From Tardiphaga alba (GTDB lineage: Bacteria > Pseudomonadota > Alphaproteobacteria > Rhizobiales > Xanthobacteraceae), in contig NZ_CP036498.1 of the NCBI RefSeq assembly GCF_018279705.1, forward strand, positions 5,225,001 to 5,289,000: DNA of 64,000 nt. Direction: 5' to 3'. The first letter of the stretch is position 1; the number at the start of each line of letters is the position of its first letter. A program made the position numbers and the translations under genes. Positions 1 to 64,000 of this stretch are shown one piece after another. Below the pieces are notes generated by a model. The model worked only from the letters and a program-made list of their open reading frames with translations, ran no database searches and was not told where the DNA came from.

Positions 1-306
1 GACGGTGCCGTTGGCGATCAGCGGAATGCGCGTCGCGGAGGTGACCGGATTGAGCTTGACCTCGAGCTTGTCGAGCTTGAGCTCCTTCTTCACGGCATCG
101 ACGATCTTGTAGCAGATGTCCATGGCGAAGCCGACCGGCTTCTGATTGTCGTCGAGATAGGAGAACGGCACCGAGGAATCACGGAAGCCGATGGTGATGG
201 CGCCGGTGTCCTTGATCTTCTTGAGCGTACCGGTGAGCTCCTGCGCGCTCGCCTGGGTCGCGAAGGCGGCGGCGATCATGCCCCCCAACAGAAAAAGTCG
301 TTTCAT
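1..306 (-). CDS. Amino-acid ABC transporter, periplasmic substrate-binding protein (N-terminal part; runs off the left edge)
   Basis: The visible 102 codons begin at an ATG (306) and stay open to base 1. The first ~21 residues form a signal peptide (MKRLFLLGG... ending AQAS-AQ), followed by a family 3 solute-binding fold: GAITIGFRDSSVPFSYLD, then a KPVGFAMDIC block and VTSATRIPLIANGTV. That order is typical of glutamate/aspartate (GltI-type) binding proteins, which deliver amino acids to an inner membrane ABC permease. The C-terminal half and any permease genes lie outside the window, so substrate specificity is an inference. A purine-rich GAGAGGGAC stretch lies just upstream of the ATG on the coding strand and is a good ribosome binding site. 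Confidence 0.88.
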   Translation of the reverse strand, partial: MKRLFLLGGMIAAAFATQASAQELTGTLKKIKDTGAITIGFRDSSVPFSYLDDNQKPVGFAMDICYKIVDAVKKELKLDKLEVKLNPVTSATRIPLIANGTV

Positions 307-544
307 AAGTCCCTCTCCTCATAACTCCGGTCTCACGACTGGCGCCGCCCCTTCCGAGCACGCCAGTGTGACCGCCCGTAATGCTTGCACAAACGAGGCC
401 AAACGCAAATGCCCTCTCCGGCGAATGACGGATTGGCCCAACGCGCCGAAGTGATACGTCTAAAGGGTGGGGTTGGTTCTCTGCCATCCTGCGAAAGATG
501 GATGACATCCGCAGGCGGATCGTCGCAGCACGGCCGCCGACGGA

Positions 545-1348
545 TCAGGCCGGCGCCGCGACCTTGGCCGCACGCTGCTCACGATGCGCCGCAACCGCAG
601 CGCCGAAAGCGAGGAAAAGCGCGCGATTGATCGGATTGATCTGCGGGTCGTATTCGGCGTGCCACTGCACACCGAGCGCAAAAGCCGGTGCATCCGCAAT
701 ACGAATGGCTTCGATGGTGCCGTCTTCGGCGATGCCCTCGATCACCACCCGCTGGCCGGGGATCTCGATCCCCTGCCCATGCAGCGAATTGACCGTGATG
801 GTCTCGCGGCCGAGCAGGCTGGCAAATGTGCCATTGCTGGTGAGATGCACATCGTGACGATCGGCGAACACCACGGCCGGATCGGGATGAATCTCGCCAT
901 TCTCCAGCCGCGGCATGCGGTGGTTTATGCGGCCGGGCAATTCGCGAATCTCAGGATGCAGCGTGCCGCCGAAGGCGACATTCATTTCCTGCAACCCGCG
1001 GCAGATGCCGAAGATCGGCACGCCACGCGCGACGCAGGCCTCGGTGATGGTCAGCGCCACCTCGTCCCGGCCGTTGTCATAAGGCTCGTGGCGGACGCAG
1101 GCCTGCATGCCGAATCGGGTGGGGTGGACATTGGCCCGGGCGCCGGTGAGCAGGATGCCATCCACGACATCCAGCACCTCGCCGATATCGGTGATGTCCG
1201 GTTCGCCGGCAAACATCAGCGGCAGAGCCCCCGCCACCTCGGCCACCGCGCGAAGATTGTTTTCTCCGGCCGCCTGGACGGAAAACCTGTTCTCGATGCG
1301 GTAGGCGTTGCCGATCACGCCGATGATGGGCCGGGACTTCCTGGACAT
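545..1348 (-). CDS. Class I glutamine amidotransferase-like hydrolase (gamma-glutamyl-GABA hydrolase / peptidase C26 family)
   Basis: 267 residues. The nucleophile elbow reads FGICRGLQEMN (Cys about residue 118), with a preceding LTGARANVHP segment and a C-terminal GVQWHAEYDP that supplies the catalytic His and acidic partner. Enzymes of this family (PuuD type) cleave the gamma-glutamyl bond of gamma-glutamyl-GABA or related amides in polyamine breakdown; they also occur as stand-alone amidohydrolases of uncertain substrate. Length and motif spacing are normal for the family. No puu pathway partners are adjacent, so the natural substrate cannot be told from context. It is transcribed in the same direction as the amino-acid binding protein, across a 238-base gap in which I see no obvious structure. 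Confidence 0.85.
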   Translation of the reverse strand: MSRKSRPIIGVIGNAYRIENRFSVQAAGENNLRAVAEVAGALPLMFAGEPDITDIGEVLDVVDGILLTGARANVHPTRFGMQACVRHEPYDNGRDEVALTITEACVARGVPIFGICRGLQEMNVAFGGTLHPEIRELPGRINHRMPRLENGEIHPDPAVVFADRHDVHLTSNGTFASLLGRETITVNSLHGQGIEIPGQRVVIEGIAEDGTIEAIRIADAPAFALGVQWHAEYDPQINPINRALFLAFGAAVAAHREQRAAKVAAPA

Positions 1349-1491
1349 GACGGGCAGATATAACCGAGTCCGGTTACGAACACGACCGACAAGGGAACAG
1401 AATGCCCTTCCGCCCGCGCATGGGAGAAGAAAATCATTGCCGTGTGTGCGGGGATCGTCTCGTCCGTCTACGCCCTTTGGGCTACGCCGGA

Positions 1492-1548
1492 CACGCTATG
1501 CCTTCGGCTAAGCTTGGCTGCGCCACGCGTAGCCGAAGGCATAGCGTG
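1492..1548. repeat. Long perfect inverted repeat beside tRNA-Val (19-bp arms)
   Basis: Arms at 1492-1510 (CACGCTATGCCTTCGGCTA) and 1530-1548 are perfect reverse complements separated by 19 bases. The right arm overlaps the encoded CCA end of the minus-strand tRNA-Val. The flanking bases (about 1470-1491, CTACGCCCTTTGGGCTACG) carry related palindromic words, so this looks like a dispersed repetitive palindrome that sits where a tRNA terminator would be. Half of the core reappears at 6157-6171. Confidence 0.7.
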
Positions 1549-1621
1549 GTGGGCGCGACAGGGATCGAACCTGTGACCCCTTCCATGTCAAGGAAGTGCT
1601 CTCCCGCTGAGCTACGCGCCC
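1547..1621 (-). tRNA. tRNA-Val (anticodon GAC), CCA encoded
   Basis: Read on the minus strand the molecule starts GGGCGCGTAGCTCAGC, has a D arm with GGGAGAGC, an anticodon stem CTTCC/GGAAG enclosing loop TTGACAT (anticodon GAC), and a T arm with GGTTCGATCCC. The 3' end reads CGCGCCCACCA, so the acceptor stem GGGCGCG/CGCGCCC closes perfectly and CCA is encoded. 75 nt including CCA. Anticodon GAC decodes GUC/GUU valine. Confidence 0.96.
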
Positions 1622-1727
1622 TAAGAACCGGTCGTTACGGGTAGGCGGTCTATAACGGGTCAGGTCCGGACAGGCAAGGATGCCGGGGCGCCAATTACGA
1701 CCGATTGTGAAGAAAAAATGAGGCCGG

Positions 1728-2087
1728 TCAGGCCGCCAGCATCTTGTTCACTTCGCTGACCAATTCGCGCAAATGCACGGGCTTGGCCAGAACCTTGGCG
1801 TTCTTCGGCGCCTCGCTGTCCGAATTCAGCGCCACGGCGGCGAATCCGGTGATGAACATGATCTTGATGTCCGGATCGAGCTCGCTGGCGCGGCGGGCCA
1901 GCTCGATGCCGTCCATTTCCGGCATCACGATATCCGTTAGAAGCATTTCAAAGGGTTCTTCGCGCAGCCTCTGATAGGCTGACATTCCGTTATCGTGGTG
2001 CGACACGGAGAAACCGGCGTTTTCCAGTGCCTTGACGAGAAACCGGCGCATATCGTTGTCGTCTTCGGCGAGGAGGATCTTGTGCAT
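1728..2087 (-). CDS. cpdR: CpdR-type single-domain response regulator
   Basis: 119 residues, a bare receiver domain. Acidic residues EDDND near the N-terminus, the phospho-acceptor Asp in LLTDIVMPEMDG, the conserved Thr region FITGFAA and Lys in LAKPVHL are all present. The sequence (MHKILLAEDDNDMRRFLVKA, and ending SEVNKMLAA) is the form found in rhizobial CpdR proteins. CpdR is phosphorylated through the CckA-ChpT relay and, when unphosphorylated, recruits the ClpXP protease to the cell pole so that CtrA and other cell-cycle proteins are destroyed. There is no output domain, consistent with an adaptor role. It diverges from the N-formylglutamate amidohydrolase across 314 bases. Confidence 0.88.
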   Translation of the reverse strand: MHKILLAEDDNDMRRFLVKALENAGFSVSHHDNGMSAYQRLREEPFEMLLTDIVMPEMDGIELARRASELDPDIKIMFITGFAAVALNSDSEAPKNAKVLAKPVHLRELVSEVNKMLAA

Positions 2088-2401
2088 GGCTTTGGACGTC
2101 GAACCCGATTGAGAGAACTTGTGCGACCACTAAGCCCGAGGCTGGTAAATTTCGGGTGAAAGTCGCACGCCCGGCATGTGGATAAGCGTTTCAATATGGT
2201 GCGCGAGAAACCGGCTCAGAGCAACAAAACCCGCCCCTCGGCCGGCAGCCGTACCGGATATGTGCACGGCGGGCCCTATCGGTATGTCTCGCGGAGATGG
2301 TATGCGGCGGCAGCTACATCGACAAAGACGCCTCGCAATATGCCGGTTTTCTGCCAGACTGGGCCCCGAAAAGAATCTGACTGCAGGGATGATGCGCGAC
2401 A
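2088..2401. other. Intergenic region between cpdR and the N-formylglutamate amidohydrolase
   Basis: 314 bases between two divergent genes, so it should hold both promoters. I cannot assign a confident -35/-10 pair and see no strong hairpin or repeat. Open frames crossing it are low-quality and lack ribosome binding sites. Confidence 0.5.
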
Positions 2402-3288
2402 ATGACCCAGTTTCACGGTGAGCTGTCGCCTCCCTTCGAGATCGTCGAGCCGGCCGACTGGCGCGCGCCGATCATTTTCAATTCCCCGCATTCCGGCACC
2501 GTCTATCCCGCCGAATTCCTCGCCGCGTCGCGAATCGACGTGACGGCGCTGCGTCGTTCGGAAGATTCCTTCATGGACGAGCTGATCGGCCACCTCAGCC
2601 AGCGCGGCTTCCCGGTGGTGAAGGTGCATTTCCCGCGCTCCTATGTGGATGTGAATCGCGAGCCCTATGAGCTCGACCCCGGATGTTCACCGGCCGGCTG
2701 CCGAGCTTTGCCAATACGCGCTCGATGCGGGTGGCGGGCGGCCTCGGCACCATCCCGCGCGTGGTCGGCGACGGCCAGGAGATCTATCGCGAGCGCCTCG
2801 ATGTGGATGCCGCGCTAACGCGGATCGAATCGCTCTACAAGCCGTATCACCGCGCTTTGCGCCGCCTGATCAACAAGGCGCACCAGACCTTCGGCACCGT
2901 CATCCTGGTCGATTGTCATTCGATGCCGTCGATCGGGATCGCCCGCGAAGAACCGCGCCGGCCCGATCTGGTGGTCGGCGATCGCTACGGCACCAGTTGC
3001 GCCGGCCTGCTGACGGATGTGGTGGAGGACACCTATTACAAGCTCGGCTACACGATCGGCCGCAACAAGCCCTATGCCGGCGGGTTCATCACCGAGCATT
3101 ACGGCAACCCGGCCAGCGGCCTGCACGCGATCCAGATCGAACTCAACCGCGCGATCTATATGGACGAGCGCAAACGCGAGCGGACCGCCCGCTTCGACCA
3201 GATCGCGGCAGATTTCTCGACTTTGGCCGATGCGCTCACCCGTATCCCCTTGAATCTGCTGGGCCCGTTCCAGGCGGCCGCGGAATAG
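2402..3288 (+). pseudogene. N-formylglutamate amidohydrolase family protein, interrupted by a one-base frameshift (probably a sequencing error)
   Basis: The first segment begins MTQFHGELSPPFEIVEP and contains the family hallmark FNSPHSGTVYP, then SYVDVNREPYELDP; the reading frame then breaks at 2677-2682 (GACCCCGGATG). The second segment, MFTGRLPSFANTRSMRVAGG through VDCHSMPSIG and GGFITEHYGNPASGLHAIQIE to a stop at 3288, completes a normal family member of about 295 residues. Adding one base to the C run gives ELDPRMFTGRLPS, exactly the expected sequence. The family hydrolyses N-formyl-L-glutamate to formate and glutamate in histidine degradation, although no hut genes are nearby. Either the gene is broken or, more likely, one base is missing from the assembly; four other plus-strand genes here show the same defect. 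Confidence 0.85.
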
Positions 3289-3443
3289 CGCCGCATCGAT
3301 TCGGCGGACAAGAATACCTGCGACATATTGGCCGTGTGGATGATACCCCACTCTTTTACCGCAAGGATTCACTCAACTTTAGATTTTATACCGTCATTCT
3401 CCTCGCGCGGCATTGAACCGCATCAACATGGCAGGGGAATCAA

Positions 3444-3608
3444 ATGAAGAGCATGATCAAGAAGTTCTGGGCGAACGAGTCCGGCGCAACGGCCATTGAA
3501 TACGGCCTGATCGCCGCCGGTATCTCGCTCGCGATCATCGCAGTGGTGAACGGTCTCGGCACGACGCTCAACACCAAGTTCGGCGACATCAACACGTCGT
3601 TGAAGTAA
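3444..3608 (+). CDS. Flp/Fap family type IVb pilin
   Basis: 54 residues: a short basic leader (MKSMIKKFWANESG) followed by ATAIEYGLIAAGISLAIIAV. The G-A-T-A-I-E-Y-G-L-I-A run is the Flp pilin signature, with prepilin peptidase cleavage after the Gly and the Glu at +5 required for assembly. The remainder (NGLGTTLNTKFGDINTSLK) is the usual short C-terminus. A GGGGAA ribosome binding site lies at about 3433-3438. Flp pilins form adhesive tad pili exported by the CpaA-F/TadABC machinery. None of those genes is in the window, so this is an orphan pilin gene, common in Bradyrhizobiaceae. Confidence 0.93.
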   Translation: MKSMIKKFWANESGATAIEYGLIAAGISLAIIAVVNGLGTTLNTKFGDINTSLK

Positions 3609-3797
3609 GATCCGGTCGAAGTCAGACCGATAAGCGACCGGTTGAGGTTCTCAGCCGAAAAGGTCTCGTCTCTCCAGACGCCTCATACGCATCGATGCCC
3701 GGCTGTCGGCATCCGCAAAGAGGGTGAAGCAGCATCACGCTTCCAGACTGCCGGTCGATCAAGCGAACGGCTTTCCCTGCAAAACTCCATAGACAAG

Positions 3798-3829
3798 AAA
3801 AAAGGGCCGCCTGCGAAAGCAAGCGGCCC
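3798..3829 (-). terminator. Rho-independent terminator of the small RNA candidate
   Basis: Minus-strand GGGCCGC/GCGGCCC arms extended by a U-G wobble and UGC/GCA around a UUUC loop, followed directly by six U (plus-strand A run at 3798-3803). The A-tract is only on one side, so it works only on the minus strand. Confidence 0.85.
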
Positions 3830-3885
3830 AAGTCTAGGGAGGAAACGCCCAAGGAGGGCAGCGATAGCGCCAGGCGCTACCGCAC
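3798..3885 (-). ncRNA. Putative trans-acting small RNA with anti-Shine-Dalgarno CCUCC motifs
   Basis: On the minus strand a sigma-70-like promoter (3892-3920) predicts a transcript start near 3885 and a strong terminator ends it at about 3798, giving ~88 nt. Stem-loop 1 (3861-3883) pairs GCGGUAGCGC with GCGCUAUCGC around a CUG loop. Stem-loop 2 (3847-3859) is GCCC-UCCUU-GGGC. A single-stranded linker (3830-3846) reads GUUUCCUCCCUAGACUU. The terminator stem follows (3804-3829) with six U. Exposed CCUCC/UCCUU motifs opposite ribosome binding sites are a hallmark of alphaproteobacterial small RNAs of the alpha-r / CcsR kind, which are often stress-induced and bind mRNA leaders. The family assignment is inference; the promoter, stem-loops and terminator are seen directly. 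Confidence 0.72.
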
Positions 3886-3891
3886 CGCAAC

Positions 3892-3920
3892 AATATGCAT
3901 CTGCAGCACCTGAAGTGCAA
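3892..3920 (-). promoter_or_regulatory. Sigma-70-like promoter for the small RNA candidate
   Basis: Minus strand: -35 TTGCAC (3915-3920), 17-base spacer, -10 CATATT (3892-3897). Predicted start about 3885, just ahead of the first stem-loop. Confidence 0.6.
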
Positions 3921-4261
3921 GGTTTTTCGGGCGAAAACCCATGCAAAATTTGCAAGGCATTTTGGTCAACTCGACATGCCTGTCATATTAAAACCACTTG
4001 AAAACAATGACTTAAGGAACAACATGTCATCTGGCCAGGTAAATAGAAGTGATTAGACATTCACTTCTATAGCCAAATTCCAGTTCTTGCGCTCATCCAT
4101 CTCCGGAAACCAGAACTGCGCAGACTGCTAAAAATAAGATGCGCATAGTGCGCAAAAATCGACAGCGGTGGGCAATTGCGACGGCATCATAGGCAGGCCA
4201 CGGCAAGCCGCGATATAGGTTGGCGAACAGCCCATATCTGCCGCTGCAAAAGGATTCTGCC

Positions 4262-5044
4262 GTGACGGTCATCGATTTCACCGCCTTCATCGGCCGCCTC
4301 GCCACCGCGTCGGGCGAGACCATCCTCCCTTACTTCCGGACCTCACTCAGCATCGACAACAAGAACGCTAGGGATTTCGACCCGGTCACCGAGGCCGATC
4401 GCGGCGCCGAGGCTGTGATGCGGCGGCTGATCAAGCAGAACTTCCCCCAGCACGGCATCGTCGGCGAAGAATTCGGCACCGAGCGCGAGGACGCCGAATA
4501 TGTCTGGGTGCTCGATCCCATCGACGGCACCAAGTCGTTCATTTCGGGCTTCCCCACCTGGGGCACGCTGATCGCCCTGCTGCACAAGGGCACGCCCGTT
4601 TATGGCATGATGCACCAGCCCTATATCGGCGAGCGCTTCAGCGGCGATAACGGTTCGGCGCGCTACCAGGGGGCCAACAATACCGGCCGCAAACTCGCCG
4701 TGCGCCGCTGCGAATCCCTGGCCAAGGCCGCTCTGTTCACCACCAGCCCGCTGCTGATGAACGAGACCGACCGCGCCACCTTCAAGGGCGTCGAGCAGCA
4801 TGTGCGCCTGACCCGTTACGGCGGCGACTGCTATTCCTATTGCATGCTCGCGGCCGGCCACCTCGATCTCGTGATCGAGACCGAATTGAAGCCCTATGAC
4901 ATCGCCGCTTTGATCCCGATCGTGACCGGCGCCGGTGGCATCGTCACCACCTGGGACGGCAAGCCGGCCCAGAACGGCGGCAAGATCATCGCCGCCGGTG
5001 ATCCGCGCGTGCATGAAGCCGCAATGAAGTTGTTGAACGGGTAA
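4262..5044 (+). CDS. hisN: Inositol monophosphatase-family phosphatase, probable histidinol-phosphatase
   Basis: 260 residues from a GTG at 4262, chosen because AAAGGA at 4247-4252 is well spaced from it and MTVIDFTAFIGRLATASGE is the usual N-terminus; an in-frame ATG at 4220 lacks such a site. Metal-binding motifs of the Li+-sensitive phosphatase superfamily are complete: GEEFG (about residue 70), DPIDGTKSF (about 85-93) and the C-terminal YDIAALIPIVTGAGG. In alphaproteobacteria proteins of this subgroup (HisN) dephosphorylate histidinol phosphate in histidine synthesis; some relatives act on inositol phosphate or other small phosphates. The gene stands alone, with a Flp pilin and intergenic RNA upstream and a dispersed repeat downstream. 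Confidence 0.82.
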   Translation: MTVIDFTAFIGRLATASGETILPYFRTSLSIDNKNARDFDPVTEADRGAEAVMRRLIKQNFPQHGIVGEEFGTEREDAEYVWVLDPIDGTKSFISGFPTWGTLIALLHKGTPVYGMMHQPYIGERFSGDNGSARYQGANNTGRKLAVRRCESLAKAALFTTSPLLMNETDRATFKGVEQHVRLTRYGGDCYSYCMLAAGHLDLVIETELKPYDIAALIPIVTGAGGIVTTWDGKPAQNGGKIIAAGDPRVHEAAMKLLNG

Positions 5045-5076
5045 GTTGCATCAATGACGCGCCGGCCCCTGTAGTC

Positions 5077-5244
5077 TCCCTCCCCGGAGCGAAGCGACTG
5101 GGGAGGGTCCGCCGATAGGCGGGGGTGGGGTCTATCCCACGTGACGTCAGAGTTTGTGGAGACACCCCACCCGTCTCGAGGCTCGCTGAACGCTCGCCTC
5201 GATCCACCCTCCCCACGGCGCGGCTTTGCCGCTTGAGGGAGGGA
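5077..5244. repeat. Dispersed palindromic element, family B, copy 1
   Basis: Begins CCCTCCCCGGAGCGAAGC and ends with a GAGGGAGGG complement. The interior carries GGTGGGGTCTATCCCACGTG, GACGTCAGAGTTTGTGGAG and CACCCCACCCGTCTC blocks that recur at 10424-10580 (opposite orientation) and 18407-18603 (same orientation). It lies between the stop codons of convergent hisN and the LysR gene. Confidence 0.8.
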
Positions 5245-5248
5245 AAGA

Positions 5249-6139
5249 TCAGCGCGCCGCCGCGCGCAGATGCGCGATCAACTGCTGCGCCGGGCGCGAG
5301 ATCGTTGCGAGATCGCGAAAGCAGATCGCCAGTTTGCGGTTGGCCCAGGGATCCCTGATTTTCACCAGCGAAATCGCCATCGACCGCGCACAGCGCCGCG
5401 CCGCCACTTCCGGCACCACCGCGATGCCGACCTGGGCGGCGGCCATCTGGCACATGGCATCGAAATCGCGCATCTGCGCGCGAAACCGCAGCCGCTTTCC
5501 CATCCTTGCGGCGTATTTGCCGATGTGGTTCTGCAGCGCCGTGGCGTTGGTGAGGCCGATGAAATCGCGATCAGCGACCTCGTTGAAATCGACGTGGCGG
5601 TGATGCGCGAGATCGCTGCGCGGGGCCGTCACCAGCACCAGCCGGTCTTCACTGAAGATGAAGCGATCGAGACTGTCGGGCAGCGTATGTTCGGCCGCAA
5701 AGCCGAGATCGGCGGTGCCGCCGGCAATGGCCTGGGCGATATCGGCGCTTTCGCGTTCCTCCACATCGAGGCTGACCTGCGGATGCTCGCGCAAAAAGGC
5801 CGCCAGCGCTTTCGGCAGATGCTCGGACAGGCCCACCGTATTCGCCAGCATGGCAATGCTGGCTTTGCTGCCGCTGGCATAGGCGGTCATCTCGCTGCGC
5901 AGCGTTTCGACGTCATGCAGCACCAGCCGGGCATGGCCGAGCAGGCTCTCGCCCGCTGCCGTCAGCGTCACGCCGCGCCGCCCGCGCTTCAGCAGCGCCA
6001 CCCCGACGGCTGCTTCCAGCCCCTGAATGCGCGCGCTCGCCGAGGCCAGCGCGAGATGCGCGGCCGCGGCACCGCCGGTAATGCTGCGCGCTTCCGCCAC
6101 CGCCACGAACAGCCTGAGATCGACCAGATCGAAATGCAT
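5249..6139 (-). CDS. LysR-family transcriptional regulator
   Basis: 296 residues. The N-terminal winged helix-turn-helix (residues ~3-60, FDLVDLRLFVAVAEARSITGGAAAAHLALASASARIQGLE) is standard, including the GVALLKRGRRGVTLTAAGE wing. A type 2 periplasmic-binding-like effector domain follows (SIAMLANTVGLSEHLPKAL to the C-terminus). It diverges from a TauE/SafE permease 76 bases away, and LysR proteins commonly control the gene opposite, so regulation of that exporter is a reasonable inference. A 21-bp perfect dyad sits 12 bases upstream of its start codon and could be its operator. The effector is unknown. Confidence 0.9.
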   Translation of the reverse strand: MHFDLVDLRLFVAVAEARSITGGAAAAHLALASASARIQGLEAAVGVALLKRGRRGVTLTAAGESLLGHARLVLHDVETLRSEMTAYASGSKASIAMLANTVGLSEHLPKALAAFLREHPQVSLDVEERESADIAQAIAGGTADLGFAAEHTLPDSLDRFIFSEDRLVLVTAPRSDLAHHRHVDFNEVADRDFIGLTNATALQNHIGKYAARMGKRLRFRAQMRDFDAMCQMAAAQVGIAVVPEVAARRCARSMAISLVKIRDPWANRKLAICFRDLATISRPAQQLIAHLRAAAR

Positions 6140-6150
6140 CGGGGTCTCCA

Positions 6151-6171
6151 GCCTTCGTCATAGCCGAAGGC
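6151..6171. promoter_or_regulatory. Candidate LysR operator (GCCTTCG-N7-CGAAGGC)
   Basis: A perfect 7-bp dyad with 7-base spacer; its inner bases match the T-N11-A rule of LysR boxes. It lies in the 76-bp gap between the divergent LysR and TauE genes. Caution: the words overlap the core of the palindrome at 1492-1548, so it may be a repeat remnant. Confidence 0.4.
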
Positions 6172-6215
6172 AATCTCCGTAATCTCCAGATTGTGCCGGC
6201 GCCTGCGATCGGTCA

Positions 6216-6980
6216 ATGTGTCGCACCATGATCGACACAATGCTCATTCTGATTGCCGCCGTGTTCGCGCTCGCAGGCTTCGTCAAAGGCGTCATCGGCC
6301 TCGGCCTGCCCACCGTATCGATGGGGCTGCTCGCCACCACCATGACGCCGGTGCAGGCGCTGACCATCGTTATCGTGCCCGCCATCGTCACCAATATCTG
6401 GCAGACCTTTGCCGGTCCCTATCTGCGCGACATCATCCGCCGGCTCTGGCCGCTCTTGATCACCACCGCCATTGCGATCTGGTTCAGCGGCGGCCTGATG
6501 ACCGGGCCCTACGCGAAATATGGCGCCATCGTTCTCGGCGTGCTGCTGGTGATCTATGCGGTGGTGACGCTGGTGAAATTCCAGTTCAAGACGGCGCCGA
6601 AGGACGAGAAATGGGTGGGCGGCATCGTCGGCGCGATCACCGGCGTGGTCTCGGCGGCCACCGGCGTGCAGGTGATCCCCTCGATGCCGTTCATGCAGTC
6701 GATCGGCATGGAGAAGAACGAACTGGTGCAGGCGCTCGGCCTCTATTTCACCGTGGCGACGGTGGCGCAGGCCTTCAATCTCACCAGTGCCGGCCTGCTG
6801 ACGGCGGCCACTGCGGTGCCCGGCATCGTCGCCATGGTCACCGCCTTTGCCGGCATGTTCCTCGGCCAGGCCGTGCGCGACCGGATGGCGCCGGAGCAAT
6901 TCCGCCGCTGGTTCCTGATCGCGATGCTGCTGCTCGGGATTTATCTGGCGGTGAGTGCGACATTGGCTGTGATGAAGTGA
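6216..6980 (+). CDS. TauE/SafE-family sulfite/organosulfur exporter (membrane permease)
   Basis: 254 residues, about eight hydrophobic helices in two homologous halves. The family motif GFVKGVIGLGLPTVSMGLLA occurs near residues 20-39 and is echoed in the second half by GGIVGAITGVVSAATG. TauE/SafE proteins move small anions such as sulfite, sulfoacetate or taurine-derived compounds across the inner membrane. An in-frame ATG at 6228 is an equally possible start. The divergent LysR regulator is the likely controller. Substrate is not deducible from context. Confidence 0.88.
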   Translation: MCRTMIDTMLILIAAVFALAGFVKGVIGLGLPTVSMGLLATTMTPVQALTIVIVPAIVTNIWQTFAGPYLRDIIRRLWPLLITTAIAIWFSGGLMTGPYAKYGAIVLGVLLVIYAVVTLVKFQFKTAPKDEKWVGGIVGAITGVVSAATGVQVIPSMPFMQSIGMEKNELVQALGLYFTVATVAQAFNLTSAGLLTAATAVPGIVAMVTAFAGMFLGQAVRDRMAPEQFRRWFLIAMLLLGIYLAVSATLAVMK

Positions 6981-6993
6981 GGAGCCGCAGCGT

Positions 6994-7632
6994 TTACCGC
7001 GCTTCCAGCAGCGCCACGCGAATGCCGAGATAGATGAACACACCGCCGAGCGCGCGGTTGATCCACACCAGCGCCTTGCCGGACTGGCGCACTCGCCGCG
7101 CAGCCCGGGCGGCAAACACAGCGACGCCGAGACACCACGCCATGCCGGTGCCGATGAACATCATGCCGAGCGTCATGAAGGCCAAGGCCTTGTGAGGTGC
7201 TTCCGCATCGACGAATTGCGGCAGGAAGGCGAGAAAGAACAGTGCGACTTTCGGATTCAGCGCATTGGTGAGCGCGCCCTGCCAGAACACATGCGAGAGC
7301 CGGATCGCAGGCTTCTCCCTATTCTCCTGCAGCAGATCGGCCGGCGCCTTCCAGCGCAGCATCTGGATGCCGCTATAGAGCAGATAGGCCGCGCCCACCC
7401 ACTTCACGACCGTGAAGGCCGTGGATGATGCCGCGAGCAGCGCCGACAGGCCGATTGCCGCTGCGAGGACATGGACCAGGCAACCGGCACAGATGCCCAG
7501 CACCGCCGTCACCCCGCCGCGCCATCCGATCTGCACGCTGCGCCCGATGATGTAGGCCGTATCCGGGCCGGGCGTGATATTGAGCAGCAGGCCGGAAAGA
7601 ACGAACAGCCAGATATCGTGAATGCCGAGCAT
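6994..7632 (-). CDS. LysE/RhtB-family amino-acid exporter
   Basis: 212 residues with six hydrophobic segments. The family signature LLNITPGPDTAYIIGRSVQIGWRGG is at residues 16-40, followed by GICAGCLVHVLAAAIGLSALLA and KWVGAAYLLYSGIQMLR. LysE/RhtB carriers export excess amino acids such as homoserine, threonine or basic amino acids. Its stop is only 13 bases from the stop of the convergent TauE gene. A dispersed palindrome follows its start codon region upstream. Confidence 0.9.
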   Translation of the reverse strand: MLGIHDIWLFVLSGLLLNITPGPDTAYIIGRSVQIGWRGGVTAVLGICAGCLVHVLAAAIGLSALLAASSTAFTVVKWVGAAYLLYSGIQMLRWKAPADLLQENREKPAIRLSHVFWQGALTNALNPKVALFFLAFLPQFVDAEAPHKALAFMTLGMMFIGTGMAWCLGVAVFAARAARRVRQSGKALVWINRALGGVFIYLGIRVALLEAR

Positions 7633-7660
7633 GAATAAGCTTTCCTATGAAACCCAACTT

Positions 7661-7760
7661 GTCGTCGCCCGGCCGCGCGCAATTGCGCGCTAGGACCGGG
7701 CGATCCAGTAAACACAGCTGTCGCTGTCTACTGGATCACCCGCTTTCGCGGGTGATGACA
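7661..7760. repeat. Dispersed palindromic element, family C, copy 1
   Basis: GTCGTCGCCCGG at one end, a central CCAGTAAACAC / TACTGGATCACC pair and a terminal GATCACCCGCTTTCGCGGG hairpin ending in GTGATGACA. The same architecture recurs at 38940-39042. Confidence 0.75.
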
Positions 7761-7769
7761 GCGAGCGCA

Positions 7770-8717
7770 TTACTTAAACAACGGCGTCCCCGGCACGAAG
7801 GCATCGAACGCCGCCCAGAATTGCTGACGGTAGCGGTCCTGCTCCTGCAGTATCTCGTGCTGCGCGCCGGCGATGACGAGATGCGAGCCGGCCCGCAGAT
7901 GATAGGCGAATTCCTCGATCGCCGGCGTCGATACCACCTGGTCGTGGCTCGCCGCCAGCATCAGGATCGGCTGGCGGATATCGACGGGATAGCGCGTCGC
8001 GCGAAAGCCGTGCATGGCGCGGATCGCCGTATCGGCCCAGGCGATGGTGGGCGAGCCGATGCCGAGGGTCGGATCTTCCTGCAGGATCGCGGCATTGCGC
8101 GCATAGCGCACGGGATCGCTGGTGAGCTTGTTGTTGGGAAAGGACGACGTGCCGACCAGATCGCCATTGCCGCCGGGCACGTAATTGCCGCCCTGCCCGG
8201 TCCAGCGCATGAATCGTAGCAACAGCCGCGCCGGCAGCGAGGTGGAGCGGCCGGGCAAATCGATCATCGGCGCTGACAGCACCATGCGATCGAACCAGCG
8301 CTTGCCCGCATGTGCGACGCGCAGCATCACCGCGCCGCCCATGGAATGCGCCAGCGCGTAGTAAGGCGGCGGACAATCCGGCATCACCACCTGCTGCAGG
8401 AAGGCTTCGACATCGATCTCGAAATCCGAGAAATTCCGCACATAGCCCTTACGCCCATCGCGCAGCCGCCGCGCCGAATGGCCCTGCCCGCGCCAGTCGA
8501 TCATCGCCACGGCAAAGCCGCGGTCGCGCAGGTCGCGCACCGTCTCGAAGTATTTTTCGATATATTCGCCGCGGCCGGTGAAAACGCAGACCGTGCCTTT
8601 ATGCCCGGCCGGCGGCGCCCAGCGCGCGAAGCGCAGCTCGACCCCATCGGGAGTTTTGATCGTGCCGGACGTGGCGCCTTCGGGGACCGGATTGGCGGGG
8701 ATCGAGACGAGCGTCAT
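7770..8717 (-). CDS. Alpha/beta hydrolase, lysophospholipase / monoacylglycerol lipase-like
   Basis: 315 residues from ATG 8717 (MTLVSIPANPVPEG). A longer frame upstream reaches 8846 but would run through the hsp20 promoter and leader. Fold markers: VFTGRGEYIEKYFE (oxyanion region), DWRGQGHSARR, nucleophile elbow ALAHSMGGAVMLR (Ser in H-S-M-G-G), acid in AASHDQVVS and His in AGAQHEILQE. This matches the PldB-like group, which hydrolyses monoacylglycerols or lysophospholipids. No signal peptide, so probably cytoplasmic. It diverges from hsp20 with about 70 bases before that gene's predicted promoter. Confidence 0.85.
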   Translation of the reverse strand: MTLVSIPANPVPEGATSGTIKTPDGVELRFARWAPPAGHKGTVCVFTGRGEYIEKYFETVRDLRDRGFAVAMIDWRGQGHSARRLRDGRKGYVRNFSDFEIDVEAFLQQVVMPDCPPPYYALAHSMGGAVMLRVAHAGKRWFDRMVLSAPMIDLPGRSTSLPARLLLRFMRWTGQGGNYVPGGNGDLVGTSSFPNNKLTSDPVRYARNAAILQEDPTLGIGSPTIAWADTAIRAMHGFRATRYPVDIRQPILMLAASHDQVVSTPAIEEFAYHLRAGSHLVIAGAQHEILQEQDRYRQQFWAAFDAFVPGTPLFK

Positions 8718-8788
8718 GCGGGACCGGCTAGGTGAAAAAGACTGGTTTTCAAGAGCCCGGAAGGCGCCGGCGAGATTCTTTCGCCGCC

Positions 8789-8816
8789 CTTGCAGGCCGC
8801 AACACCCCTCCCATAT
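8789..8816 (+). promoter_or_regulatory. RpoH-like heat shock promoter upstream of hsp20
   Basis: CTTG at 8789-8792, 18 bases, then CCATAT at 8811-8816 (preceded by CCTC). This fits the alphaproteobacterial sigma-32 pattern CTTG-N17/18-CYTATNT. It predicts a start at about 8823, the first base of the hairpinned leader. Confidence 0.55.
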
Positions 8817-8822
8817 CACCTT

Positions 8823-8912
8823 CATGCAGGCCTCTCTAGGCTGCATGTGACGAAAGCCCGGCCCGATTGGCGGGCGGGTTCATTCATCAGTCGCTCAATG
8901 GAGGACTACCCT
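8823..8912 (+). promoter_or_regulatory. ROSE-type RNA thermometer in the hsp20 leader
   Basis: Three successive hairpins. I: CATGCAG (8823-8829) with CTGCATG (8841-8847), plus CCT/AGG, one bulged G (8830). II: CCCG..CCCG (8857-8865) with CGGG..CGGG (8871-8878), bulged G at 8861. III: AGTC-G-CTC (8889-8896) with GAGGACT (8901-8907), loop AATG, and a bulged G at 8893 facing the ribosome binding site GGAGGA (8900-8905). The anti-SD word TCGCT fits the UYGCU core of ROSE elements, where the bulged G makes the helix melt at heat shock temperature and free the ribosome binding site. ROSE elements are known upstream of Bradyrhizobium small heat shock genes. Confidence 0.8.
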
Positions 8913-9389
8913 ATGCGTACCTATGATCTCACCCCGTTTTATCGTTCCACCGTCGGCTTCGATCGCCTGTTCAACCTGCTGGACCAGACCACGGCTGAAA
9001 CCGCGTCGGGCTATCCGCCCTACAATATCGAACGCCTCGGCGAGAACGACTACCGCATCAGCGTCGCCGTCTCCGGCTTTGCGCAGAACGAGCTCACCAT
9101 CGTCGCAAAGGAAAACACGCTGACGATCAAGGGCGAGAAGGCTGCCAACGAGAACGGTAACAAGGCTGAAGTCCTCTATCGCGGCATCGCCGCCCGCGCC
9201 TTCGAGCGTGCCTTCCAGCTCGCCGACTTCGTGCAGGTGAAAAACGCCTCGCTCGAAAACGGCCTGCTCCATGTGGACCTCGTGCGCGAGATCCCCGAAG
9301 CCGCGAAACCGCGCAGCATCCCGATTTCCACCAGCGCCGTTGGTTCGCCGCAGGTGGTCGACGGCTCGGCCGAGAAAGTCGCCGCGTAA
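8913..9389 (+). CDS. Small heat shock protein (Hsp20 family)
   Basis: 158 residues. Start at ATG 8913, 8 bases after GGAGG; an ATG at 8898 would lie inside the thermometer hairpin. The alpha-crystallin domain spans about residues 32-130 (YPPYNIERLGENDYRISVAVSGF...LTIKGEK...LYRGIAARAFERAFQLADFVQVKNASLENGLLHVDLVREIPE), including the conserved A-x-x-x-N-G-x-L motif. The C-terminal extension contains RSIPIS, the I-x-I/V anchor for oligomer assembly. These chaperones hold unfolding cytoplasmic proteins for refolding by DnaK/ClpB. Regulation appears double: an RpoH-like promoter and a ROSE leader. A strong terminator follows, so it is monocistronic. Confidence 0.95.
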   Translation: MRTYDLTPFYRSTVGFDRLFNLLDQTTAETASGYPPYNIERLGENDYRISVAVSGFAQNELTIVAKENTLTIKGEKAANENGNKAEVLYRGIAARAFERAFQLADFVQVKNASLENGLLHVDLVREIPEAAKPRSIPISTSAVGSPQVVDGSAEKVAA

Positions 9390-9433
9390 TGGCGATTGCG
9401 TAAAGTGTAGTAAGTGTAACTGTGTGCGCAGAG

Positions 9434-9466
9434 CGCCCCGGAGCAATCCGGGGCGTTTCTGTTTTT
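9434..9466 (+). terminator. Rho-independent terminator of hsp20
   Basis: Nine-bp perfect stem CGCCCCGGA/TCCGGGGCG (9434-9442 / 9447-9455) with a GCAA tetraloop, followed by TTTCTGTTTTT. Confidence 0.9.
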
Positions 9467-9586
9467 ACCGGCGCCCTCGCATTCCTGTGAACATCCGTGA
9501 TCGCGTCCCGCGTAACATCCCGACGCGCCGCATCGAACTTCCGACATTGCAGACACGCCGTCTCAACCCCATCAGGAATTCATGCG

Positions 9587-10387
9587 ATGACCCCCATTCG
9601 GATACTGACTGCGCTCGCCATGAGCGCCTTGACCGCAATTTTCACTGCCCCCGCAGCCGAAGCACAAACGGCTCCCGTCAAAGCCAAGAATGTTGTGCTG
9701 ATCCACGGCGCCTGGGCTGATGGATCGAGCTGGGGCGAGGTCATTCCGCTGCTGCAGAAGGCTGGATTGCATGCCACTGCGGTTCAGAACCCGCTGTCGT
9801 CCCTTGCGGATTCCAATGCCGCGGCGAAGCGTGCGCTGGCCTTGCAGGACGGGCCCACGGTGCTGGTCGGGCATTCCTGGGGTGGCACTGTCGTCAGCGA
9901 TGTCGGGATCGATCCCAAGGTCTCGGCGCTCGTCTATGTCGCGGCCCGCGCGCCCGATGCGGACGAGGATTTTGTCGCACTGTCCGGCAAGTTTCCCACC
10001 GGCCCCGTGCGCGCCGGCATCCAGACCCACGATGGTTACACGCTGCTGTCTGAACAGGCTTTCCTGAAAGACTTCGCCAATGGCGTCGAGCCGACCAAGG
10101 CAAAAGTGCTGTTCGCCGAACAGGGCGACACAGCCGCGAGCATCTTTGCCGGCCGCACCAGTGCAGCGGCCTGGCATAACAAGCCGTCTTTCTACGCAGT
10201 CGCCAAGCAGGACCGCACCATCAATCCCGATCTCGAACGTTTTCTCGCCAAGCGCATGAACGCCACCACCGTCGAGATCGATGGCGGTCATCTCATCATG
10301 GTCTCGCATGCCCGCCAGGTCGCCAACCTGATTCTGCAGGCGGCCGGCGTGACGGTGCCTGGCAGCAAGACGGCGATGAAGAAGTAA
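9587..10387 (+). CDS. Exported alpha/beta hydrolase
   Basis: 266 residues from ATG 9587, chosen because it opens a clear signal peptide (MTPIRILTALAMSALTAIFT ending AEAQ). The mature part is a compact alpha/beta hydrolase of the EstC/MES-like group: VVLIHGAWADGSSWGEV (oxyanion hole), VLVGHSWGGTVV (nucleophile Ser in G-H-S-W-G), an Asp in AVAKQDRTINPDLE and a His in IDGGHLIMVSHARQVANLI. Members are salicylate/ester hydrolases or haloperoxidase-like enzymes; substrate is unknown. It stands alone between the hsp20 terminator and a family B repeat. Confidence 0.85.
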   Translation: MTPIRILTALAMSALTAIFTAPAAEAQTAPVKAKNVVLIHGAWADGSSWGEVIPLLQKAGLHATAVQNPLSSLADSNAAAKRALALQDGPTVLVGHSWGGTVVSDVGIDPKVSALVYVAARAPDADEDFVALSGKFPTGPVRAGIQTHDGYTLLSEQAFLKDFANGVEPTKAKVLFAEQGDTAASIFAGRTSAAAWHNKPSFYAVAKQDRTINPDLERFLAKRMNATTVEIDGGHLIMVSHARQVANLILQAAGVTVPGSKTAMKK

Positions 10388-10423
10388 GGAACTTCGCGTA
10401 GCTCGCAGCGACGCTCGGATATT

Positions 10424-10580
10424 CCCTCCCCCAAGCGGCGCAGCCGCGCCGTGGGGAGGGTGGCCGGCCCACTTGGCCGGACGGGTGGGGTGCTTCCACA
10501 AACTCCGACGTCACGTGGGGATAGACCCCACCCGGCGCTACGCGCCACCCTCCCCATTCGCTTCGCTCCGGGGAGGGAGG
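10424..10580. repeat. Dispersed palindromic element, family B, copy 2 (inverted)
   Basis: CCCTCCCCCAAGCGGCGCAG at one end and GCTTCGCTCCGGGGAGGGAGG at the other (20 bases shown of the latter). The interior is the reverse complement of copy 1, including CTCCGACGTCACGTGGGG. It lies between convergent stop codons. Confidence 0.8.
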
Positions 10581-10598
10581 CCATTGGCTTCGGCGCTC

Positions 10599-11453
10599 TT
10601 ACTCCAGCCCCTTCACCACCGCCGGCTTCTCTTCCGTCGCCGCAGGCGTTTCGGGCTTTGCTTCCACCACGGGCGAAGTAGCGATCGGAGGCGTCTCTTT
10701 CGTCTCGGCGGCGGGAGCCACCGGTGCAGCTTCCGGCGCTGCGGCCTCGGCCGGCTTCGGCTCCGTCACCGCCGACTGCTGAACCGGCGCAGGTGCCGGC
10801 GTTGCCGCTGGCTCCGCAGGCTTCTCAGCAATCGGCTTGTCGATCACCGGCGGCTTTTCCACCACGACCGGCTTGGCCGGTGTCGCGACGGCCTTCACCG
10901 GCGGAGCCTTGGGCAGCGGGACGGTTGCCGTCTGGCTCGCCACTTTCTGCTTCGGTGCCGGCGCAGCGGCCGGTGCGTTGGCAGTTTTCGGATCGAAAGG
11001 CGGACGGCGATATTGCGGTAGTTCCGGCAGGGCCGCCTGGGGGCCGTAGCGCGACACCACTTCCTCATTCATGCGGTCGCCCATCTGATAGGCCGGCATG
11101 AAGCGGAGAATGCGGCCGGTCCGGGCGTCGATCACCATTCGCCCGTCCTCGCCCCGGCGATCGACGGCGGCCACGGTATAAACGAGCCCGCGCTGCTGCG
11201 GCGCGCCCAGCGGCGAGAAGCCGGCTTCGCGGATGACCGCGTAGATCTCATGCGGCGGTAGGACCGATGGCGCGTAGCCATCACCGTAACGCGGACCAGG
11301 TACGTAAATCCGCGGCGGCATCGCCGCATAAGGTCCGGGTTCCTCGAAATCCGAGACCCGCACGTCGCCCCGCATCGGCGGCAGGACCTGAGCCTGCGCG
11401 GCGCTGGCCAGCGCAAGGCCGGTCGCAGCCAGACATCCCACAATGAATTTCAT
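10599..11453 (-). CDS. Exported protein with PepSY-like N-terminal part and Pro/Ala/Glu-rich tail
   Basis: 284 residues. Signal peptide MKFIVGCLAATGLALASAAQAQ. Residues ~65-115 (PHEIYAVIREAGFSPLGAPQQRGLVYTVAAVDRRGEDGRMVIDARTGRILRF, seen as two blocks) resemble the short PepSY-like fold found in Bradyrhizobiaceae exported proteins. From about residue 150 the chain is a low-complexity tail of Pro, Ala, Val, Lys and Glu (APAPKQKVA, KPVVVEKPP, EAAPVAPAAET), probably a disordered spacer across the periplasm or cell wall. No enzymatic motif is visible and I cannot assign a function. A long run of intergenic DNA separates it from gltB, which diverges. Confidence 0.75.
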   Translation of the reverse strand: MKFIVGCLAATGLALASAAQAQVLPPMRGDVRVSDFEEPGPYAAMPPRIYVPGPRYGDGYAPSVLPPHEIYAVIREAGFSPLGAPQQRGLVYTVAAVDRRGEDGRMVIDARTGRILRFMPAYQMGDRMNEEVVSRYGPQAALPELPQYRRPPFDPKTANAPAAAPAPKQKVASQTATVPLPKAPPVKAVATPAKPVVVEKPPVIDKPIAEKPAEPAATPAPAPVQQSAVTEPKPAEAAAPEAAPVAPAAETKETPPIATSPVVEAKPETPAATEEKPAVVKGLE

Positions 11454-11990
11454 CGCATGCTCCTTCGACGCCCCCGCGCCCGGAGAAAATCGAGCTTTTT
11501 GAACCCAAACTGGCGTCCGTCGCCGCCCGGCGGAGCTCCCCTGCCTCAGGCGTTAACGGACGAACGCAACCTCGTAGGGGATTTCGGCAGCCAAAGGGCG
11601 GCATCGCGGCGCCTTCGTGTGAGATTTCCGCCGCCCGGACCTGCGAGCTAGGGCAATTTGCCATGCGCTGTTGCATTGCGGCGGCGGACTTCCCTGCGCT
11701 TGTGTGCTAGATAAAAGTTTGGCAAGGTGATGGTTAGGACAGCATCACTGTCGCAATTTTTTGTGGCAGAACCCGCATAGGGGCTGCGACATAAGCGAGC
11801 GCTGCCGTTAAAGAGGCGCTTGTTAAGGCAGGATATGGGGCGGCCACCGGGGACGGCGGGTTGCCACCAGTCTTAATTCTGAAAACCAGGCTCGCTAAAG
11901 GCGCGAGCGGCAGCCCGACACGGGTTCCGCTGATGTCAAAGGTGCGCCGACAAGGGTGGCAGAGCCCCGACTGGGGCTGAGAGGACGAAG
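11454..11990. other. Upstream region of gltB, including a structured leader candidate
   Basis: 537 bases between divergent genes. The last ~220 bases contain several GC-rich complementary blocks, and a 6-bp hairpin AGCCCC-GACT-GGGGCT (11963-11978) directly precedes the gltB ribosome binding site (GAGGA, 11981-11985). A TAGATA-like -10 candidate lies near 11709-11714, but I cannot fix the promoter. No known riboswitch is recognised. Confidence 0.5.
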
Positions 11991-16748
<4,758 letters not shown>

Positions 16749-16766
16749 GGCAAAGTAATACTCGCC

Positions 16767-16848
16767 GTCATGGCGAGCGAAGCGAAGCAATCCAGAGCCA
16801 AGTGAAGAAAGACTGGATTGCTTCGTCGCTCCGCTCCTCGCAATGACG
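16767..16848. repeat. Dispersed palindromic element, family A, copy 1
   Basis: CGTCATGGCGAGCGAAGCGA and AAGCAATCCAG at the left, CTGGATTGCTTCGTCGCTCC and CGCAATGACG at the right, forming one imperfect long hairpin. It sits between gltB and gltD. Further copies are at 35673-35754, 40864-40947 and 58592-58674. Confidence 0.85.
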
Positions 16849-16883
16849 AATGGCTAGAGACGGGTTAGAGGCAGTAAGTCACG

Positions 16884-18341
16884 ATGGGCAAGATCACCGG
16901 TTTTCTCGAAATCGAACGTCACGATCGCAAGTATGCACCGGTCGCGGATCGATTGAAGAACTACAAAGAATTCGTCATTCCGCTCGGCGACAAGGACACG
17001 CAGAGCCAGGCCGCGCGCTGCATGAATTGCGGCATTCCCTATTGCCACGGCACCGGCTCGGTGCAGCCCGGCACGCCCGGCTGCCCGGTCAACAACCAGA
17101 TCCCGGACTGGAACGACCTCGTCTATCAGGGCAACTGGGAAGAAGCCTCGCGCAACCTGCATTCCACCAACAACTTCCCGGAATTCACCGGCCGCATCTG
17201 CCCGGCGCCGTGCGAAGCGTCCTGCACGCTGAACATCGACGACAATCCGGTGACCATCAAGACGATCGAATGCGCCATCGTCGACAAGGCCTGGGACAAT
17301 GGCTGGCTGAAGCCGCAGATCGCTGCCGAGAAGACCGGTCGCAAGGTCGCCGTGATCGGCGCCGGTCCGGCCGGCATGGCCTGCGCGCAGCAGCTCGCCC
17401 GTGCCGGTCACGAAGTCCATGTCTATGAGAAGTTCGCCAAGGCCGGCGGCCTGATGCGTTACGGCATTCCCGACTTCAAGATGGAAAAGACCGTGATCGA
17501 CCGCCGCGTCGAGCAGATGGTCGGCGAAGGCATCGTGTTCCACTACAACACACCGGTGGGCGGCACCGCGCCGAACGCTGTCGATCCCGTTGAACTCGCC
17601 AAGACCTATGACGCCATCGCGCTGACCGGCGGCGCCGAGCATGGCCGCGATCTGCCGATCCCCGGCCGCGAACTCGACGGCATCCATTTCGCGATGGATT
17701 TCCTGCCGCAGCAGAACCGTCGCGTCGGCAACGAGCCGCTTGGCGACGTCAAAGAGATTTTGGCCGGCGGCAAGCATGTGGTCGTCATCGGCGGTGGCGA
17801 CACCGGTTCGGACTGCATCGGCACGTCGCTGCGCCAGGGCGCGCTGTCGGTGACCCAGCTCGAAATCATGCCGGCCCCGCCGGAGAAGGAAAACAAGGGT
17901 CTCACATGGCCGAACTGGCCGCTGAAGATGCGGACCTCGTCGAGCCAGGCCGAAGGCGCCGAGCGTGAATTCGCCGTGCTGACCCAGAGCTTCGAAGGCA
18001 AGGACGGCAAGGTCACGCAGCTCAATTGCGTGCGCGTGGACGACAAGTTCAAGCCGATCCCCGGCTCCGAATTCGCGCTCAAGGCCGACCTCGTCCTGCT
18101 CGCCATGGGCTTCGTGCATCCCGTCCATGAAGGCATGCTGAAGACGCTCGGTGTCGAACTCGACCAGCGCGGCAATGTCCAGGCTGGCCTCAACGACTTC
18201 GCGACCTCGCTGCCGAAAGTGTACTCCGCCGGCGACATGCGCCGCGGTCAGTCGCTGGTGGTGTGGGCAATCCGCGAAGGCCGTCTCTGCGCGCGTTCGA
18301 TCGACACGGCCCTGATGGGCACGACGACGCTGCCGAGGTAA
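16884..18341 (+). CDS. gltD: Glutamate synthase (NADPH) small subunit
   Basis: 485 residues. The N-terminal cysteine-rich region that carries the low-potential iron-sulfur clusters is intact: [20 protein letters not shown] then [11 protein letters not shown], and [15 protein letters not shown]. An FAD-binding GxGxxG ([20 protein letters not shown], about residue 152) and an NADPH-binding GxGxxG ([16 protein letters not shown], about 292) follow; the C-terminal [18 protein letters not shown] is the usual FAD contact. The subunit oxidises NADPH and feeds electrons to the FMN of GltB. GTCACG ATG start at 16884; the weak ribosome site AGGCAG is nearby. It ends in a strong terminator. Confidence 0.97.
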
Positions 18342-18367
18342 GCACGAAGCGACGACGGTGAAAATCG

Positions 18368-18406
18368 AAGAGCCTCGATGCACCCGCATCGAGGCTCTTT
18401 TCTTTT
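18368..18406 (+). terminator. Rho-independent terminator of gltBD
   Basis: 14-bp perfect stem AAGAGCCTCGATGC/GCATCGAGGCTCTT (18368-18381 / 18386-18399) with an ACCC loop, followed by TTCTTTT. Confidence 0.92.
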
Positions 18407-18603
18407 CCCTCCCCGGAGCGAAGCGACTGGGGAGGGTGGCCGGCCCTCTTGGGCCGGACGGGTGGGGTCTCTCCCCACGCAACGTCAGAGCTCGTGGAGG
18501 CACCCCACCCGTCTCAAAGCTCGCTGAACGCTCGCTTTGATCCACTATGGCGGAGAATTCGTCCGCCAGACCCCACGGCGCGGCTGCGCCACTTGGGGAG
18601 GGA
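18407..18603. repeat. Dispersed palindromic element, family B, copy 3
   Basis: Same start (CCCTCCCCGGAGCGAAGCGA) and order of blocks as copy 1, with an additional ~30-base insertion around 18541-18575. It lies between convergent gltD and the ATPase gene and begins immediately after the terminator T-run. Confidence 0.8.
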
Positions 18604-18674
18604 GAATTGGAGTACCATCGCGAGCGACGTGAGATCATCAACGCTCTTGCTTTCGTGGCCGCAAACTGCGGCAG

Positions 18675-19388
18675 CTAAGCCGCCGCTTGAAACCGTACCT
18701 CGCCGTTGTTCAGAAAACAGGTCTTGCTGAACAAGGTCAGGTCGAGAGCATTCGGCAGCCGAATGTCTGTGAGATCGGGACAGGATTTCATCGCGGGATC
18801 GTAGGATCGATCGATCTGTGAAATGAAAACGAAGATCAGCCCCTTGGCCCGTGCAAAGCCTTGCAGCATGCGCACTTGCACCATCAGTTCCGGCGTCTCG
18901 CGCTTCTGGTCGAGTATCTGCAGATAGTCGACCACCGCCAGTGTCCCCGAAGGGGCATCTGCCAACCGTGCAATCATATGCTCGGCGCTGATAGTATCGG
19001 AGCGATCGATCTCGAAGAGCCTATTGAAATCTGCCGGATCGAAGCCGATCGTACTGAAGCGATCCAGTACGTCCTTCTCAGTATATTCGAGCGTGAAAAA
19101 CATCGCGCGATGTCCGGCCTTCATGGCCTGCACCGCAAGCGCGAGGCTCATCAGTGTCTTGCCGTGGCCAGGCCGCGCGCCGACGAGAACGAGATCGCCC
19201 GGAGCAAGCCGAGTGAATAATTTTTCTGCAGGCGTCGTTGCCTCGTGTTTTGCGGCGAGCAGGCTCCAGCTTGGAAAACCTTCGATGGCTGCGATCGCGT
19301 CGAGCGCCTGATGCAGGGGAATCTTTTCACGGCGGGATAGAACACGCGCGTTACGCTTGAGACGATAAACGGGCGCAGAGAGCTTCAT
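18675..19388 (-). CDS. Small DnaB/RecA-fold ATPase (often called DNA helicase-like), function unknown
   Basis: 237 residues from ATG 19388, which has AGGAGG eight bases upstream. Residues ~1-50 (MKLSAPVYRLKRNARVLSRR...PLHQALDAIAAIEGFPSWSLLAAKHE) form a short helical segment. A RecA-like core follows: Walker A-like VGARPGHGKTLMSLALA, FFTLEYTEKDV (the DnaB E-motif), Walker B-like LAVVDYLQILDQ and ISQIDRS (sensor). This matches the DnaB C-terminal ATPase domain alone, without the primase-binding N-terminal domain. It therefore cannot be the replicative helicase; related proteins occur as single genes in Bradyrhizobiaceae without known role. No partner genes lie beside it. Confidence 0.78.
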   Translation of the reverse strand: MKLSAPVYRLKRNARVLSRREKIPLHQALDAIAAIEGFPSWSLLAAKHEATTPAEKLFTRLAPGDLVLVGARPGHGKTLMSLALAVQAMKAGHRAMFFTLEYTEKDVLDRFSTIGFDPADFNRLFEIDRSDTISAEHMIARLADAPSGTLAVVDYLQILDQKRETPELMVQVRMLQGFARAKGLIFVFISQIDRSYDPAMKSCPDLTDIRLPNALDLTLFSKTCFLNNGEVRFQAAA

Positions 19389-19696
19389 TGCGACAACCTC
19401 CTGATGCGAGCCATGATCGCAACCCCTCCTTATGCGCGCTCGAACAGTCGGTTCGGATGTCAGATACCCCGCATGAATGATGCTTCCCCATGGGAGGGAG
19501 GAGGCGCGGGTCACGCCAGAATCAGATCGTAGCGCAAATTGCGTTCGATATCATCCGCGTCTGATCGTGACGGACGGTCGATCCGCCGTGCACCATGACG
19601 CAGTGGCACATACGCGCATGGGGGTAGTCAACGCAGCGTGACACCGGTAACCGGAGCGTCCCGCCCGTCATGCTCCTCACGATACGCCGGACACTC
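19389..19696. other. Intergenic region between the DnaB-like ATPase and a DUF930 gene
   Basis: 308 bases between divergent genes. It must carry both promoters, but no convincing hexamer pair, repeat or RNA hairpin stands out. Confidence 0.45.
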
Positions 19697-20080
19697 ATGA
19701 AGACCCTTTCGATTTCGCTCGCGCTCGTCGCGATGGTGACGCCTGCGCTGGCTGCGCCCGATGCCCGCTTTTTGCGCGCGCTCGACAAGCTCGATCCGAA
19801 GACCCGGCTGGAACAGATCTGCGATCTCGAGGCGATGAAAAAGATGAACCAGGGCGGCACCCGCGCCGACCGCGCGAAATCCGACGTGATCTCGCCGCCC
19901 AAGCATCTCGGCAACACGCTGGTCGCCAAGGGCGGCGCCTATCGCGCAGGCGGCAAATGGTACCAGCTGTCGCTCACCTGCAAGGCGACGCCCGACCACA
20001 AGACCGTGCTGGACTTCAGCTACAAGACCGGCGCCGAGATTCCGCAGGCCAAGTGGGCAGCCTACGGGCTCTGGAAATAA
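19697..20080 (+). CDS. Exported DUF930-family protein
   Basis: 127 residues from ATG 19697; a signal peptide MKTLSISLALVAMVTPALAA precedes the mature chain. The block DARFLRALDKLDPKTRLEQICDLEAM (seen as two adjoining stretches, residues ~22-47) and the C-terminal FSYKTGAEIPQAKWAAYGLW are typical of DUF930, a family of exported proteins found in Rhizobiales. The role is unknown. The mature part carries two cysteines (Cys42 in QICDLEA and one in LTCKATP) that could form a disulfide in the periplasm. An upstream in-frame ATG (19670) would disrupt the signal peptide. Confidence 0.8.
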   Translation: MKTLSISLALVAMVTPALAAPDARFLRALDKLDPKTRLEQICDLEAMKKMNQGGTRADRAKSDVISPPKHLGNTLVAKGGAYRAGGKWYQLSLTCKATPDHKTVLDFSYKTGAEIPQAKWAAYGLWK

Positions 20081-20087
20081 CCCGGCG

Positions 20088-20134
20088 GAGCATGATCCCG
20101 AAAAGTGGCCACCGGCTTTCGGCAGGGATGATGC
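20088..20134. repeat. Short rhizobial palindromic element (GAGCATGATCCCGAAAAGTGG type)
   Basis: GAGCATGATCCCGAAAAGTG at the left and CACCGGCTTTCGGCAGGGAT with GATGC at the right make an imperfect hairpin. Palindromes with this GATCC-GAAAAGTGG / CCGGTTTTC core are common intergenic repeats in rhizobia. Confidence 0.6.
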
Positions 20135-20314
20135 CCCCACCAAAAGAGCCCTGCCGCTAACCCTGCCGCAAATATATCCGGGATTTTCTTGACCTTCCGG
20201 CCCCACGGCGCTTGATGGCGGACAATGAGGCCGCCCGCTTGCGGCCCGAATCCGGTATTATGCCGGTGGAACCGGGGCCTTGGCCCCCTCATCGGTCGAG
20301 GCCATATCGCGGTC

Positions 20315-21976
20315 ATGTCTGACAAGCCGAAAATGCCGAAAGCGAGATGGCGGCCCGACCTGTGGCGGCGCGAGCGGATGACGCTTGCCGTGACCGCAGT
20401 GGCGCTCGCCACGCTCATCGGCATCGTCGTGCCGGCCTCCGCGCAATTCTTCGGTTTCGGCGGCCCGCCGCAACCCCAGCGCCAGCAGCCGCGCGGTGGC
20501 GGCGGATTCGGCGGCGGCTGGTTCGGCGGCGATTTCTTCCAGCCGTTCCAGCAGGCGCCGCAACAGCAAGCCCCGCGCCGGCAGGACTTTTCGCGCGCGC
20601 CGGCACCCGAGAAGCGCGATGCGGCGCCCGCTGAGCGCAATGTGCTCGTGCTCGGCGACAGCATGGCCGACTGGCTCGGCTACGGCCTTGAAGACGCTTA
20701 TTCCGAACAGCCCGACATGGGCGTGATCCGCAAGCACAAGACGGTGTCCGGCCTGCTGCGCTATCAGCCCAAGGGCGAACCGTCCGACTGGGCCGCAGCG
20801 GCAAAGGGCATTCTTCCCGGCGAGAAAGCCGATGCCATCGTCATCATGCTCGGCCTCAACGACCGCATTTCGATCCGCGAACCGGACAAGAAGAATGCGA
20901 AGAAGGAAGGCGCTGCCGAGGTCAAGCCCGGCGACAAGCCGGCCGACAATGCCGACGCCGACGATGCCGATATCAACGATCCCGGCTCCATCGTGAATGA
21001 GCGCGGCGCACAGGGCGGCGGCATGGTGGCCTTCCGTGACGATCGCTGGGGCGAGCTCTACAGCAAGAAGATCGAGGAGATGATCAACGTCGCCAAGAGC
21101 AAGGGCGTGCCGGTGCTGTGGGTTGGTCTGCCCGCGGTCCGTGGCCCCAAGGCGATGGCCGACATGGTCTATCTCAACAACCTGTATCGCGACGCCGCTG
21201 CCAAGGCCGGTATCACCTATGTCGATATCTGGGACGGTTTTGTCGATGAATCCGGCCGCTTCCTGCAACAGGGCCCGGATTTCGAAGGCCAGATCCGCCG
21301 CCTGCGCACGCCGGACGGCGTCTATTTCACCAAGCCCGGCGCCCGCAAGATGGCGCATTACGCCGAACGCGAGATCACCCGCCTGCTCTCAGGCCGCGCC
21401 GCGCCGGTGACACTGCCGACCGAGCCGGCGCAGCCCGACGTGAATGTCGTGCCGGGCGCACCGCCGCCGCGTCCTCTGGCCGGACCGATCGTGCCGCTGG
21501 TGGCCGCCTCGATCGGCGGCGACACGCTGCTCGGTGGTCCCGGCGCTCGCCCGCTGAATGTGGATCCGCTGGTCGGCAAGACCTTGGTGAAGGGTGAACC
21601 GCTGTCGGCCCCCGCCGGCCGTGCCGACGACTTCGCCTGGCCGCGCCGCGAGATCGGCCGCGAACAGGCCAAGGGCGACGTGCCGATGGCTGCAGCGCCT
21701 TCTACCCCTGCATCATCGGGCGGCGCCGGCCCGACCGCGAATGCATCGCCTGACGGCATCACACCGGTAATGGCGCCGCCGAAACAACAGCCGAAGAAGA
21801 AATCGCCGGTCGTCACCGAGACGCCGTCATTCTTCGGGAATTTGTTCGGGACCGATGAGCCGCGTCGGCCGCCGGTGCAACAGGCGCCGCAGCGCCCCCG
21901 CCAACCCGGTCCGCGCCCGCCGGGCAATGTCGGGCCGGCTGCCGCCGCGCCCTCCCCCGGCTTTTTCACGCGCTAA
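20315..21976 (+). CDS. SGNH/GDSL-fold protein of the DUF459 type, membrane-anchored or exported
   Basis: 553 residues from ATG 20315. A hydrophobic segment near residues 26-45 (TLAVTAVALATLIGIVVPAS) is followed by a Gly/Gln/Pro-rich stretch (GGGGFGGGWFGGDFFQPFQQ). The SGNH domain (about 110-370) starts with block I NVLVLGDSMADWLGYGLEDA (catalytic Ser in GDS), has VIIMLGLNDR-like block III (VIVMLGLND region around DAIVIMLGLNDR), and ends with DGVYFTKPGARKMAHYAE, providing the His region. The C-terminal ~170 residues are Pro/Ala-rich and end near NLFGTDEPRRPP. Bacterial DUF459 proteins resemble AlgX/acetyl-transfer SGNH enzymes acting on cell-surface polymers; the substrate here is unknown. A bidirectional terminator follows. 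Confidence 0.8.
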   Translation: MSDKPKMPKARWRPDLWRRERMTLAVTAVALATLIGIVVPASAQFFGFGGPPQPQRQQPRGGGGFGGGWFGGDFFQPFQQAPQQQAPRRQDFSRAPAPEKRDAAPAERNVLVLGDSMADWLGYGLEDAYSEQPDMGVIRKHKTVSGLLRYQPKGEPSDWAAAAKGILPGEKADAIVIMLGLNDRISIREPDKKNAKKEGAAEVKPGDKPADNADADDADINDPGSIVNERGAQGGGMVAFRDDRWGELYSKKIEEMINVAKSKGVPVLWVGLPAVRGPKAMADMVYLNNLYRDAAAKAGITYVDIWDGFVDESGRFLQQGPDFEGQIRRLRTPDGVYFTKPGARKMAHYAEREITRLLSGRAAPVTLPTEPAQPDVNVVPGAPPPRPLAGPIVPLVAASIGGDTLLGGPGARPLNVDPLVGKTLVKGEPLSAPAGRADDFAWPRREIGREQAKGDVPMAAAPSTPASSGGAGPTANASPDGITPVMAPPKQQPKKKSPVVTETPSFFGNLFGTDEPRRPPVQQAPQRPRQPGPRPPGNVGPAAAAPSPGFFTR

Positions 21977-21992
21977 AGCATATCCCGCACGC

Positions 21993-22031
21993 AAAAAAAT
22001 CCCCCGTCGCAGCGCGATCGGGGATTTCTTT
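21993..22031. terminator. Bidirectional terminator between the SGNH gene and csbD-like gene
   Basis: AAATCCCC/GGGGATTT arms (21997-22004 / 22020-22027) flanked by an A-run on the left and a T-rich stretch (CTTTTG) on the right, so it can stop transcription from both convergent genes. Confidence 0.75.
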
Positions 22032-22044
22032 TGAGTTCAAGGCC

Positions 22045-22407
22045 TCAGTAGTTGAAGCGGTTAGGGCGGCGGCGCGGCGGACGCGACATCAGCATCGCCA
22101 GCGCAAAGCCAATACCGCCGGCGATCAGCAGTGAGCCAAGCGGATTGTCGCGCACCTTGTCGGTGAGTGCCTGGGTGCCGTCGCGATAGGTGTCGCTGTC
22201 GAGCGCATCCTTGGCATAGTTCGCGGCGGCTTCCGATGCATCGCGCACGCCGTCTTTCACCTGGCCATACAGATTCTGCACGGTGCCTTCGGCTTCGCGC
22301 ATACGGCCCGACGCTTCGGTGCGTTCGTCGCCGGTTGCCTTGCCAACAACGCCTTCGATCTTGCCAGCGGCATCCTTGGCGGCGCCTGCAATCCGGTCCT
22401 TGTCCAT
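22045..22407 (-). CDS. CsbD-family stress protein with C-terminal membrane segment
   Basis: 120 residues from ATG 22407, with GGAG eight bases upstream. The N-terminal half MDKDRIAGAAKDAAGKIEGV and VGKATGDERTEASGRMREAEG is the CsbD domain, a small helical repeat associated with general stress. The middle (VKDGVRDASEAAANYAKDAL) is a charged helix, then NPLGSLLIAGGIGFALAMLMS is one hydrophobic segment followed by basic PPRRRPNRFNY. This combination of CsbD plus ElaB/DUF883-like C-terminal anchor suggests membrane tethering. Biochemical role is not known. Confidence 0.85.
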   Translation of the reverse strand: MDKDRIAGAAKDAAGKIEGVVGKATGDERTEASGRMREAEGTVQNLYGQVKDGVRDASEAAANYAKDALDSDTYRDGTQALTDKVRDNPLGSLLIAGGIGFALAMLMSRPPRRRPNRFNY

Positions 22408-22582
22408 CTCAATCACTCCGTGAGGGAAACTCTCGCCGGTGTAATGCTCGAACTGCTTGCTGGTTCCCTCACGATTGCGAGGCTCTTGATAAAGCGCAAT
22501 CCACGCGCGTTTGACCTCATGGCCGTTCGATGCAAGCCTTTGTGCAAGCCTCATCAGGAAGGCGAAACATCGGAGGATTCCC

Positions 22583-23361
<779 letters not shown>

Positions 23362-23383
23362 CGCGCCTCAGCGCCCTCGTGCC

Positions 23384-24790
23384 TCAGCGGCCGCGCAGGC
23401 GGTCCAGCATTTCCGACGTCGCAAAGCCATCGGCCGGTGCGCCGATGGAGGCCTGGAAACTGCGCAAGGCCTCACGCGTCATGCTGCCGAATTGTCCGTC
23501 CGGCGTGCCCTTGTAGAAGCCGCGCTGCACCAGCAATTGCTGAAATTCCAGCCGCTCGGCGCGCGACAGCACGCGTTCATGGCGCGGCCATTGGTTGACA
23601 AAAGGCGGGCCGCCGCTCAGGCGGTCCGCAAAGTGGCCGATGGCCAGCGCGTAGGCTTCCGCCGGATTGTATTTCATGATGACGCGATAATTCTGCATCA
23701 TCAGGAAGTTCGGTCCTTGAGATCCCGCGGGCGCGAGCAGATAGGCTTTCTCCGGACCGGGCGGCAGCGGTTGCCCATCCGCGCGCTTGATGCCCATCTG
23801 TGCCCATTGCGTCATGGTCTGCGACTTCGCCCGGTCGGCCTGCATATAATCGAAGCCTTTCGGCACGGTGATTTCTTCACCCCAGGGCTGTCCGCTCTGC
23901 CAGCCATCCTTCTTCAGATTGTTGGCCGTCGAGAAGATCAGGTCGGTGGGGTTGTCGACGACATCGCGGCGTCCGTCGCCATCGCCGTCCACGGCAAAGC
24001 GCTTGAAGGCCGTCGGCATGAATTGCGTCGGACCGAATGCGCCTGCCCAGGAGCCTTTCATCTGCTCGCGGCGCAGGTCGCCGCGATGCAGAATTTCGAC
24101 GGCCGTGAGGAATTCGTCCTTGAAGTAAGCCTGACGGCGGCCGATGCAGGCCAGCGTCGCGGTGGAACGGACGACATCGCGGTCACCGATCATCGTCGAA
24201 TAGTTGGACTCGATGCCCCAGATCGACGCGATGATGTAGCGATTGACGTGATACTTCTTCCCCGCCGCATCGAAGATGGTCTTGTATTTCTCCAGGACCT
24301 CGCGGCCTTTGGCGGCCCGGTTCTCGTTCACGAGGATGTCGAGATAGTCCCAGATCGACTTGGTGAATTCCGGCTGCGAATCCATCAGGTCCATGATGCG
24401 CAGATCCGGCGTCAGGCCTGCCGTGATGTCGCGATAATTCTGCTCGGACACACCACGTCGTGCGGCATCAGGCCACAGGCCGGCAACGCAGTTATCGAAG
24501 TTCGCGGCAGCCTCGCGAATAGCTGCAGCCGTCATCAGCGGATGGCCGGAGGCGCCATCTTCGCCTGTCCATGGCAGCGGCGCACTGGCTCCCGTCGCAG
24601 GCGCTGGCGCGCTTGGTGCCTGGGCCTGGCGCTGGCCGGGATTGAAGATGTTGTCGAGGAAATTAAGCGGATTTCCCGATTGCGCCTGCGCCACAGCAGG
24701 CGACGCGGCGAATACAGACCCGGCGATCAACAAAGCCAATCGCGCGCGGCGCATCACCTGCGTGCGGCCGCTCATTCGGGTGGTCGTCAT
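23384..24790 (-). CDS. Lytic murein transglycosylase (MltB type, GH103) with peptidoglycan-binding domain
   Basis: 468 residues from ATG 24790. Signal peptide region MRRARLALLIAGSVFAASPA-VAQAQ (residues ~14-38). The GH103 catalytic domain (about 90-385) includes WGIESNYSTMIGDRDVVRST, where the Glu is the acid catalyst, and the AFGPTQFMPTAFKRFAVDGD block with GWQSGQPWGEEI. The C-terminal ~60 residues (RLEFQQLLVQRGFYKGTPDG and MTREALRSFQASIGAPADGF) are a PG_binding_1 domain. It cleaves the MurNAc-GlcNAc bond to 1,6-anhydro products for wall turnover or machine insertion. It diverges from galU; the intergenic DNA (about 240 bases) carries both promoters. Confidence 0.92.
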   Translation of the reverse strand: MTTTRMSGRTQVMRRARLALLIAGSVFAASPAVAQAQSGNPLNFLDNIFNPGQRQAQAPSAPAPATGASAPLPWTGEDGASGHPLMTAAAIREAAANFDNCVAGLWPDAARRGVSEQNYRDITAGLTPDLRIMDLMDSQPEFTKSIWDYLDILVNENRAAKGREVLEKYKTIFDAAGKKYHVNRYIIASIWGIESNYSTMIGDRDVVRSTATLACIGRRQAYFKDEFLTAVEILHRGDLRREQMKGSWAGAFGPTQFMPTAFKRFAVDGDGDGRRDVVDNPTDLIFSTANNLKKDGWQSGQPWGEEITVPKGFDYMQADRAKSQTMTQWAQMGIKRADGQPLPPGPEKAYLLAPAGSQGPNFLMMQNYRVIMKYNPAEAYALAIGHFADRLSGGPPFVNQWPRHERVLSRAERLEFQQLLVQRGFYKGTPDGQFGSMTREALRSFQASIGAPADGFATSEMLDRLRGR

Positions 24791-25027
24791 CCAGAAATCC
24801 CCATCGTAACGGTGTGATGACAGAAGGTCGGCGAAGGGTTTCGATCCCCTTAATACTAGTCTGATTCCGGCGGTGACGTCAGAGCCCGCGATCGACTGGA
24901 ATACCGACAATCACCTTGCGCGTGACATACATCCGCCTTTGTTACCGCTTGCAAAGGGAACCTTGGCGCGCAATCCTCGTTGTGTTGCCTGCACACCATT
25001 CCTTTCCAGCTCACTGCAAAGCTCCCG

Positions 25028-25912
25028 ATGAAAATTCGCAAAGCCGTTTTCCCAGTCGCTGGTCTTGGCACCCGCGTCCTTCCCGCGACCAAGGCGATGC
25101 CGAAGGAGATGCTGACCATCGTCGATCGCCCGCTGATCCAGTATGTGGTCGACGAAGCCCGCGAAGCCGGCATCGAGCATTTCATTTTCGTCACCGGCCG
25201 CAACAAGGGCGTCATCGAAGATCACTTCGACCGCATGTTCGAGCTCGATGAGACGCTGAAGGGCCGCAACAAGACCGCCGAGATGGAGCAGCTCGCGCGC
25301 TTCCAGCCCGGCGCCGGCGAAACCAGCTTCACCCGTCAACAGGCGCCGCTCGGCCTCGGCCACGCAGTCTGGTGCGCCCGCGAAATCGTCGGCAACGAAC
25401 CTTTCGCCGTCGTCCTGCCGGACGAGCTGGTGCTCAACGCGCCCGGCGCGCTGAAGCAGATGGTCGATATCGCCCAGAGCCTGGACGCAAAGTCGAATCT
25501 CGTGGCGGTCGAGGAAGTGCCGGTCGAGCTCACGCACCAATATGGTATCTGCAGTGTCGGCGACCGCCATCCGACCCATGCCAATGCATTCACGGTCAAC
25601 GGCATGGTGGAGAAGCCGCCGAAGGGCACGGCGCCGTCCAACCTGTCGATCACCGGCCGCTATATCCTGCAGCCGGAGATCTTCAAGATTCTCGAGACGC
25701 AGGAACGCGGTGCCGGCGGCGAAATCCAGCTCACCGACGCCATGATCGGCCTCGCCAAGCAGCAGCCGTTTTTCGGCGTGAAATTCGAAGGCGAGCGCCA
25801 CGATTGCGGCTCGAAAGCAGGCTTCCTGCGCGCCAATATCGCCTACGGCCTGCAGCGTCCTGATCTGAGCGAAGGTCTGCGCGCCGACATGCTGCGTTAC
25901 CTCGGCAAGTAA
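25028..25912 (+). CDS. galU: UTP--glucose-1-phosphate uridylyltransferase
   Basis: 294 residues from ATG 25028 (MKIRKAVFPVAGLGTRVLPA). The nucleotidyltransferase signature GLGTRVLPATKAMPKEML is at residues 12-29; VLPDELVLN, NLVAVEEVPVE, MVEKPPKGTAPSNL and GRYILQPEIF complete the active site, and GGEIQLTDAM is the usual dimer/active-site loop. The enzyme makes UDP-glucose from UTP and glucose-1-phosphate, feeding exopolysaccharide, lipopolysaccharide and glycolipid synthesis. An upstream in-frame ATG at 24980 is unlikely since family members start at MKIRKAVFP. Length is normal. Confidence 0.96.
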   Translation: MKIRKAVFPVAGLGTRVLPATKAMPKEMLTIVDRPLIQYVVDEAREAGIEHFIFVTGRNKGVIEDHFDRMFELDETLKGRNKTAEMEQLARFQPGAGETSFTRQQAPLGLGHAVWCAREIVGNEPFAVVLPDELVLNAPGALKQMVDIAQSLDAKSNLVAVEEVPVELTHQYGICSVGDRHPTHANAFTVNGMVEKPPKGTAPSNLSITGRYILQPEIFKILETQERGAGGEIQLTDAMIGLAKQQPFFGVKFEGERHDCGSKAGFLRANIAYGLQRPDLSEGLRADMLRYLGK

Positions 25913-25942
25913 TGACGAGCAGGCTGCTCAGGCAGCCAGCTC

Positions 25943-27451
25943 TTAGGCAGCCATGTTGTCAGCAACCATGGGCCGGCGCACATTTTCCGCGGCGGCGCAT
26001 CGGTTACGGCCGGCATCCTTGGCGGCGTAAAGCGCCTTGTCCGCGGCCTCGACCAAGCCGGTCCATTCCATCGTCACCAGCGGTCGTACGCTGGCGACGC
26101 CGATGCTGACGGAAAGCTTGGCGGGATCGGCCGGGATCCGCTCCACGCGCTGGCGGATATTTTCGGCGATGTCCATCGCATCGCGCAGCGACGAGCCCGG
26201 CAACAGCACTGCGAATTCCTCGCCGCCGTAACGGGCGGCACAATCGCCGGCGCGCTTGGCCGATGCCGCGATGCAGCCGGCAATGGCGATCAGCGCCTGG
26301 TCGCCGGACTGATGGCCATAGGTGTCGTTGAATATTTTGAAATGGTCGGCGTCGATCAGCAGCAACGCGATGGGCCGCGCGCCGCGAATGGCGCGGCGCC
26401 ATTCGATCTCCATGGCGGCATCGAATTTGCGACGATTGCGCAGGCCCGTCAGCGCATCGGTGGTGGCGAGCTCTTCCAGCTTGCCTTCCGCATTGGCGCG
26501 GCGACCGATCTCGCGGGCCAGGAATATGGTGCCGACGATGATGAACATGATCAGGGCCGCCATAATGCCGCCGATGCGCCAGACCTGTTTCTGCCACAGG
26601 CTGTTGATGCCATCCCACGGGCGACCGACGATGACGATCAATGGCCTGCCGCTGTCGCGCCAGACGAACAGCCGCTGGACGTTGTCGACGGCGCCGACAC
26701 CGGAATAACTACCGTTGGCACGCGTCAGGACCCGCATCACGCCAGGCGTCTTGCTGAGGTCCCTGCCGATCACATCGAGATCGAACGGCGTGCGCATGAT
26801 CACCACACCGTCGCGACGAACCACGGTGATCGTCTCGTGCGGGCTCAGCCGCAGACGGCTGAACAGATCATGGAAATACGAAAAGCGGATGGAGCCGACC
26901 ACCACGCCGGCAAAGTTGCCATCGACATCCGTGATGCGACGGCTCAACACGATGGAATAGGCTCCGCGATGCAGCATTGGCTTGCTGATGAACAGCCCGC
27001 GCTCGCCATCGTTCTTGTGGACCTTGAAGAAGTTTTCGTCTGCGCTGTTCTGCTCGGCCGGATCGAGCGATGCGGCGTCGATGGTCAGATCGCCGGCGGC
27101 GTTGAAAACCTGAAAGCCGCCGAACTGGGCCGATGAGGCTGCCTTGTCGAACAGGATCAGCTGGCGCAACTCCCGGCTGAGCTGCCCGATTTCCGGCGTG
27201 TTGACGCCGGCCACGACGGCACGCAGCGACAGGTCATACTGTTCGATGGTGCGGCCGATGTCCGAATCGATGGAGGTCGCGAGGTTTTCGCTGCCCTGCT
27301 TGGCCAGTTCGTGCTCGGCACGGCGCATATCGAGCATCACGGTGCCGCAGATGGCGGAAAAGCCCAGGATCGTCACCAAAGACGACAGAATCAACAGCTT
27401 GGCCGACAATGGCCAGCGTCCGATCCGCGCCTTAGGCTTCTGAAATTTCAT
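25943..27451 (-). CDS. Membrane diguanylate cyclase with periplasmic Cache-type sensor
   Basis: 502 residues from ATG 27451 (MKFQKPKARIGRWPLSAKLL). TM1 is at about 14-36 (LLILSSLVTILGFSAICGTV); a periplasmic ~270-residue sensor region (dCache-like: NTPEIGQLSRELRQLILFDK, GLFISKPMLHRGAYSIVLSR, VVGSIRFSYFHDL) is followed by TM2 around 300-322 (IGGIMAALIMFIIVGTIFLA). The GGDEF domain begins TTDALTGLRNRRKFDAAMEI; the active-site loop is GGEEF at about 409-413. An RAGD inhibitory I-site lies five residues before it, so product feedback by c-di-GMP is expected. The enzyme should synthesise c-di-GMP in response to an extracellular ligand. No EAL partner is close. Confidence 0.92.
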   Translation of the reverse strand: MKFQKPKARIGRWPLSAKLLILSSLVTILGFSAICGTVMLDMRRAEHELAKQGSENLATSIDSDIGRTIEQYDLSLRAVVAGVNTPEIGQLSRELRQLILFDKAASSAQFGGFQVFNAAGDLTIDAASLDPAEQNSADENFFKVHKNDGERGLFISKPMLHRGAYSIVLSRRITDVDGNFAGVVVGSIRFSYFHDLFSRLRLSPHETITVVRRDGVVIMRTPFDLDVIGRDLSKTPGVMRVLTRANGSYSGVGAVDNVQRLFVWRDSGRPLIVIVGRPWDGINSLWQKQVWRIGGIMAALIMFIIVGTIFLAREIGRRANAEGKLEELATTDALTGLRNRRKFDAAMEIEWRRAIRGARPIALLLIDADHFKIFNDTYGHQSGDQALIAIAGCIAASAKRAGDCAARYGGEEFAVLLPGSSLRDAMDIAENIRQRVERIPADPAKLSVSIGVASVRPLVTMEWTGLVEAADKALYAAKDAGRNRCAAAENVRRPMVADNMAA

Positions 27452-27656
27452 AGAACAGTGCTCCGTGCGATATGGATCACACGCGAATGCTTGCCGAGCG
27501 CTTAAGTACCTCTCGGCGGTTCCATATGGCGTTAATGAAGGCTTGCGGCGAACCGGCAAATCCGCGGCAAGGGTTTCTTAATACCTGCCCAGATGGAGTG
27601 GCGCGGCGCGGGGCGGACGCGTAAGACGATCCGGAGAAAATTGACGAGGATTGTCC

Positions 27657-27929
27657 GTGCCTGACTACGATCTCCTGCGTGTCTATCTGGCTGCCCAGAC
27701 CAAGGACGAGATCGTCCTAACCATGGACGCCATCGAGGACATTATCGACGATGCGCTCCCCCGCGCCTCGCATCGGGCATCGTGGTGGGAAACCGACCGC
27801 GCGCCGGACGAGCACATGCCCCAGCGCGAGGCCTGCATCGCCGCCGGATTCGTGGCGACGCGCCTGCCCGACGGATCTGGGGTCAAGTTCAACCGAAAGA
27901 CGGCAAAGTTTTTGCGGAAGTGGAAGTAA
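27657..27929 (+). CDS. Small DUF7662-like protein
   Basis: 90 residues. GTG at 27657 is preferred to TTG 27651 because GAGGA (27646-27650) is at workable spacing from it. The chain PDYDLLRVYLAAQTKDEIVL, MDAIEDIIDDALPRASHRAS and WWETDRAPDEHMPQREACIA with AAGFVATRLPDGSGVKF matches a small family (DUF7662 in my recollection) in which a helical part precedes a W-W...Q-x-x-A-w-x-x-A-G-(F/Y) motif, seen also as the C-terminal domain in some plant-associated and phage-related proteins. Possibly nucleic-acid binding; function not established. It lies between divergent and convergent neighbours with no operon partner. Confidence 0.7.
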   Translation: MPDYDLLRVYLAAQTKDEIVLTMDAIEDIIDDALPRASHRASWWETDRAPDEHMPQREACIAAGFVATRLPDGSGVKFNRKTAKFLRKWK

Positions 27930-27941
27930 CCGCCGGCTGAA

Positions 27942-29630
27942 CTAGCGTTGCAGGCGGACACCGAGCATCACGACCGTGGCGGCAGTGCTCGCATTGTCGA
28001 TGTTGGAATTGAGGATGTCGCGGCGCACCTGCGCCTTCACCCATAGTTCGCGGTTCACCTTGTAGATCAGGTTGCCTTCGATCGAATAGATCTTATCCGA
28101 GCGGAAGTTCTCCTGATAATCCTGCGTGCCGTAAGTGAACTTGCCGACCGCGGTGAGCCAGCGGCGGAAGTCGTGATCGACCTGCACCGTATAGAGTCGC
28201 GTCAGCACGCCGGGAACGCCGGGCACGGTGGTTTCGTCGATGGACGTCGTCGTGATGAAGCGCGCCGTGGTGAGCGGCGTCGCCGTCCAGATCAATGAGG
28301 CCGAGGTCAAAAGCCCCTTCAGCACTTCGAGGCGCGGATCTTCATATTTGCGCGCGAGATAGCCGACCGAAGCCTCGCCCGTCAGCAGGCGCGTGAATTC
28401 GAAGGTCGTGCCGGCCTTGATATAGCCGCCGCTGGAATCGCGCAGATAGCCGAAGCGATCGGCCCGGTCATCGTGGACGCGCACATCGCCCTGGACCTCC
28501 GCAAACGGCTTTAGGCCGGGCAGCACTTCGTAACTGAGACGGCCGACGCCGCCATATTGATTGAAGTTACGATCCTTGTTGGTCGTGCTGTCGCCATCGA
28601 CCAGTTTCGAGTCCTGATAGACGGTGCGATCCACCAGGGCATCCGCCTTCACCTGAAAGCGATTGAAATCCTGCTCGATACCGAGGCTGCCGCCCGTCGT
28701 CGTGAACAGCGGGAATTCCTTCATGCCGACGATGTTGTTCGGGCTGCCGGGATTGTCGGAGCCGACGCGCATGCGCGCTTCGGTATTGATGCGGGTGTCG
28801 CGCGTCGCATCGATGCGGCCGGCAATCTTGCCGTCGAACTGGGCGCGGTCGACATTCTCGGGCGATGGCGAGAACTGCGAGATCGCCGACGGAAACGTCT
28901 TTTCATAGCCGGTGAACGAGCCGCGCAGGTCGACGATGACTGAATGGCGCGACCAGTTGGACGCAGCCAGCAACTCCGGTGCGATCTGGTAGAAAGACGA
29001 GCCCTTCGGCTGCAACAGGCGCGCCGGGTTGTCGCTATAGCCGCCCATGATATCGACGGCGCCCTTTACAAGGAAGCTGCCGACCCGGATGCCCGTGGGG
29101 GCATAGGCATCCGGCTCGATCGGCAGGCGTTTGCGCGCGGGCTGGCCGATAACGGTGCCGGCGATCGCGGGTGCAACCGGCGGCTTGGCGGCGCGCGCCG
29201 ACGGTGGCACCGGTCGCGTCTCCGGAACGAGCGGCGGCGGCGGACTGCCCGGCCCGACCGGACGCTTCGGCTTCTGCTGGCCCGGATAATATTTGACCTG
29301 CTTGCGCTTGCGGTTGAGCGCGTCATAGCCGCTGTCGGCGGCGCCGGAAGCGGCCGGGACCGGCGGCGTGATGATCGACTGCTGCGTGCGCTCAGGCGAC
29401 AGCAGGCTGGTCTGCAGCGTGCTGCGCGGCTGCAGGACGGTATTGCCTGGCCGGCGCGACGGCAGATTCTCCGGCTGCACGAAGCCGCCGGGAACCGGCG
29501 CGAGCAGATCGGAGGTCAGCGCCTGCGCGAAAACAGGGGATGGCACGGCGAGCACGAGGCACAGACATGCTGAAACCGCGCCGGTTGCCCATGCGCGGTT
29601 CCGTGTCCGGTCTGCCCGACCCATCCTCAC
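27942..29630 (-). CDS. Outer membrane beta-barrel protein, capsule/EPS-type
   Basis: 562 residues. A basic start (MRMGRADRTRNRAWATGAVS) leads into a signal sequence ending SPVFAQA. Residues ~35-190 are a Pro-rich linker (PVGPGSPPPPLVPETRPVPP) in the periplasm. From about 190 to the end the sequence alternates polar and hydrophobic residues (GGYSDNPARLL, RHSVIVDLRGSFTGYEKTF, AEVQGDVRVHDDR, VKAQVRRDILNSNIDNAS) and closes VVMLGVRLQR, a beta-strand ending in an aromatic/Arg terminus typical of outer membrane barrels. This type (outer membrane BBP2-like) is found near polysaccharide genes. The next gene upstream, divergent, is kdsD, consistent with surface polysaccharide work. Precise function unknown. 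Confidence 0.78.
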   Translation of the reverse strand: MRMGRADRTRNRAWATGAVSACLCLVLAVPSPVFAQALTSDLLAPVPGGFVQPENLPSRRPGNTVLQPRSTLQTSLLSPERTQQSIITPPVPAASGAADSGYDALNRKRKQVKYYPGQQKPKRPVGPGSPPPPLVPETRPVPPSARAAKPPVAPAIAGTVIGQPARKRLPIEPDAYAPTGIRVGSFLVKGAVDIMGGYSDNPARLLQPKGSSFYQIAPELLAASNWSRHSVIVDLRGSFTGYEKTFPSAISQFSPSPENVDRAQFDGKIAGRIDATRDTRINTEARMRVGSDNPGSPNNIVGMKEFPLFTTTGGSLGIEQDFNRFQVKADALVDRTVYQDSKLVDGDSTTNKDRNFNQYGGVGRLSYEVLPGLKPFAEVQGDVRVHDDRADRFGYLRDSSGGYIKAGTTFEFTRLLTGEASVGYLARKYEDPRLEVLKGLLTSASLIWTATPLTTARFITTTSIDETTVPGVPGVLTRLYTVQVDHDFRRWLTAVGKFTYGTQDYQENFRSDKIYSIEGNLIYKVNRELWVKAQVRRDILNSNIDNASTAATVVMLGVRLQR

Positions 29631-29842
29631 GATCGCAAAAACTCCAACGCCATCAAAAACTTGGATGAGCTGATCGATTTCCGCGGCGGGCAGCCGGGCG
29701 ACAACTCATGGTTAAGAGAGTTAAAACGGCTATGGTTAATGCGCGGTTGAGATGCCGCAGGCGCGTTTCGCTTCCAGCGCCACCGCGTGCTAAAGGACGG
29801 CCACCGCATCAAGGCCGATGGACCGGCCGCAGGACACCATCA

Positions 29843-30850
29843 ATGGCGCTTTCCAAGACCCCGACTTCGACCATGAGCGATCAGGCCAGCGAGGCGATCG
29901 CCTCCGCGCTGCGCACGCTGGAGGCGGAAGCCAGTGGCGTCACCGCCCTCGCCGCAGCACTCCAGGCCGATCTCGGGCCGACTTTCGCGGCCGCCGCCGA
30001 TCTGATCCGCAATGCCCGTGGCCGCCTGATCATCACGGGCCTCGGCAAGTCCGGCCATATCGGCCGCAAGATCGCCGCGACCTTTGCCTCGACCGGCACG
30101 CCGGCCTTCTTCGTTCACGCCGCCGAAGCGAGCCATGGCGACCTCGGCATGATCACCGCCGATGACGTCATCCTGGCGCTGTCATGGTCCGGCGAGCAGC
30201 CGGAGATGAAGAACCTCATCACCTATGCCACGCGCTTCAGCATCGGCCTCATCGCGATGACCTCGGAAGCCGGCTCGACACTCGCGCTCGCCGCCGATGT
30301 CGCGCTGACGCTGCCCAAGGCGCGCGAGGCCTGCCCGCATAATCTCGCACCCTCGACCTCGTCGCTGATGATGCTGGCGATGGGCGATGCTCTCGCAATC
30401 GCTTTGCTGGAAGGCCGTGGCTTCACGTCACGCGATTTCAGTGTGCTGCATCCCGGCGGCAAGCTTGGCGCGCTGCTGAAATACACCCGCGATCTCATGC
30501 ATCAGGGCGACATGGTGCCGCTCAAGCCGCTCGGCACCAAGATGTCGGATGCGCTGGTGGAAATGTCCGCCAAGGGCTTTGGCTGCGTCGGCATCGTCGA
30601 TGCCAGCGGCCATGTGGTTGGCATCGTCACCGACGGCGACCTCCGCCGCCACATGCGCGCCGACCTGATGACGGTGTCGGTCGATGACGTGATGACGAAG
30701 AACCCCAAGACCATCAGCCGCGACCTGCTCGCCGGCGAGGCGCTAGAACTCCTCAACACGGCGAAGATCACCGCGGTGCTGGTCACCGACGGCAAGAAGC
30801 CGGTCGGCATCGTGCACCTGCACGACCTGCTGCGCGCTGGCGTGGCGTAG
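29843..30850 (+). CDS. kdsD: KpsF/GutQ-family arabinose-5-phosphate isomerase
   Basis: 335 residues from ATG 29843 (a second ATG is at 29873). An SIS sugar isomerase domain (about 40-175) contains RLIITGLGKSGHIGRKIAAT, STGTPAFFVHAAEASHGDLG and ILALSWSGEQPEM. Two CBS domains follow (about 205-335), with VGIVTDGDLRRHMRADL and AKITAVLVTDGKKPVGIVHL. The reaction interconverts D-ribulose-5-phosphate and D-arabinose-5-phosphate, the entry to KDO for lipopolysaccharide. CBS domains probably sense nucleotides. It diverges from the beta-barrel gene. Confidence 0.93.
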   Translation: MALSKTPTSTMSDQASEAIASALRTLEAEASGVTALAAALQADLGPTFAAAADLIRNARGRLIITGLGKSGHIGRKIAATFASTGTPAFFVHAAEASHGDLGMITADDVILALSWSGEQPEMKNLITYATRFSIGLIAMTSEAGSTLALAADVALTLPKAREACPHNLAPSTSSLMMLAMGDALAIALLEGRGFTSRDFSVLHPGGKLGALLKYTRDLMHQGDMVPLKPLGTKMSDALVEMSAKGFGCVGIVDASGHVVGIVTDGDLRRHMRADLMTVSVDDVMTKNPKTISRDLLAGEALELLNTAKITAVLVTDGKKPVGIVHLHDLLRAGVA

Positions 30851-30867
30851 GTTCGAGTCCCACGCGA

Positions 30868-31407
30868 CTATTGCGGATACCGTGCGCCTTTCGCTTCCAA
30901 GGGAAGGTCGAAGCCATTCGCGATATACGACACCGTGCGATAAAAGCCGCACAGCAGCATCACCTCTAGAATCTGCGCCTCGCTGTAGCAGGCGCGCAAA
31001 TCGCTAAACTCCGCCTCGCTCAATGTTGCGCGGTGATGCAAGGCATCAACTACCGCAATCAGAGCCTGCTCGGCTGGCGACCAGCACCCGGCGTTCGACA
31101 CGCCATTCACGGTCGCGCGGATTTCCTCGTCCGACAACTGAGCGGCATCGGCAAACGTCGCGATATGGACGCCCCATTCGTATTCGCACCCTGTCAGAGC
31201 GCAGGTCCTGTCGATGACGATCTCGCGCTCACGCAACGACAGCGGCCCGCGATCAAGCAGACTTGCGTTGCGGAACTTGCTCCATGCGCGTGGGTGAGCG
31301 GCCAGGATGCGAAATAGCATCAGTGGCGGTGCACCGCGCATGATCGCATCGAACTGGGCCTGGATTTCAGCATCATATGGCGGCGTTAGAGGCTCCATGC
31401 GTGACAT
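30868..31407 (-). CDS. Carboxymuconolactone decarboxylase-family protein
   Basis: 179 residues. The CMD/AhpD-like helical core contains PLSLREREIVIDRTCALTGC and EYEWGVHIATFADAAQLS, with a single Cys-x3-x-Cys arrangement (CALTGC) and a downstream His as in AhpD-like proteins, though not the full E-x-x-C-x-x-C-x-x-x-H motif. Such proteins range from true carboxymuconolactone decarboxylases to thiol peroxidase-like enzymes. The divergent HxlR regulator shares the intergenic region, which carries two palindromes overlapping this gene's start region; HxlR proteins often respond to electrophiles or quinones, so a role in handling reactive compounds is plausible. Start could be ATG 31407 or 31398. 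Confidence 0.82.
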   Translation of the reverse strand: MSRMEPLTPPYDAEIQAQFDAIMRGAPPLMLFRILAAHPRAWSKFRNASLLDRGPLSLREREIVIDRTCALTGCEYEWGVHIATFADAAQLSDEEIRATVNGVSNAGCWSPAEQALIAVVDALHHRATLSEAEFSDLRACYSEAQILEVMLLCGFYRTVSYIANGFDLPLEAKGARYPQ

Positions 31408-31421
31408 CGGCCATCTCCATT

Positions 31422-31438
31422 GCTACAAATACTGTAGC
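31422..31438. promoter_or_regulatory. Palindromic operator 1, probable HxlR binding site
   Basis: GCTAC-N7-GTAGC. It lies in the 71-base gap between the divergent CMD and HxlR genes and is paired with an identical-arm palindrome 22 bases away, centre to centre. Confidence 0.65.
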
Positions 31439-31443
31439 GATAT

Positions 31444-31460
31444 GCTACATTTTCCGTAGC
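31444..31460. promoter_or_regulatory. Palindromic operator 2, probable HxlR binding site
   Basis: GCTAC-N7-GTAGC, same arms as operator 1 with a different spacer (ATTTTCC). About two helical turns from operator 1, which would place two dimers on the same face of DNA. Confidence 0.65.
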
Positions 31461-31478
31461 GCTTGGCAAGGGGTATCG

Positions 31479-31820
31479 ATGACCAAAACGCCTGTGCAGG
31501 ATCAGAAAGCCGTCCGCGGCTCCAGGACTGGCAGGCCAATTATGGCCCTGCTCGACTTGCTGGGCAGGCGCTGGACCCTGCGGATCATATGGGAATTGCG
31601 CGACACCACGCTCACGTCGCGGGCGCTCCGCGAGGTGTGCGACGACGCCTCGCCGACCGTGCTGCAAACGCGTCTGGCAGAACTCCGCGAGGCCGGGCTG
31701 GTCGAGCTGCAGTCGGGCAGCGGCTATGGCCTGACCAGAACCGGACGTGAGTTACTGGAGACTTTCCTGCCGCTCCACCAGTTCGCCGAACGTTGGCAAA
31801 AGCGGCAGGAGACGAAATAG
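31479..31820 (+). CDS. HxlR-family transcriptional regulator
   Basis: 113 residues from ATG 31479. The winged helix core is clear: GRPIMALLDLLGRRWTLRII, WELRDTTLTSRALREVCDD, ASPTVLQTRLAELREAGLVE and a beta-wing SGSGYGLTRTGRELLETFLP. HxlR proteins bind as dimers to palindromes and respond to aldehydes, quinones or oxidants. Two palindromes upstream suggest autoregulation together with the divergent CMD gene. Its stop codon (31818-31820) directly abuts the stop of convergent nfeD (31821). Confidence 0.9.
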   Translation: MTKTPVQDQKAVRGSRTGRPIMALLDLLGRRWTLRIIWELRDTTLTSRALREVCDDASPTVLQTRLAELREAGLVELQSGSGYGLTRTGRELLETFLPLHQFAERWQKRQETK

Positions 31821-32264
31821 TCAGGCCACATCCACCGTCAAGCTCGCGCCGTCGGCCTGCACGATTTTCACCTTTGTGCCTGCAGGCACATCGGGCCCGC
31901 TGACACGCCAGATCGTGTCATCGACGCGGACGATGCCGGCGCCATCGACGATGGGGCGGTCGAGCGTGAAGACACGGCCGATCAATGCATCCGTGCGCTT
32001 GTTGAGAAATGGATTCGGATTGGCACCGGGCTTCTGCTGCGCGACGCGGCGCCAGATCGGCACCGCAGCAGCCGCAAACACCGCGAACAGCAGCATCTGC
32101 AACTGCCAGCCCGGCGTGATGATGAAGGACAGCATGCCGACCAGGAATGCTGCCAGGCCGAGCCAGAACAGGAAGATGCCGGGCGCCAGCAATTCCAGCG
32201 CCATCAACAGCACGCCGAAGATCAGCCAGTTCCAGGTGCCGAGCGTGACGAACATCTCTGCCAT
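31821..32264 (-). CDS. NfeD-family membrane protein
   Basis: 147 residues: three hydrophobic segments (WNWLIFGVLLMALELLAPGI, FLFWLGLAAFLVGMLSFII, LLFAVFAAAAVPIWRRV) followed by a C-terminal OB-fold (about 90-147; LIGRVFTLDRPIVDGAGIVR, RVSGPDVPAGTKVKIVQADG). Short NfeD proteins partner with SPFH/stomatin proteins and are thought to organise membrane microdomains. The upstream gene is exactly such an SPFH partner, 12 bases away on the same strand, so the two form a cotranscribed pair. Confidence 0.92.
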   Translation of the reverse strand: MAEMFVTLGTWNWLIFGVLLMALELLAPGIFLFWLGLAAFLVGMLSFIITPGWQLQMLLFAVFAAAAVPIWRRVAQQKPGANPNPFLNKRTDALIGRVFTLDRPIVDGAGIVRVDDTIWRVSGPDVPAGTKVKIVQADGASLTVDVA

Positions 32265-32276
32265 GGCGCGTTTCCC

Positions 32277-33257
32277 TTAGCTGCGCGGCGGCGTGGTCGG
32301 CGGCACCGAGCCGGCGCGACGCGCGGCCTGGTTAGCTGCCGCCTGCTCGCCGAATGTCGCCTTGGCGATCTCGCCGATGCCGGCCAGCGAGCTGAGCATG
32401 GAGGAGGCCTCCAGCGGCAGCATGATGACCTTCTGGTTTGGCGATTCCGCAAGCTGGCCGAATGCCTTGATATATTTGTCGGCGATGAAGTAGTTCAGCG
32501 CTGCGACGTCACCGCGGCCGATCGCCTCCGAGACCATCTCGGTCGCCTTGGCTTCGGCCTCGGCAGCGCGCTCGCGCGCTTCGGCATCGCGGAACGCGGC
32601 TTCGCGGCGGCCTTCGGCCTGCAGGATCTGCGACTGCTTGGCGCCTTCGGCACGCAGGATTTCCGACTGGCGCTGACCTTCGGCCTGCAGAATGTCGGCA
32701 CGCTTGACGCGCTCGGCCTTCATCTGCCGGCCCATCGCCTCGACCAGATCGGCCGGCGGCGCGATGTCCTTGATCTCGATGCGGTTGACCTTGATGCCCC
32801 ACGGCGCGACGGCCGCATCGACCACGCGCAGCAGGCGCTCATTGATCTCGTCGCGATGCGACAGCATCTTGTCGAGATCCATCGAGCCCATCACCGAGCG
32901 GATGTTGGTCATGGTCAGCACGACGATCGCCTGCTGCAGATTGGCAACTTCGTAGCTCGCCTTGGCGGCATCGAAGACCTGGAAGAAGGCGACGCCATCG
33001 ACGCCGACGGTGGCGTTATCCTTGGTGATGACTTCCTGCTCCGGAATCTCGATCACCTGCTCCATCATGTTCACCTTGCGGCCGACACGATCGAAATAAG
33101 GAATGATGAGATTGAGGCCGGGCGACAACGTGCGGGTGAATTTGCCGAAGCGCTCGATGGTCCAGTCAAAACCCTGCGGCACCGTTTTCACGCCGGCAAA
33201 CAGCGTGAAGATGATCAGCAGTGCAATCGCAATGGCAAAAATATCAAACCCGGACAT
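32277..33257 (-). CDS. SPFH/Band 7 membrane protein (QmcA/stomatin type)
   Basis: 326 residues from ATG 33257. One N-terminal hydrophobic segment ([20 protein letters not shown]) anchors it; the SPFH domain follows ([60 protein letters not shown]). A coiled-coil/Ala-Glu-rich region ([40 protein letters not shown]) precedes the C-terminus. It would oligomerise in the inner membrane and support protease or lipid-domain organisation with NfeD. A GAGACA-type ribosome site is weak. Confidence 0.93.
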
Positions 33258-33360
33258 CAGTGTCTCCCTGCGGCAAAATGGACGCGCGGCGCAATACGCC
33301 ACGCTGTTTTGTCGTTCGCGGGGATTTTAAGGTTCGACGCGGGGAAAAGCGAGACACCTG

Positions 33361-33447
33361 TAGCCCGGATGAAGCGCAGCGCAATCCGGGGACTGGCGTT
33401 TCAACTGGCTCCACATCCCCGGATTACGCTGCGCTCCATCCGGGCTA
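33361..33447. repeat. Dispersed palindromic element, family D
   Basis: TAGCCCGGATGAAGCGCAGC and GCAATCCGGGG on the left, CCCCGGATTACGCTGCGCTC and CATCCGGGCTA on the right: a long imperfect hairpin with a ~25-base loop, between hemH (stop 33452) and the qmcA start. Confidence 0.8.
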
Positions 33448-33451
33448 CGGA

Positions 33452-34489
33452 TCAAATCCAGCCTTGCAACTCGCGCAGCACGAGTTGGCGGATCATATCC
33501 ATGCCCTCGTCGCTGTCATTCAGGCAGGGGATCGCCGAAAACTTCTCGCCACCGTTGTGCCGGAAGATCTCGCAGTTCTCCTGCGCGATTTCTTCGAGCG
33601 TTTCCAGACAATCGGCGGAAAAGCCCGGCATGACAACGGCAAGACGCTTCACGCCGTCCTTGCCAAGCTGCTCGATGGTCTTGTCCGTATAGGGCTGCAG
33701 CCACTCATCGAAACCGAAGCGCGACTGGAAAGTGAGCAGCAGTTTCGGTGCATCCGGCCCAAGCCGTGCGCGCAGCGCTTCGGTCGTCGCCACGCATTGC
33801 GACTGATAGGGATCGCCCTTGTCGATATATTTCTGCGGCATGCCGTGGAACGAGGCCACGATCATTTCCGGCACGAAATCCAGTGTCGCCAGATGCTTCT
33901 CGATGGAGACGGCGAGCGCGTCGATATAGGGGGCATCGACATAGTAAGGCGGCGTCACGCGGAGCGTCGGCTGCGCGCGCATGTCGGCCAGCACGCGGAA
34001 TGCCTGATCGCAGACGGTGGCGGATGTCGCCGCGGAATATTGCGGATAGAGCGGCACCACGAGGATGCGGTCACAGCCCTGCTTCGCCATTGCATGGATG
34101 CGGTCATGCATCGAGGGGTTGCCGTAGCGCATCGCCCAGTCCACCACGACATGATCATGGCTGCCGAGCGCTGCAGCAAGCTTGTCGGATTGTGCGCGGG
34201 TGATCGTCTTCAGCGGAGACTCGTTCTTCTCCGTGTTCCAGATCTTGAGATAGTCCTTGGCCTTCTTGCGCGGGCGGGTATTCAGGATGATGCCGTTCAG
34301 CACCAGCTTCCACAGCAGCCCCTGATTCTCGATCACGCGGGCATCGGACAGGAATTCCTTGAGATAGACGCGCACACCTTTGGCATCCGCCGTGTCAGGC
34401 GTGCCGAGATTGACGAGCAAAACGCCGACACGCTCCGGCTGAGTGGTGACGGCGGGCGGCGTTTTTTCCAAGGCAATGGCGTCTGTCAT
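33452..34489 (-). CDS. hemH: Ferrochelatase
   Basis: 345 residues from ATG 34489 (MTDAIALEKTPPAVTTQPER). The type I ferrochelatase fold shows GVLLVNLGTPDTADAKGVRV, YGNPSMHDRI, LVVPLYPQYSAATSATVCDQ, ASFHGMPQKYIDKGDPYQSQ (His in the metal site) and the C-terminal VMPGFSADCLETLEEIAQEN. It inserts Fe2+ into protoporphyrin IX, the last step of heme synthesis. It is the fourth gene of a minus-strand series headed by the M3 peptidase, 39 bases beyond the NicO-type gene. Confidence 0.95.
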   Translation of the reverse strand: MTDAIALEKTPPAVTTQPERVGVLLVNLGTPDTADAKGVRVYLKEFLSDARVIENQGLLWKLVLNGIILNTRPRKKAKDYLKIWNTEKNESPLKTITRAQSDKLAAALGSHDHVVVDWAMRYGNPSMHDRIHAMAKQGCDRILVVPLYPQYSAATSATVCDQAFRVLADMRAQPTLRVTPPYYVDAPYIDALAVSIEKHLATLDFVPEMIVASFHGMPQKYIDKGDPYQSQCVATTEALRARLGPDAPKLLLTFQSRFGFDEWLQPYTDKTIEQLGKDGVKRLAVVMPGFSADCLETLEEIAQENCEIFRHNGGEKFSAIPCLNDSDEGMDMIRQLVLRELQGWI

Positions 34490-34527
34490 GATGCGTTTGG
34501 CTTCGCGCTTCGGACCCGAGTTGTCAA

Positions 34528-35763
34528 TTAGAAACACCTTACCGGCTCAGTGCCGAGGTAACCCAGCAACAGACCAACGCCGAACACAAGCACGATCCCC
34601 GCAGCACCGAACTCGATACCACGCATGATCAGCGCACCGCGACCGTCGCGGCTGCCGGCGAGGCGCGCGGCGAGACCCTTGGCGGAGACGGCGATGACGG
34701 CGATCGTTGCAACCGTGATCGCGGTGCCGAGGCCCATCACGAAGGTCGCGGCGATGCCGGCCCAGAACAGGCCCTGCGCCAGCGCAAACACCAGCACGAG
34801 GATCGCGCCCGAACACGGCCGGATGCCGACGGTAAGCACCGCCGACAATCCACGCCACCAGCCGCCGGGACCAGCGAGTTGATCCGGCGTCGGGCCATGG
34901 GAGTGGCCGCAATGGTCGCAGTGATCGTCATGGGCATGGTGATGGTGCGCATGATCATGATGCGCATGAAAATCGGCGTGGGCGTGCGCCTCTGCATGCG
35001 CTGTATGGGCATGCGCGTGGCCGTGGTCATGATGGTGGTGGTCGTGCCCGTGATCATGGGAATGGCTGTGCGCATGCGCGGAGGCGTGCGCCATCGCCAG
35101 TTGTGGGCCACCAGCCCGGAGAGACGGTCGCAGCGCCCGGACAAAGCCACGTCCTTTCACCCAGACCAGCCGCAAGCCAAAGGCAGCGATCAGGCCGTAG
35201 CTGGCGATTTCGATGACGCGTTCGGTGCTGCACATGGTGCGCGCCGTGACATTCAGCAGCCAGGCGCCGATGCCGACGATCAGCACCGCCACCAGCGCCT
35301 GCATGAAGGCCGAGACGAACGACAGCGCGATGCCGCGTTTGGCCGTCTCTTCATTGGCGACGAGATAGGACGAGATCACCGCCTTGCCGTGACCGGGACC
35401 GGCGGCATGAAAGATACCGTAGAGGAACGAGATGCCGAGCAGCGTCCACACCGCACTGCCGTCGGACTTGGCGGCACGGATCGTCGTGGACATCGCGCGA
35501 TAGAATTCGGACTGTTTTGTCAGCAGCCAGCCAATGATGCCGCCGACCTGAGAGTCCGGAACGCCCTTGGGGGCGCCGAACGGATTTTGGGCGAGGGCGG
35601 CATGGACGGAGGCATCTGCAATGGCGACCACCGCAACCATCATAGCCAAAAGCCAGAACGACGCGCTCACCCCGTCATTGCGAGCGCAGCGAAGCAATCC
35701 AGAAGGCCGCAAGCGAAGCAAGAACTGGATTGCTTCGCTGCGCTCGCAATGACGGTCGTTCAT
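34528..35763 (-). CDS. NicO/RcnA-type nickel-cobalt (metal) exporter with a His-rich loop and a REP-encoded N-terminus
   Basis: 411 residues if started at ATG 35763, which overlaps the stop of the upstream DUF1007 gene (ATGA). Residues ~4-31 are encoded by a family A palindrome (35673-35754), giving ECERSEAIQ- and ARNDG-like peptides; internal starts at 35643 or 35640 (MMVAVVAIADASVHAALAQ) would skip it. The core has helices near 105-125 (TLLGISFLYGIFHAAGPGHG, with the G-P-G-H-G-K motif), 148-172, 185-203 and at the C-terminus (GIEFGAAGIVLVFGVGLLLG). Residues 226-290 are an extreme His-rich loop ([20 protein letters not shown] and more, plus HCDHCGHSHG). NicO proteins export Ni, Co or Zn. DUF1007 and NicO genes frequently travel together. 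Confidence 0.88.
   Translation of the reverse strand: MNDRHCERSEAIQFLLRLRPSGLLRCARNDGVSASFWLLAMMVAVVAIADASVHAALAQNPFGAPKGVPDSQVGGIIGWLLTKQSEFYRAMSTTIRAAKSDGSAVWTLLGISFLYGIFHAAGPGHGKAVISSYLVANEETAKRGIALSFVSAFMQALVAVLIVGIGAWLLNVTARTMCSTERVIEIASYGLIAAFGLRLVWVKGRGFVRALRPSLRAGGPQLAMAHASAHAHSHSHDHGHDHHHHDHGHAHAHTAHAEAHAHADFHAHHDHAHHHHAHDDHCDHCGHSHGPTPDQLAGPGGWWRGLSAVLTVGIRPCSGAILVLVFALAQGLFWAGIAATFVMGLGTAITVATIAVIAVSAKGLAARLAGSRDGRGALIMRGIEFGAAGIVLVFGVGLLLGYLGTEPVRCF
35673..35754. repeat. Dispersed palindromic element, family A, copy 2 (inside the NicO reading frame)
   Basis: CGTCATTGCGAGCGCAGCGA and AGCAATCCAG on the left, CTGGATTGCTTCGCTGCGCT and CGCAATGACG on the right. It lies between the ATG at 35763 and the conserved part of the NicO gene without a stop codon. 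Confidence 0.85.
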
Positions 35764-36410
35764 GGACAGTCCACCGTCACCTTGTTGGCGAACATCGCGC
35801 CGAAATTGCTGTTCTCGCCATTCATGAAGGTGTCTTCATTCATGGTCTGCGCTTTGGCTGCGCCGCCATCGGACGGGCGCTGGATCGCCATGGTGCAGGA
35901 GGCCGGTGCGCCGACCAGCTTGATCGGATCGGTCTTCTCCAGGCCGAAATCGATGAAGTAGGAGGGATCGAACACTTCGAGCGCCAGTTGCTTGGTCTTG
36001 AACGGTGCCTTGAACGGCAGCGTGAAATGCAGCGTGAGGCCGGCGTCGGTTTTCTCGAGATAGTAATCGACGGGATCGTTGAAGAGCTCTTTCTTGCCGT
36101 TCGCCTCGGCGAAGGTGAAGAACTTGTATTCCTGCAGCGATTCCACATTGGTCTGGGCCAGCGGCGCCAGTTCCTCGCGGGTATATTGCCCGGGCACTTT
36201 GCTCGGGATGCCCTGCAGCGCATAGGTCGAGAACATGTCGTCAAAAGTCCAAGCGTGGCGCACGCCGGTGATGGTGCCGTCCGGCGCGTAGAGCAACTCG
36301 CTCCGCGCAGCGACAAAGACGTGGGGATGCGCGGCAGCCGTCGCGATGCCGCCAAGGGACACGGCCAACAGCGCGCAAAGTCCAAAGAGACGTCGGATCA
36401 CGTTGTTCAC
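35760..36410 (-). CDS. DUF1007-family exported protein, partner of the NicO exporter
   Basis: 216 residues. Signal peptide MNNVIRRLFGLCALLAVSLG then ASAAAHPHVFVAA. The motif AHPHVFVAARSELLYAPDGT and RHAWTFDDMFSTYALQ are characteristic of DUF1007, whose N-terminal mature end carries the conserved H-P-H. These proteins are periplasmic and are consistently found next to NicO/RcnA-like transporters, so a metal-delivery role is inferred. Its start is 11 bases after the M3 peptidase stop and its stop overlaps the NicO start codon, so M3-DUF1007-NicO form one transcription unit. Confidence 0.88.
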   Translation of the reverse strand: MNNVIRRLFGLCALLAVSLGGIATAAAHPHVFVAARSELLYAPDGTITGVRHAWTFDDMFSTYALQGIPSKVPGQYTREELAPLAQTNVESLQEYKFFTFAEANGKKELFNDPVDYYLEKTDAGLTLHFTLPFKAPFKTKQLALEVFDPSYFIDFGLEKTDPIKLVGAPASCTMAIQRPSDGGAAKAQTMNEDTFMNGENSNFGAMFANKVTVDCP

Positions 36411-36421
36411 CTCAAATAGCC

Positions 36422-38551
36422 TCAGGCCGCATCCAGCAAGCCGCGCCGGCGCAGCAGCGCATCGGCCTCAGGCGCACGGCCACGGAACGCGACATAGGCG
36501 GCTTCCGGATCCACCGAACCGCCGGACGAGTAGATATCATCATGGAGCCGCTTGGCGGTGGCGGCGTCGAAAATGTTGCCGGCCTCCTCGAAGGCGCCGA
36601 ACGCATCGGCATCCATCACTTCCGACCACATATAGCTGTAATAGCCGGAGGCATAATGATCGCCGGAGAAGATATGCGCGAATTGCGTCGGACGGTGGCG
36701 CAGCGCGATTTCCTCGGGCATGCCGATCTTCTCCAGCTCCCTCTTCTCGAAGGCCGCGACATCGGTGGAGGCCGATGCCGGCTGGGTGTGGAATTCGAGA
36801 TCGATTAGCGCAGAGGACACGAACTCCACCGTGGCGAACCCCTGATTGAATTTGCGCGCGGCGATAAAGCGCTTCAACAGATCGTCGGGCAGCGCCTCGC
36901 CGGTCTGATAGTGCTTGGCGAATTGCTGCAGCACTTCGGGCCGTTCCTGCCAGTGCTCATAGAGCTGCGACGGCAGCTCGACGAAATCGGTGAATACCGA
37001 GGTGCCCGACAGCGACGGATAGGTCACGTTCGACAGCATGCCGTGCAGGCCATGACCGAATTCATGGAACAGCGTGCGTGCATCGTCCGGCGACAGCAGC
37101 GACGGCTGGCCATTCGTGCCCTTGGCGAAGTTGCAGATATTCAGCACCAGCGGCGCGGTGTCACCGTCGAGCTTCTGCTGGTCGCGCAGCGAGGTCATCC
37201 AGGCGCCCGAACGCTTCGACGCGCGCGCAAAATAGTCGCCATAGAACAGCGCCTTGTGCTCGCCCTTGGCGTCCTTGACCTCCCAGACGCGCACATCGGG
37301 ATGCCACACCGGCACATCCTTGCGCTCATGGAAGGTGACGCCGAACAGTTTGGTCGCCACGTCGAATTGCGCGGCGATCATGTTGTCGAGCGCGAGATAG
37401 GGCTTGATCGCCGCATCGTCGAAATTGGCGCGGCGCTGGCGCAGCTTCTCGGCGTAATGGCGCCAATCCCAGGCGGCCAGCTTGAAATTGCCGCCCTCCT
37501 CCGCGATCAGCTCCTGCAGCGCATCGCGATCGGCGAGCGCGCGGGCCCGCGCGGGCTTCCAGACGCGCTCCAGCAGATTGCGAACGGCTTCCGGGGTCTT
37601 GGCCATGGAGTCTTCGAGGCGGTAGGCGGCGAAGGTCGGATAGCCCAGCAGCTTCGCACTCTCCTCGCGGAGCTTCAGGATCTCGACGATCGTCGTGTTG
37701 TTGTCGTTGGCATTGCCGTTATTGCCGCGCTGGATGAACGCCTTGTAGGCCTTCTCGCGCAGATCGCGCCGCAATGAGCTCTGCAGGAACGGCTCCATCG
37801 ACGACCGCGACGTGGTGACGATCGCCTTGCCGGGCTTGCCGCGCTCCTCTGCCGCCGCTCTGGCCGAGGCGATGAAGCTGTCACTGAGCCCATCGAGATC
37901 GTTCTCGCCGAGCTCCATGGACCATTCCTGTTCGTCACCGAGCAGATGATGGCTGAAGGTCGTGCCGAGATGGGCGAGACGCTCGTTGATCTCCGCCATC
38001 CGCGCCTTGGCGGCATCATCGAGGCCGGCGCCGGCGCGGTGGAAGCGCGTATAGGTGCGCTCCAGCAGGCGCGCCTGTTCGGGCTTCAGATGCAGGCTGG
38101 CGGCATTGTCGCGCAAGGCGGCGATGCGGCCGAACAGCACCGCATTCATCATGATGGGATTCCAGTGCCGCGCCATCCGCAGCGACACGTCCTTGTCGAT
38201 CTCCAGGATCGCGGGATTGGAATGCGCGGACACGAGGTCGTAGAACACCGACGCCACTTTCGAGAGCAACTTGCCGGAGCGCTCCAGCGCGGTGATCGTA
38301 TTCGCAAAATCGGGTGCCGCGACATCGTTGACGATGGCGGCGATCTCGCCGGCATGATCGGCAAAGGCCTGCTCGAAGGCTGGCATGAAGTGTTCGGGCT
38401 TGATCCGGTCGAATGGCGGGGTTTCGAACGGAGTCTGCCACGGCTCGAGCAAAGGATTGGGCTGGGCGGGTTCCGGATCCAGCAGGGGATTGAGCTCCAA
38501 CGGACGATCGAGACCATTCGACGCAACCGCGCCCTTCGTTTCCGACATCAT
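36422..38551 (-). CDS. M3-family oligopeptidase (PrlC / Dcp type)
   Basis: 709 residues from ATG 38551, with GCAGGA seven bases upstream; an ATG at 38572 is possible. The N-terminal part (LLEPWQTPFETPPFDRIKPE, HFMPAFEQAFADHAGEIAAI) is the usual M3 helical cap. The zinc site is HEFGH at about 496-500 with the downstream Glu in FTDFVELPSQLYEHW, and the substrate-binding loop SGDHYASGYYSYMWSEVMDA is intact. No signal peptide, so cytoplasmic. It hydrolyses oligopeptides left by protease and signal peptide degradation. Two downstream genes in the same direction (DUF1007, NicO) follow closely. Confidence 0.94.
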   Translation of the reverse strand: MMSETKGAVASNGLDRPLELNPLLDPEPAQPNPLLEPWQTPFETPPFDRIKPEHFMPAFEQAFADHAGEIAAIVNDVAAPDFANTITALERSGKLLSKVASVFYDLVSAHSNPAILEIDKDVSLRMARHWNPIMMNAVLFGRIAALRDNAASLHLKPEQARLLERTYTRFHRAGAGLDDAAKARMAEINERLAHLGTTFSHHLLGDEQEWSMELGENDLDGLSDSFIASARAAAEERGKPGKAIVTTSRSSMEPFLQSSLRRDLREKAYKAFIQRGNNGNANDNNTTIVEILKLREESAKLLGYPTFAAYRLEDSMAKTPEAVRNLLERVWKPARARALADRDALQELIAEEGGNFKLAAWDWRHYAEKLRQRRANFDDAAIKPYLALDNMIAAQFDVATKLFGVTFHERKDVPVWHPDVRVWEVKDAKGEHKALFYGDYFARASKRSGAWMTSLRDQQKLDGDTAPLVLNICNFAKGTNGQPSLLSPDDARTLFHEFGHGLHGMLSNVTYPSLSGTSVFTDFVELPSQLYEHWQERPEVLQQFAKHYQTGEALPDDLLKRFIAARKFNQGFATVEFVSSALIDLEFHTQPASASTDVAAFEKRELEKIGMPEEIALRHRPTQFAHIFSGDHYASGYYSYMWSEVMDADAFGAFEEAGNIFDAATAKRLHDDIYSSGGSVDPEAAYVAFRGRAPEADALLRRRGLLDAA

Positions 38552-38677
38552 AAATCCTGCTTTGCGGCCCATATACCTCCCAATCTATACCACGCCATCG
38601 GGCTTTTTTAGGTCTTGCCGCTTGCCGCAACAGGCTTTTTCGGAGAGATTGCGGCCCGAAACAGGACCTTATCGACC

Positions 38678-38929
38678 ATGACCACTTCCACCGGATCCCG
38701 CCGCATCAACTGGCCCAGCGTCATCACCGTCATTTCGGCGGCGATCCTGATTGGCGCCGAAGTGTTCGGCGCTGCTTTCGCCGGCGGCTGGGCGCTGTCG
38801 ATCCTGTTCGGCCTCGACACCTTCGGCGAGCATGTGCTGCAGGTCGTGCTGTTCCTGTGCGGCGTCGCCGTCATGGCCGCCTTCATGCGCACCGCCGCCC
38901 GCGTCGAGCCATTCACGCGCCGGGGCTGA
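38678..38929 (+). CDS. Small inner membrane protein, unknown function
   Basis: 83 residues from ATG 38678 (MTTSTGSRRINWPSVITVIS). Two hydrophobic helices are evident: VITVISAAILIGAEVFGAAF at about 14-34 and HVLQVVLFLCGVAVMAAFMR at about 52-72, separated by a short loop GWALSILFGLDTFGE. The C-terminus RTAARVEPFTRRG is basic and probably cytoplasmic. I do not recognise a family beyond small alphaproteobacterial membrane proteins. It is a monocistronic gene diverging from the M3 peptidase and followed by a family C palindrome. Confidence 0.65.
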   Translation: MTTSTGSRRINWPSVITVISAAILIGAEVFGAAFAGGWALSILFGLDTFGEHVLQVVLFLCGVAVMAAFMRTAARVEPFTRRG

Positions 38930-38939
38930 GATAACTTCT

Positions 38940-39042
38940 GTCGTTGCCCGGCTTGACCGGGCAACCCAGCACACGCCGGCGTCCGCGTTCAATCACGATC
39001 GACACCGTTTACTGGATCCTCCGCTTTCGCGGAGGATGACAA
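38940..39042. repeat. Dispersed palindromic element, family C, copy 2
   Basis: GTCGTTGCCCGG left end, TTACTGGATCC core, and terminal hairpin CCTCCGCTTTCGCGGAGG followed by ATGACA, as in copy 1 (7661-7760). Confidence 0.75.
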
Positions 39043-39058
39043 GTGCAGCGTGGGGCAC

Positions 39059-39826
39059 TTAAAGCCCCTGACCGCCCGAGACCTCGATCCGCTGCGCATT
39101 GACCCAGCGATTGTCCTCCGACAGCAAGCTCGCAATCATCGGTCCGATATCGTCGGGCACGCCGACGCGGCCGAGTGCCGTCACGCTGGCGATGTGCTTG
39201 TTCGTCTCGGCATTGTCGCGCACCACGCCGCCGCCGAAATCGGTCTCGATCGCCCCAGGCGCCACCGTATTCACGGCAATGCCACGGCCGCCCAGCTCCT
39301 TGGCCAGATAGCGCGTCAGCACTTCCACTGCGCCCTTCATGGCCGAATAGGCGCCGTAGCCCGGCAGCGTCATGCGGGTCAGGCCGGAAGACAAGTTCAC
39401 GATGCGACCGCCATCGACGATGATCGGCAGCAGCGCCTGGGTGAGAAACAGCACGCCCTTGAACTGGACATTCACCAGCCGATCAAACGACGCTTCGGTG
39501 GTCTCGGCGAGCAGCGCGTAATCGCCGTGGCCGGCATTATTGACGAGGTGGTCGAAGGTGTCGCGACCGAAAGTGGCCTTCAGCGCGGTGCGCAGCCGCT
39601 CGACGAAGCCGGGAAACGCCGCGACATCGCCGGTGTCGAGCTGCAGGGCCACCGCCTTGCGGCCCATGGCCTCGATCTCCGCAACCACAGCCTGCGCATC
39701 CTCGGCGCGGCTCTGATAGGTGACGACGACATCGCCGCCATGGCGGGCGACCGCCAGCGCGGTATTGCGGCCGAGGCCGCGGCTGGCGCCGGTGACAATG
39801 GTAATCTTGGGGGCGTTGTGGGTCAT
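39059..39826 (-). CDS. Short-chain dehydrogenase/reductase (FabG/3-oxoacyl reductase-like)
   Basis: 255 residues from ATG 39826 (MTHNAPKITIVTGASRGLGR), with GAGGA about 9 bases upstream; ATG 39841 is possible. Cofactor motif TGASRGLGRNTALAVARHGG, NNAGHGD, the active-site Ser in IVNLSSGLTRMTLPG and Tyr/Lys in YGAYSAMKGAVEVL. SDR enzymes oxidise or reduce alcohols/ketones with NAD(P)H; no substrate is deducible. The AraC gene diverges 139 bases away and may control it. Confidence 0.9.
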   Translation of the reverse strand: MTHNAPKITIVTGASRGLGRNTALAVARHGGDVVVTYQSRAEDAQAVVAEIEAMGRKAVALQLDTGDVAAFPGFVERLRTALKATFGRDTFDHLVNNAGHGDYALLAETTEASFDRLVNVQFKGVLFLTQALLPIIVDGGRIVNLSSGLTRMTLPGYGAYSAMKGAVEVLTRYLAKELGGRGIAVNTVAPGAIETDFGGGVVRDNAETNKHIASVTALGRVGVPDDIGPMIASLLSEDNRWVNAQRIEVSGGQGL

Positions 39827-39965
39827 GGAGGCATTCCTCATGGAATTTTGGAGTGCCCCTGATCTAGACCCGGCCCTTGCGAAGGTCGTTGCCGGAAGCT
39901 CGGCACTGCTTGCCTAATCCTCCGAATGACGCCCGGAGCCCTCGGGATTGGGCTATAGTGCCGGC

Positions 39966-40859
39966 ATGACTGACACCCTGCTCGATACCGTCCGCCGCTA
40001 TGTGGACGCCCATGGCGATGCCGCCGGCCTTGCCCAAACGCCCATTCCGGGCCTCACGGTGATCCGCGTCTCCGAGCCCGGCGGGCTCGTTCACGCTATT
40101 TTCCAACCGCTGGTGTGCCTCGTCCTGCAGGGCGCCAAACAGGTCAATGTCGGCACCGAAAGCGTGACCCTGAATGCCGGCGACAGCATGCTGATCACGG
40201 TTGACCTGCCCACGGTCAGCCAGATCGTCCAGGCCAGCGCGGAACAGCCCTATGTGTCGCTGGTGATGCATCTCGACCCTGCCGTGATTGCCGAACTGTC
40301 GCTGCAGATGAAAGCCGCGCCGGGCGCCGATGGCTTTGCCATCCGGAATGCGCCGACGGATGTGGAAGTCAGCGACGCCGCATTGCGCCTGATGCGTCTG
40401 CTGGATCGCCCGGAATCCGTGCCTGTGCTGCACGGCCAGTTCGTGCGCGAGCTGCATTACTGGCTGCTGACCGGCCGCCATGGCACCGCGATCCGCCGAC
40501 TCGGTTGGCCGGACAGCCATGTGCAGCGGGTCACGCGCGCGGTGACGATCCTGCGCCAGGAATTCGCGCAGCCGCTGCCGGTGGAGCGCCTGGCGGCCGC
40601 CGCCGGCATGAGCGCATCGTCCTTCCACGAACATTTCCGCAGCGTGACATCGCTGTCACCGCGGCAATTCCAGAAGCAGCTGCGTCTGATCGAGGCGCGG
40701 CGACTGATGATGTCCGAAGGCGCGACGGCGAGTAGCGCAGCTTTCACCGTCGGCTATCAGAGCGTGTCGCAATTCACCCGCGAATACGGCCGCATGTTCG
40801 GCACACCGCCGGCACGCGACGCCGAAACGACGCGAAGCTGGGCGGAGAGTGCGGCTTAA
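39966..40859 (+). CDS. AraC-family transcriptional regulator
   Basis: 297 residues from ATG 39966. N-terminal AraC_N cupin-like domain (about 10-180; VIRVSEPGGLVHAIFQPLVC, LVLQGAKQVNVGTESVTLNA, GDSMLITVDLPTVSQIVQAS) binds the effector, and the C-terminal double helix-turn-helix (about 190-285) includes QPLPVERLAAAAGMSASSFH, EHFRSVTSLSPRQFQKQLRL and SSAAFTVGYQSVSQFTREYG. It diverges from the SDR gene and could control it. A family A palindrome follows its stop codon. Confidence 0.93.
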   Translation: MTDTLLDTVRRYVDAHGDAAGLAQTPIPGLTVIRVSEPGGLVHAIFQPLVCLVLQGAKQVNVGTESVTLNAGDSMLITVDLPTVSQIVQASAEQPYVSLVMHLDPAVIAELSLQMKAAPGADGFAIRNAPTDVEVSDAALRLMRLLDRPESVPVLHGQFVRELHYWLLTGRHGTAIRRLGWPDSHVQRVTRAVTILRQEFAQPLPVERLAAAAGMSASSFHEHFRSVTSLSPRQFQKQLRLIEARRLMMSEGATASSAAFTVGYQSVSQFTREYGRMFGTPPARDAETTRSWAESAA

Positions 40860-40863
40860 GCAC

Positions 40864-40947
40864 CGTCATTGCGAGGAGCGCAGCGACGAAGCAATCCAGC
40901 GCCACACGTAAGGAAGACTGGATTGCTTCGCTGCGCTCGCAATGACG
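40864..40947. repeat. Dispersed palindromic element, family A, copy 3
   Basis: CGTCATTGCGAGGAGCGCAG, AAGCAATCCAG left; CTGGATTGCTTCGCTGCGCT, CGCAATGACG right. It lies immediately after the AraC gene stop codon. Confidence 0.85.
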
Positions 40948-41142
40948 GCTGAGAGGTCTAAGCGATACTCCACTCACTTTGATACTTCACATCACCGCCA
41001 AGGAATCGTCGCAAACCGCTAGCCGGCTAGCGGAGAACGCACTTCGCGCCGTTAACGATCGTTCATCTTCGCTGCTATCACTGCGTCCTGTTTGCAACGC
41101 CGCGAGATCGCGTCGCAAAAATTGCCTCTCAGCCCAAAAAAC

Positions 41143-41171
41143 TTGTTGCGGTGGGGGCCAAAGAACTTATT
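41143..41171 (+). promoter_or_regulatory. Promoter candidate for the ornithine decarboxylase transcript
   Basis: -35 TTGTTG (41143-41148), 17-base spacer, -10 CTTATT (41166-41171). Predicted start near 41178, giving a leader of about 490 nt. Confidence 0.4.
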
Positions 41172-41177
41172 TGCGGT

Positions 41178-41666
41178 CTTGCCCAATTTCGCACGTGCCT
41201 GTGGTCGTGTGTCAGTCGGTAGGTATCCGGACAAGAGGCCGGACAGCCGCCAAGGGGCGAAGAAGCCGAGGGTCGCTCGAAAATCTCTTCTGGAGATATT
41301 GCGAGAGGCCAGCATCTCTCTCCAGGGATGCCTTGATGAAGGCGACTTTGCTCTTTGCAACCGTGACTGGCAGCCGGAGGCGAACCGGCGCACCCCGCTC
41401 TCAACGGGGGACGCGACTTAAAGCAACGACGGAGCGGGCTTTTTTGGTCTCTACCGGCATTCCAACGCCGGCGCGGGCTACTGAAAAGGCTTGTCCTTCA
41501 TTGCCAGGTGTGCGGGCGGGAAATCTCCCAACCAATCCACGGCAGCACAGTTTGATCTGAGCGTTTTGGCTCGTCCGCCTCCATCGCGTGACGCCGCCGA
41601 AGAGCTTCGATCCGACGCATCTTGCTATGAGCGTCCCTCTGTCGCGGAGGGCGTTGGGAGAGTGCT
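41178..41666 (+). ncRNA. speF-type structured leader of the ornithine decarboxylase gene
   Basis: About 490 nt between the predicted start and the decarboxylase ATG. The block 41227-41275 (words GGACAAGAGGCCGG, AGCCGCCAAGGGGCGAAG, AAGCCGAGGGTCGCTCG) is strongly structured and matches my recollection of the speF leader motif found upstream of ornithine decarboxylase genes in alphaproteobacteria. Further downstream are the hairpin pair described at 41393-41445 and a second conserved-looking stretch (41446-41520, CTACCGGCATTCCAACGCCG, GGCTTGTCCTTCATTGCC). A reading frame starts ATG 41336 after a minimal ATG-CCT-TGA at 41328 and could encode a regulatory peptide. Family assignment should be confirmed with a covariance search. 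Confidence 0.55.
41393..41445 (+). terminator. Attenuator-like alternative hairpins in the speF-type leader
   Basis: CCCCG (41393-41397) can pair with CGGGG (41405-41409), or CCCGCTC (41394-41400) can pair with GAGCGGG (41432-41438), which is followed by C and six T (41440-41445). The two structures use the same bases and exclude each other, a classic terminator/antiterminator arrangement. Confidence 0.55.
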
Positions 41667-42809
41667 ATGACCGAACGTATCCAGGAATTCCTCCGCGCCC
41701 GCCGCAGCGAAGGTCTCGATACCGAGCCGTGCCTGGTCGTCGATCTCGACGTCGTGCGCGACAACTTCCAGACTTTTGCGAAGGCGCTGCCGGACTCCCG
41801 CGTGTTCTACGCAGTGAAGGCCAACCCGGCACCGGAAGTGCTGTCCCTGCTCGCATCGATGGGCTCGTGCTTCGACTGCGCGACTGTCGCCGAAATCGAA
41901 ATGGCGCTCGCCGCTGGCGCCACGCCGGACCGCATCTCCTATGGCAACACCATCAAGAAGGAGCGCGACATCGCGCGCGCCTTCACGCTGGGTATCCGCA
42001 TGTTCGCCGTCGACTGCGCGCCGGAAGTCGAGAAGGTCGCGCGCGTCGCGCCGGGCGCAAAGGTGTTCTGCCGCATCCTCTATGATTGCGCCGGCGCCGA
42101 GTGGCCGCTGTCGCGCAAATTCGGCTGCGATCCGGAAATGGCCGTCGACGTGCTCGATCTCGCCAAGCGCCTTGGCCTCGAGCCGGTCGGCATCTCGTTC
42201 CATGTCGGCTCGCAGCAGCGCAAGGTGAAGGCGTGGGACCGCGCGCTGGCGATGGCATCGTCGGTGTTCCGCGACTGCGCCGAGCGCGGCATCAACCTCA
42301 CCCTCGTCAATATGGGTGGCGGCTTCCCGACCAAGTATCTGAAGGACGTGCCGCCCGTGCTGCAATACGGACGCTCGATCTTCCGTGCGCTGCGTAAGCA
42401 TTTCGGCAACGCGATTCCGGAAACGATCATCGAGCCGGGCCGCGGCATGGTGGGTAACGCCGGCATCATCGAGACCGAGGTCGTGCTGATCTCGAAGAAG
42501 AGCGACGAGGACGACAATCGCTGGGTCTATCTCGACATCGGCAAGTTCGGCGGTCTCGCCGAGACGATGGACGAGTCGATCCGCTACGCGATCCGCACCC
42601 GTCATGACGGCGCGGAGATGGCGCCCTGCGTGCTCGCCGGCCCGACCTGCGATTCGGCCGACGTGCTGTATGAGAAGGCGCCGTATCCGCTGCCCGTCAC
42701 GCTGGAGATCGGCGACAAGCTGCTGATCGAAGGCACGGGCGCATATACCTCGACCTATTCGGCGGTTGCCTTCAACGGCATCCCGCCGCTGCGGACGTAT
42801 CATATTTAG
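41667..42809 (+). CDS. Ornithine/lysine decarboxylase (fold III PLP, eukaryotic type)
   Basis: 380 residues. The PLP lysine is Lys51 in FYAVKANPAPEV. The alanine racemase-like barrel (ISFHVGSQQRKVKAWDRALA, NMGGGFPTKY, IEPGRGMVGNAG) and the C-terminal C-D-S-A-D-V motif (ACVLAGPTCDSADVLYEKAP), whose Cys protonates the substrate in ornithine decarboxylases, are complete. It makes putrescine from ornithine (or cadaverine from lysine). A GNAT, a RidA and homospermidine synthase follow, so the cluster converts ornithine to homospermidine. The long upstream leader suggests control of expression by a polyamine-related signal. Confidence 0.93.
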   Translation: MTERIQEFLRARRSEGLDTEPCLVVDLDVVRDNFQTFAKALPDSRVFYAVKANPAPEVLSLLASMGSCFDCATVAEIEMALAAGATPDRISYGNTIKKERDIARAFTLGIRMFAVDCAPEVEKVARVAPGAKVFCRILYDCAGAEWPLSRKFGCDPEMAVDVLDLAKRLGLEPVGISFHVGSQQRKVKAWDRALAMASSVFRDCAERGINLTLVNMGGGFPTKYLKDVPPVLQYGRSIFRALRKHFGNAIPETIIEPGRGMVGNAGIIETEVVLISKKSDEDDNRWVYLDIGKFGGLAETMDESIRYAIRTRHDGAEMAPCVLAGPTCDSADVLYEKAPYPLPVTLEIGDKLLIEGTGAYTSTYSAVAFNGIPPLRTYHI

Positions 42810-42814
42810 TTTCT

Positions 42815-42927
42815 TCCCTCTCCCGCTTGCGGGGAGGGTGGCGCAAAGCGCCGGGTGGGGGAAGCCACACGCTCTTGAGCTTGTGGCAGCCCCCACCCGG
42901 CCCTCCCCGCAAGAGCGGGAGAGGGAG
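42815..42927. repeat. Dispersed palindromic element related to family B
   Basis: CCCTCTCCCGCTTGCGGGGA left arm, complementary TCCCCGCAAGAGCGGGAGAG right arm, interior GGTGGGGGAAGCC / GCCCCCACCCGG. The core differs from copies 1-3 of family B, so it is a separate subfamily. It follows the decarboxylase stop codon. Confidence 0.7.
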
Positions 42928-43023
42928 AAGAAAGAAAGAGCCGGCCTACCGACTCTCTCATCCCGTCACCTTTCCAATTCTGGATGACAACACTCCGCCA
43001 CGAGCGGAGTGGGGACACATGCC

Positions 43024-43613
43024 ATGACCGATCTGCACGAGACCAACACTATCGCCCCGACCATCGCAGCCACTCCGTTCGTGATCCGCGCGGAAACCGG
43101 CTCCGACATCGCCGCCCGTGAATCCCTGCTGGATGTGTGCTTTGGCGCCTCGCGCCATGCCCGCACCTGCCAGCGACTGCGCGACGGACGACTGCCCGCA
43201 GAAGGCCTCGCCTTCTCGGTGGACTATCAGGGCCAGTTGGTCGGCACGATCAGGCTTTGGCATGTCGATGCCGGGGGCCGAGCAGCACTCATGCTCGGCC
43301 CCTGGCCGTCGATCCCGCGTTGCGCGCGTTCGGCATCGGCGCTGCGCTCATGAAGCATGCGATCGCTGAGGCAACGGCGCGCGGCCACGGCGCCATCCTG
43401 CTGCTGGGCGACGCGCCCTATTACGCCCGCTTCGGCTTCACGCCGGAGCGGATGGACACGCTGGCCCTGCCCGGCCCGTTCGAGCGCGAGCGTCTGCTGG
43501 GGCTCGAACTGAAGCCCGATGCGCTGGACCGTGCCCGCGGCATCATCCTGCCGAGCGGTAAGCGGGTCCGCAGCACTGCGCCCGGGTTCCAGCCATTGGC
43601 CCTCGCGGCTTGA
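43024..43613 (+). pseudogene. GNAT-family N-acetyltransferase, one-base frameshift (probably a sequencing error)
   Basis: Starts at ATG 43024 (MTDLHETNTIAPTIAATPFV). The N-terminal part has the GNAT beginning IRAETGSDIAARESLLDVCF, DYQGQLVGTIRLWHVDAGG. At 43299-43303 (GGCCCCTGG) the frame slips; one added base restores ALMLGPLAVDPALRAFGIGA (acetyl-CoA pyrophosphate loop: R-x-x-G-I-G) and continues ALMKHAIAEATARGHGAILL, GDAPYYARFGFTPERMDTLA to a stop at 43613. Bradyrhizobial polyamine clusters often carry such an acetyltransferase between decarboxylase and homospermidine synthase. Its acceptor is unknown, possibly a polyamine or amino acid. Confidence 0.82.
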
Positions 43614-43667
43614 TTTGACGTTCCAGACACGGCATTGCGGGGCTCACCTCTGCAGGAGAGCCCGGCA

Positions 43668-44057
43668 ATGACGCGAAAACTGATTTCCACAGGGTCACCA
43701 TTCGAGAAAACTGCCGGTTACAGCCGCGCGGTGGTCGATGGCGATTTCTGCTTCGTTGCCGGCACCACCGGTTACGACTACACCACCATGACCCTGCCCG
43801 CCGATGTCACGGCGCAGACACAGAACTGCTTCAAGACCATTGCAAGCGCGCTGAAAGAGGCCGGGTTCGCCATGGCCGACATCGTGCGCGCGGTCTATTA
43901 CATCACCGACGCTGCTGACGCCGACAAGGTGTTCACGGTGACTGGTGAGCATCTCGGCGAGATCCGCCCGGCCGCGACGTTGCTCGTGGTCGCCGGCCTT
44001 TACAAGCCGGAGATGAAAGTCGAAGTCGAAGTGACGGCAAAGCGTTCTTCGAACTAA
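43668..44057 (+). CDS. RidA-family (YjgF) protein
   Basis: 129 residues from ATG 43668, with GAGAGCC upstream. The RidA fold is shown by STGSPFEKTAGYSRAVVDGD, VAGTTGYDYTTMTLPADVTA, QTQNCFKTIASALKEAGFAM, and the C-terminal EIRPAATLLVVAGLYKPEMK, where the Arg of E-I-R-P is the conserved carboxylate-binding residue. RidA proteins hydrolyse reactive 2-aminoacrylate-type enamines to ketones and ammonia, protecting PLP enzymes. Its place between a PLP decarboxylase and homospermidine synthase is consistent with clean-up of reactive intermediates. Confidence 0.88.
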   Translation: MTRKLISTGSPFEKTAGYSRAVVDGDFCFVAGTTGYDYTTMTLPADVTAQTQNCFKTIASALKEAGFAMADIVRAVYYITDAADADKVFTVTGEHLGEIRPAATLLVVAGLYKPEMKVEVEVTAKRSSN

Positions 44058-44066
44058 TCCACCCAA

Positions 44067-44090
44067 GGCTCCGCGAACGGCGGAGCCGTT
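44067..44090 (+). terminator. Weak hairpin after the RidA gene
   Basis: GGCTCCGC/GCGGAGCC (44067-44074 / 44080-44087) with a GAACG loop, followed by GTT only. It may be a weak terminator or a processing hairpin within the polyamine transcript. Confidence 0.4.
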
Positions 44091-44139
44091 CCCGTCCATC
44101 CGTTCAGCACGTCTGTTCAGTCCTTGGAGTTTCTAGCTG

Positions 44140-45588
44140 ATGTCCATTCCCTCGCAGATCTACGCGAAGATCACCGGCCCCATCGTCATGGTTGGCTTCG
44201 GCTCGATCGGCAAAGGCACGCTGCCGATGATCGAGCGCCACCTCGACTATGACAAGTCGCGCGTCACCGTGCTCGATCCCAAGGACGAGGGCCGCAAGGC
44301 GCATTGCGAGAAGCAGGGCGTGCGCTTCATCCAGCAGGGCGTGACCAAGGAGAACTACCGCGAACTCCTGACCCCGCTGCTCACTGAAGGCGGCGGCCAG
44401 GGCTTCTGCGTCAATCTCTCGGTCGATACCGGCTCCACCGACATCATGGAGCTCTGCAACGAACTCGGTGTTCTCTATATCGACACCGTGAACGAGCCGT
44501 GGCTCGGCTTCTATTTCGATTCCACCAAGGGCCCGGAAGCGCGCTCGAACTATGCGCTGCGTGAGAACACGCTGGCCGCCAAGCGTGCACGTCCGCCCGG
44601 CTCGACCACGGCTGTGTCCTGCTGCGGCGCCAATCCCGGCATGGTGTCGTTCTTCGTCAAGCAGGCGCTGCTGAACGTCGCGTCCGACCTCAAGCTCAAT
44701 GCGCCGAAGCCGAAGACCAAGGCCGAATGGGCCGACCTGATGCGCCAGGCCGGCATCAAGGGCATCCACATCGCCGAACGCGACACCCAGCGCTCGAAGA
44801 ATCCGAAAGAGCCGGATGTCTTCGTCAACACCTGGTCCGTCGAAGGCTTCCTGTCGGAAGGCGTGCAGCCGTCCGAACTCGGCTGGGGCACCCACGAGAA
44901 GTGGATGCCGGAAAACGCCAAGACCCACGAAGCCGGCTGCGGCGCTGCGATCTATCTGATGCAGCCCGGCGCCAACACGCGCGTGCGCACCTGGTGCCCA
45001 ACCCGCGGCGCGCAATACGGCTTCCTGGTCACGCATAACGAGTCGATCTCGATCTCGGACTACTTCACGGTGCGCGATGCCTCGGGCAACGCTGTCTATC
45101 GCCCGACCTGCCACTACGCCTATCACCCCGCCGACGATGCCGTGCTGTCGCTGCACGAAATGTTCGGCCGCGCGGCGAAGATGCAGGAGAAGCACCACAT
45201 CCTCGAAGAGGACGAAATCGTCGACGGCATCGACGAACTCGGTGTGCTGCTGTTCGGTCACGACAACAATGCCTACTGGTACGGCTCGCAGCTCTCCATC
45301 GAGGAGACCCGCAAGCTCGCGCCATACCAGAACGCCACGGCGCTTCAGGTGACCTCCGCCGTGCTCGGCGGCATGGTGTGGGCGCTGGAAAATCCGAAGG
45401 AAGGCATCGTCGAAGCCGACGAGATGGATTTCGATCGCCTGCTGGAAATCCAGACGCCTTATCTCGGTCCGGTGAAGGGCTACTACACCGACTGGACCCC
45501 GCTGGAAGGCCGCCCGGGCCTGTTCCCGGAAGAGCTGGACACCTCTGATCCCTGGCAGTTCAAGAACATCCTGGTTCAGGGCTGGTAA
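44140..45588 (+). CDS. hss: Homospermidine synthase
   Basis: 482 residues, standard length. The N-terminal Rossmann motif is VMVGFGSIGKGTLPMIERHL (NAD binding), followed by the saccharopine-dehydrogenase-like core: CVNLSVDTGSTDIMELCNEL, IDTVNEPWLGFYFD, SCCGANPGMVSFFVKQAL. The C-terminal VDGIDELGVLLFGHDNNAYW and GYYTDWTPLEGRPGLFPEEL are typical for bacterial enzymes. It makes sym-homospermidine from two putrescines (or putrescine plus spermidine), the main polyamine of rhizobia. A terminator follows, so it closes the polyamine cluster begun by the decarboxylase at 41667. Confidence 0.96.
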   Translation: MSIPSQIYAKITGPIVMVGFGSIGKGTLPMIERHLDYDKSRVTVLDPKDEGRKAHCEKQGVRFIQQGVTKENYRELLTPLLTEGGGQGFCVNLSVDTGSTDIMELCNELGVLYIDTVNEPWLGFYFDSTKGPEARSNYALRENTLAAKRARPPGSTTAVSCCGANPGMVSFFVKQALLNVASDLKLNAPKPKTKAEWADLMRQAGIKGIHIAERDTQRSKNPKEPDVFVNTWSVEGFLSEGVQPSELGWGTHEKWMPENAKTHEAGCGAAIYLMQPGANTRVRTWCPTRGAQYGFLVTHNESISISDYFTVRDASGNAVYRPTCHYAYHPADDAVLSLHEMFGRAAKMQEKHHILEEDEIVDGIDELGVLLFGHDNNAYWYGSQLSIEETRKLAPYQNATALQVTSAVLGGMVWALENPKEGIVEADEMDFDRLLEIQTPYLGPVKGYYTDWTPLEGRPGLFPEELDTSDPWQFKNILVQGW

Positions 45589-45600
45589 CGGAACCTGTGG

Positions 45601-45626
45601 GGCGGACGAACAACGCGTCATCCGCC
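45601..45626. repeat. Small REP-like hairpin after hss
   Basis: GGCGGA-N14-TCCGCC, one of two tandem related hairpins; the second (45639-45675) is the hss terminator. The same GGCGGA/TCCGCC words are widely repeated in Bradyrhizobium intergenic DNA. Confidence 0.5.
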
Positions 45627-45638
45627 ACCCCTTCTTAA

Positions 45639-45675
45639 GGCGGACGGGCTATCGGCTTGTCCGCCCTACTCTTTT
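45639..45675 (+). terminator. Terminator of hss
   Basis: GGCGGAC/GTCCGCC (45639-45645 / 45659-45665) with a 13-base loop, then CTACTCTTTT. Confidence 0.6.
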
Positions 45676-45756
45676 CCAGCCGATCCGTGTTAGGACGTAG
45701 CGTGTGCGGTTCGCCCGGCGGCCCGAGAACACGAACGCTTTCGAGGGCCCAACACG

Positions 45757-46269
45757 GTGTCAAACGCAGAACGAGCCACCGCGCAGCTCGAAGCCATCCG
45801 CGCAAAACTCATTCCGCTCGCCGAATATCGGAAGCTCCTGAATGGCGATGAGCTCGTATCGGATTGGGTAGTTGTCGATCAATCCATGATCGACACCTTC
45901 GCACACGCCACCCTCGACTATCAGTTCATTCACGTAGATCCCGAACGCGCCAAGGCGACACCTTTCGGTGGCACCATCGCGCATGGTTTCCTGACGCTCT
46001 CGCTGCTCTCAACGCTGGGGTTCGACGCGATGCCCGGCGTGGAGCATTCTCGCATGGGCGTCAATTACGGCTTCGACCGCGTGCGCTTCAATAGCCCCGT
46101 AAAGGCTGGCGCACGCGTCCGCGGCAAATTCCGTCTCGTCGGTTTGACGGAACGCGCGGTCTCCATTCAGTCAGCCTGGGACACCGTGATCGAGGTCGAG
46201 GGCATCAAGAAGCCCGCACTCGAAGCACACTGGATCATCGTTGCGATGATCGACCCGAACAGCGACTGA
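45757..46269 (+). CDS. MaoC-family (R)-specific enoyl-CoA hydratase-like protein
   Basis: 170 residues from GTG 45757. The hot-dog-fold hydratase motif is clear: DYQFIHVDPERAKATPFGGT and IAHGFLTLSLLSTLGFDAMP, in which the Asp and His of D-x-x-x-x-H are the catalytic pair. Family members hydrate enoyl-CoA to (R)-3-hydroxyacyl-CoA for polyhydroxyalkanoate or fatty acid metabolism. No fatty acid genes are close, so its pathway is unknown. A proline-rich exported protein gene converges on it. Confidence 0.9.
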   Translation: MSNAERATAQLEAIRAKLIPLAEYRKLLNGDELVSDWVVVDQSMIDTFAHATLDYQFIHVDPERAKATPFGGTIAHGFLTLSLLSTLGFDAMPGVEHSRMGVNYGFDRVRFNSPVKAGARVRGKFRLVGLTERAVSIQSAWDTVIEVEGIKKPALEAHWIIVAMIDPNSD

Positions 46270-46290
46270 TCGCGTCCGCCATACCGATCC

Positions 46291-46626
46291 TTATTTCTGG
46301 TTGATCGGCGGCGCGGTCTTCTCGGCGGGAGCCGGCGGCAGCGCGGGTTTTGCGCCGGCGTCCCTGGCGTCGGCATCCGGCCGCGCAGGTTGCGGCGGTG
46401 TATCATGCGGACGCTGCCCCGTTGTGCCCGGTTCTGCAGGCGCTGCGGGTTTGTTCGCGGCACCGGGCGTAGACTGCAAGGGCTGGGTCGCTTGAGCCAA
46501 ACGGTCAGGTGGTGGATTCAAGGTCAGACGCGCCATTGCGGAGCTTGAGATGCTGCTGCCGGCAAGGATCGCCGCAACAGCGATAACGACGCGTTGTCCG
46601 GACAGGCGCGATTTCATCGAGGTCAT
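46291..46626 (-). CDS. Short exported Pro/Ala-rich protein
   Basis: 111 residues from ATG 46626 (MTSMKSRLSGQRVVIAVAAI). Signal peptide region VVIAVAAILAGSSISSSAMA is followed by a low-complexity mature chain (LTLNPPPDRLAQATQPLQST, KPAAPAEPGTTGQRPHDTPP, PAEKTAPPINQK). There is no fold to recognise; such small Pro-rich exported proteins occur widely in Bradyrhizobiaceae. The reading frame could in principle be extended upstream over the MgtC gene, but that would lack a start context. Confidence is limited by the composition. Confidence 0.55.
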   Translation of the reverse strand: MTSMKSRLSGQRVVIAVAAILAGSSISSSAMARLTLNPPPDRLAQATQPLQSTPGAANKPAAPAEPGTTGQRPHDTPPQPARPDADARDAGAKPALPPAPAEKTAPPINQK

Positions 46627-46685
46627 GGCATCCACCGCAATCTGATTTCCGGGACAACGGATGCACGGGCCCAAAAGTTCCAGCC

Positions 46686-47402
46686 TTACTCCTTGGTGCT
46701 GGAATCCCAGGTGGCGTTGCGCACGCCGGGATGCGCTTCGAGCCTGACCAGAACCGCATCGAGCTCTTTCGGATCCACCGCGGTCGAGACCAGCGTGGCG
46801 ACGATCTCGCGCTGGGTCTCGCTCAGCTCGTTCACCTCGACATCGCCGACGGGATATTTCGCCGCTTCCAGTGCGTCCTGCAGCTTCTCGCGCATCTCCG
46901 ACACGGCATCCGGCACCACTGTGAGGCGAACGTAATACGTGACTTCCGAGGATTGCGCGTCCAGCGGGGTGCGATTGATCGCATTGACCAGCGGCCGCAG
47001 CAATGTGTTGCCTGCCAGCACGAACACCGTCAGCGCCATGGCCTGCGCGATCATGTCCGCGCCGGCGCAGGAGCCGACCGCAGCCGAACTCCACAATGTC
47101 GCGGCGGTGTTGAGGCCGCGGACATTGGTGCCCTCTTTCATGATCACGCCGGCGCCCAGAAAGCCGATGCCGGACACCACATAGGCGATCACACGTACCG
47201 CTCCACCCGAACCATCGAGCTTCATGGCAAGATCGACGAACGCCGCCGCGCTCACCGCCACCAGCACATTGGTGCGCAAGCCGGCCGTGCGCTGGCGATA
47301 TTGCCGCTCGGCACCGATCAGCGTGCCCAGCACGAACGCCGCCGCAAGGCTCAGCAGCGTGTCGAAAAAATCCAGCGTCTGGAATGTGGTCAGGAAGCGC
47401 AT
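46686..47402 (-). CDS. MgtC/SapB-family inner membrane protein
   Basis: 238 residues. Five hydrophobic segments in the N-terminal ~145 residues contain the family motifs [40 protein letters not shown] and [41 protein letters not shown] soluble ACT-like C-terminal domain (about 150-238; [40 protein letters not shown]) is present, as in the long MgtC form. MgtC proteins support survival under low magnesium and modulate the F-type ATPase in pathogens. No mgt transporter is adjacent. It lies between two metal-related genes (CDF) and the small Pro-rich gene. Confidence 0.9.
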
Positions 47403-47471
47403 GATGCTTCATGCGTACAGCAAATGACGGGGATATGACAGATCGTTCGGAGCGGCCCCAACCGCCCCGGA

Positions 47472-48359
47472 CTACAGGACCACGATGCCGGAATGCTTGG
47501 CCTTGTCGTCGGGCTCCACATGGATCGTGATCAGCGCCTCACCGACCTTGTCGCGGATCGCCTGTTCGAGATTGTCGCAGATGTCATGGGCCGCGCTCAC
47601 CGTCGTCGTCCCCGCCACCACCAGATGAAAGTCGATGAAGGTCATGCTGCCGGCGCGCCGGGTACGCAGGTCATGCGCCTCGATGGCGCCATCGGCATGG
47701 GTCGAGATGGTTTGCTTGATGGTGGCGAGCATGGCCGGCTCAATCGCCTCGTCCATCAGGCCGCTCAATGATTCCTTCATCAGCCCCCATCCGGCCCACA
47801 GGATGTTGAGCGCGACCAACGCAGCCAGAATGGGATCGAGAATGGTGATTCCCGATATCGCGGCAACGATCACGCCGCCAAGCACACCGACCGACGACCA
47901 GACATCGGTCATCAGATGGCGGCCATCCGCCAGGAGCGCTGGCGAACGCCGGGCGCGTCCCTGCTTGATGAGCAGCCAGGCCCAGCCGGCATTGATGACG
48001 GTGGCCGCGCCATTGGCTGCAAGACCCAGCCAGGGCGTTTCCAGCTTGCGCGGTTCGAGATAGCTGAAATAGGCCTCGCGCAAGATCAGGATCGCAGCGA
48101 GCACGATCAGGACGCCTTCCAGCACCGCGGAGAAATATTCAGCTTTGTGGTGCCCATAGGGATGCTCATCATCCGCGGGCTTCGCGCTGAAACTGATAGC
48201 GAGGAAGGCGACGAGCGCCGTCACCACATTGACGATGCTCTCGATCGCATCCGACAACAGCGCAACGCTGCCGGTCAGGTGATAAGCGACATATTTCAGC
48301 CCGAGCACGAGCAAGCCAACGGCGATGCTGCCTTGCGCAAGACTGCGAACGCTTGTCAT
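47472..48359 (-). CDS. Cation diffusion facilitator (CDF) metal exporter
   Basis: 295 residues from ATG 48359. Six transmembrane segments; the metal site helices carry SDAIESIVNVVTALVAFLAI and DGRHLMTDVWSSVGVLGGVI (D-x-x-x-D / H-x-x-x-D pairs), with the interhelix loop HPYGHHKAEYFSA. The cytoplasmic C-terminal domain (about 205-295; RTRRAGSMTFIDFHLVVAGT, ALITIHVEPDDKAKHSG) is the usual regulatory dimer. These antiporters use proton motive force to remove Zn, Mn, Fe or Co. The metal specificity is not clear from the sequence. The longer upstream frame (to 48593) has no ribosome binding site. Confidence 0.92.
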   Translation of the reverse strand: MTSVRSLAQGSIAVGLLVLGLKYVAYHLTGSVALLSDAIESIVNVVTALVAFLAISFSAKPADDEHPYGHHKAEYFSAVLEGVLIVLAAILILREAYFSYLEPRKLETPWLGLAANGAATVINAGWAWLLIKQGRARRSPALLADGRHLMTDVWSSVGVLGGVIVAAISGITILDPILAALVALNILWAGWGLMKESLSGLMDEAIEPAMLATIKQTISTHADGAIEAHDLRTRRAGSMTFIDFHLVVAGTTTVSAAHDICDNLEQAIRDKVGEALITIHVEPDDKAKHSGIVVL

Positions 48360-48817
48360 TTGAGAACTCGTGTGAAGGGGGCGCGACGGCCGCGCGGCTG
48401 TGTCCTCTAGACCGCCATCCGCATCGACGCAAGCCGCAGAAACCAGCTGCAACTGCTTCGCATTATAATGCGCAACACTGCTGGATTTCGCTGGCGCGCA
48501 CGCCTCTACCAATGTCTTCGATACGATGCCTTGGACGCTCCCGTGCTGTGCGAAACGCTTCGCGACGCGTGCATCGCAGGATGCCTTTGTCACCCATCAC
48601 CGGTGGCGACATCCTGCCACACGGTCCACACGCGTTTCTCGGCCGCACCGCATGGCATGCAGCCTGAGGTTACCCTGCTGCGATCGCGACTGTGGCCCAA
48701 CCACAACAGCCACGCTTGTTCCGTACCGGATGACGTTCTCTTGAGCCTGACATGCGCGACCACGCATGTATGACATAACAGTCGCCTCGGTTGCGGCGGC
48801 TGCAACAAGGAATGGGA
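48360..48817. other. Divergent intergenic region between the CDF gene and the L,D-transpeptidase gene
   Basis: 458 bases. Contains both promoters but no strong hexamer pair, known riboswitch or dispersed palindrome is recognised. Short AT-rich spots occur near 48464-48475 (GCATTATAATGC, a 12-bp palindrome) and 48755-48780. Confidence 0.45.
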
Positions 48818-49492
48818 ATGACTGGTTTGGTTGGATCACGCGGACTGCGCTTCGCAACGGCTTTGATGTTGTCCGCTCTTCTGGCCGGTTGCGCCGGCGG
48901 CGGGATGATGTCCCCGGCAGGCTTCGGCGGTTCGTCGGCCAACTACGCTGCGCTCAATGACGGCGCACATTCACTCCCGGCGATCGATGTGTCCGGCATC
49001 AATCCCGCGATGCTGCGCCAGCGCGTCGACTATCGCACACGCGAGCCTGTCGGCACCGTCGTGGTCGATACCGCCGCCCGTCATCTCTATCTCGTCGAGG
49101 GTGATGGCAAAGCGATGCGCTACGGCATCGGCGTCGGCAAAGCCGGCCTCGCATTCGCCGGCAGCGCCACCATCAAGCGCAAGGCGGAGTGGCCGCATTG
49201 GAGCCCGACCGAGAACATGATGAATCGCGAGCCGGCGCGTTATCGCCACCTCGCCGGCGGCATGGTCGGCGGTTTGGAAAACCCGCTCGGTCCGCGCGCG
49301 ATGTATCTCTATCAGGGCGACCGCGACACCATGTTCCGCATTCACGGCACCACGGAGCCCGAGACCATCGGCACCGCCGTCTCCAGCGGCTGCATCCGCC
49401 TGATGAACCAGGACGTGATCGACCTGTATAACCGCGTCAAGATCGGCAGCCGCGTGGTGGTGATCCAGAGCGGCCGGGCTGCCGAATCCTGA
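48818..49492 (+). CDS. L,D-transpeptidase lipoprotein (YkuD family)
   Basis: 224 residues from ATG 48818 (AAGG seven bases upstream; ATG 48812 possible). Lipoprotein signal: GLRFATALMLSALLAGCAGG, lipobox L-A-G-C at about residues 22-25, so it is anchored to a membrane. YkuD domain (about 75-224): VGTVVVDTAARHLYLVEGDG, AEWPHWSPTENMMNREP and the active site HGTTEPETIG...VSSGCIRLMNQDVID with catalytic Cys and His. It forms 3-3 crosslinks in peptidoglycan or anchors lipoproteins to it. A terminator is not obvious before gluQRS, so read-through is possible. Confidence 0.93.
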   Translation: MTGLVGSRGLRFATALMLSALLAGCAGGGMMSPAGFGGSSANYAALNDGAHSLPAIDVSGINPAMLRQRVDYRTREPVGTVVVDTAARHLYLVEGDGKAMRYGIGVGKAGLAFAGSATIKRKAEWPHWSPTENMMNREPARYRHLAGGMVGGLENPLGPRAMYLYQGDRDTMFRIHGTTEPETIGTAVSSGCIRLMNQDVIDLYNRVKIGSRVVVIQSGRAAES

Positions 49493-49626
49493 GAAACCGA
49501 TCACGTGACCTTCAGGCGGCGCGTCTTGTCAGACCGCCGCCGCGACGGACCTCGTCGCAACAACGTCCTGTCGCGAATATGGTATGAGTCTGACGCGCCT
49601 CCTGCGCCTGAACAGACCACCCGCCA

Positions 49627-50514
49627 ATGCATTCCGCGCAACCCGTCTTCCGTTTCGCTCCCAGCCCGAATGGCTATCTGCATCTCGGCCACGCCTATTC
49701 GGCTTTGCTGAATTTCGACCTGGCCCGGCAGACCGGCGGCAGGCTGCTACTGCGCATCGAGGACATCGATGTCACGCGCTGCCGGCCTGACTATGAGCAG
49801 GCGATCTATGACGACCTCGCCTGGCTCGGCATCCAATGGGAAACACCAGTGCGGCGCCAGTCGGAGCATCTCGACGCCTATGTCGATGCATGCGACCGGC
49901 TGACAGCGATGGGATTGCTTTATCCGAGTTTCGAAAGTCGGACCGAGATTGCGCGGCTGGTCGCCGCCGAAGAGGCAAAAGGCCCGTGGCCGCGCGATCC
50001 CGATGGCGCACCGATCTATCCCGGCCATGCTAGGTCGCTATCCGACGATGATGTCGCCGCCTTCAAGCAGTCGGGCGCACCGGTGGCGCTCCGGCTCGAC
50101 ATGGCCGCGGCGCTCATGCGCAGCGGCCCGCTGACCTGGCAGGAGGACGGTCGCGGATCGGACAGCGAGACCGGCACCGTGACGGCGCACCCGGAAGCCT
50201 GGGGCGACGTGATCCTTGCCCGCAAGGAAGTGCCGACCAGCTACCACCTGTCGGTGGTGATCGACGACGCGCTGCAAGGCGTCACCACCGTCGTGCGCGG
50301 GCAGGACCTGTTCTGGTCCACCAGCGTTCACCGCCTGCTGCAGCAGCTTCTCGGCCTGCCGTCGCCTGTTTATCAACACCATCGGCTGTTGCAGGATGAT
50401 GTCGGCGCCAAACTGGCCAAATCCGCCGGCTCCACCAGTCTGCGAGAGCTGCGCAGCCAGGGCGTGACGCCTGCCGATATCCGGCGTCTGGTTGGGCTGA
50501 CGACCACAGCATAA
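49627..50514 (+). CDS. gluQ: Glutamyl-Q tRNA(Asp) synthetase
   Basis: 295 residues. Catalytic class I tRNA synthetase signature HLGHA (residues 19-23, HIGH-type) within FRFAPSPNGYLHLGHAYSAL, and the KLAKS loop at about 271 (KLAKSAGSTSLRELRSQG). The cysteine-containing connective region and absence of an anticodon-binding C-terminal domain mark it as the truncated GluRS paralogue GluQRS. It activates glutamate and attaches it to queuosine at position 34 of tRNA(Asp). Length is normal. Confidence 0.93.
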   Translation: MHSAQPVFRFAPSPNGYLHLGHAYSALLNFDLARQTGGRLLLRIEDIDVTRCRPDYEQAIYDDLAWLGIQWETPVRRQSEHLDAYVDACDRLTAMGLLYPSFESRTEIARLVAAEEAKGPWPRDPDGAPIYPGHARSLSDDDVAAFKQSGAPVALRLDMAAALMRSGPLTWQEDGRGSDSETGTVTAHPEAWGDVILARKEVPTSYHLSVVIDDALQGVTTVVRGQDLFWSTSVHRLLQQLLGLPSPVYQHHRLLQDDVGAKLAKSAGSTSLRELRSQGVTPADIRRLVGLTTTA

Positions 50515-50609
50515 TAGTCGCACGAAACCGTTCGATACGATCCGCGTCTGCAGCGTGACTCCGCCCGCATCGCCATGGCATGGTGTCTGTGGAGATCGAA
50601 GAGCATCAC

Positions 50610-51866
50610 ATGGCGCGCCCACCGCGCTCGCCGCGGCCACCGCGGAAGCGCAGCACGACAGTTGCAAAGCAGAAGACGGTTCGCGGTCGCGCAGCCAAGA
50701 CAGCAGCGCGTCAGCCACGCGCGCGTGCATCCACGCGCCCGGACGCCATCGTCGAACACGTGCTGGCGATGTTCGCCCATGAGGTGCGCACGCCGCTGAC
50801 CGGCATTCTGGCCGTAAGCGACCTGCTTGCCACATCCGAGCTTCCCGAGCGCGAGCGTCGTTGGGCCGAGACGATCAAGACCGGCGCGGAACACCTCGCC
50901 GGCCTGGCAACGCTGTTCGTCGATGCCGCGCGCAGCCAGACCTCCGGTCTCGATCTACGCCACGATTTCTTCGATCTGCGGGCCCTTGCGCGCGGGATCG
51001 GCGATGCCCTCGCCGGCCGCGCGACGGCGAAAGGTTTGCTGGCCACCGTTTCCATCTCGGAGAAGCTGCCGAACTTCGCAATCGGCGACCCCGTGCGGTT
51101 GCGCGCAGCGCTGGAAAACCTGATCGACAATGCAGTGAAGTTCACCGATCAAGGCGCTGTCGCGTTGAAAGTGGCGCCCGTCCGCATGGCCGGAAAAGTC
51201 GGCGTCTCGTTTGCCGTCTCCGATAGCGGCATCGGATTGACGCCGACCGAGATCAAGAAGCTGTTCCGCCCGTTTTCCCAGGCCAATGTGTCGATCGCCG
51301 CACGCTTTGGTGGCGCGGGGCTCGGCCTGTTCTCGGTCAAGCAATTGGCGCGCGCCATGGGCGGCGACGTCACGGCGACATCACGCGCCCGCGGCGGCAC
51401 GACGTTCAGCCTGACGGTTGCACTGGATAAAGTGACAGGCGACATCGCCGCTACAGCCGATGCAAAGAACCCTGAGTCTCTGCACTCGCTGCGCATTCTC
51501 AGTGTCGAGGACAATCCCTATGGCCGCGTGGTCCTCAAGGCCATCCTGACCGAACTCGGCCACCATGCCGAATTCATCGGCCGCGGCGAGGATGCGGCCG
51601 CGCGTATTGCCGATGGCGGCTTCGATGCCGTGTTGATGGACATGGTCTTGCCCGGCATGACCGGCATCGATGCCATCCGGGAGATCCGCGGATTGAAACG
51701 CCCGGGCAATCGCATCAAGATCATCGGCGTATCCGGCCGCAACCAGGATGAAGCGGCGGCGCGTCAGGCCGGCGCCGACGCGTTCCTGATCAAGCCGGTT
51801 TCTCCGCGGGCTCTAGCGACTGCGCTTCTTGCTGCGAAACGCCGTCCGGCAGTTGCCAGCGAATGA
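50610..51866 (+). CDS. Soluble hybrid histidine kinase / response regulator
   Basis: 418 residues from ATG 50610. An Arg/Lys-rich, likely disordered N-terminus (RPPRSPRPPRKRSTTVAKQK, TARQPRARASTRPDAI) precedes the HisKA helix with H-box FAHEVRTPLTGILAVSDLLA (His at about residue 60) and an HATPase domain: N-box NLIDNAVKF, G1 DSGIGLT, G2 GGAGLGLFSVKQLARAMGGD. A receiver follows (about 295-418): ILSVEDNPYGRVVLKAILTE, phospho-Asp in AVLMDMVLPGMTGIDAIREI, VSGRNQDEAAARQAGADAFL with Lys in IKPVSP. There is no transmembrane segment or PAS sensor, so it probably receives its signal from a partner protein. The 3' end overlaps the convergent BrkB gene by 77 bases. Confidence 0.92.
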   Translation: MARPPRSPRPPRKRSTTVAKQKTVRGRAAKTAARQPRARASTRPDAIVEHVLAMFAHEVRTPLTGILAVSDLLATSELPERERRWAETIKTGAEHLAGLATLFVDAARSQTSGLDLRHDFFDLRALARGIGDALAGRATAKGLLATVSISEKLPNFAIGDPVRLRAALENLIDNAVKFTDQGAVALKVAPVRMAGKVGVSFAVSDSGIGLTPTEIKKLFRPFSQANVSIAARFGGAGLGLFSVKQLARAMGGDVTATSRARGGTTFSLTVALDKVTGDIAATADAKNPESLHSLRILSVEDNPYGRVVLKAILTELGHHAEFIGRGEDAAARIADGGFDAVLMDMVLPGMTGIDAIREIRGLKRPGNRIKIIGVSGRNQDEAAARQAGADAFLIKPVSPRALATALLAAKRRPAVASE

Positions 51867-52710
51867 TCGCCGCGTTCAGTGCACCGCCGAACACGAAGAT
51901 CGCGGAAATAAAATACAGGAACACCAGCGCGATGATCACCGAGGCAAGCCCCGCATACATCGTCACGTAATTGGTGGCGAAGCGCGCGAGATAGAGGCCG
52001 AAGCCGATGCCCGAGGCCAGCGAGGCCAGCATCGTGAACACGATGCCGGGCATGATCTGCACCAGCGTCCGTCGCCCCGCCGGCAGCCATGTATGCAAGA
52101 TCACCAGCGCGATGATCATGGCAACGATGGTGATGCCGTAACGGGCGAAGGTCAGCAGCCGCTCATTGTTCTCGATCACGAGTGGCACATAGCGCCGCAC
52201 GATTTCCAGCACCAGCGGGCCGAGCACGATCAGGAACGCGAGCAGCAGCGCCGTCACCGCGGCGATCAGCGTATAGCCGATGGATTCCAGCCGCAGCCAA
52301 TACCAGCGCCGCGGCTCGACCACCGAATAGGCACGGTTCAGCGCGACACGCAGACTCTCGACGCCGTTGGAGGCGAAATAGACGGCGAGGACGAGACCGA
52401 TGGTCAGCGCATCGCCGCGCGTCGTCGTCAGCACATCGTGGATCTGTGCCGACAATGCGCCGGCCACCTGGTCCGGCCAGATTTCCAGCAGCAGGTTCAC
52501 CGCCTGGTCGGCGAGATCCTTGGAGCCGAAGAAGCCAGCGAGAGACGCCAGCACGATCAGGAACGGAAACAGCGCCATCAGCGTGGACAGCGCGATATGG
52601 CTGGCAATCGCCCAGCCGTCGTCGGCAAGAAAACGGTAAAAGGCGTCGAGGCCGATATCGAAGGCGATGCGTATCTGCCTCACAGTCCACCTGGTCAGCG
52701 GCTTCGCCAA
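51790..52710 (-). CDS. YihY/BrkB-family inner membrane protein
   Basis: 306 residues with six helices (IASHIALSTLMALFPFLIVL, TIGLVLAVYFASNGVESLRV, SIGYTLIAAVTALLLAFLIV, YGITIVAMIIALVILHTWLP, IMPGIVFTMLASLASGIGFG, VTMYAGLASVIIALVFLYFI). The family is long thought RNase BN-like but is a membrane protein of unknown transport or virulence-related function. The C-terminal residues WQLPDGVSQQEAQSLEPAEK lie inside the kinase gene on the opposite strand. An upstream start is not obvious beyond ATG 52710 (MAKPLTRWTVRQIRIAFDIG). Confidence 0.88.
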   Translation of the reverse strand: MAKPLTRWTVRQIRIAFDIGLDAFYRFLADDGWAIASHIALSTLMALFPFLIVLASLAGFFGSKDLADQAVNLLLEIWPDQVAGALSAQIHDVLTTTRGDALTIGLVLAVYFASNGVESLRVALNRAYSVVEPRRWYWLRLESIGYTLIAAVTALLLAFLIVLGPLVLEIVRRYVPLVIENNERLLTFARYGITIVAMIIALVILHTWLPAGRRTLVQIMPGIVFTMLASLASGIGFGLYLARFATNYVTMYAGLASVIIALVFLYFISAIFVFGGALNAAIIRWQLPDGVSQQEAQSLEPAEKPA

Positions 52711-52853
52711 ATCGGCCGGCCGTGTGCGAGCTTCGGATATATAACGCGCAAAAGCCAGAACGTTGCATAAACGCTGTTGCGCACCGCCGGTGGCAAATCA
52801 CCGCCGCATTTCCTACATTCGCGGTCACCGATCACCTATCGAACAGGCCCCGC

Positions 52854-54104
52854 ATGACCATTCACCAGCGCCCGACCACCATCGATCCCGCCAAGCTTGA
52901 CCGGCTAGCCGAAGTCGCCGTCAAGGTGGGGCTGCAGCTGGCGCCCGGGCAGGATCTGTTACTGACGGGCCCGGCCGCAGCGCTGCCGCTGGTGCGCAAG
53001 ATTGCCGAGCACGCCTACAAGGCCGGCGCCGGCCTCGTTACGCCGTTTTTCTCCGACGAGGAAATGACGCTGGCCCGCTATCGCCACGGCCATGACGTCT
53101 CGTTCGATCGCGCCGCCGACTGGCTGTATGAAGGCATGGCGAAAGCGCTTGGCAACAACACCGCGCGCCTCGCCGTGGTCGGCGACAATCCGATGCTGCT
53201 GTCCAATGAAGACCCGGCGAAGGTCGCGCGCGCCAGCAAGGCAAATTCCATCGCCTATCAGCCGGCGCTGCAGAAGATCGCTGGCTTCGACATCAACTGG
53301 AACATCATCGCTTATCCCACGCTGTCCTGGGCCCGGCAGGTGTTCCCCGGCGAGGATGACGATGTCGCTGTCACCAAGCTGGCCGACGCGATCTTCGCCG
53401 CCTCGCGCGTCGATAGTGCCGATCCCATCGCAGCCTGGACCAAGCACAACGCCGCGCTGCGCACCCGCACCGACTGGCTGAACGGCCAGCGCTTCCACGC
53501 GCTGCATTTCACCGGCCCCGGCACTGACCTTACCGTCGGTCTCGCCGATGGCCACGAATGGGAAGGCGGCGCCTCGACGGCAAAGAACGGCATCGTCTGC
53601 AACGCCAATATCCCGACCGAAGAAGTCTTCACCACGCCGCATGCGGCGCGGGTCTCCGGCCATGTCCGCTCCACCAAGCCGCTGTCCTATCAGGGCACGC
53701 TGATCGAGGACATCGCGGTGCGTTTCGAAGAGGGCAAGATCGTCGAGGCCAAGGCCTCGCGCGGCGAAGCGGTGCTCAACAAGGTGCTCGACACCGACGA
53801 AGGCGCGCGCCGCCTCGGCGAGGTGGCGCTGGTGCCGCATTCGTCGCCGATCTCCGCAAGCGGGCTGCTGTTCTACAACACGCTGTTCGACGAGAACGCT
53901 GCCTGCCACATCGCGCTCGGCCAGTGCTATTCGAAGTGTTTCGTCGGCGGCGACAAGCTCACGCCCGAACAGATCGCAGCGCAGGGCGGCAACAAGAGCT
54001 TCATTCATATCGACTGGATGATCGGCTCCGGCGAGATCGATATCGACGGCATCCATCCCGATGGCCGCAAGGTACCGGTCTTCCGCAAGGGCGAATGGGC
54101 GTAA
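52854..54104 (+). CDS. M29-family metalloaminopeptidase (AmpS/AmpT-like)
   Basis: 416 residues from ATG 52854; upstream reading frame sequence has no plausible domain. The chain opens MTIHQRPTTIDPAKLDRLAE and VAVKVGLQLAPGQDLLLTGP and carries the conserved metal site EWEGGASTAKNGIVCNANIP with TEEVFTTPHAARVSGHVRST, plus SPISASGLLFYNTLFDENAA, CHIALGQCY, and IHIDWMIGSGEIDIDGIHPD, where the conserved Asp/His ligands sit. Family M29 aminopeptidases use Zn or Co to remove N-terminal residues from peptides. Cytoplasmic, length typical. Confidence 0.9.
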   Translation: MTIHQRPTTIDPAKLDRLAEVAVKVGLQLAPGQDLLLTGPAAALPLVRKIAEHAYKAGAGLVTPFFSDEEMTLARYRHGHDVSFDRAADWLYEGMAKALGNNTARLAVVGDNPMLLSNEDPAKVARASKANSIAYQPALQKIAGFDINWNIIAYPTLSWARQVFPGEDDDVAVTKLADAIFAASRVDSADPIAAWTKHNAALRTRTDWLNGQRFHALHFTGPGTDLTVGLADGHEWEGGASTAKNGIVCNANIPTEEVFTTPHAARVSGHVRSTKPLSYQGTLIEDIAVRFEEGKIVEAKASRGEAVLNKVLDTDEGARRLGEVALVPHSSPISASGLLFYNTLFDENAACHIALGQCYSKCFVGGDKLTPEQIAAQGGNKSFIHIDWMIGSGEIDIDGIHPDGRKVPVFRKGEWA

Positions 54105-54217
54105 GCTAACACGTGTCGATGGGAAGATGACACGGCTTTGACGTCAGCCGTGTTGCCCTCCCCCGTCTCTTCGCAATCGCTGAGGTCTCGCAAGCTCGTC
54201 GCAGGATTTGTTCGCAA

Positions 54218-55366
54218 ATGCCCATCGAAGGTCGCGCGTTCTACCCCACGATTCCTGTGTTCTACGACTTCGGGCGGTTGATGGACCCGGCGCTATATGC
54301 GCCGCTGCCCGACGGCTGGTTCATCGGCGTCGCCGATATCGTCGATTCCACCAAGGCAATCGCTGACCGTCGCTACAAGACGGTCAACATGGCCGGCGCG
54401 GCCGTGATTGCCGCCATCACCAACGCGCTCGATGGGCACGAATTCCCGTTCGTCTTCGGCGGCGACGGCGCCAGCTTTGCCGTCTCTCCCGATGATCTCG
54501 ATCGCGCCCGCGACGCCCTCGCCGCGACCGCGACATGGGTGCAAGCCGATCTCGATCTCAGCATGCGCGTGGCGCTGGTGCCGCTGGCGGATATTCGTGC
54601 CGCGGGACGCGATGTGCGCGTCGCGCGTTTCGGCCCATCGAAAAACGTGTCCTACGCGATGTTCGATGGCGGCGGCCTCGGCTGGGCGGAGGCAGCCATG
54701 AAGCGCGGCGACTACGCGGTGACACCGGCGCCGGGCGGCAGCTATCCCGATTTGTCGGGGCTCTCGTGCCGCTTCGAGGAAATGCCGTCCGCACGCGGCC
54801 TGATCCTGTCCGTGTTGATCGCGCCCAGATCATCAGATGACCCGTCCGCGTTTCGCCGCGTGATCGAGGATGTCATCGCGCTGGTCGAACGAAGTCCCGA
54901 GGCGGCGCGGCCGGTCCCTGCGCAAGGGCCTGGCATCTCATGGCCACCGCAGGGCATGGGGCTCGAAGTCCGCGCCGGGCGCGGTGCGCGCTCGCTGGCC
55001 TCGTTCCGGCTCTGGGTGATGACCCGGACGCTGTTTGCGTATCTGCTGATACGCTTCGGCATCAGCTGCGCCGGCTTTGTCCCACAGATCTATGTGCGGC
55101 AACTGGTCGAGAATTCAGATTTCCGAAAGTATGACGACGGACTTCGGATGATCCTGGATTGCACGCCGGAGCTGGAGCGCGAGCTTGCCGACCGTCTGGC
55201 CAAAGCGGCATCGCAAGGCATCCTGCGCTATGGCCTGCATCGGCAGGATGCCGCGATGATGACCTGCTTCACGCCATCAGCACTGCGCAGCGATCACGTC
55301 CATTTCATCGATGGCGCCCGCGGCGGCTATGCATCCGCGGCCACCGCGCTGAAGGCGATGTCCTGA
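54218..55366 (+). CDS. DUF3095-family protein, class III cyclase-like fold
   Basis: 382 residues. Residues ~35-145 look like a class III nucleotidyl cyclase core: GVADIVDSTKAIADRRYKTV (metal-binding Asp in the D-I-V-D-S-T strand), then FPFVFGGDGASFAVSPDDLD (the second metal-binding region, G-G-D-G). Residues ~255-382 (RLWVMTRTLFAYLLIRFGIS, RMILDCTPELERELADRLAK, HFIDGARGGYASAATALKAM) form a second domain ending with a cyclase-like regulatory part. DUF3095 proteins are annotated as adenylate cyclase-like; whether this one makes cAMP or another nucleotide is untested. Its stop abuts the stop of the convergent DUF2147 gene with no gap. Start ATG 54218 has AGGA about ten bases upstream. Confidence 0.8.
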   Translation: MPIEGRAFYPTIPVFYDFGRLMDPALYAPLPDGWFIGVADIVDSTKAIADRRYKTVNMAGAAVIAAITNALDGHEFPFVFGGDGASFAVSPDDLDRARDALAATATWVQADLDLSMRVALVPLADIRAAGRDVRVARFGPSKNVSYAMFDGGGLGWAEAAMKRGDYAVTPAPGGSYPDLSGLSCRFEEMPSARGLILSVLIAPRSSDDPSAFRRVIEDVIALVERSPEAARPVPAQGPGISWPPQGMGLEVRAGRGARSLASFRLWVMTRTLFAYLLIRFGISCAGFVPQIYVRQLVENSDFRKYDDGLRMILDCTPELERELADRLAKAASQGILRYGLHRQDAAMMTCFTPSALRSDHVHFIDGARGGYASAATALKAMS

Positions 55367-55807
55367 TCAGCGGCTGACGCGCGACCAGTTCTCGCCGCCG
55401 CAGAGCGCACCGACGCAACCTTCGACCTTCAGCGTGCCCGGCCCCATCAGCGCGACATTGCTCGCATAGTATTTGCCGTCGTCGGCATTGTAGATCTGGC
55501 CCGACCACGTATTGGCACCGGTCGGCTTCATGCCGAAGAACAGATGCACGCCGATCATCGACCGCGTGGCCAGTTTCGGATCGGGGTTCTTGTCGTCGAT
55601 TGCCGGCTGACCGGTGCGCGGATCGATCTTGTCGCGGAGGGACACAATGACGCCGCACAGCTGCGTGCCGCATTTGCTGACGCGCACATTGGCGTCGCCG
55701 GCCTGGGTCTGCCAGACGCCGCCGACATCGCCACCGGACTGTGCGACAGCGGAGCCGGTCAGCGCGGCGCCCAGCAATGCGGCCATGACGGCAGTGCGGA
55801 TTGTCAT
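55367..55807 (-). CDS. Exported DUF2147-family protein
   Basis: 146 residues from ATG 55807, with GAAGGAGAC before it. Signal peptide MTIRTAVMAALLGAALTGSA-VAQ. The mature part contains VGGVWQTQAGDANVRVSKCG (the DUF2147 W-x-T-x-x-G start), LCGVIVSLRDKIDPRTGQPA and GQIYNADDGKYYASNVALMG, GCVGALCGGENWSRV, which define the family: an 8-10 stranded periplasmic beta fold with cysteines. DUF2147 proteins are found in proteobacterial periplasms and outer membranes; the function is unknown. It converges with DUF3095. Confidence 0.9.
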   Translation of the reverse strand: MTIRTAVMAALLGAALTGSAVAQSGGDVGGVWQTQAGDANVRVSKCGTQLCGVIVSLRDKIDPRTGQPAIDDKNPDPKLATRSMIGVHLFFGMKPTGANTWSGQIYNADDGKYYASNVALMGPGTLKVEGCVGALCGGENWSRVSR

Positions 55808-55937
55808 GCGGATGTCTCCTTCGATCAGGCGGCCTGCATAGAGCAAGACGCCGGATTCGCGCAATGCGCGTGAGACGCTAGGGTAAAGCGAAATTGTCGC
55901 AATTAGCGAGATTTGATCGCAATGAGGCGCGGCGGTC

Positions 55938-56462
55938 TCACCACGGCAATCCGCGCAGATCCAGTTCCCCCTCATGCGGCGCGCGCTTGAGATAGTAGAC
56001 CAGCGGCTGCATCGCGTCGAAACGGACCCGCGCGCCGCGCTGTTCGGCGAAAACCTCGCCCATATAGGGCTTCCAGTTGCGGCTGGTGTAGAAGCCGGTC
56101 ATCTCACTCGCGCAGAACAGCAAGGCAAAATCGTTCGACCTTTCATCGCGCAGCGTGTGCAAGGCTGCGTCGAGGGCCACGCTGGCGAGGCCCTGCTTGC
56201 GGAAGGAGGGATGCGTGAGCACGCCGCCGATGCCGCCGATGCGGATCGGGCGGTCACGCCAGATGCCTTCGCGGCGATAGAGGCTGACATGGCAGACCGG
56301 CAGCTCGTCGACCTCGACGATGACCCGCAGATCCGGGTGGGCAAATTCCACACCCGCCCACGGCAGTTGCGCGACGGTCTCCGGAGGCCAGACGAGGTCG
56401 AACAGTGGCTTTACGCGCGGCCATGCCGGGTCGCCCGTCACGATTTCAATTTCGATACTCAT
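55938..56462 (-). CDS. GNAT-family N-acetyltransferase
   Basis: 174 residues from ATG 56462 (MSIEIEIVTGDPAWPRVKPL). The acetyl-CoA motif is GIGGVLTHPSFRKQGLASVA (R-x-x-G-L-A) at about 90-108, with the preceding beta strands VIVEVDELPVCHVSLYRREG, and motif B FALLFCASEMTGFYTSRNWK. This resembles the AAC(2')-like/acetyltransferase branch. The acceptor (amine of an antibiotic, small molecule or protein) is unknown. A longer upstream frame to 56600 has no ribosome binding site. It diverges from the MFS gene. Confidence 0.85.
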   Translation of the reverse strand: MSIEIEIVTGDPAWPRVKPLFDLVWPPETVAQLPWAGVEFAHPDLRVIVEVDELPVCHVSLYRREGIWRDRPIRIGGIGGVLTHPSFRKQGLASVALDAALHTLRDERSNDFALLFCASEMTGFYTSRNWKPYMGEVFAEQRGARVRFDAMQPLVYYLKRAPHEGELDLRGLPW

Positions 56463-56577
56463 TTCCGCTGATGACCCCTGCGTCCGGTGCAGCCTTATAG
56501 AGCGCCGGATGGGTAGAAACTTATCGAATCCGATGCTTATGTGAGAATAATCTTCTAGGATTTCAAAGGGCTGGGGA

Positions 56578-57819
56578 ATGACCGAGGCGGAGCTTACCAA
56601 GTATCAGCGCTGGGCGATTTTGGCTGGTGCCGCGACCCTGCTCAGCCTCGCCATGGGCATGCGCCAGAGCTTCGGGCTGTTTCAGCCCTCGATCCTGCGC
56701 GACACCGCCATCACCACCGCCGATTTCTCGCTGGCCACGGCTTTGCAGAATGTGATCTGGGGCATTTCGCAGCCTTTCGTCGGCGCCATCGCCGATCGAT
56801 TCGGCACCCGCTGGGTGATGCTGTCAGGCGTCCTGATCTATGCCGCCGGCCTGCTGTTCATGCTGTTCGCGACCACGCCGCTTTATTTCACGCTGGGCGC
56901 CGGCCTGTGCGTGGGCCTGGCGCTGTCCTGCACGGCCTCGAGCATGACGATGACCGTTGCCTCGCGCTCGGTCTCCGCCGCCAAGCGCAGCGTCACCATG
57001 GGCGCCGTCTCGGCCGCCGGGTCGCTCGGCCTCGTGATCGCCTCCCCGCTGGCGCAGACGCTGATCTCGACGGCCGGCTGGCAGGTGGCTCTGATCGGCT
57101 TCCTCGGCCTCTCCGCCGTCATGATCCCGGCGGCCCTGTTCGCCGGCCAATCCGACCAGATCGAGCGCGCGCCCAGCGACGAACTCCCACAGTCGCTCGG
57201 CGAGGTCGTGCAATCCGCGCTCGGCCATTCCGGCTATATCGTGCTGTCGCTGTCGTTCTTCGTCTGCGGCCTGCAGCTCGTTTTCATCACCACGCATCTG
57301 CCAAATTATCTCGCCACCTGCGGCCTGGATCCGTCGCTCGGCGCCACCGCGCTGGCGATGGTGGGCCTGTTCAACGTGTTCGGCTCCTACGCCTTCGGCT
57401 GGCTCGGCGGCCGTTATCCGAAGCAGATTTTGCTCGGCGGAATTTACATCGCGCGATCATTCGCGCTTGCCGCCTATTTCTATTTCCCGGCGACGCCGAC
57501 CACGACGCTGGTGTTCGCCGCGGTCCTCGGCTCGCTGTGGCTCGGCGTCGTGCCGCTGGTGAATGGCCTTGTCGCGCAACTGTTCGGCCTGCGCTTCATG
57601 GCGACGCTGACCGGCATCGCCTTCCTCAGCCATCAGGCCGGCTCATTTTTGGGCGCCTGGGGCGGCGGCATCATTTTCGCGCAACTCGGCAATTACGACC
57701 GCGCATGGCAATTTGCCGTGATCATCGGCCTGATCGCCGGATGCTTCCAGATGCTGATGAATGTGAAGCCGCCGGTGCGACGCGATGCCGTCCCGTCGGT
57801 GGTGCCGAGCGCGGTCTAA
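56578..57819 (+). CDS. Major facilitator superfamily transporter
   Basis: 413 residues, twelve hydrophobic helices. The MFS cytoplasmic loop motif ADRFGTRWVMLSGVLIYAAG (D-R-x-G-x-R) follows TM2, and the C-terminal half shows GSYAFGWLGGRYPKQILLGG. The N-terminal AILAGAATLLSLAMGMRQSF GLFQP-type sequence and pattern fit the oxalate/formate antiporter-like (OFA) group or drug-like exporters. Substrate is not deducible. A perfect 12-bp hairpin (57844-57872) follows the stop codon and may terminate it. Confidence 0.85.
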   Translation: MTEAELTKYQRWAILAGAATLLSLAMGMRQSFGLFQPSILRDTAITTADFSLATALQNVIWGISQPFVGAIADRFGTRWVMLSGVLIYAAGLLFMLFATTPLYFTLGAGLCVGLALSCTASSMTMTVASRSVSAAKRSVTMGAVSAAGSLGLVIASPLAQTLISTAGWQVALIGFLGLSAVMIPAALFAGQSDQIERAPSDELPQSLGEVVQSALGHSGYIVLSLSFFVCGLQLVFITTHLPNYLATCGLDPSLGATALAMVGLFNVFGSYAFGWLGGRYPKQILLGGIYIARSFALAAYFYFPATPTTTLVFAAVLGSLWLGVVPLVNGLVAQLFGLRFMATLTGIAFLSHQAGSFLGAWGGGIIFAQLGNYDRAWQFAVIIGLIAGCFQMLMNVKPPVRRDAVPSVVPSAV

Positions 57820-57843
57820 TGGAAATGAGAGGGTGGGCGAGAG

Positions 57844-57872
57844 AACGGGAACCTTCTATAAAGGTTCCCGTT
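57844..57872. repeat. Perfect 12-bp hairpin between the MFS gene and sodB
   Basis: AACGGGAACCTT-CTATA-AAGGTTCCCGTT. It is too poor in following T to be a classic terminator on the plus strand, and it lies 36 bases ahead of the sodB start, so it could be an mRNA regulatory hairpin or operator. The dyad arms are exact. Confidence 0.65.
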
Positions 57873-57907
57873 AAGCCAACTCTCCCATTAACGTGGACCT
57901 TGACCCC

Positions 57908-58510
57908 ATGACCTTCTCGCTTCCCGATCTGCCCTACGCCTATGACGCGCTCGCGCCCCATATGTCGAAGGAAACGCTGGAATTCCATCACGATAAGCAC
58001 CATCAGGCTTACGTGACCAACGGCAACAACCTGCTGAAGGGCACCGAATTCGAGGGCAAATCGCTCGAAGAGATCGTGAAGGGCTCGTTCGGCAAGAACG
58101 CAGCGCTCTTCAACAATGCCGGCCAGCACTATAACCACCTCCACTTCTGGAACTGGATGAAGCCGAATGGCGGCGGTGCCAAGCTGCCGGGCCGCCTGGA
58201 AAAGAAAATCACCGAGGATCTCGGCGGTCTCGAAAAGTTCAAGACCGATTTCGCCGCCGCCGGTGTCGGCCAGTTCGGTTCGGGCTGGGCCTGGCTCTCC
58301 GTCAAGAACGGCAAGCTGGAAATCTCCAAGACCGCCAATGGCGAAAGCCCGCTGGTGCACGGCGCGACCCCGATCCTCGGCGTCGATGTCTGGGAGCACT
58401 CCTACTACATCGACTACCGCAACCGTCGCCCCGACTATCTCAAGGCGTTCGTCGATCACCTCGTCAACTGGGATTACGTGGACGAGTTGTACGGCAAGGC
58501 CGGCGTCTGA
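57908..58510 (+). CDS. sodB: Superoxide dismutase (Fe/Mn)
   Basis: 200 residues from ATG 57908. The N-terminal ligand His27 lies in LEFHHDKHHQAYVTN, the second in AGQHYNHLHFWNWMKPNGGG (His77), and the Asp/His ligands in DVWEHSYYIDYRNRRPDYLK. GSGWAWLS and the MKPNGGGA segment near the second ligand place it in the Fe/cambialistic group, but Fe versus Mn cannot be fixed from sequence alone. It dismutates superoxide in the cytoplasm. A terminator follows. Confidence 0.95.
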   Translation: MTFSLPDLPYAYDALAPHMSKETLEFHHDKHHQAYVTNGNNLLKGTEFEGKSLEEIVKGSFGKNAALFNNAGQHYNHLHFWNWMKPNGGGAKLPGRLEKKITEDLGGLEKFKTDFAAAGVGQFGSGWAWLSVKNGKLEISKTANGESPLVHGATPILGVDVWEHSYYIDYRNRRPDYLKAFVDHLVNWDYVDELYGKAGV

Positions 58511-58541
58511 TCGTCGCTGCACGTCACAGCGCGAAGGAAGG

Positions 58542-58569
58542 GCGGTGGCGCAAGCTGCCGCTCTTTTTT
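58542..58569 (+). terminator. Rho-independent terminator of sodB
   Basis: GCGGTGGC/GCTGCCGC (two G-U wobbles) around a GCAA tetraloop, followed by TCTTTTTTG. Confidence 0.85.
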
Positions 58570-58591
58570 GCTTGTGAACGGCTGTTTTAGC

Positions 58592-58674
58592 CGTCATTGC
58601 GAGGAGCATAGCGACGAAGCAATCCAGTCTTCGCTTGCGGCCTTCTGGATTGCTTCGCTACGCTCGCAATGACG
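58592..58674. repeat. Dispersed palindromic element, family A, copy 4
   Basis: CGTCATTGCGAGGAGCATAG left and CTGGATTGCTTCGCTACGCT, CGCAATGACG right. It lies between sodB and crcB. Confidence 0.85.
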
Positions 58675-58707
58675 AAGAGTTGTGGTCGAGCAAAGCAGTC
58701 TACCAAT

Positions 58708-59082
58708 ATGCAATACGCACTGGTCTTCATCGGTGGTGGTCTCGGCGCAACCTTGCGCCATGTGATCAATCTCACCTGCGCCCGTTGCATGGCCCCCGGC
58801 TTTCCGTGGGGCACGTTCATCATCAACATCTCCGGCTCCACCGTGATGGGCCTGATCGCCGGCTATCTGGCCTTCAAGGGCGAGGCCTCGCAGCCCTGGC
58901 GGCTGTTCCTGATGACCGGCATTCTGGGCGGCTACACCACGTTCTCGGCGTTCTCGCTCGATGCAGCGCTCCTCTATGAGCGCGGCGAACTCGGGCTCGC
59001 TTTGGCCTATGTGCTGGGCTCCGTGGTCCTGTCCATCGCAGGCCTGTTCGCGGGCCTGGCCCTGGTGCGCCACTTCGCCTGA
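58708..59082 (+). CDS. crcB: Fluoride channel (Fluc / CrcB)
   Basis: 124 residues from ATG 58708. Four hydrophobic segments: ALVFIGGGLGATLRHVINLT (G-G-x-G-A-x-x-R motif), GFPWGTFIINISGSTVMGLI (N-x-x-G), LFLMTGILGGYTTFSAFSLD (G-G-x-T-T-F-S-T/A-F), and AYVLGSVVLSIAGLFAGLAL. All Fluc selectivity residues are kept. It exports fluoride as a dual-topology dimer. I see no crcB riboswitch motif upstream; the leader holds the palindrome instead. The zinc gene block begins 40 bases after its stop. Confidence 0.93.
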   Translation: MQYALVFIGGGLGATLRHVINLTCARCMAPGFPWGTFIINISGSTVMGLIAGYLAFKGEASQPWRLFLMTGILGGYTTFSAFSLDAALLYERGELGLALAYVLGSVVLSIAGLFAGLALVRHFA

Positions 59083-59094
59083 CCGCGGCTTGCG

Positions 59095-59115
59095 TTACGT
59101 TATAGTGTAACATAG
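59095..59115. promoter_or_regulatory. Zur operator upstream of the zinc uptake block
   Basis: TTACGTTATAGTGTAACATAG: central dyad GTTATA-GTG-TAAC, matching the alphaproteobacterial Zur box (GTTATA-N-TATAAC kind). A promoter candidate (-35 TTGCGT 59090-59095, 17 bases, -10 TAGATT 59113-59118) encloses it, so Zn-loaded Zur bound here would block transcription. Dyad and position are seen directly; Zur assignment follows from the downstream genes. Confidence 0.7.
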
Positions 59116-59122
59116 ATTGGAA

Positions 59123-59407
59123 ATGCGGCGCCTTCGGCGCCTTGTTTTCATTGGCCTTTTTGGCCATGCACGGTTCCGGCCCGCTATGGCGCAGACGCAT
59201 TCCCACGATCATTCGCACAACCATGACCATCAGCATGGTCACGCGCATGGCCATGCCCATCACAGCCATGATCCCGCAAGCCCGCATCCGGCCCAGCCAT
59301 CGCCGTGGTCGATCCTGCGCATGTCGCTGCCCGGCCGGCTCGCGGCCGCGCTGGCGGTCTCCGCTGGGCTCTGGGCGGTGGTTCTGCTGGCGATGAGGCC
59401 GTCATGA
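59123..59407 (+). CDS. Small His-rich protein with C-terminal membrane segment, first gene of the zinc block
   Basis: 94 residues from ATG 59123; the predicted transcript start (about 59125) makes the downstream ATG 59186 (MAQTHSHDHSHN, 73 residues) a serious alternative. The His-rich part HDHSHNHDHQHGHAHGHAHH (about 26-50) is followed by a Pro linker (PASPHPAQPSPWSILRMSLP) and one hydrophobic helix GRLAAALAVSAGLWAVVLLA. The stop overlaps the znuC ATG (ATGA). A sequence GGCCCGCTATGG just before the His part would form a better signal peptide in the other frame (ALFSLAFLAMHGSGPAMAQT) if one G were added, as in the frameshifted genes here, so the N-terminus is uncertain. Probably a zinc-binding partner or chaperone of the transporter. 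Confidence 0.7.
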   Translation: MRRLRRLVFIGLFGHARFRPAMAQTHSHDHSHNHDHQHGHAHGHAHHSHDPASPHPAQPSPWSILRMSLPGRLAAALAVSAGLWAVVLLAMRPS

Positions 59408-60162
59408 CGGCGCAACTCGGTTTTCGCGACGTCACCCTCGGCTATGACCGCCACCCGGCCGTGCATCACCTCAATGGCGATGTGACCCAGGGGGCGCTGC
59501 TCGCCGTGGTCGGCCCGAACGGCGCCGGCAAGTCCACGCTGTTTCGCGGCATTGTCGGCATCCTCAAGCCGCTGTCGGGCAAGATCACGCTGGGCGGCAT
59601 CAAGCAGCGCGATATCGCCTATCTGCCGCAGAGCGCCGATATCGACCGCTCTTTCCCGATCTCGGTGTTCGATTTCGTCGGCACCGGCCTGTGGCGCACC
59701 ACCGGCATTTTTGGCGGGCTCGGCAAAAAGGCGCGCGAGCAGATCGCGCAGGCGCTGGCCGCCGTCGGCCTCAACGGCTTCGAGAACCGCAATATCGGTA
59801 CGCTGTCCGGCGGCCAGATGCAGCGCATGCTATTTGCCCGCGTACTGCTGCAGGACGCCGACGTCATCGTGCTCGACGAGCCGTTCAACGCCATCGATGC
59901 CAAGACGACGATGGACCTGATAGCGCTGGTGCAGCGCTGGCATGGCGAGCAGCGCACGGTGCTGGCGGCCTTGCACGACATGGAGATGGTGCGCGCCTAT
60001 TTCCCGCAAACGCTGCTGCTCGCGCGCGGCGCGGTGGCGTGGGGAAAGACCGCTGAGGTGCTGACCTCCGACAATCTCGTCGAGGCGCGCCGCATGTGCG
60101 AGGCGTTCGACGACACTGCCGGCACCTGCGTGGCCGATCACGAGCGATCGCAGGCGGCCTGA
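59404..60162 (+). CDS. znuC: Zinc ABC transporter, ATP-binding protein
   Basis: 252 residues. ABC ATPase motifs: Walker A GPNGAGKST, Q-loop YLPQSADIDRSFP, signature LSGGQMQRMLFARVLLQDAD, Walker B VIVLDEPF, H-loop ALHDMEMVRAYF. It pairs with ZnuB and ZnuA to import zinc across the inner membrane. Starts at ATG 59404, overlapping the His-rich gene stop; znuB follows after 2 bases. Confidence 0.95.
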   Translation: MTAQLGFRDVTLGYDRHPAVHHLNGDVTQGALLAVVGPNGAGKSTLFRGIVGILKPLSGKITLGGIKQRDIAYLPQSADIDRSFPISVFDFVGTGLWRTTGIFGGLGKKAREQIAQALAAVGLNGFENRNIGTLSGGQMQRMLFARVLLQDADVIVLDEPFNAIDAKTTMDLIALVQRWHGEQRTVLAALHDMEMVRAYFPQTLLLARGAVAWGKTAEVLTSDNLVEARRMCEAFDDTAGTCVADHERSQAA

Positions 60163-60164
60163 TC

Positions 60165-61033
60165 ATGCTTTACGACGCGCTGATCGCGCCTTTCATCGAG
60201 TTCGAATTCATGCGCCGTGCATTGGCCGGCGTGGTTGCTCTGGCGCTTGGCGGCGCGCCGATCGGCGTGTTCCTGATGCTGCGGCGGATGAGCCTTGTCG
60301 GCGACGCCATGGCGCATGCGATCCTGCCCGGTGCTGCCATCGGCTTTTTGTTCTCGGGCCTCAATCTGTTCGCGATGACGTTTGGCGGATTGATCGCCGG
60401 CTTCTCGGTGGCATTGCTCGCGGGCCTCGTCTCGCGCGTCACCGTGATCAAGGAAGACGCCTCGCTCGCGGCGTTCTATCTCGTCTCGCTCGCGGTCGGC
60501 GTCACCATCGTTTCCATGCGCGGCACCAATATCGACCTGCTGCATGTGCTGTTCGGCAATATTCTCGCGCTTGATGACCAGACGCTGCTGGTGATCGCCT
60601 TCAATGCGACGATCACGCTCGCGGTGATGGCCGTGATCTATCGCCCGCTGGTGATCGAATGCGTCGATCCCGTTTTCCTGCGCACCGTCTCGCGCGCTGG
60701 CGCGCCCGCGCATCTGGCGTTTCTCGCACTGGTCGTCGTCAACCTCGTCAACGGCTTTCACGCACTCGGCACGCTGCTTGCGGTCGGTCTGATGATCTTG
60801 CCCGCCGGCATTGCGCGGTTCTGGTCGCGCGACATCACCGGGATGATGATGATCTCCGTCGCGAGCGCGATGATCTCCGGCTATGGCGGCCTCGTGCTCT
60901 CGTTCCAGACCAAGGTGCCGTCCGGCCCTGCGATCATCCTCGTGGCGGCGGGTCTGTATGTGTTCTCGTTATTCTTCGGCAGCGTGTCCGGACTGCTCAG
61001 GCAGCTGTTTCCGGGCCGACATCTTGAGGCTTG

Positions 61034-61034
<1 letters not shown>
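60165..61034 (+). CDS. znuB: Zinc ABC transporter, permease
   Basis: 289 residues, about eight transmembrane helices. The metal ABC permease family markers GAPIGVFLMLRRMSLVGDAM with AHAILPGAAIGFLFSGLNLF, NGFHALGTLLAVGLMILPAG and FWSRDITGMMMISVASAMIS are clear. ATG 60165 lies two bases after the znuC stop, and its stop overlaps the znuA start (TGATG). Channel for Zn2+ in the ZnuABC complex. Confidence 0.95.
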
Positions 61035-61959
<925 letters not shown>

Positions 61960-61972
61960 CCGCGCCGGCACA

Positions 61973-62084
61973 GCCCTCATCCTGAGGAGCCCGCGCCAGC
62001 GGGCGTCTCGAAGGATGGCGGCCTTCCTCGATCTTCGTCTTCACCCTTCGAGACGCGCGCGAGGGCGCGCTCCTCAGGGTGAGG
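61973..62084. repeat. Dispersed palindromic element, family E
   Basis: CCCTCATCCTGAGGAGCCCG and GCGTCTCGAAGGATGG on the left, CCTTCGAGACGCGCGCGAGG and GCGCTCCTCAGGGTGAGGG (19 bases) on the right. It separates znuA from the CobW gene. Confidence 0.8.
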
Positions 62085-62105
62085 GCCGCGCCTGGAGAAT
62101 CCTCG

Positions 62106-63160
62106 ATGACGACTGCCGCCACCCAAAAAATTCCCGTGACCGTGCTGACTGGCTATCTCGGCGCCGGCAAGACCACGCTGCTGAATCGCATCCTCACCGA
62201 GAACCACGGCAAGAAATACGCCGTCATCGTCAATGAATTCGGCGAGATCGGCATCGACAACGACCTCATCATCGGCGCCGATGAGGAAGTGTTCGAGATG
62301 AACAATGGCTGCGTCTGCTGTACCGTCCGCGGCGACCTCGTGCGCATCCTCGAAGGCCTGATGAAGCGCAAGGGCAAATTCGACGCCATCATCGTCGAGA
62401 CCACGGGCCTCGCTGACCCGGCGCCGGTTGCCCAGACCTTCTTCGTCGATGAAGACGTGCAGGCCAATGCGCGGCTCGATGCCGTCGTCACCGTGGCCGA
62501 TGCCAAGTGGTTGAGCGACCGCCTCAAGGACGCGCCGGAAGCCAAGAACCAGATCGCCTTTGCCGACGTCATCGTCCTCAACAAGACCGATCTCGTCACG
62601 CCGCCGGAGCTCGCGGAGGTCGAAGCCCGCATCCGTGCGATCAATCCCTATGCCAAGCTGCATCGCACCACGCGCGCGCAGGTGAAGCTGGAAGACGTGC
62701 TCGACCGTGGCGCCTTCGACCTCGACCGCATCCTCGAGATCGAACCGGAATTCCTCAACGCCGACGATCACGATCACCACCATCATGATCACGACCATGG
62801 CCACGATCATCACCATCATCATGGCCACGACCACGGTCACGGGCTGAAGCACTATCACGACGAGGACATGCAATCGCTGTCGCTGCGCACCGACATGGCG
62901 CTCGATCCCTCGACTTTCATGCCCTGGCTGCAGGACCTAATGGCCAAGGAAGGCGGCAGGATCCTGCGTTCCAAGGCATCATCTCATTCTCCGGCGATGA
63001 CGAGCGCTATGTGTTCCAGGGCGTGCACATGATGCTGGAAGGCGATCACCAGCGCGCATGGAAGGATGACGAGAAGCGCGAAAGCCGCCTCGTCTTCATT
63101 GGCCGCGAATTGCCCGAGCAGCTGATCCGCGACGGCTTCGCACAGATCATTCCGTCCTGA
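62106..63160 (+). pseudogene. CobW/COG0523-family zinc metallochaperone GTPase, one-base frameshift (probably a sequencing error)
   Basis: ATG 62106 ([20 protein letters not shown]). P-loop [20 protein letters not shown], the C-x-C-C metal motif in [18 protein letters not shown], GTPase switch [12 protein letters not shown] and NKTDLV. A His-rich stretch ([20 protein letters not shown]) lies at about 221-245. Near 62973-62977 (CCAAGGCATC) the frame slips; one added G restores [20 protein letters not shown] and the CobW C-terminal domain to a stop at 63160. COG0523 G3E GTPases of the Zur regulon insert zinc into proteins under zinc starvation. It overlaps the WD40 gene by 1 base. Confidence 0.9.
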
Positions 63161-64000
63161 TGTCCGATTTCAATCCGCTCAAGGAGCAAGAATCGATCGT
63201 CTCCGTCACCGACCGCGTAGTCGGAGCGACGATCGGTGCCGCGGTCTCCGCCGTGCATTTTTTCGGCGACAAGGCCGCCTTTGTCGGCGCCGAGGAAAAG
63301 GTCACGCTGGTCGATCCCGATGGCAGTGCGACGCCGGTCGAGGTCGCCTTCGGCGCGATCCTTTGCAGCGCCAGCGACGGCAAGCGGATCGTGATGGGGT
63401 GCGACGACGGCAAGGTCGTCGCTCTCGATCGCGACGGCGCGGTCTCGACCTTCGCCACCGACGCCAAACGCCGCTGGATCGACAATGTCGCGCTGCATCC
63501 CGACGGCGCTGTGGCGTGGTCGGCCGGCAAAACGGCCTTTGTGCAGGCGCCGAAAGGCGAGCTCAAATTCTTCGACGTGCCGACAACCGTCGGCGGTCTC
63601 GCTTTCGCGCCGAAGGGCCTGCGGCTTGGCATCGCGCACTACAACGGCGTGACGCTGTGGTTTCCCAACATGGCCGGCAGCGCCGAAGTGCTGGAATGGC
63701 AGGGCTCGCATCTCGGCGTCACCTTCAGCCCGGACAACAAATTCCTCGTCACGGCGATGCATGAACCCGCCCTGCACGGCTGGCGGCTCGCCGATGGCAA
63801 GCATATGCGCATGACCGGCTATCCCGCCCGCGTGCGCTCGATCGGCTGGACAGCGGGCGGCAAGGGCCTTGCGACCTCCGGCGCCGATACGGTGATCGTC
63901 TGGCCATTCACGACCAAGGACGGCCCGATGGGCAAGGAGCCGGCGATGCTGGCCCCGCTCAAGGCGAAGGTCACCATGGTCGCCTGTCATCCCAAGCAGG
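63160..64000 (+). CDS. WD40-repeat beta-propeller protein (3' end beyond the window)
   Basis: At least 280 residues, cut at the right edge. ATG 63160 overlaps the CobW stop (TGATG), so the two are translationally coupled. The chain shows repeated propeller blades: ILCSASDGKRIVMGCDDGKV, VALHPDGAVAWSAGKTAFVQ, LAFAPKGLRLGIAHYNGVTL, VTFSPDNKFLVTAMHEPALH and IGWTAGGKGLATSGADTVIV, each ending in W/I-type strands with GxD. WD40 proteins are scaffolds; genes of this type are often found after CobW-like genes in alphaproteobacteria, so a link with zinc homeostasis is probable. Function not established. Confidence 0.85.
   Translation, partial: MSDFNPLKEQESIVSVTDRVVGATIGAAVSAVHFFGDKAAFVGAEEKVTLVDPDGSATPVEVAFGAILCSASDGKRIVMGCDDGKVVALDRDGAVSTFATDAKRRWIDNVALHPDGAVAWSAGKTAFVQAPKGELKFFDVPTTVGGLAFAPKGLRLGIAHYNGVTLWFPNMAGSAEVLEWQGSHLGVTFSPDNKFLVTAMHEPALHGWRLADGKHMRMTGYPARVRSIGWTAGGKGLATSGADTVIVWPFTTKDGPMGKEPAMLAPLKAKVTMVACHPKQ

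Follow-up and report, generated by a model that had tools for sequence, protein, structure and literature searches.

The Rfam family RF00519, called suhB, bears the title 'Makes More Granules Regulator RNA (mmgR)', is known in the literature as alphaR8 and owes its Rfam name to the neighbouring suhB gene. The alphaR8 RNAs are characterized by a Rho-independent terminator and a single-stranded 10-mer, 5'-UUUCCUCCCU-3', placed below a weak hairpin, and in most species one copy adjoins a putative N-formylglutamate amidohydrolase (FGase) gene (PMC12559287). For the Caulobacter crescentus member SisA, pairing of the 10-mer with an mRNA 5' UTR was demonstrated with compensatory mutations, using E. 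coli cells making Caulobacter Hfq; SisA repressed eight of ten reporters, its targets include many transporters and metabolic factors, and upon carbon starvation it is removed by the sponge CrfA (PMC12559287). MmgR, its counterpart in S. meliloti, depends on Hfq and negatively regulates PHB accumulation; AniA/PhaR represses it and NtrC activates it (PMC8401924, PMC7143759). PhaR of this species binds palindromes with the core YGCRNYGCR, and its site at mmgR, situated between the -35 and -10 boxes, contains TGCACCGCA and was rated 'Efficient' for PhaR binding in vitro (PMC12542648, Table 3). The PhaR consensus given for Bradyrhizobium diazoefficiens is TGCRNYGCASMA (PMC6201568).

We analysed a window of 64,000 nucleotides from the genome of Tardiphaga alba (contig NZ_CP036498.1, positions 5,225,001 to 5,289,000), for which an earlier note made from the sequence alone had described a complete small RNA (sRNA) gene on the minus strand. 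All the elements described were located (Table 1), and the observation of an sRNA gene was confirmed by a family match, a stable fold, conservation and covariation, whereas its interpretation in the earlier note was only partly supported. The Rfam covariance search, a check proposed in that note, returned RF00519 over its full length (3866-3789, model positions 1-77 of 77) with 72.7 bits against a cut-off of 41 (E 4.4e-13). Together with this gathering score, the window gene has the other traits of the family, namely the unpaired 10-mer, the Rho-independent terminator and the linkage to FGase. The linker previously read as an anti-Shine-Dalgarno motif is identical to the family 10-mer, in agreement with that reading. 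The folding energy of 3885-3798 was -49.5 kcal/mol as compared with a shuffled mean of -31.5, and none of 200 shuffled sequences folded as well (z -6.09). A search of 3798-4260 for inverted repeats found no pairs, and was uninformative in that its settings also missed the stems known there.

Table 1. Features of the sRNA locus and its neighbourhood (positions in the window).
Feature	Position	Strand	Basis
FGase gene (PF05013), two pieces in two frames	2402..3288	+	Pfam match
Flp pilin gene (PF04964)	3444..3608	+	Pfam match
alphaR8/MmgR-type sRNA gene, predicted transcript of ~88 nt	3798..3885	-	RF00519 match and fold; 5' end predicted
Rho-independent terminator, 11-bp stem (3829-3804) and six U (3803-3798)	3798..3829	-	Listed by scan tool
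Single-stranded 10-mer UUUCCUCCCU, anti-Shine-Dalgarno seed	3836..3845	-	Unpaired in predicted fold; same as family 10-mer
Second hairpin, weak, with UCCUU loop (3855-3851)	3846..3860	-	Rfam match and predicted fold
5' hairpin	3861..3883	-	Predicted fold; mostly upstream of Rfam model
Candidate PhaR/AniA operator core YGCRNYGCR, TGCGGTGCG (plus strand CGCACCGCA)	3881..3889	-	Motif match
Putative promoter, TTGCAC (3920-3915), 17-nt spacer, CATATT (3897-3892)	3892..3920	-	Weak consensus match
Inositol-monophosphatase (IMPase) family gene of hisN/suhB type (PF00459), with uncertain start codon	4220..5044	+	Pfam match

The claim that gene order would not have predicted an sRNA at this place turned out to be wrong, since FGase, which lies beside the gene with the Flp pilin gene in between, is the usual neighbour of alphaR8. 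Among the 31 loci with the exact core retrieved by the model search, FGase was present within the retrieved stretch in 28, the IMPase gene in 20 and the Flp pilin gene in 17; locus L014, which has no exact core, was left out of these counts and of the count of 34 given below for the PhaR core, and kept in the count of 35 for the same core. The window gene is an ordinary alphaR8 member: its sRNA family is known, and a good prediction can be made of its regulation. The FGase gene of the window is split by a frameshift and intact in a Tardiphaga relative, pointing to either a sequencing error or a recent pseudogene. One of the loci examined, titled Frankia sp. RB7 (L091, JAUEPE010000016.1), is a Bradyrhizobium-type alphaR8 locus, and that label is probably wrong. 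Elsewhere in the window, a match to the ar45 sRNA with long unaligned stretches (RF02347, 41181-41443, plus strand) directly precedes a speF leader match (RF00518, 41452-41609, plus strand), downstream of which a reading frame at 41669 presumably encodes an ornithine-decarboxylase-type protein.

We searched with the Rfam model 41 genomes (that of T. alba, 17 of the genus and 23 of the family or order), 36 of which had RF00519 matches, above the cut-off in 32. Over the window locus and 17 more from the genus (18 in total), identity to the window reached 0.91-1.00 in the three bins spanning 3887-3828 and 0.75-0.84 across the terminator, with 0.78 in the bin that holds the -10 region; in the bins below 3788 it was only 0.24-0.49. 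Conservation tracks the RNA elements, with loop lengths varying between copies. The earlier note had also suggested looking for compensatory stem changes in relatives, and these were found: in an alignment of 34 copies (32 of them distinct), two-sided changes occurred at 13 of 26 pairs compared with a shuffle mean of 6.3, a mean that related sequences may exceed. They affected four of the nine outer pairs of the 5' hairpin and seven of the nine pairs of the terminator main stem (32 distinct sequences). Standard pairs occupied 93.7% of cells in the same copies and fell to at most 54.6% when pairing partners were slid, a control that favours the structure used as it was derived from the window sequence. 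Because of this derivation and of the relatedness of the sequences, we take the covariation as support and not as proof. The 10-mer was invariant across the alignment, the rows of which were picked by a pattern that contains it.

The promoter proposed in the earlier note stood in part: the TTGCAC-17-CATATT arrangement is present and recurs in relatives, but it matches the sigma-70 consensus only weakly and is missing from the output of a promoter scan. TTGC and CATATTG were found at the same spacing in Tardiphaga and Bradyrhizobium loci, some of which had been fetched with a pattern containing CATATTG. The interval 3780-4260 has a single YGCRNYGCR core, which overlaps the predicted start and lies immediately downstream of the -10 hexamer. 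This PhaR core was found in 30 of 35 model-found copies when counted between -60 and -25 relative to CGTTTCC, for an expectation of ~0.05 per copy from the base rate of the loci themselves, and in 29 of 34 copies by a stricter pattern, compared with ~5% by chance. The five of the 35 copies without it were L002, one of the two copies of L012, both of L022, and L031; the match in L003, which has phage-type surroundings, consists of a GC-rich string and could be fortuitous. A second core located 20-21 bp further upstream occurs in 17 of the 35 copies and is not intact in the window strain; its position is closer than that of the window core to the PhaR site of S. meliloti. All 118 matches listed in a contig scan also had the core, which is not evidence since the scan pattern contained it. 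The T. alba genome encodes a protein with a PhaR DNA-binding domain (PF07879, E 4.5e-30) and, with both the operator-like core and the PhaR-type gene found in the genome, control of the window sRNA by PhaR/AniA is most likely, as in S. meliloti.

The overlap between this core and the outer part of the 5' inverted repeat leaves room for a different reading of the region, in which the transcript starts within or after the repeat, as in the 77-nt RNA of S. meliloti, and the repeat is a DNA operator. The 77-position Rfam model does begin at 3866, inside the repeat. However, G-C/A-U exchanges in the repeat keep the pairing, something that a protein-binding palindrome does not need, a stable stem is predicted at the same place in nearly all 34 copies in spite of their varying sequences, and CATATT lies 7 nt upstream of 3885, a position that fits a start before the repeat. 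We therefore consider the operator-only repeat unlikely and retain a predicted transcript that includes the 5' hairpin. Much less probable still is that the window RNA is an AbcR (alpha-r15) sRNA, with two CU-rich anti-Shine-Dalgarno motifs and three stems; alpha-r15 RNAs are partly similar to suhB and alike in general layout (PMC7143759), but Rfam, keeping only the best overlapping match per clan, reports RF00519 here, and the 10-mer, like the linkage to FGase, is a trait of alphaR8. It is just as improbable that the interval holds a small protein gene or chance stems, given that, although mechanically called open reading frames (ORFs) overlap 3798..3885, the single one scanned (3642-4001, plus strand) had no Pfam match, conservation follows RNA elements with variable loops, and the fold beats all 200 shuffles.

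With family membership, structure, conservation, FGase linkage, an operator-like core and a PhaR-type gene all found directly, we consider it very probable that the chromosomal alphaR8 of this Tardiphaga strain is a trans-acting sRNA, bound by Hfq, that represses mRNAs through its 10-mer and has a PhaR-controlled promoter. By analogy with its relatives, its transcription, Hfq binding, target pairing and control by PhaR are most likely. The sRNA would be transcribed from its own promoter, end at the intrinsic terminator and bind Hfq, and UUUCCUCCCU would pair with the ribosome-binding sites of mRNAs, leading to their repression. PhaR/AniA would repress the sRNA promoter until PHB granules draw PhaR away; this release would tie the sRNA to carbon storage. 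The window gene would in this manner bring Tardiphaga into the range of a regulator already known for its part in carbon storage and nutrient uptake, and from the operator one could predict the conditions under which the sRNA is on. In two Bradyrhizobium transcriptome papers (PMC4842269, PMC5082802), the word 'suhB' is absent from the main text.

When the T. alba genome was searched for sequences complementary to the whole 10-mer directly ahead of an ATG, no site was obtained, and a 9-base complement yielded three (none for the reversed pattern), which suggests that strong targets are few or less perfectly paired. The three sites adjoin genes for a cupin-domain protein, an MFS transporter and a glutathione S-transferase; these candidate targets, for which duplex energies were computed, serve as leads only. 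Across the 18 genomes of the genus, the 9-base pattern likewise had few sites per genome.

The T. alba genome contains three alphaR8 copies with an identical 24-base core in common. The second copy (L002) is flanked on one side by a NusG-like antiterminator gene (phrog_6386, E 8.4e-20) and on the other by genes for HNH and the large terminase subunit; close to the third (L003) are a gene of the phage-repressor type (phrog_4, E 8.7e-13) and one of the GcrA type. Of 18 stretches around other copies (two from this genome and 16 from relatives), 13 had a recognisable core, and among 26 ORFs flanking the copies in those stretches four matched phrog_6386, two phrog_15 and two phrog_9, the last two both being terminase families. 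L003 has in common with copies in relatives (L373, L374, L375 and L381) an upstream sequence ending in GCCAGCCC, which sets this group apart from the antiterminator-HNH type as a second type. In three loci of the same family or order (L012, L018 and L022), two alphaR8 copies are found a few hundred bases apart.

Since L002 and L003 lie among phage-type genes, we examined viral contigs for alphaR8. The exact 22-mer core was present in 85 stretches of viral contigs, those from IMG/VR being predicted viruses. In addition, blastn matched three phage records with 41-64% of the query covered. Two of them are Bradyrhizobium phages (OP596613, the phage of the Bradyrhizobium elkanii USDA 76 lysogen, and OP596612). 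In both, the match is unannotated and lies within a gap (15710-16144 in OP596613) that is directly followed, on the same strand, by genes for HNH, terminase, portal and capsid proteins. The match in the third record shares part of its length with a hypothetical gene. Within the retrieved stretches, FGase and IMPase genes were found at none of the 87 viral loci with the core, and we set aside contamination of the viral contigs by host flanks on this basis. The PhaR core was seen in one of 84 viral loci of a first set and, among the matches listed, in 10 of 87 of a second, so that the pooled 11 of 171 are near the chance rate. Inspection by eye of the phage copies gave no defensible promoter. 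The core also occurs in a record named as a Microcystis phage (L243, PP395640.1, locus 6001-6036); the family is alphaproteobacterial and the host label may be wrong.

The genes around the viral copies were classified through their longest ORFs on the same strand, which among 86 viral loci were available upstream for 70 (at least 100 codons within 1.8 kb) and downstream also for 70 (at least 150 codons within 4.2 kb). The upstream ORF belonged to the antiterminator family phrog_6386 in 29 of 70 cases and matched Pfam NusG in 18 of 70. Among control ORFs taken from displaced stretches of these loci, phrog_6386 was absent from the 25 families listed, the last of which had one member, and hence accounted for at most one of 69. 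Downstream, the terminase-large-subunit family phrog_9 was found in 20 of 70 and other terminase families in some of the remaining loci. Queries with proteins of OP596613, OP596612 and L002 gave a typical spacing of the antiterminator at about -1000 to -180, the sRNA, HNH from about +20 onward, the small terminase subunit at +400, the large one at +900 and the portal at +2.7 kb, and matched HNH in 27, the large subunit in 20 and the NusG-like protein in 18 of 88 loci (L002 included). A region of OP596613.1 (15032-15709) is annotated as an ABC transporter substrate-binding protein; its homologues ahead of the sRNA copies in phages were matched by the query for the NusG-like antiterminator. The succession of antiterminator, sRNA and late genes is common but not general, many loci having other or unclassified neighbours.

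Restricting the scan pattern to the 5' part of the core brought in at least 88 new viral loci, from which those with the complete 22-mer had already been removed by the first scan. CTCCCT, the rest of the 10-mer, continued the core in 68 of the 88 and, in a pooled set biased upward by the 22-mer scan, in 117 of 137 distinct copies, both among the matches listed. NusG-like genes adjoined 16 and large terminase subunit genes nine of these 88 new loci, again among the matches listed.

Whereas the window gene represents a known family in its usual place, these phage siblings are the less ordinary point and deserve a second look. In the pR' region of lambdoid phages, an antiterminator gene is followed by a leader RNA with a terminator and then by the late genes, and the terminated late leader StxS is a regulatory sRNA (PMC12101431, PMC8065619) that pairs with a ribosome-binding site (PMC12101431). 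We tentatively propose, as a possible rather than a probable reading, that temperate phages of Alphaproteobacteria carry the host core sRNA alphaR8 as a late-operon leader RNA. We infer transcription, termination and antitermination of the phage copies as follows. Located after a NusG-like antiterminator gene and before HNH and terminase genes, the phage alphaR8, without PhaR operator and mostly with the 10-mer, would in the lysogen give a terminated leader acting in trans on the alphaR8 targets or the sponge of the host; upon induction, the leader transcript would be extended by antitermination and become the late mRNA. The two extra copies of T. alba (L002 and L003) would be phage siblings of this kind. 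If true, phages would have recruited a host core sRNA as late leader, prophages would gain a standing hold on host carbon metabolism, and the variation in alphaR8 copy number between genomes would be explained in part. A limited literature search found no report of phage-borne alphaR8, an earlier account in the family-evolution literature being possible; the term 'prophage' is absent from the available text of PMC12559287, PMC7143759 and PMC8401924, where 'phage' appears in other senses only.

Compared with known systems, the phage alphaR8 copies are similar to StxS of lambdoid phages in their place between antiterminator and late genes and in their predicted end at a terminator; in contrast with it, they resemble a host sRNA and adjoin a NusG-like gene instead of Q, and we claim no sequence relation between the two. 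SisA-D of Caulobacter crescentus share with the T. alba genome the 10-mer, the linkage of sisA to FGase and the presence of several copies per genome, but, unlike the T. alba siblings found among phage-type genes, the Sis siblings are not described as phage-borne in the available part of their published account. The closest likeness of the window gene to MmgR of S. meliloti lies in the Rfam family, the 10-mer, the terminator and a PhaR core at the promoter. The two differ in length, with a window RNA predicted at ~88 nt, including a conserved 5' hairpin, as opposed to 77 nt for MmgR, in the position of the PhaR core, downstream of the -10 in the window and between -35 and -10 in S. meliloti, and in copy number, with three alphaR8 copies in T. 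alba versus one in S. meliloti.
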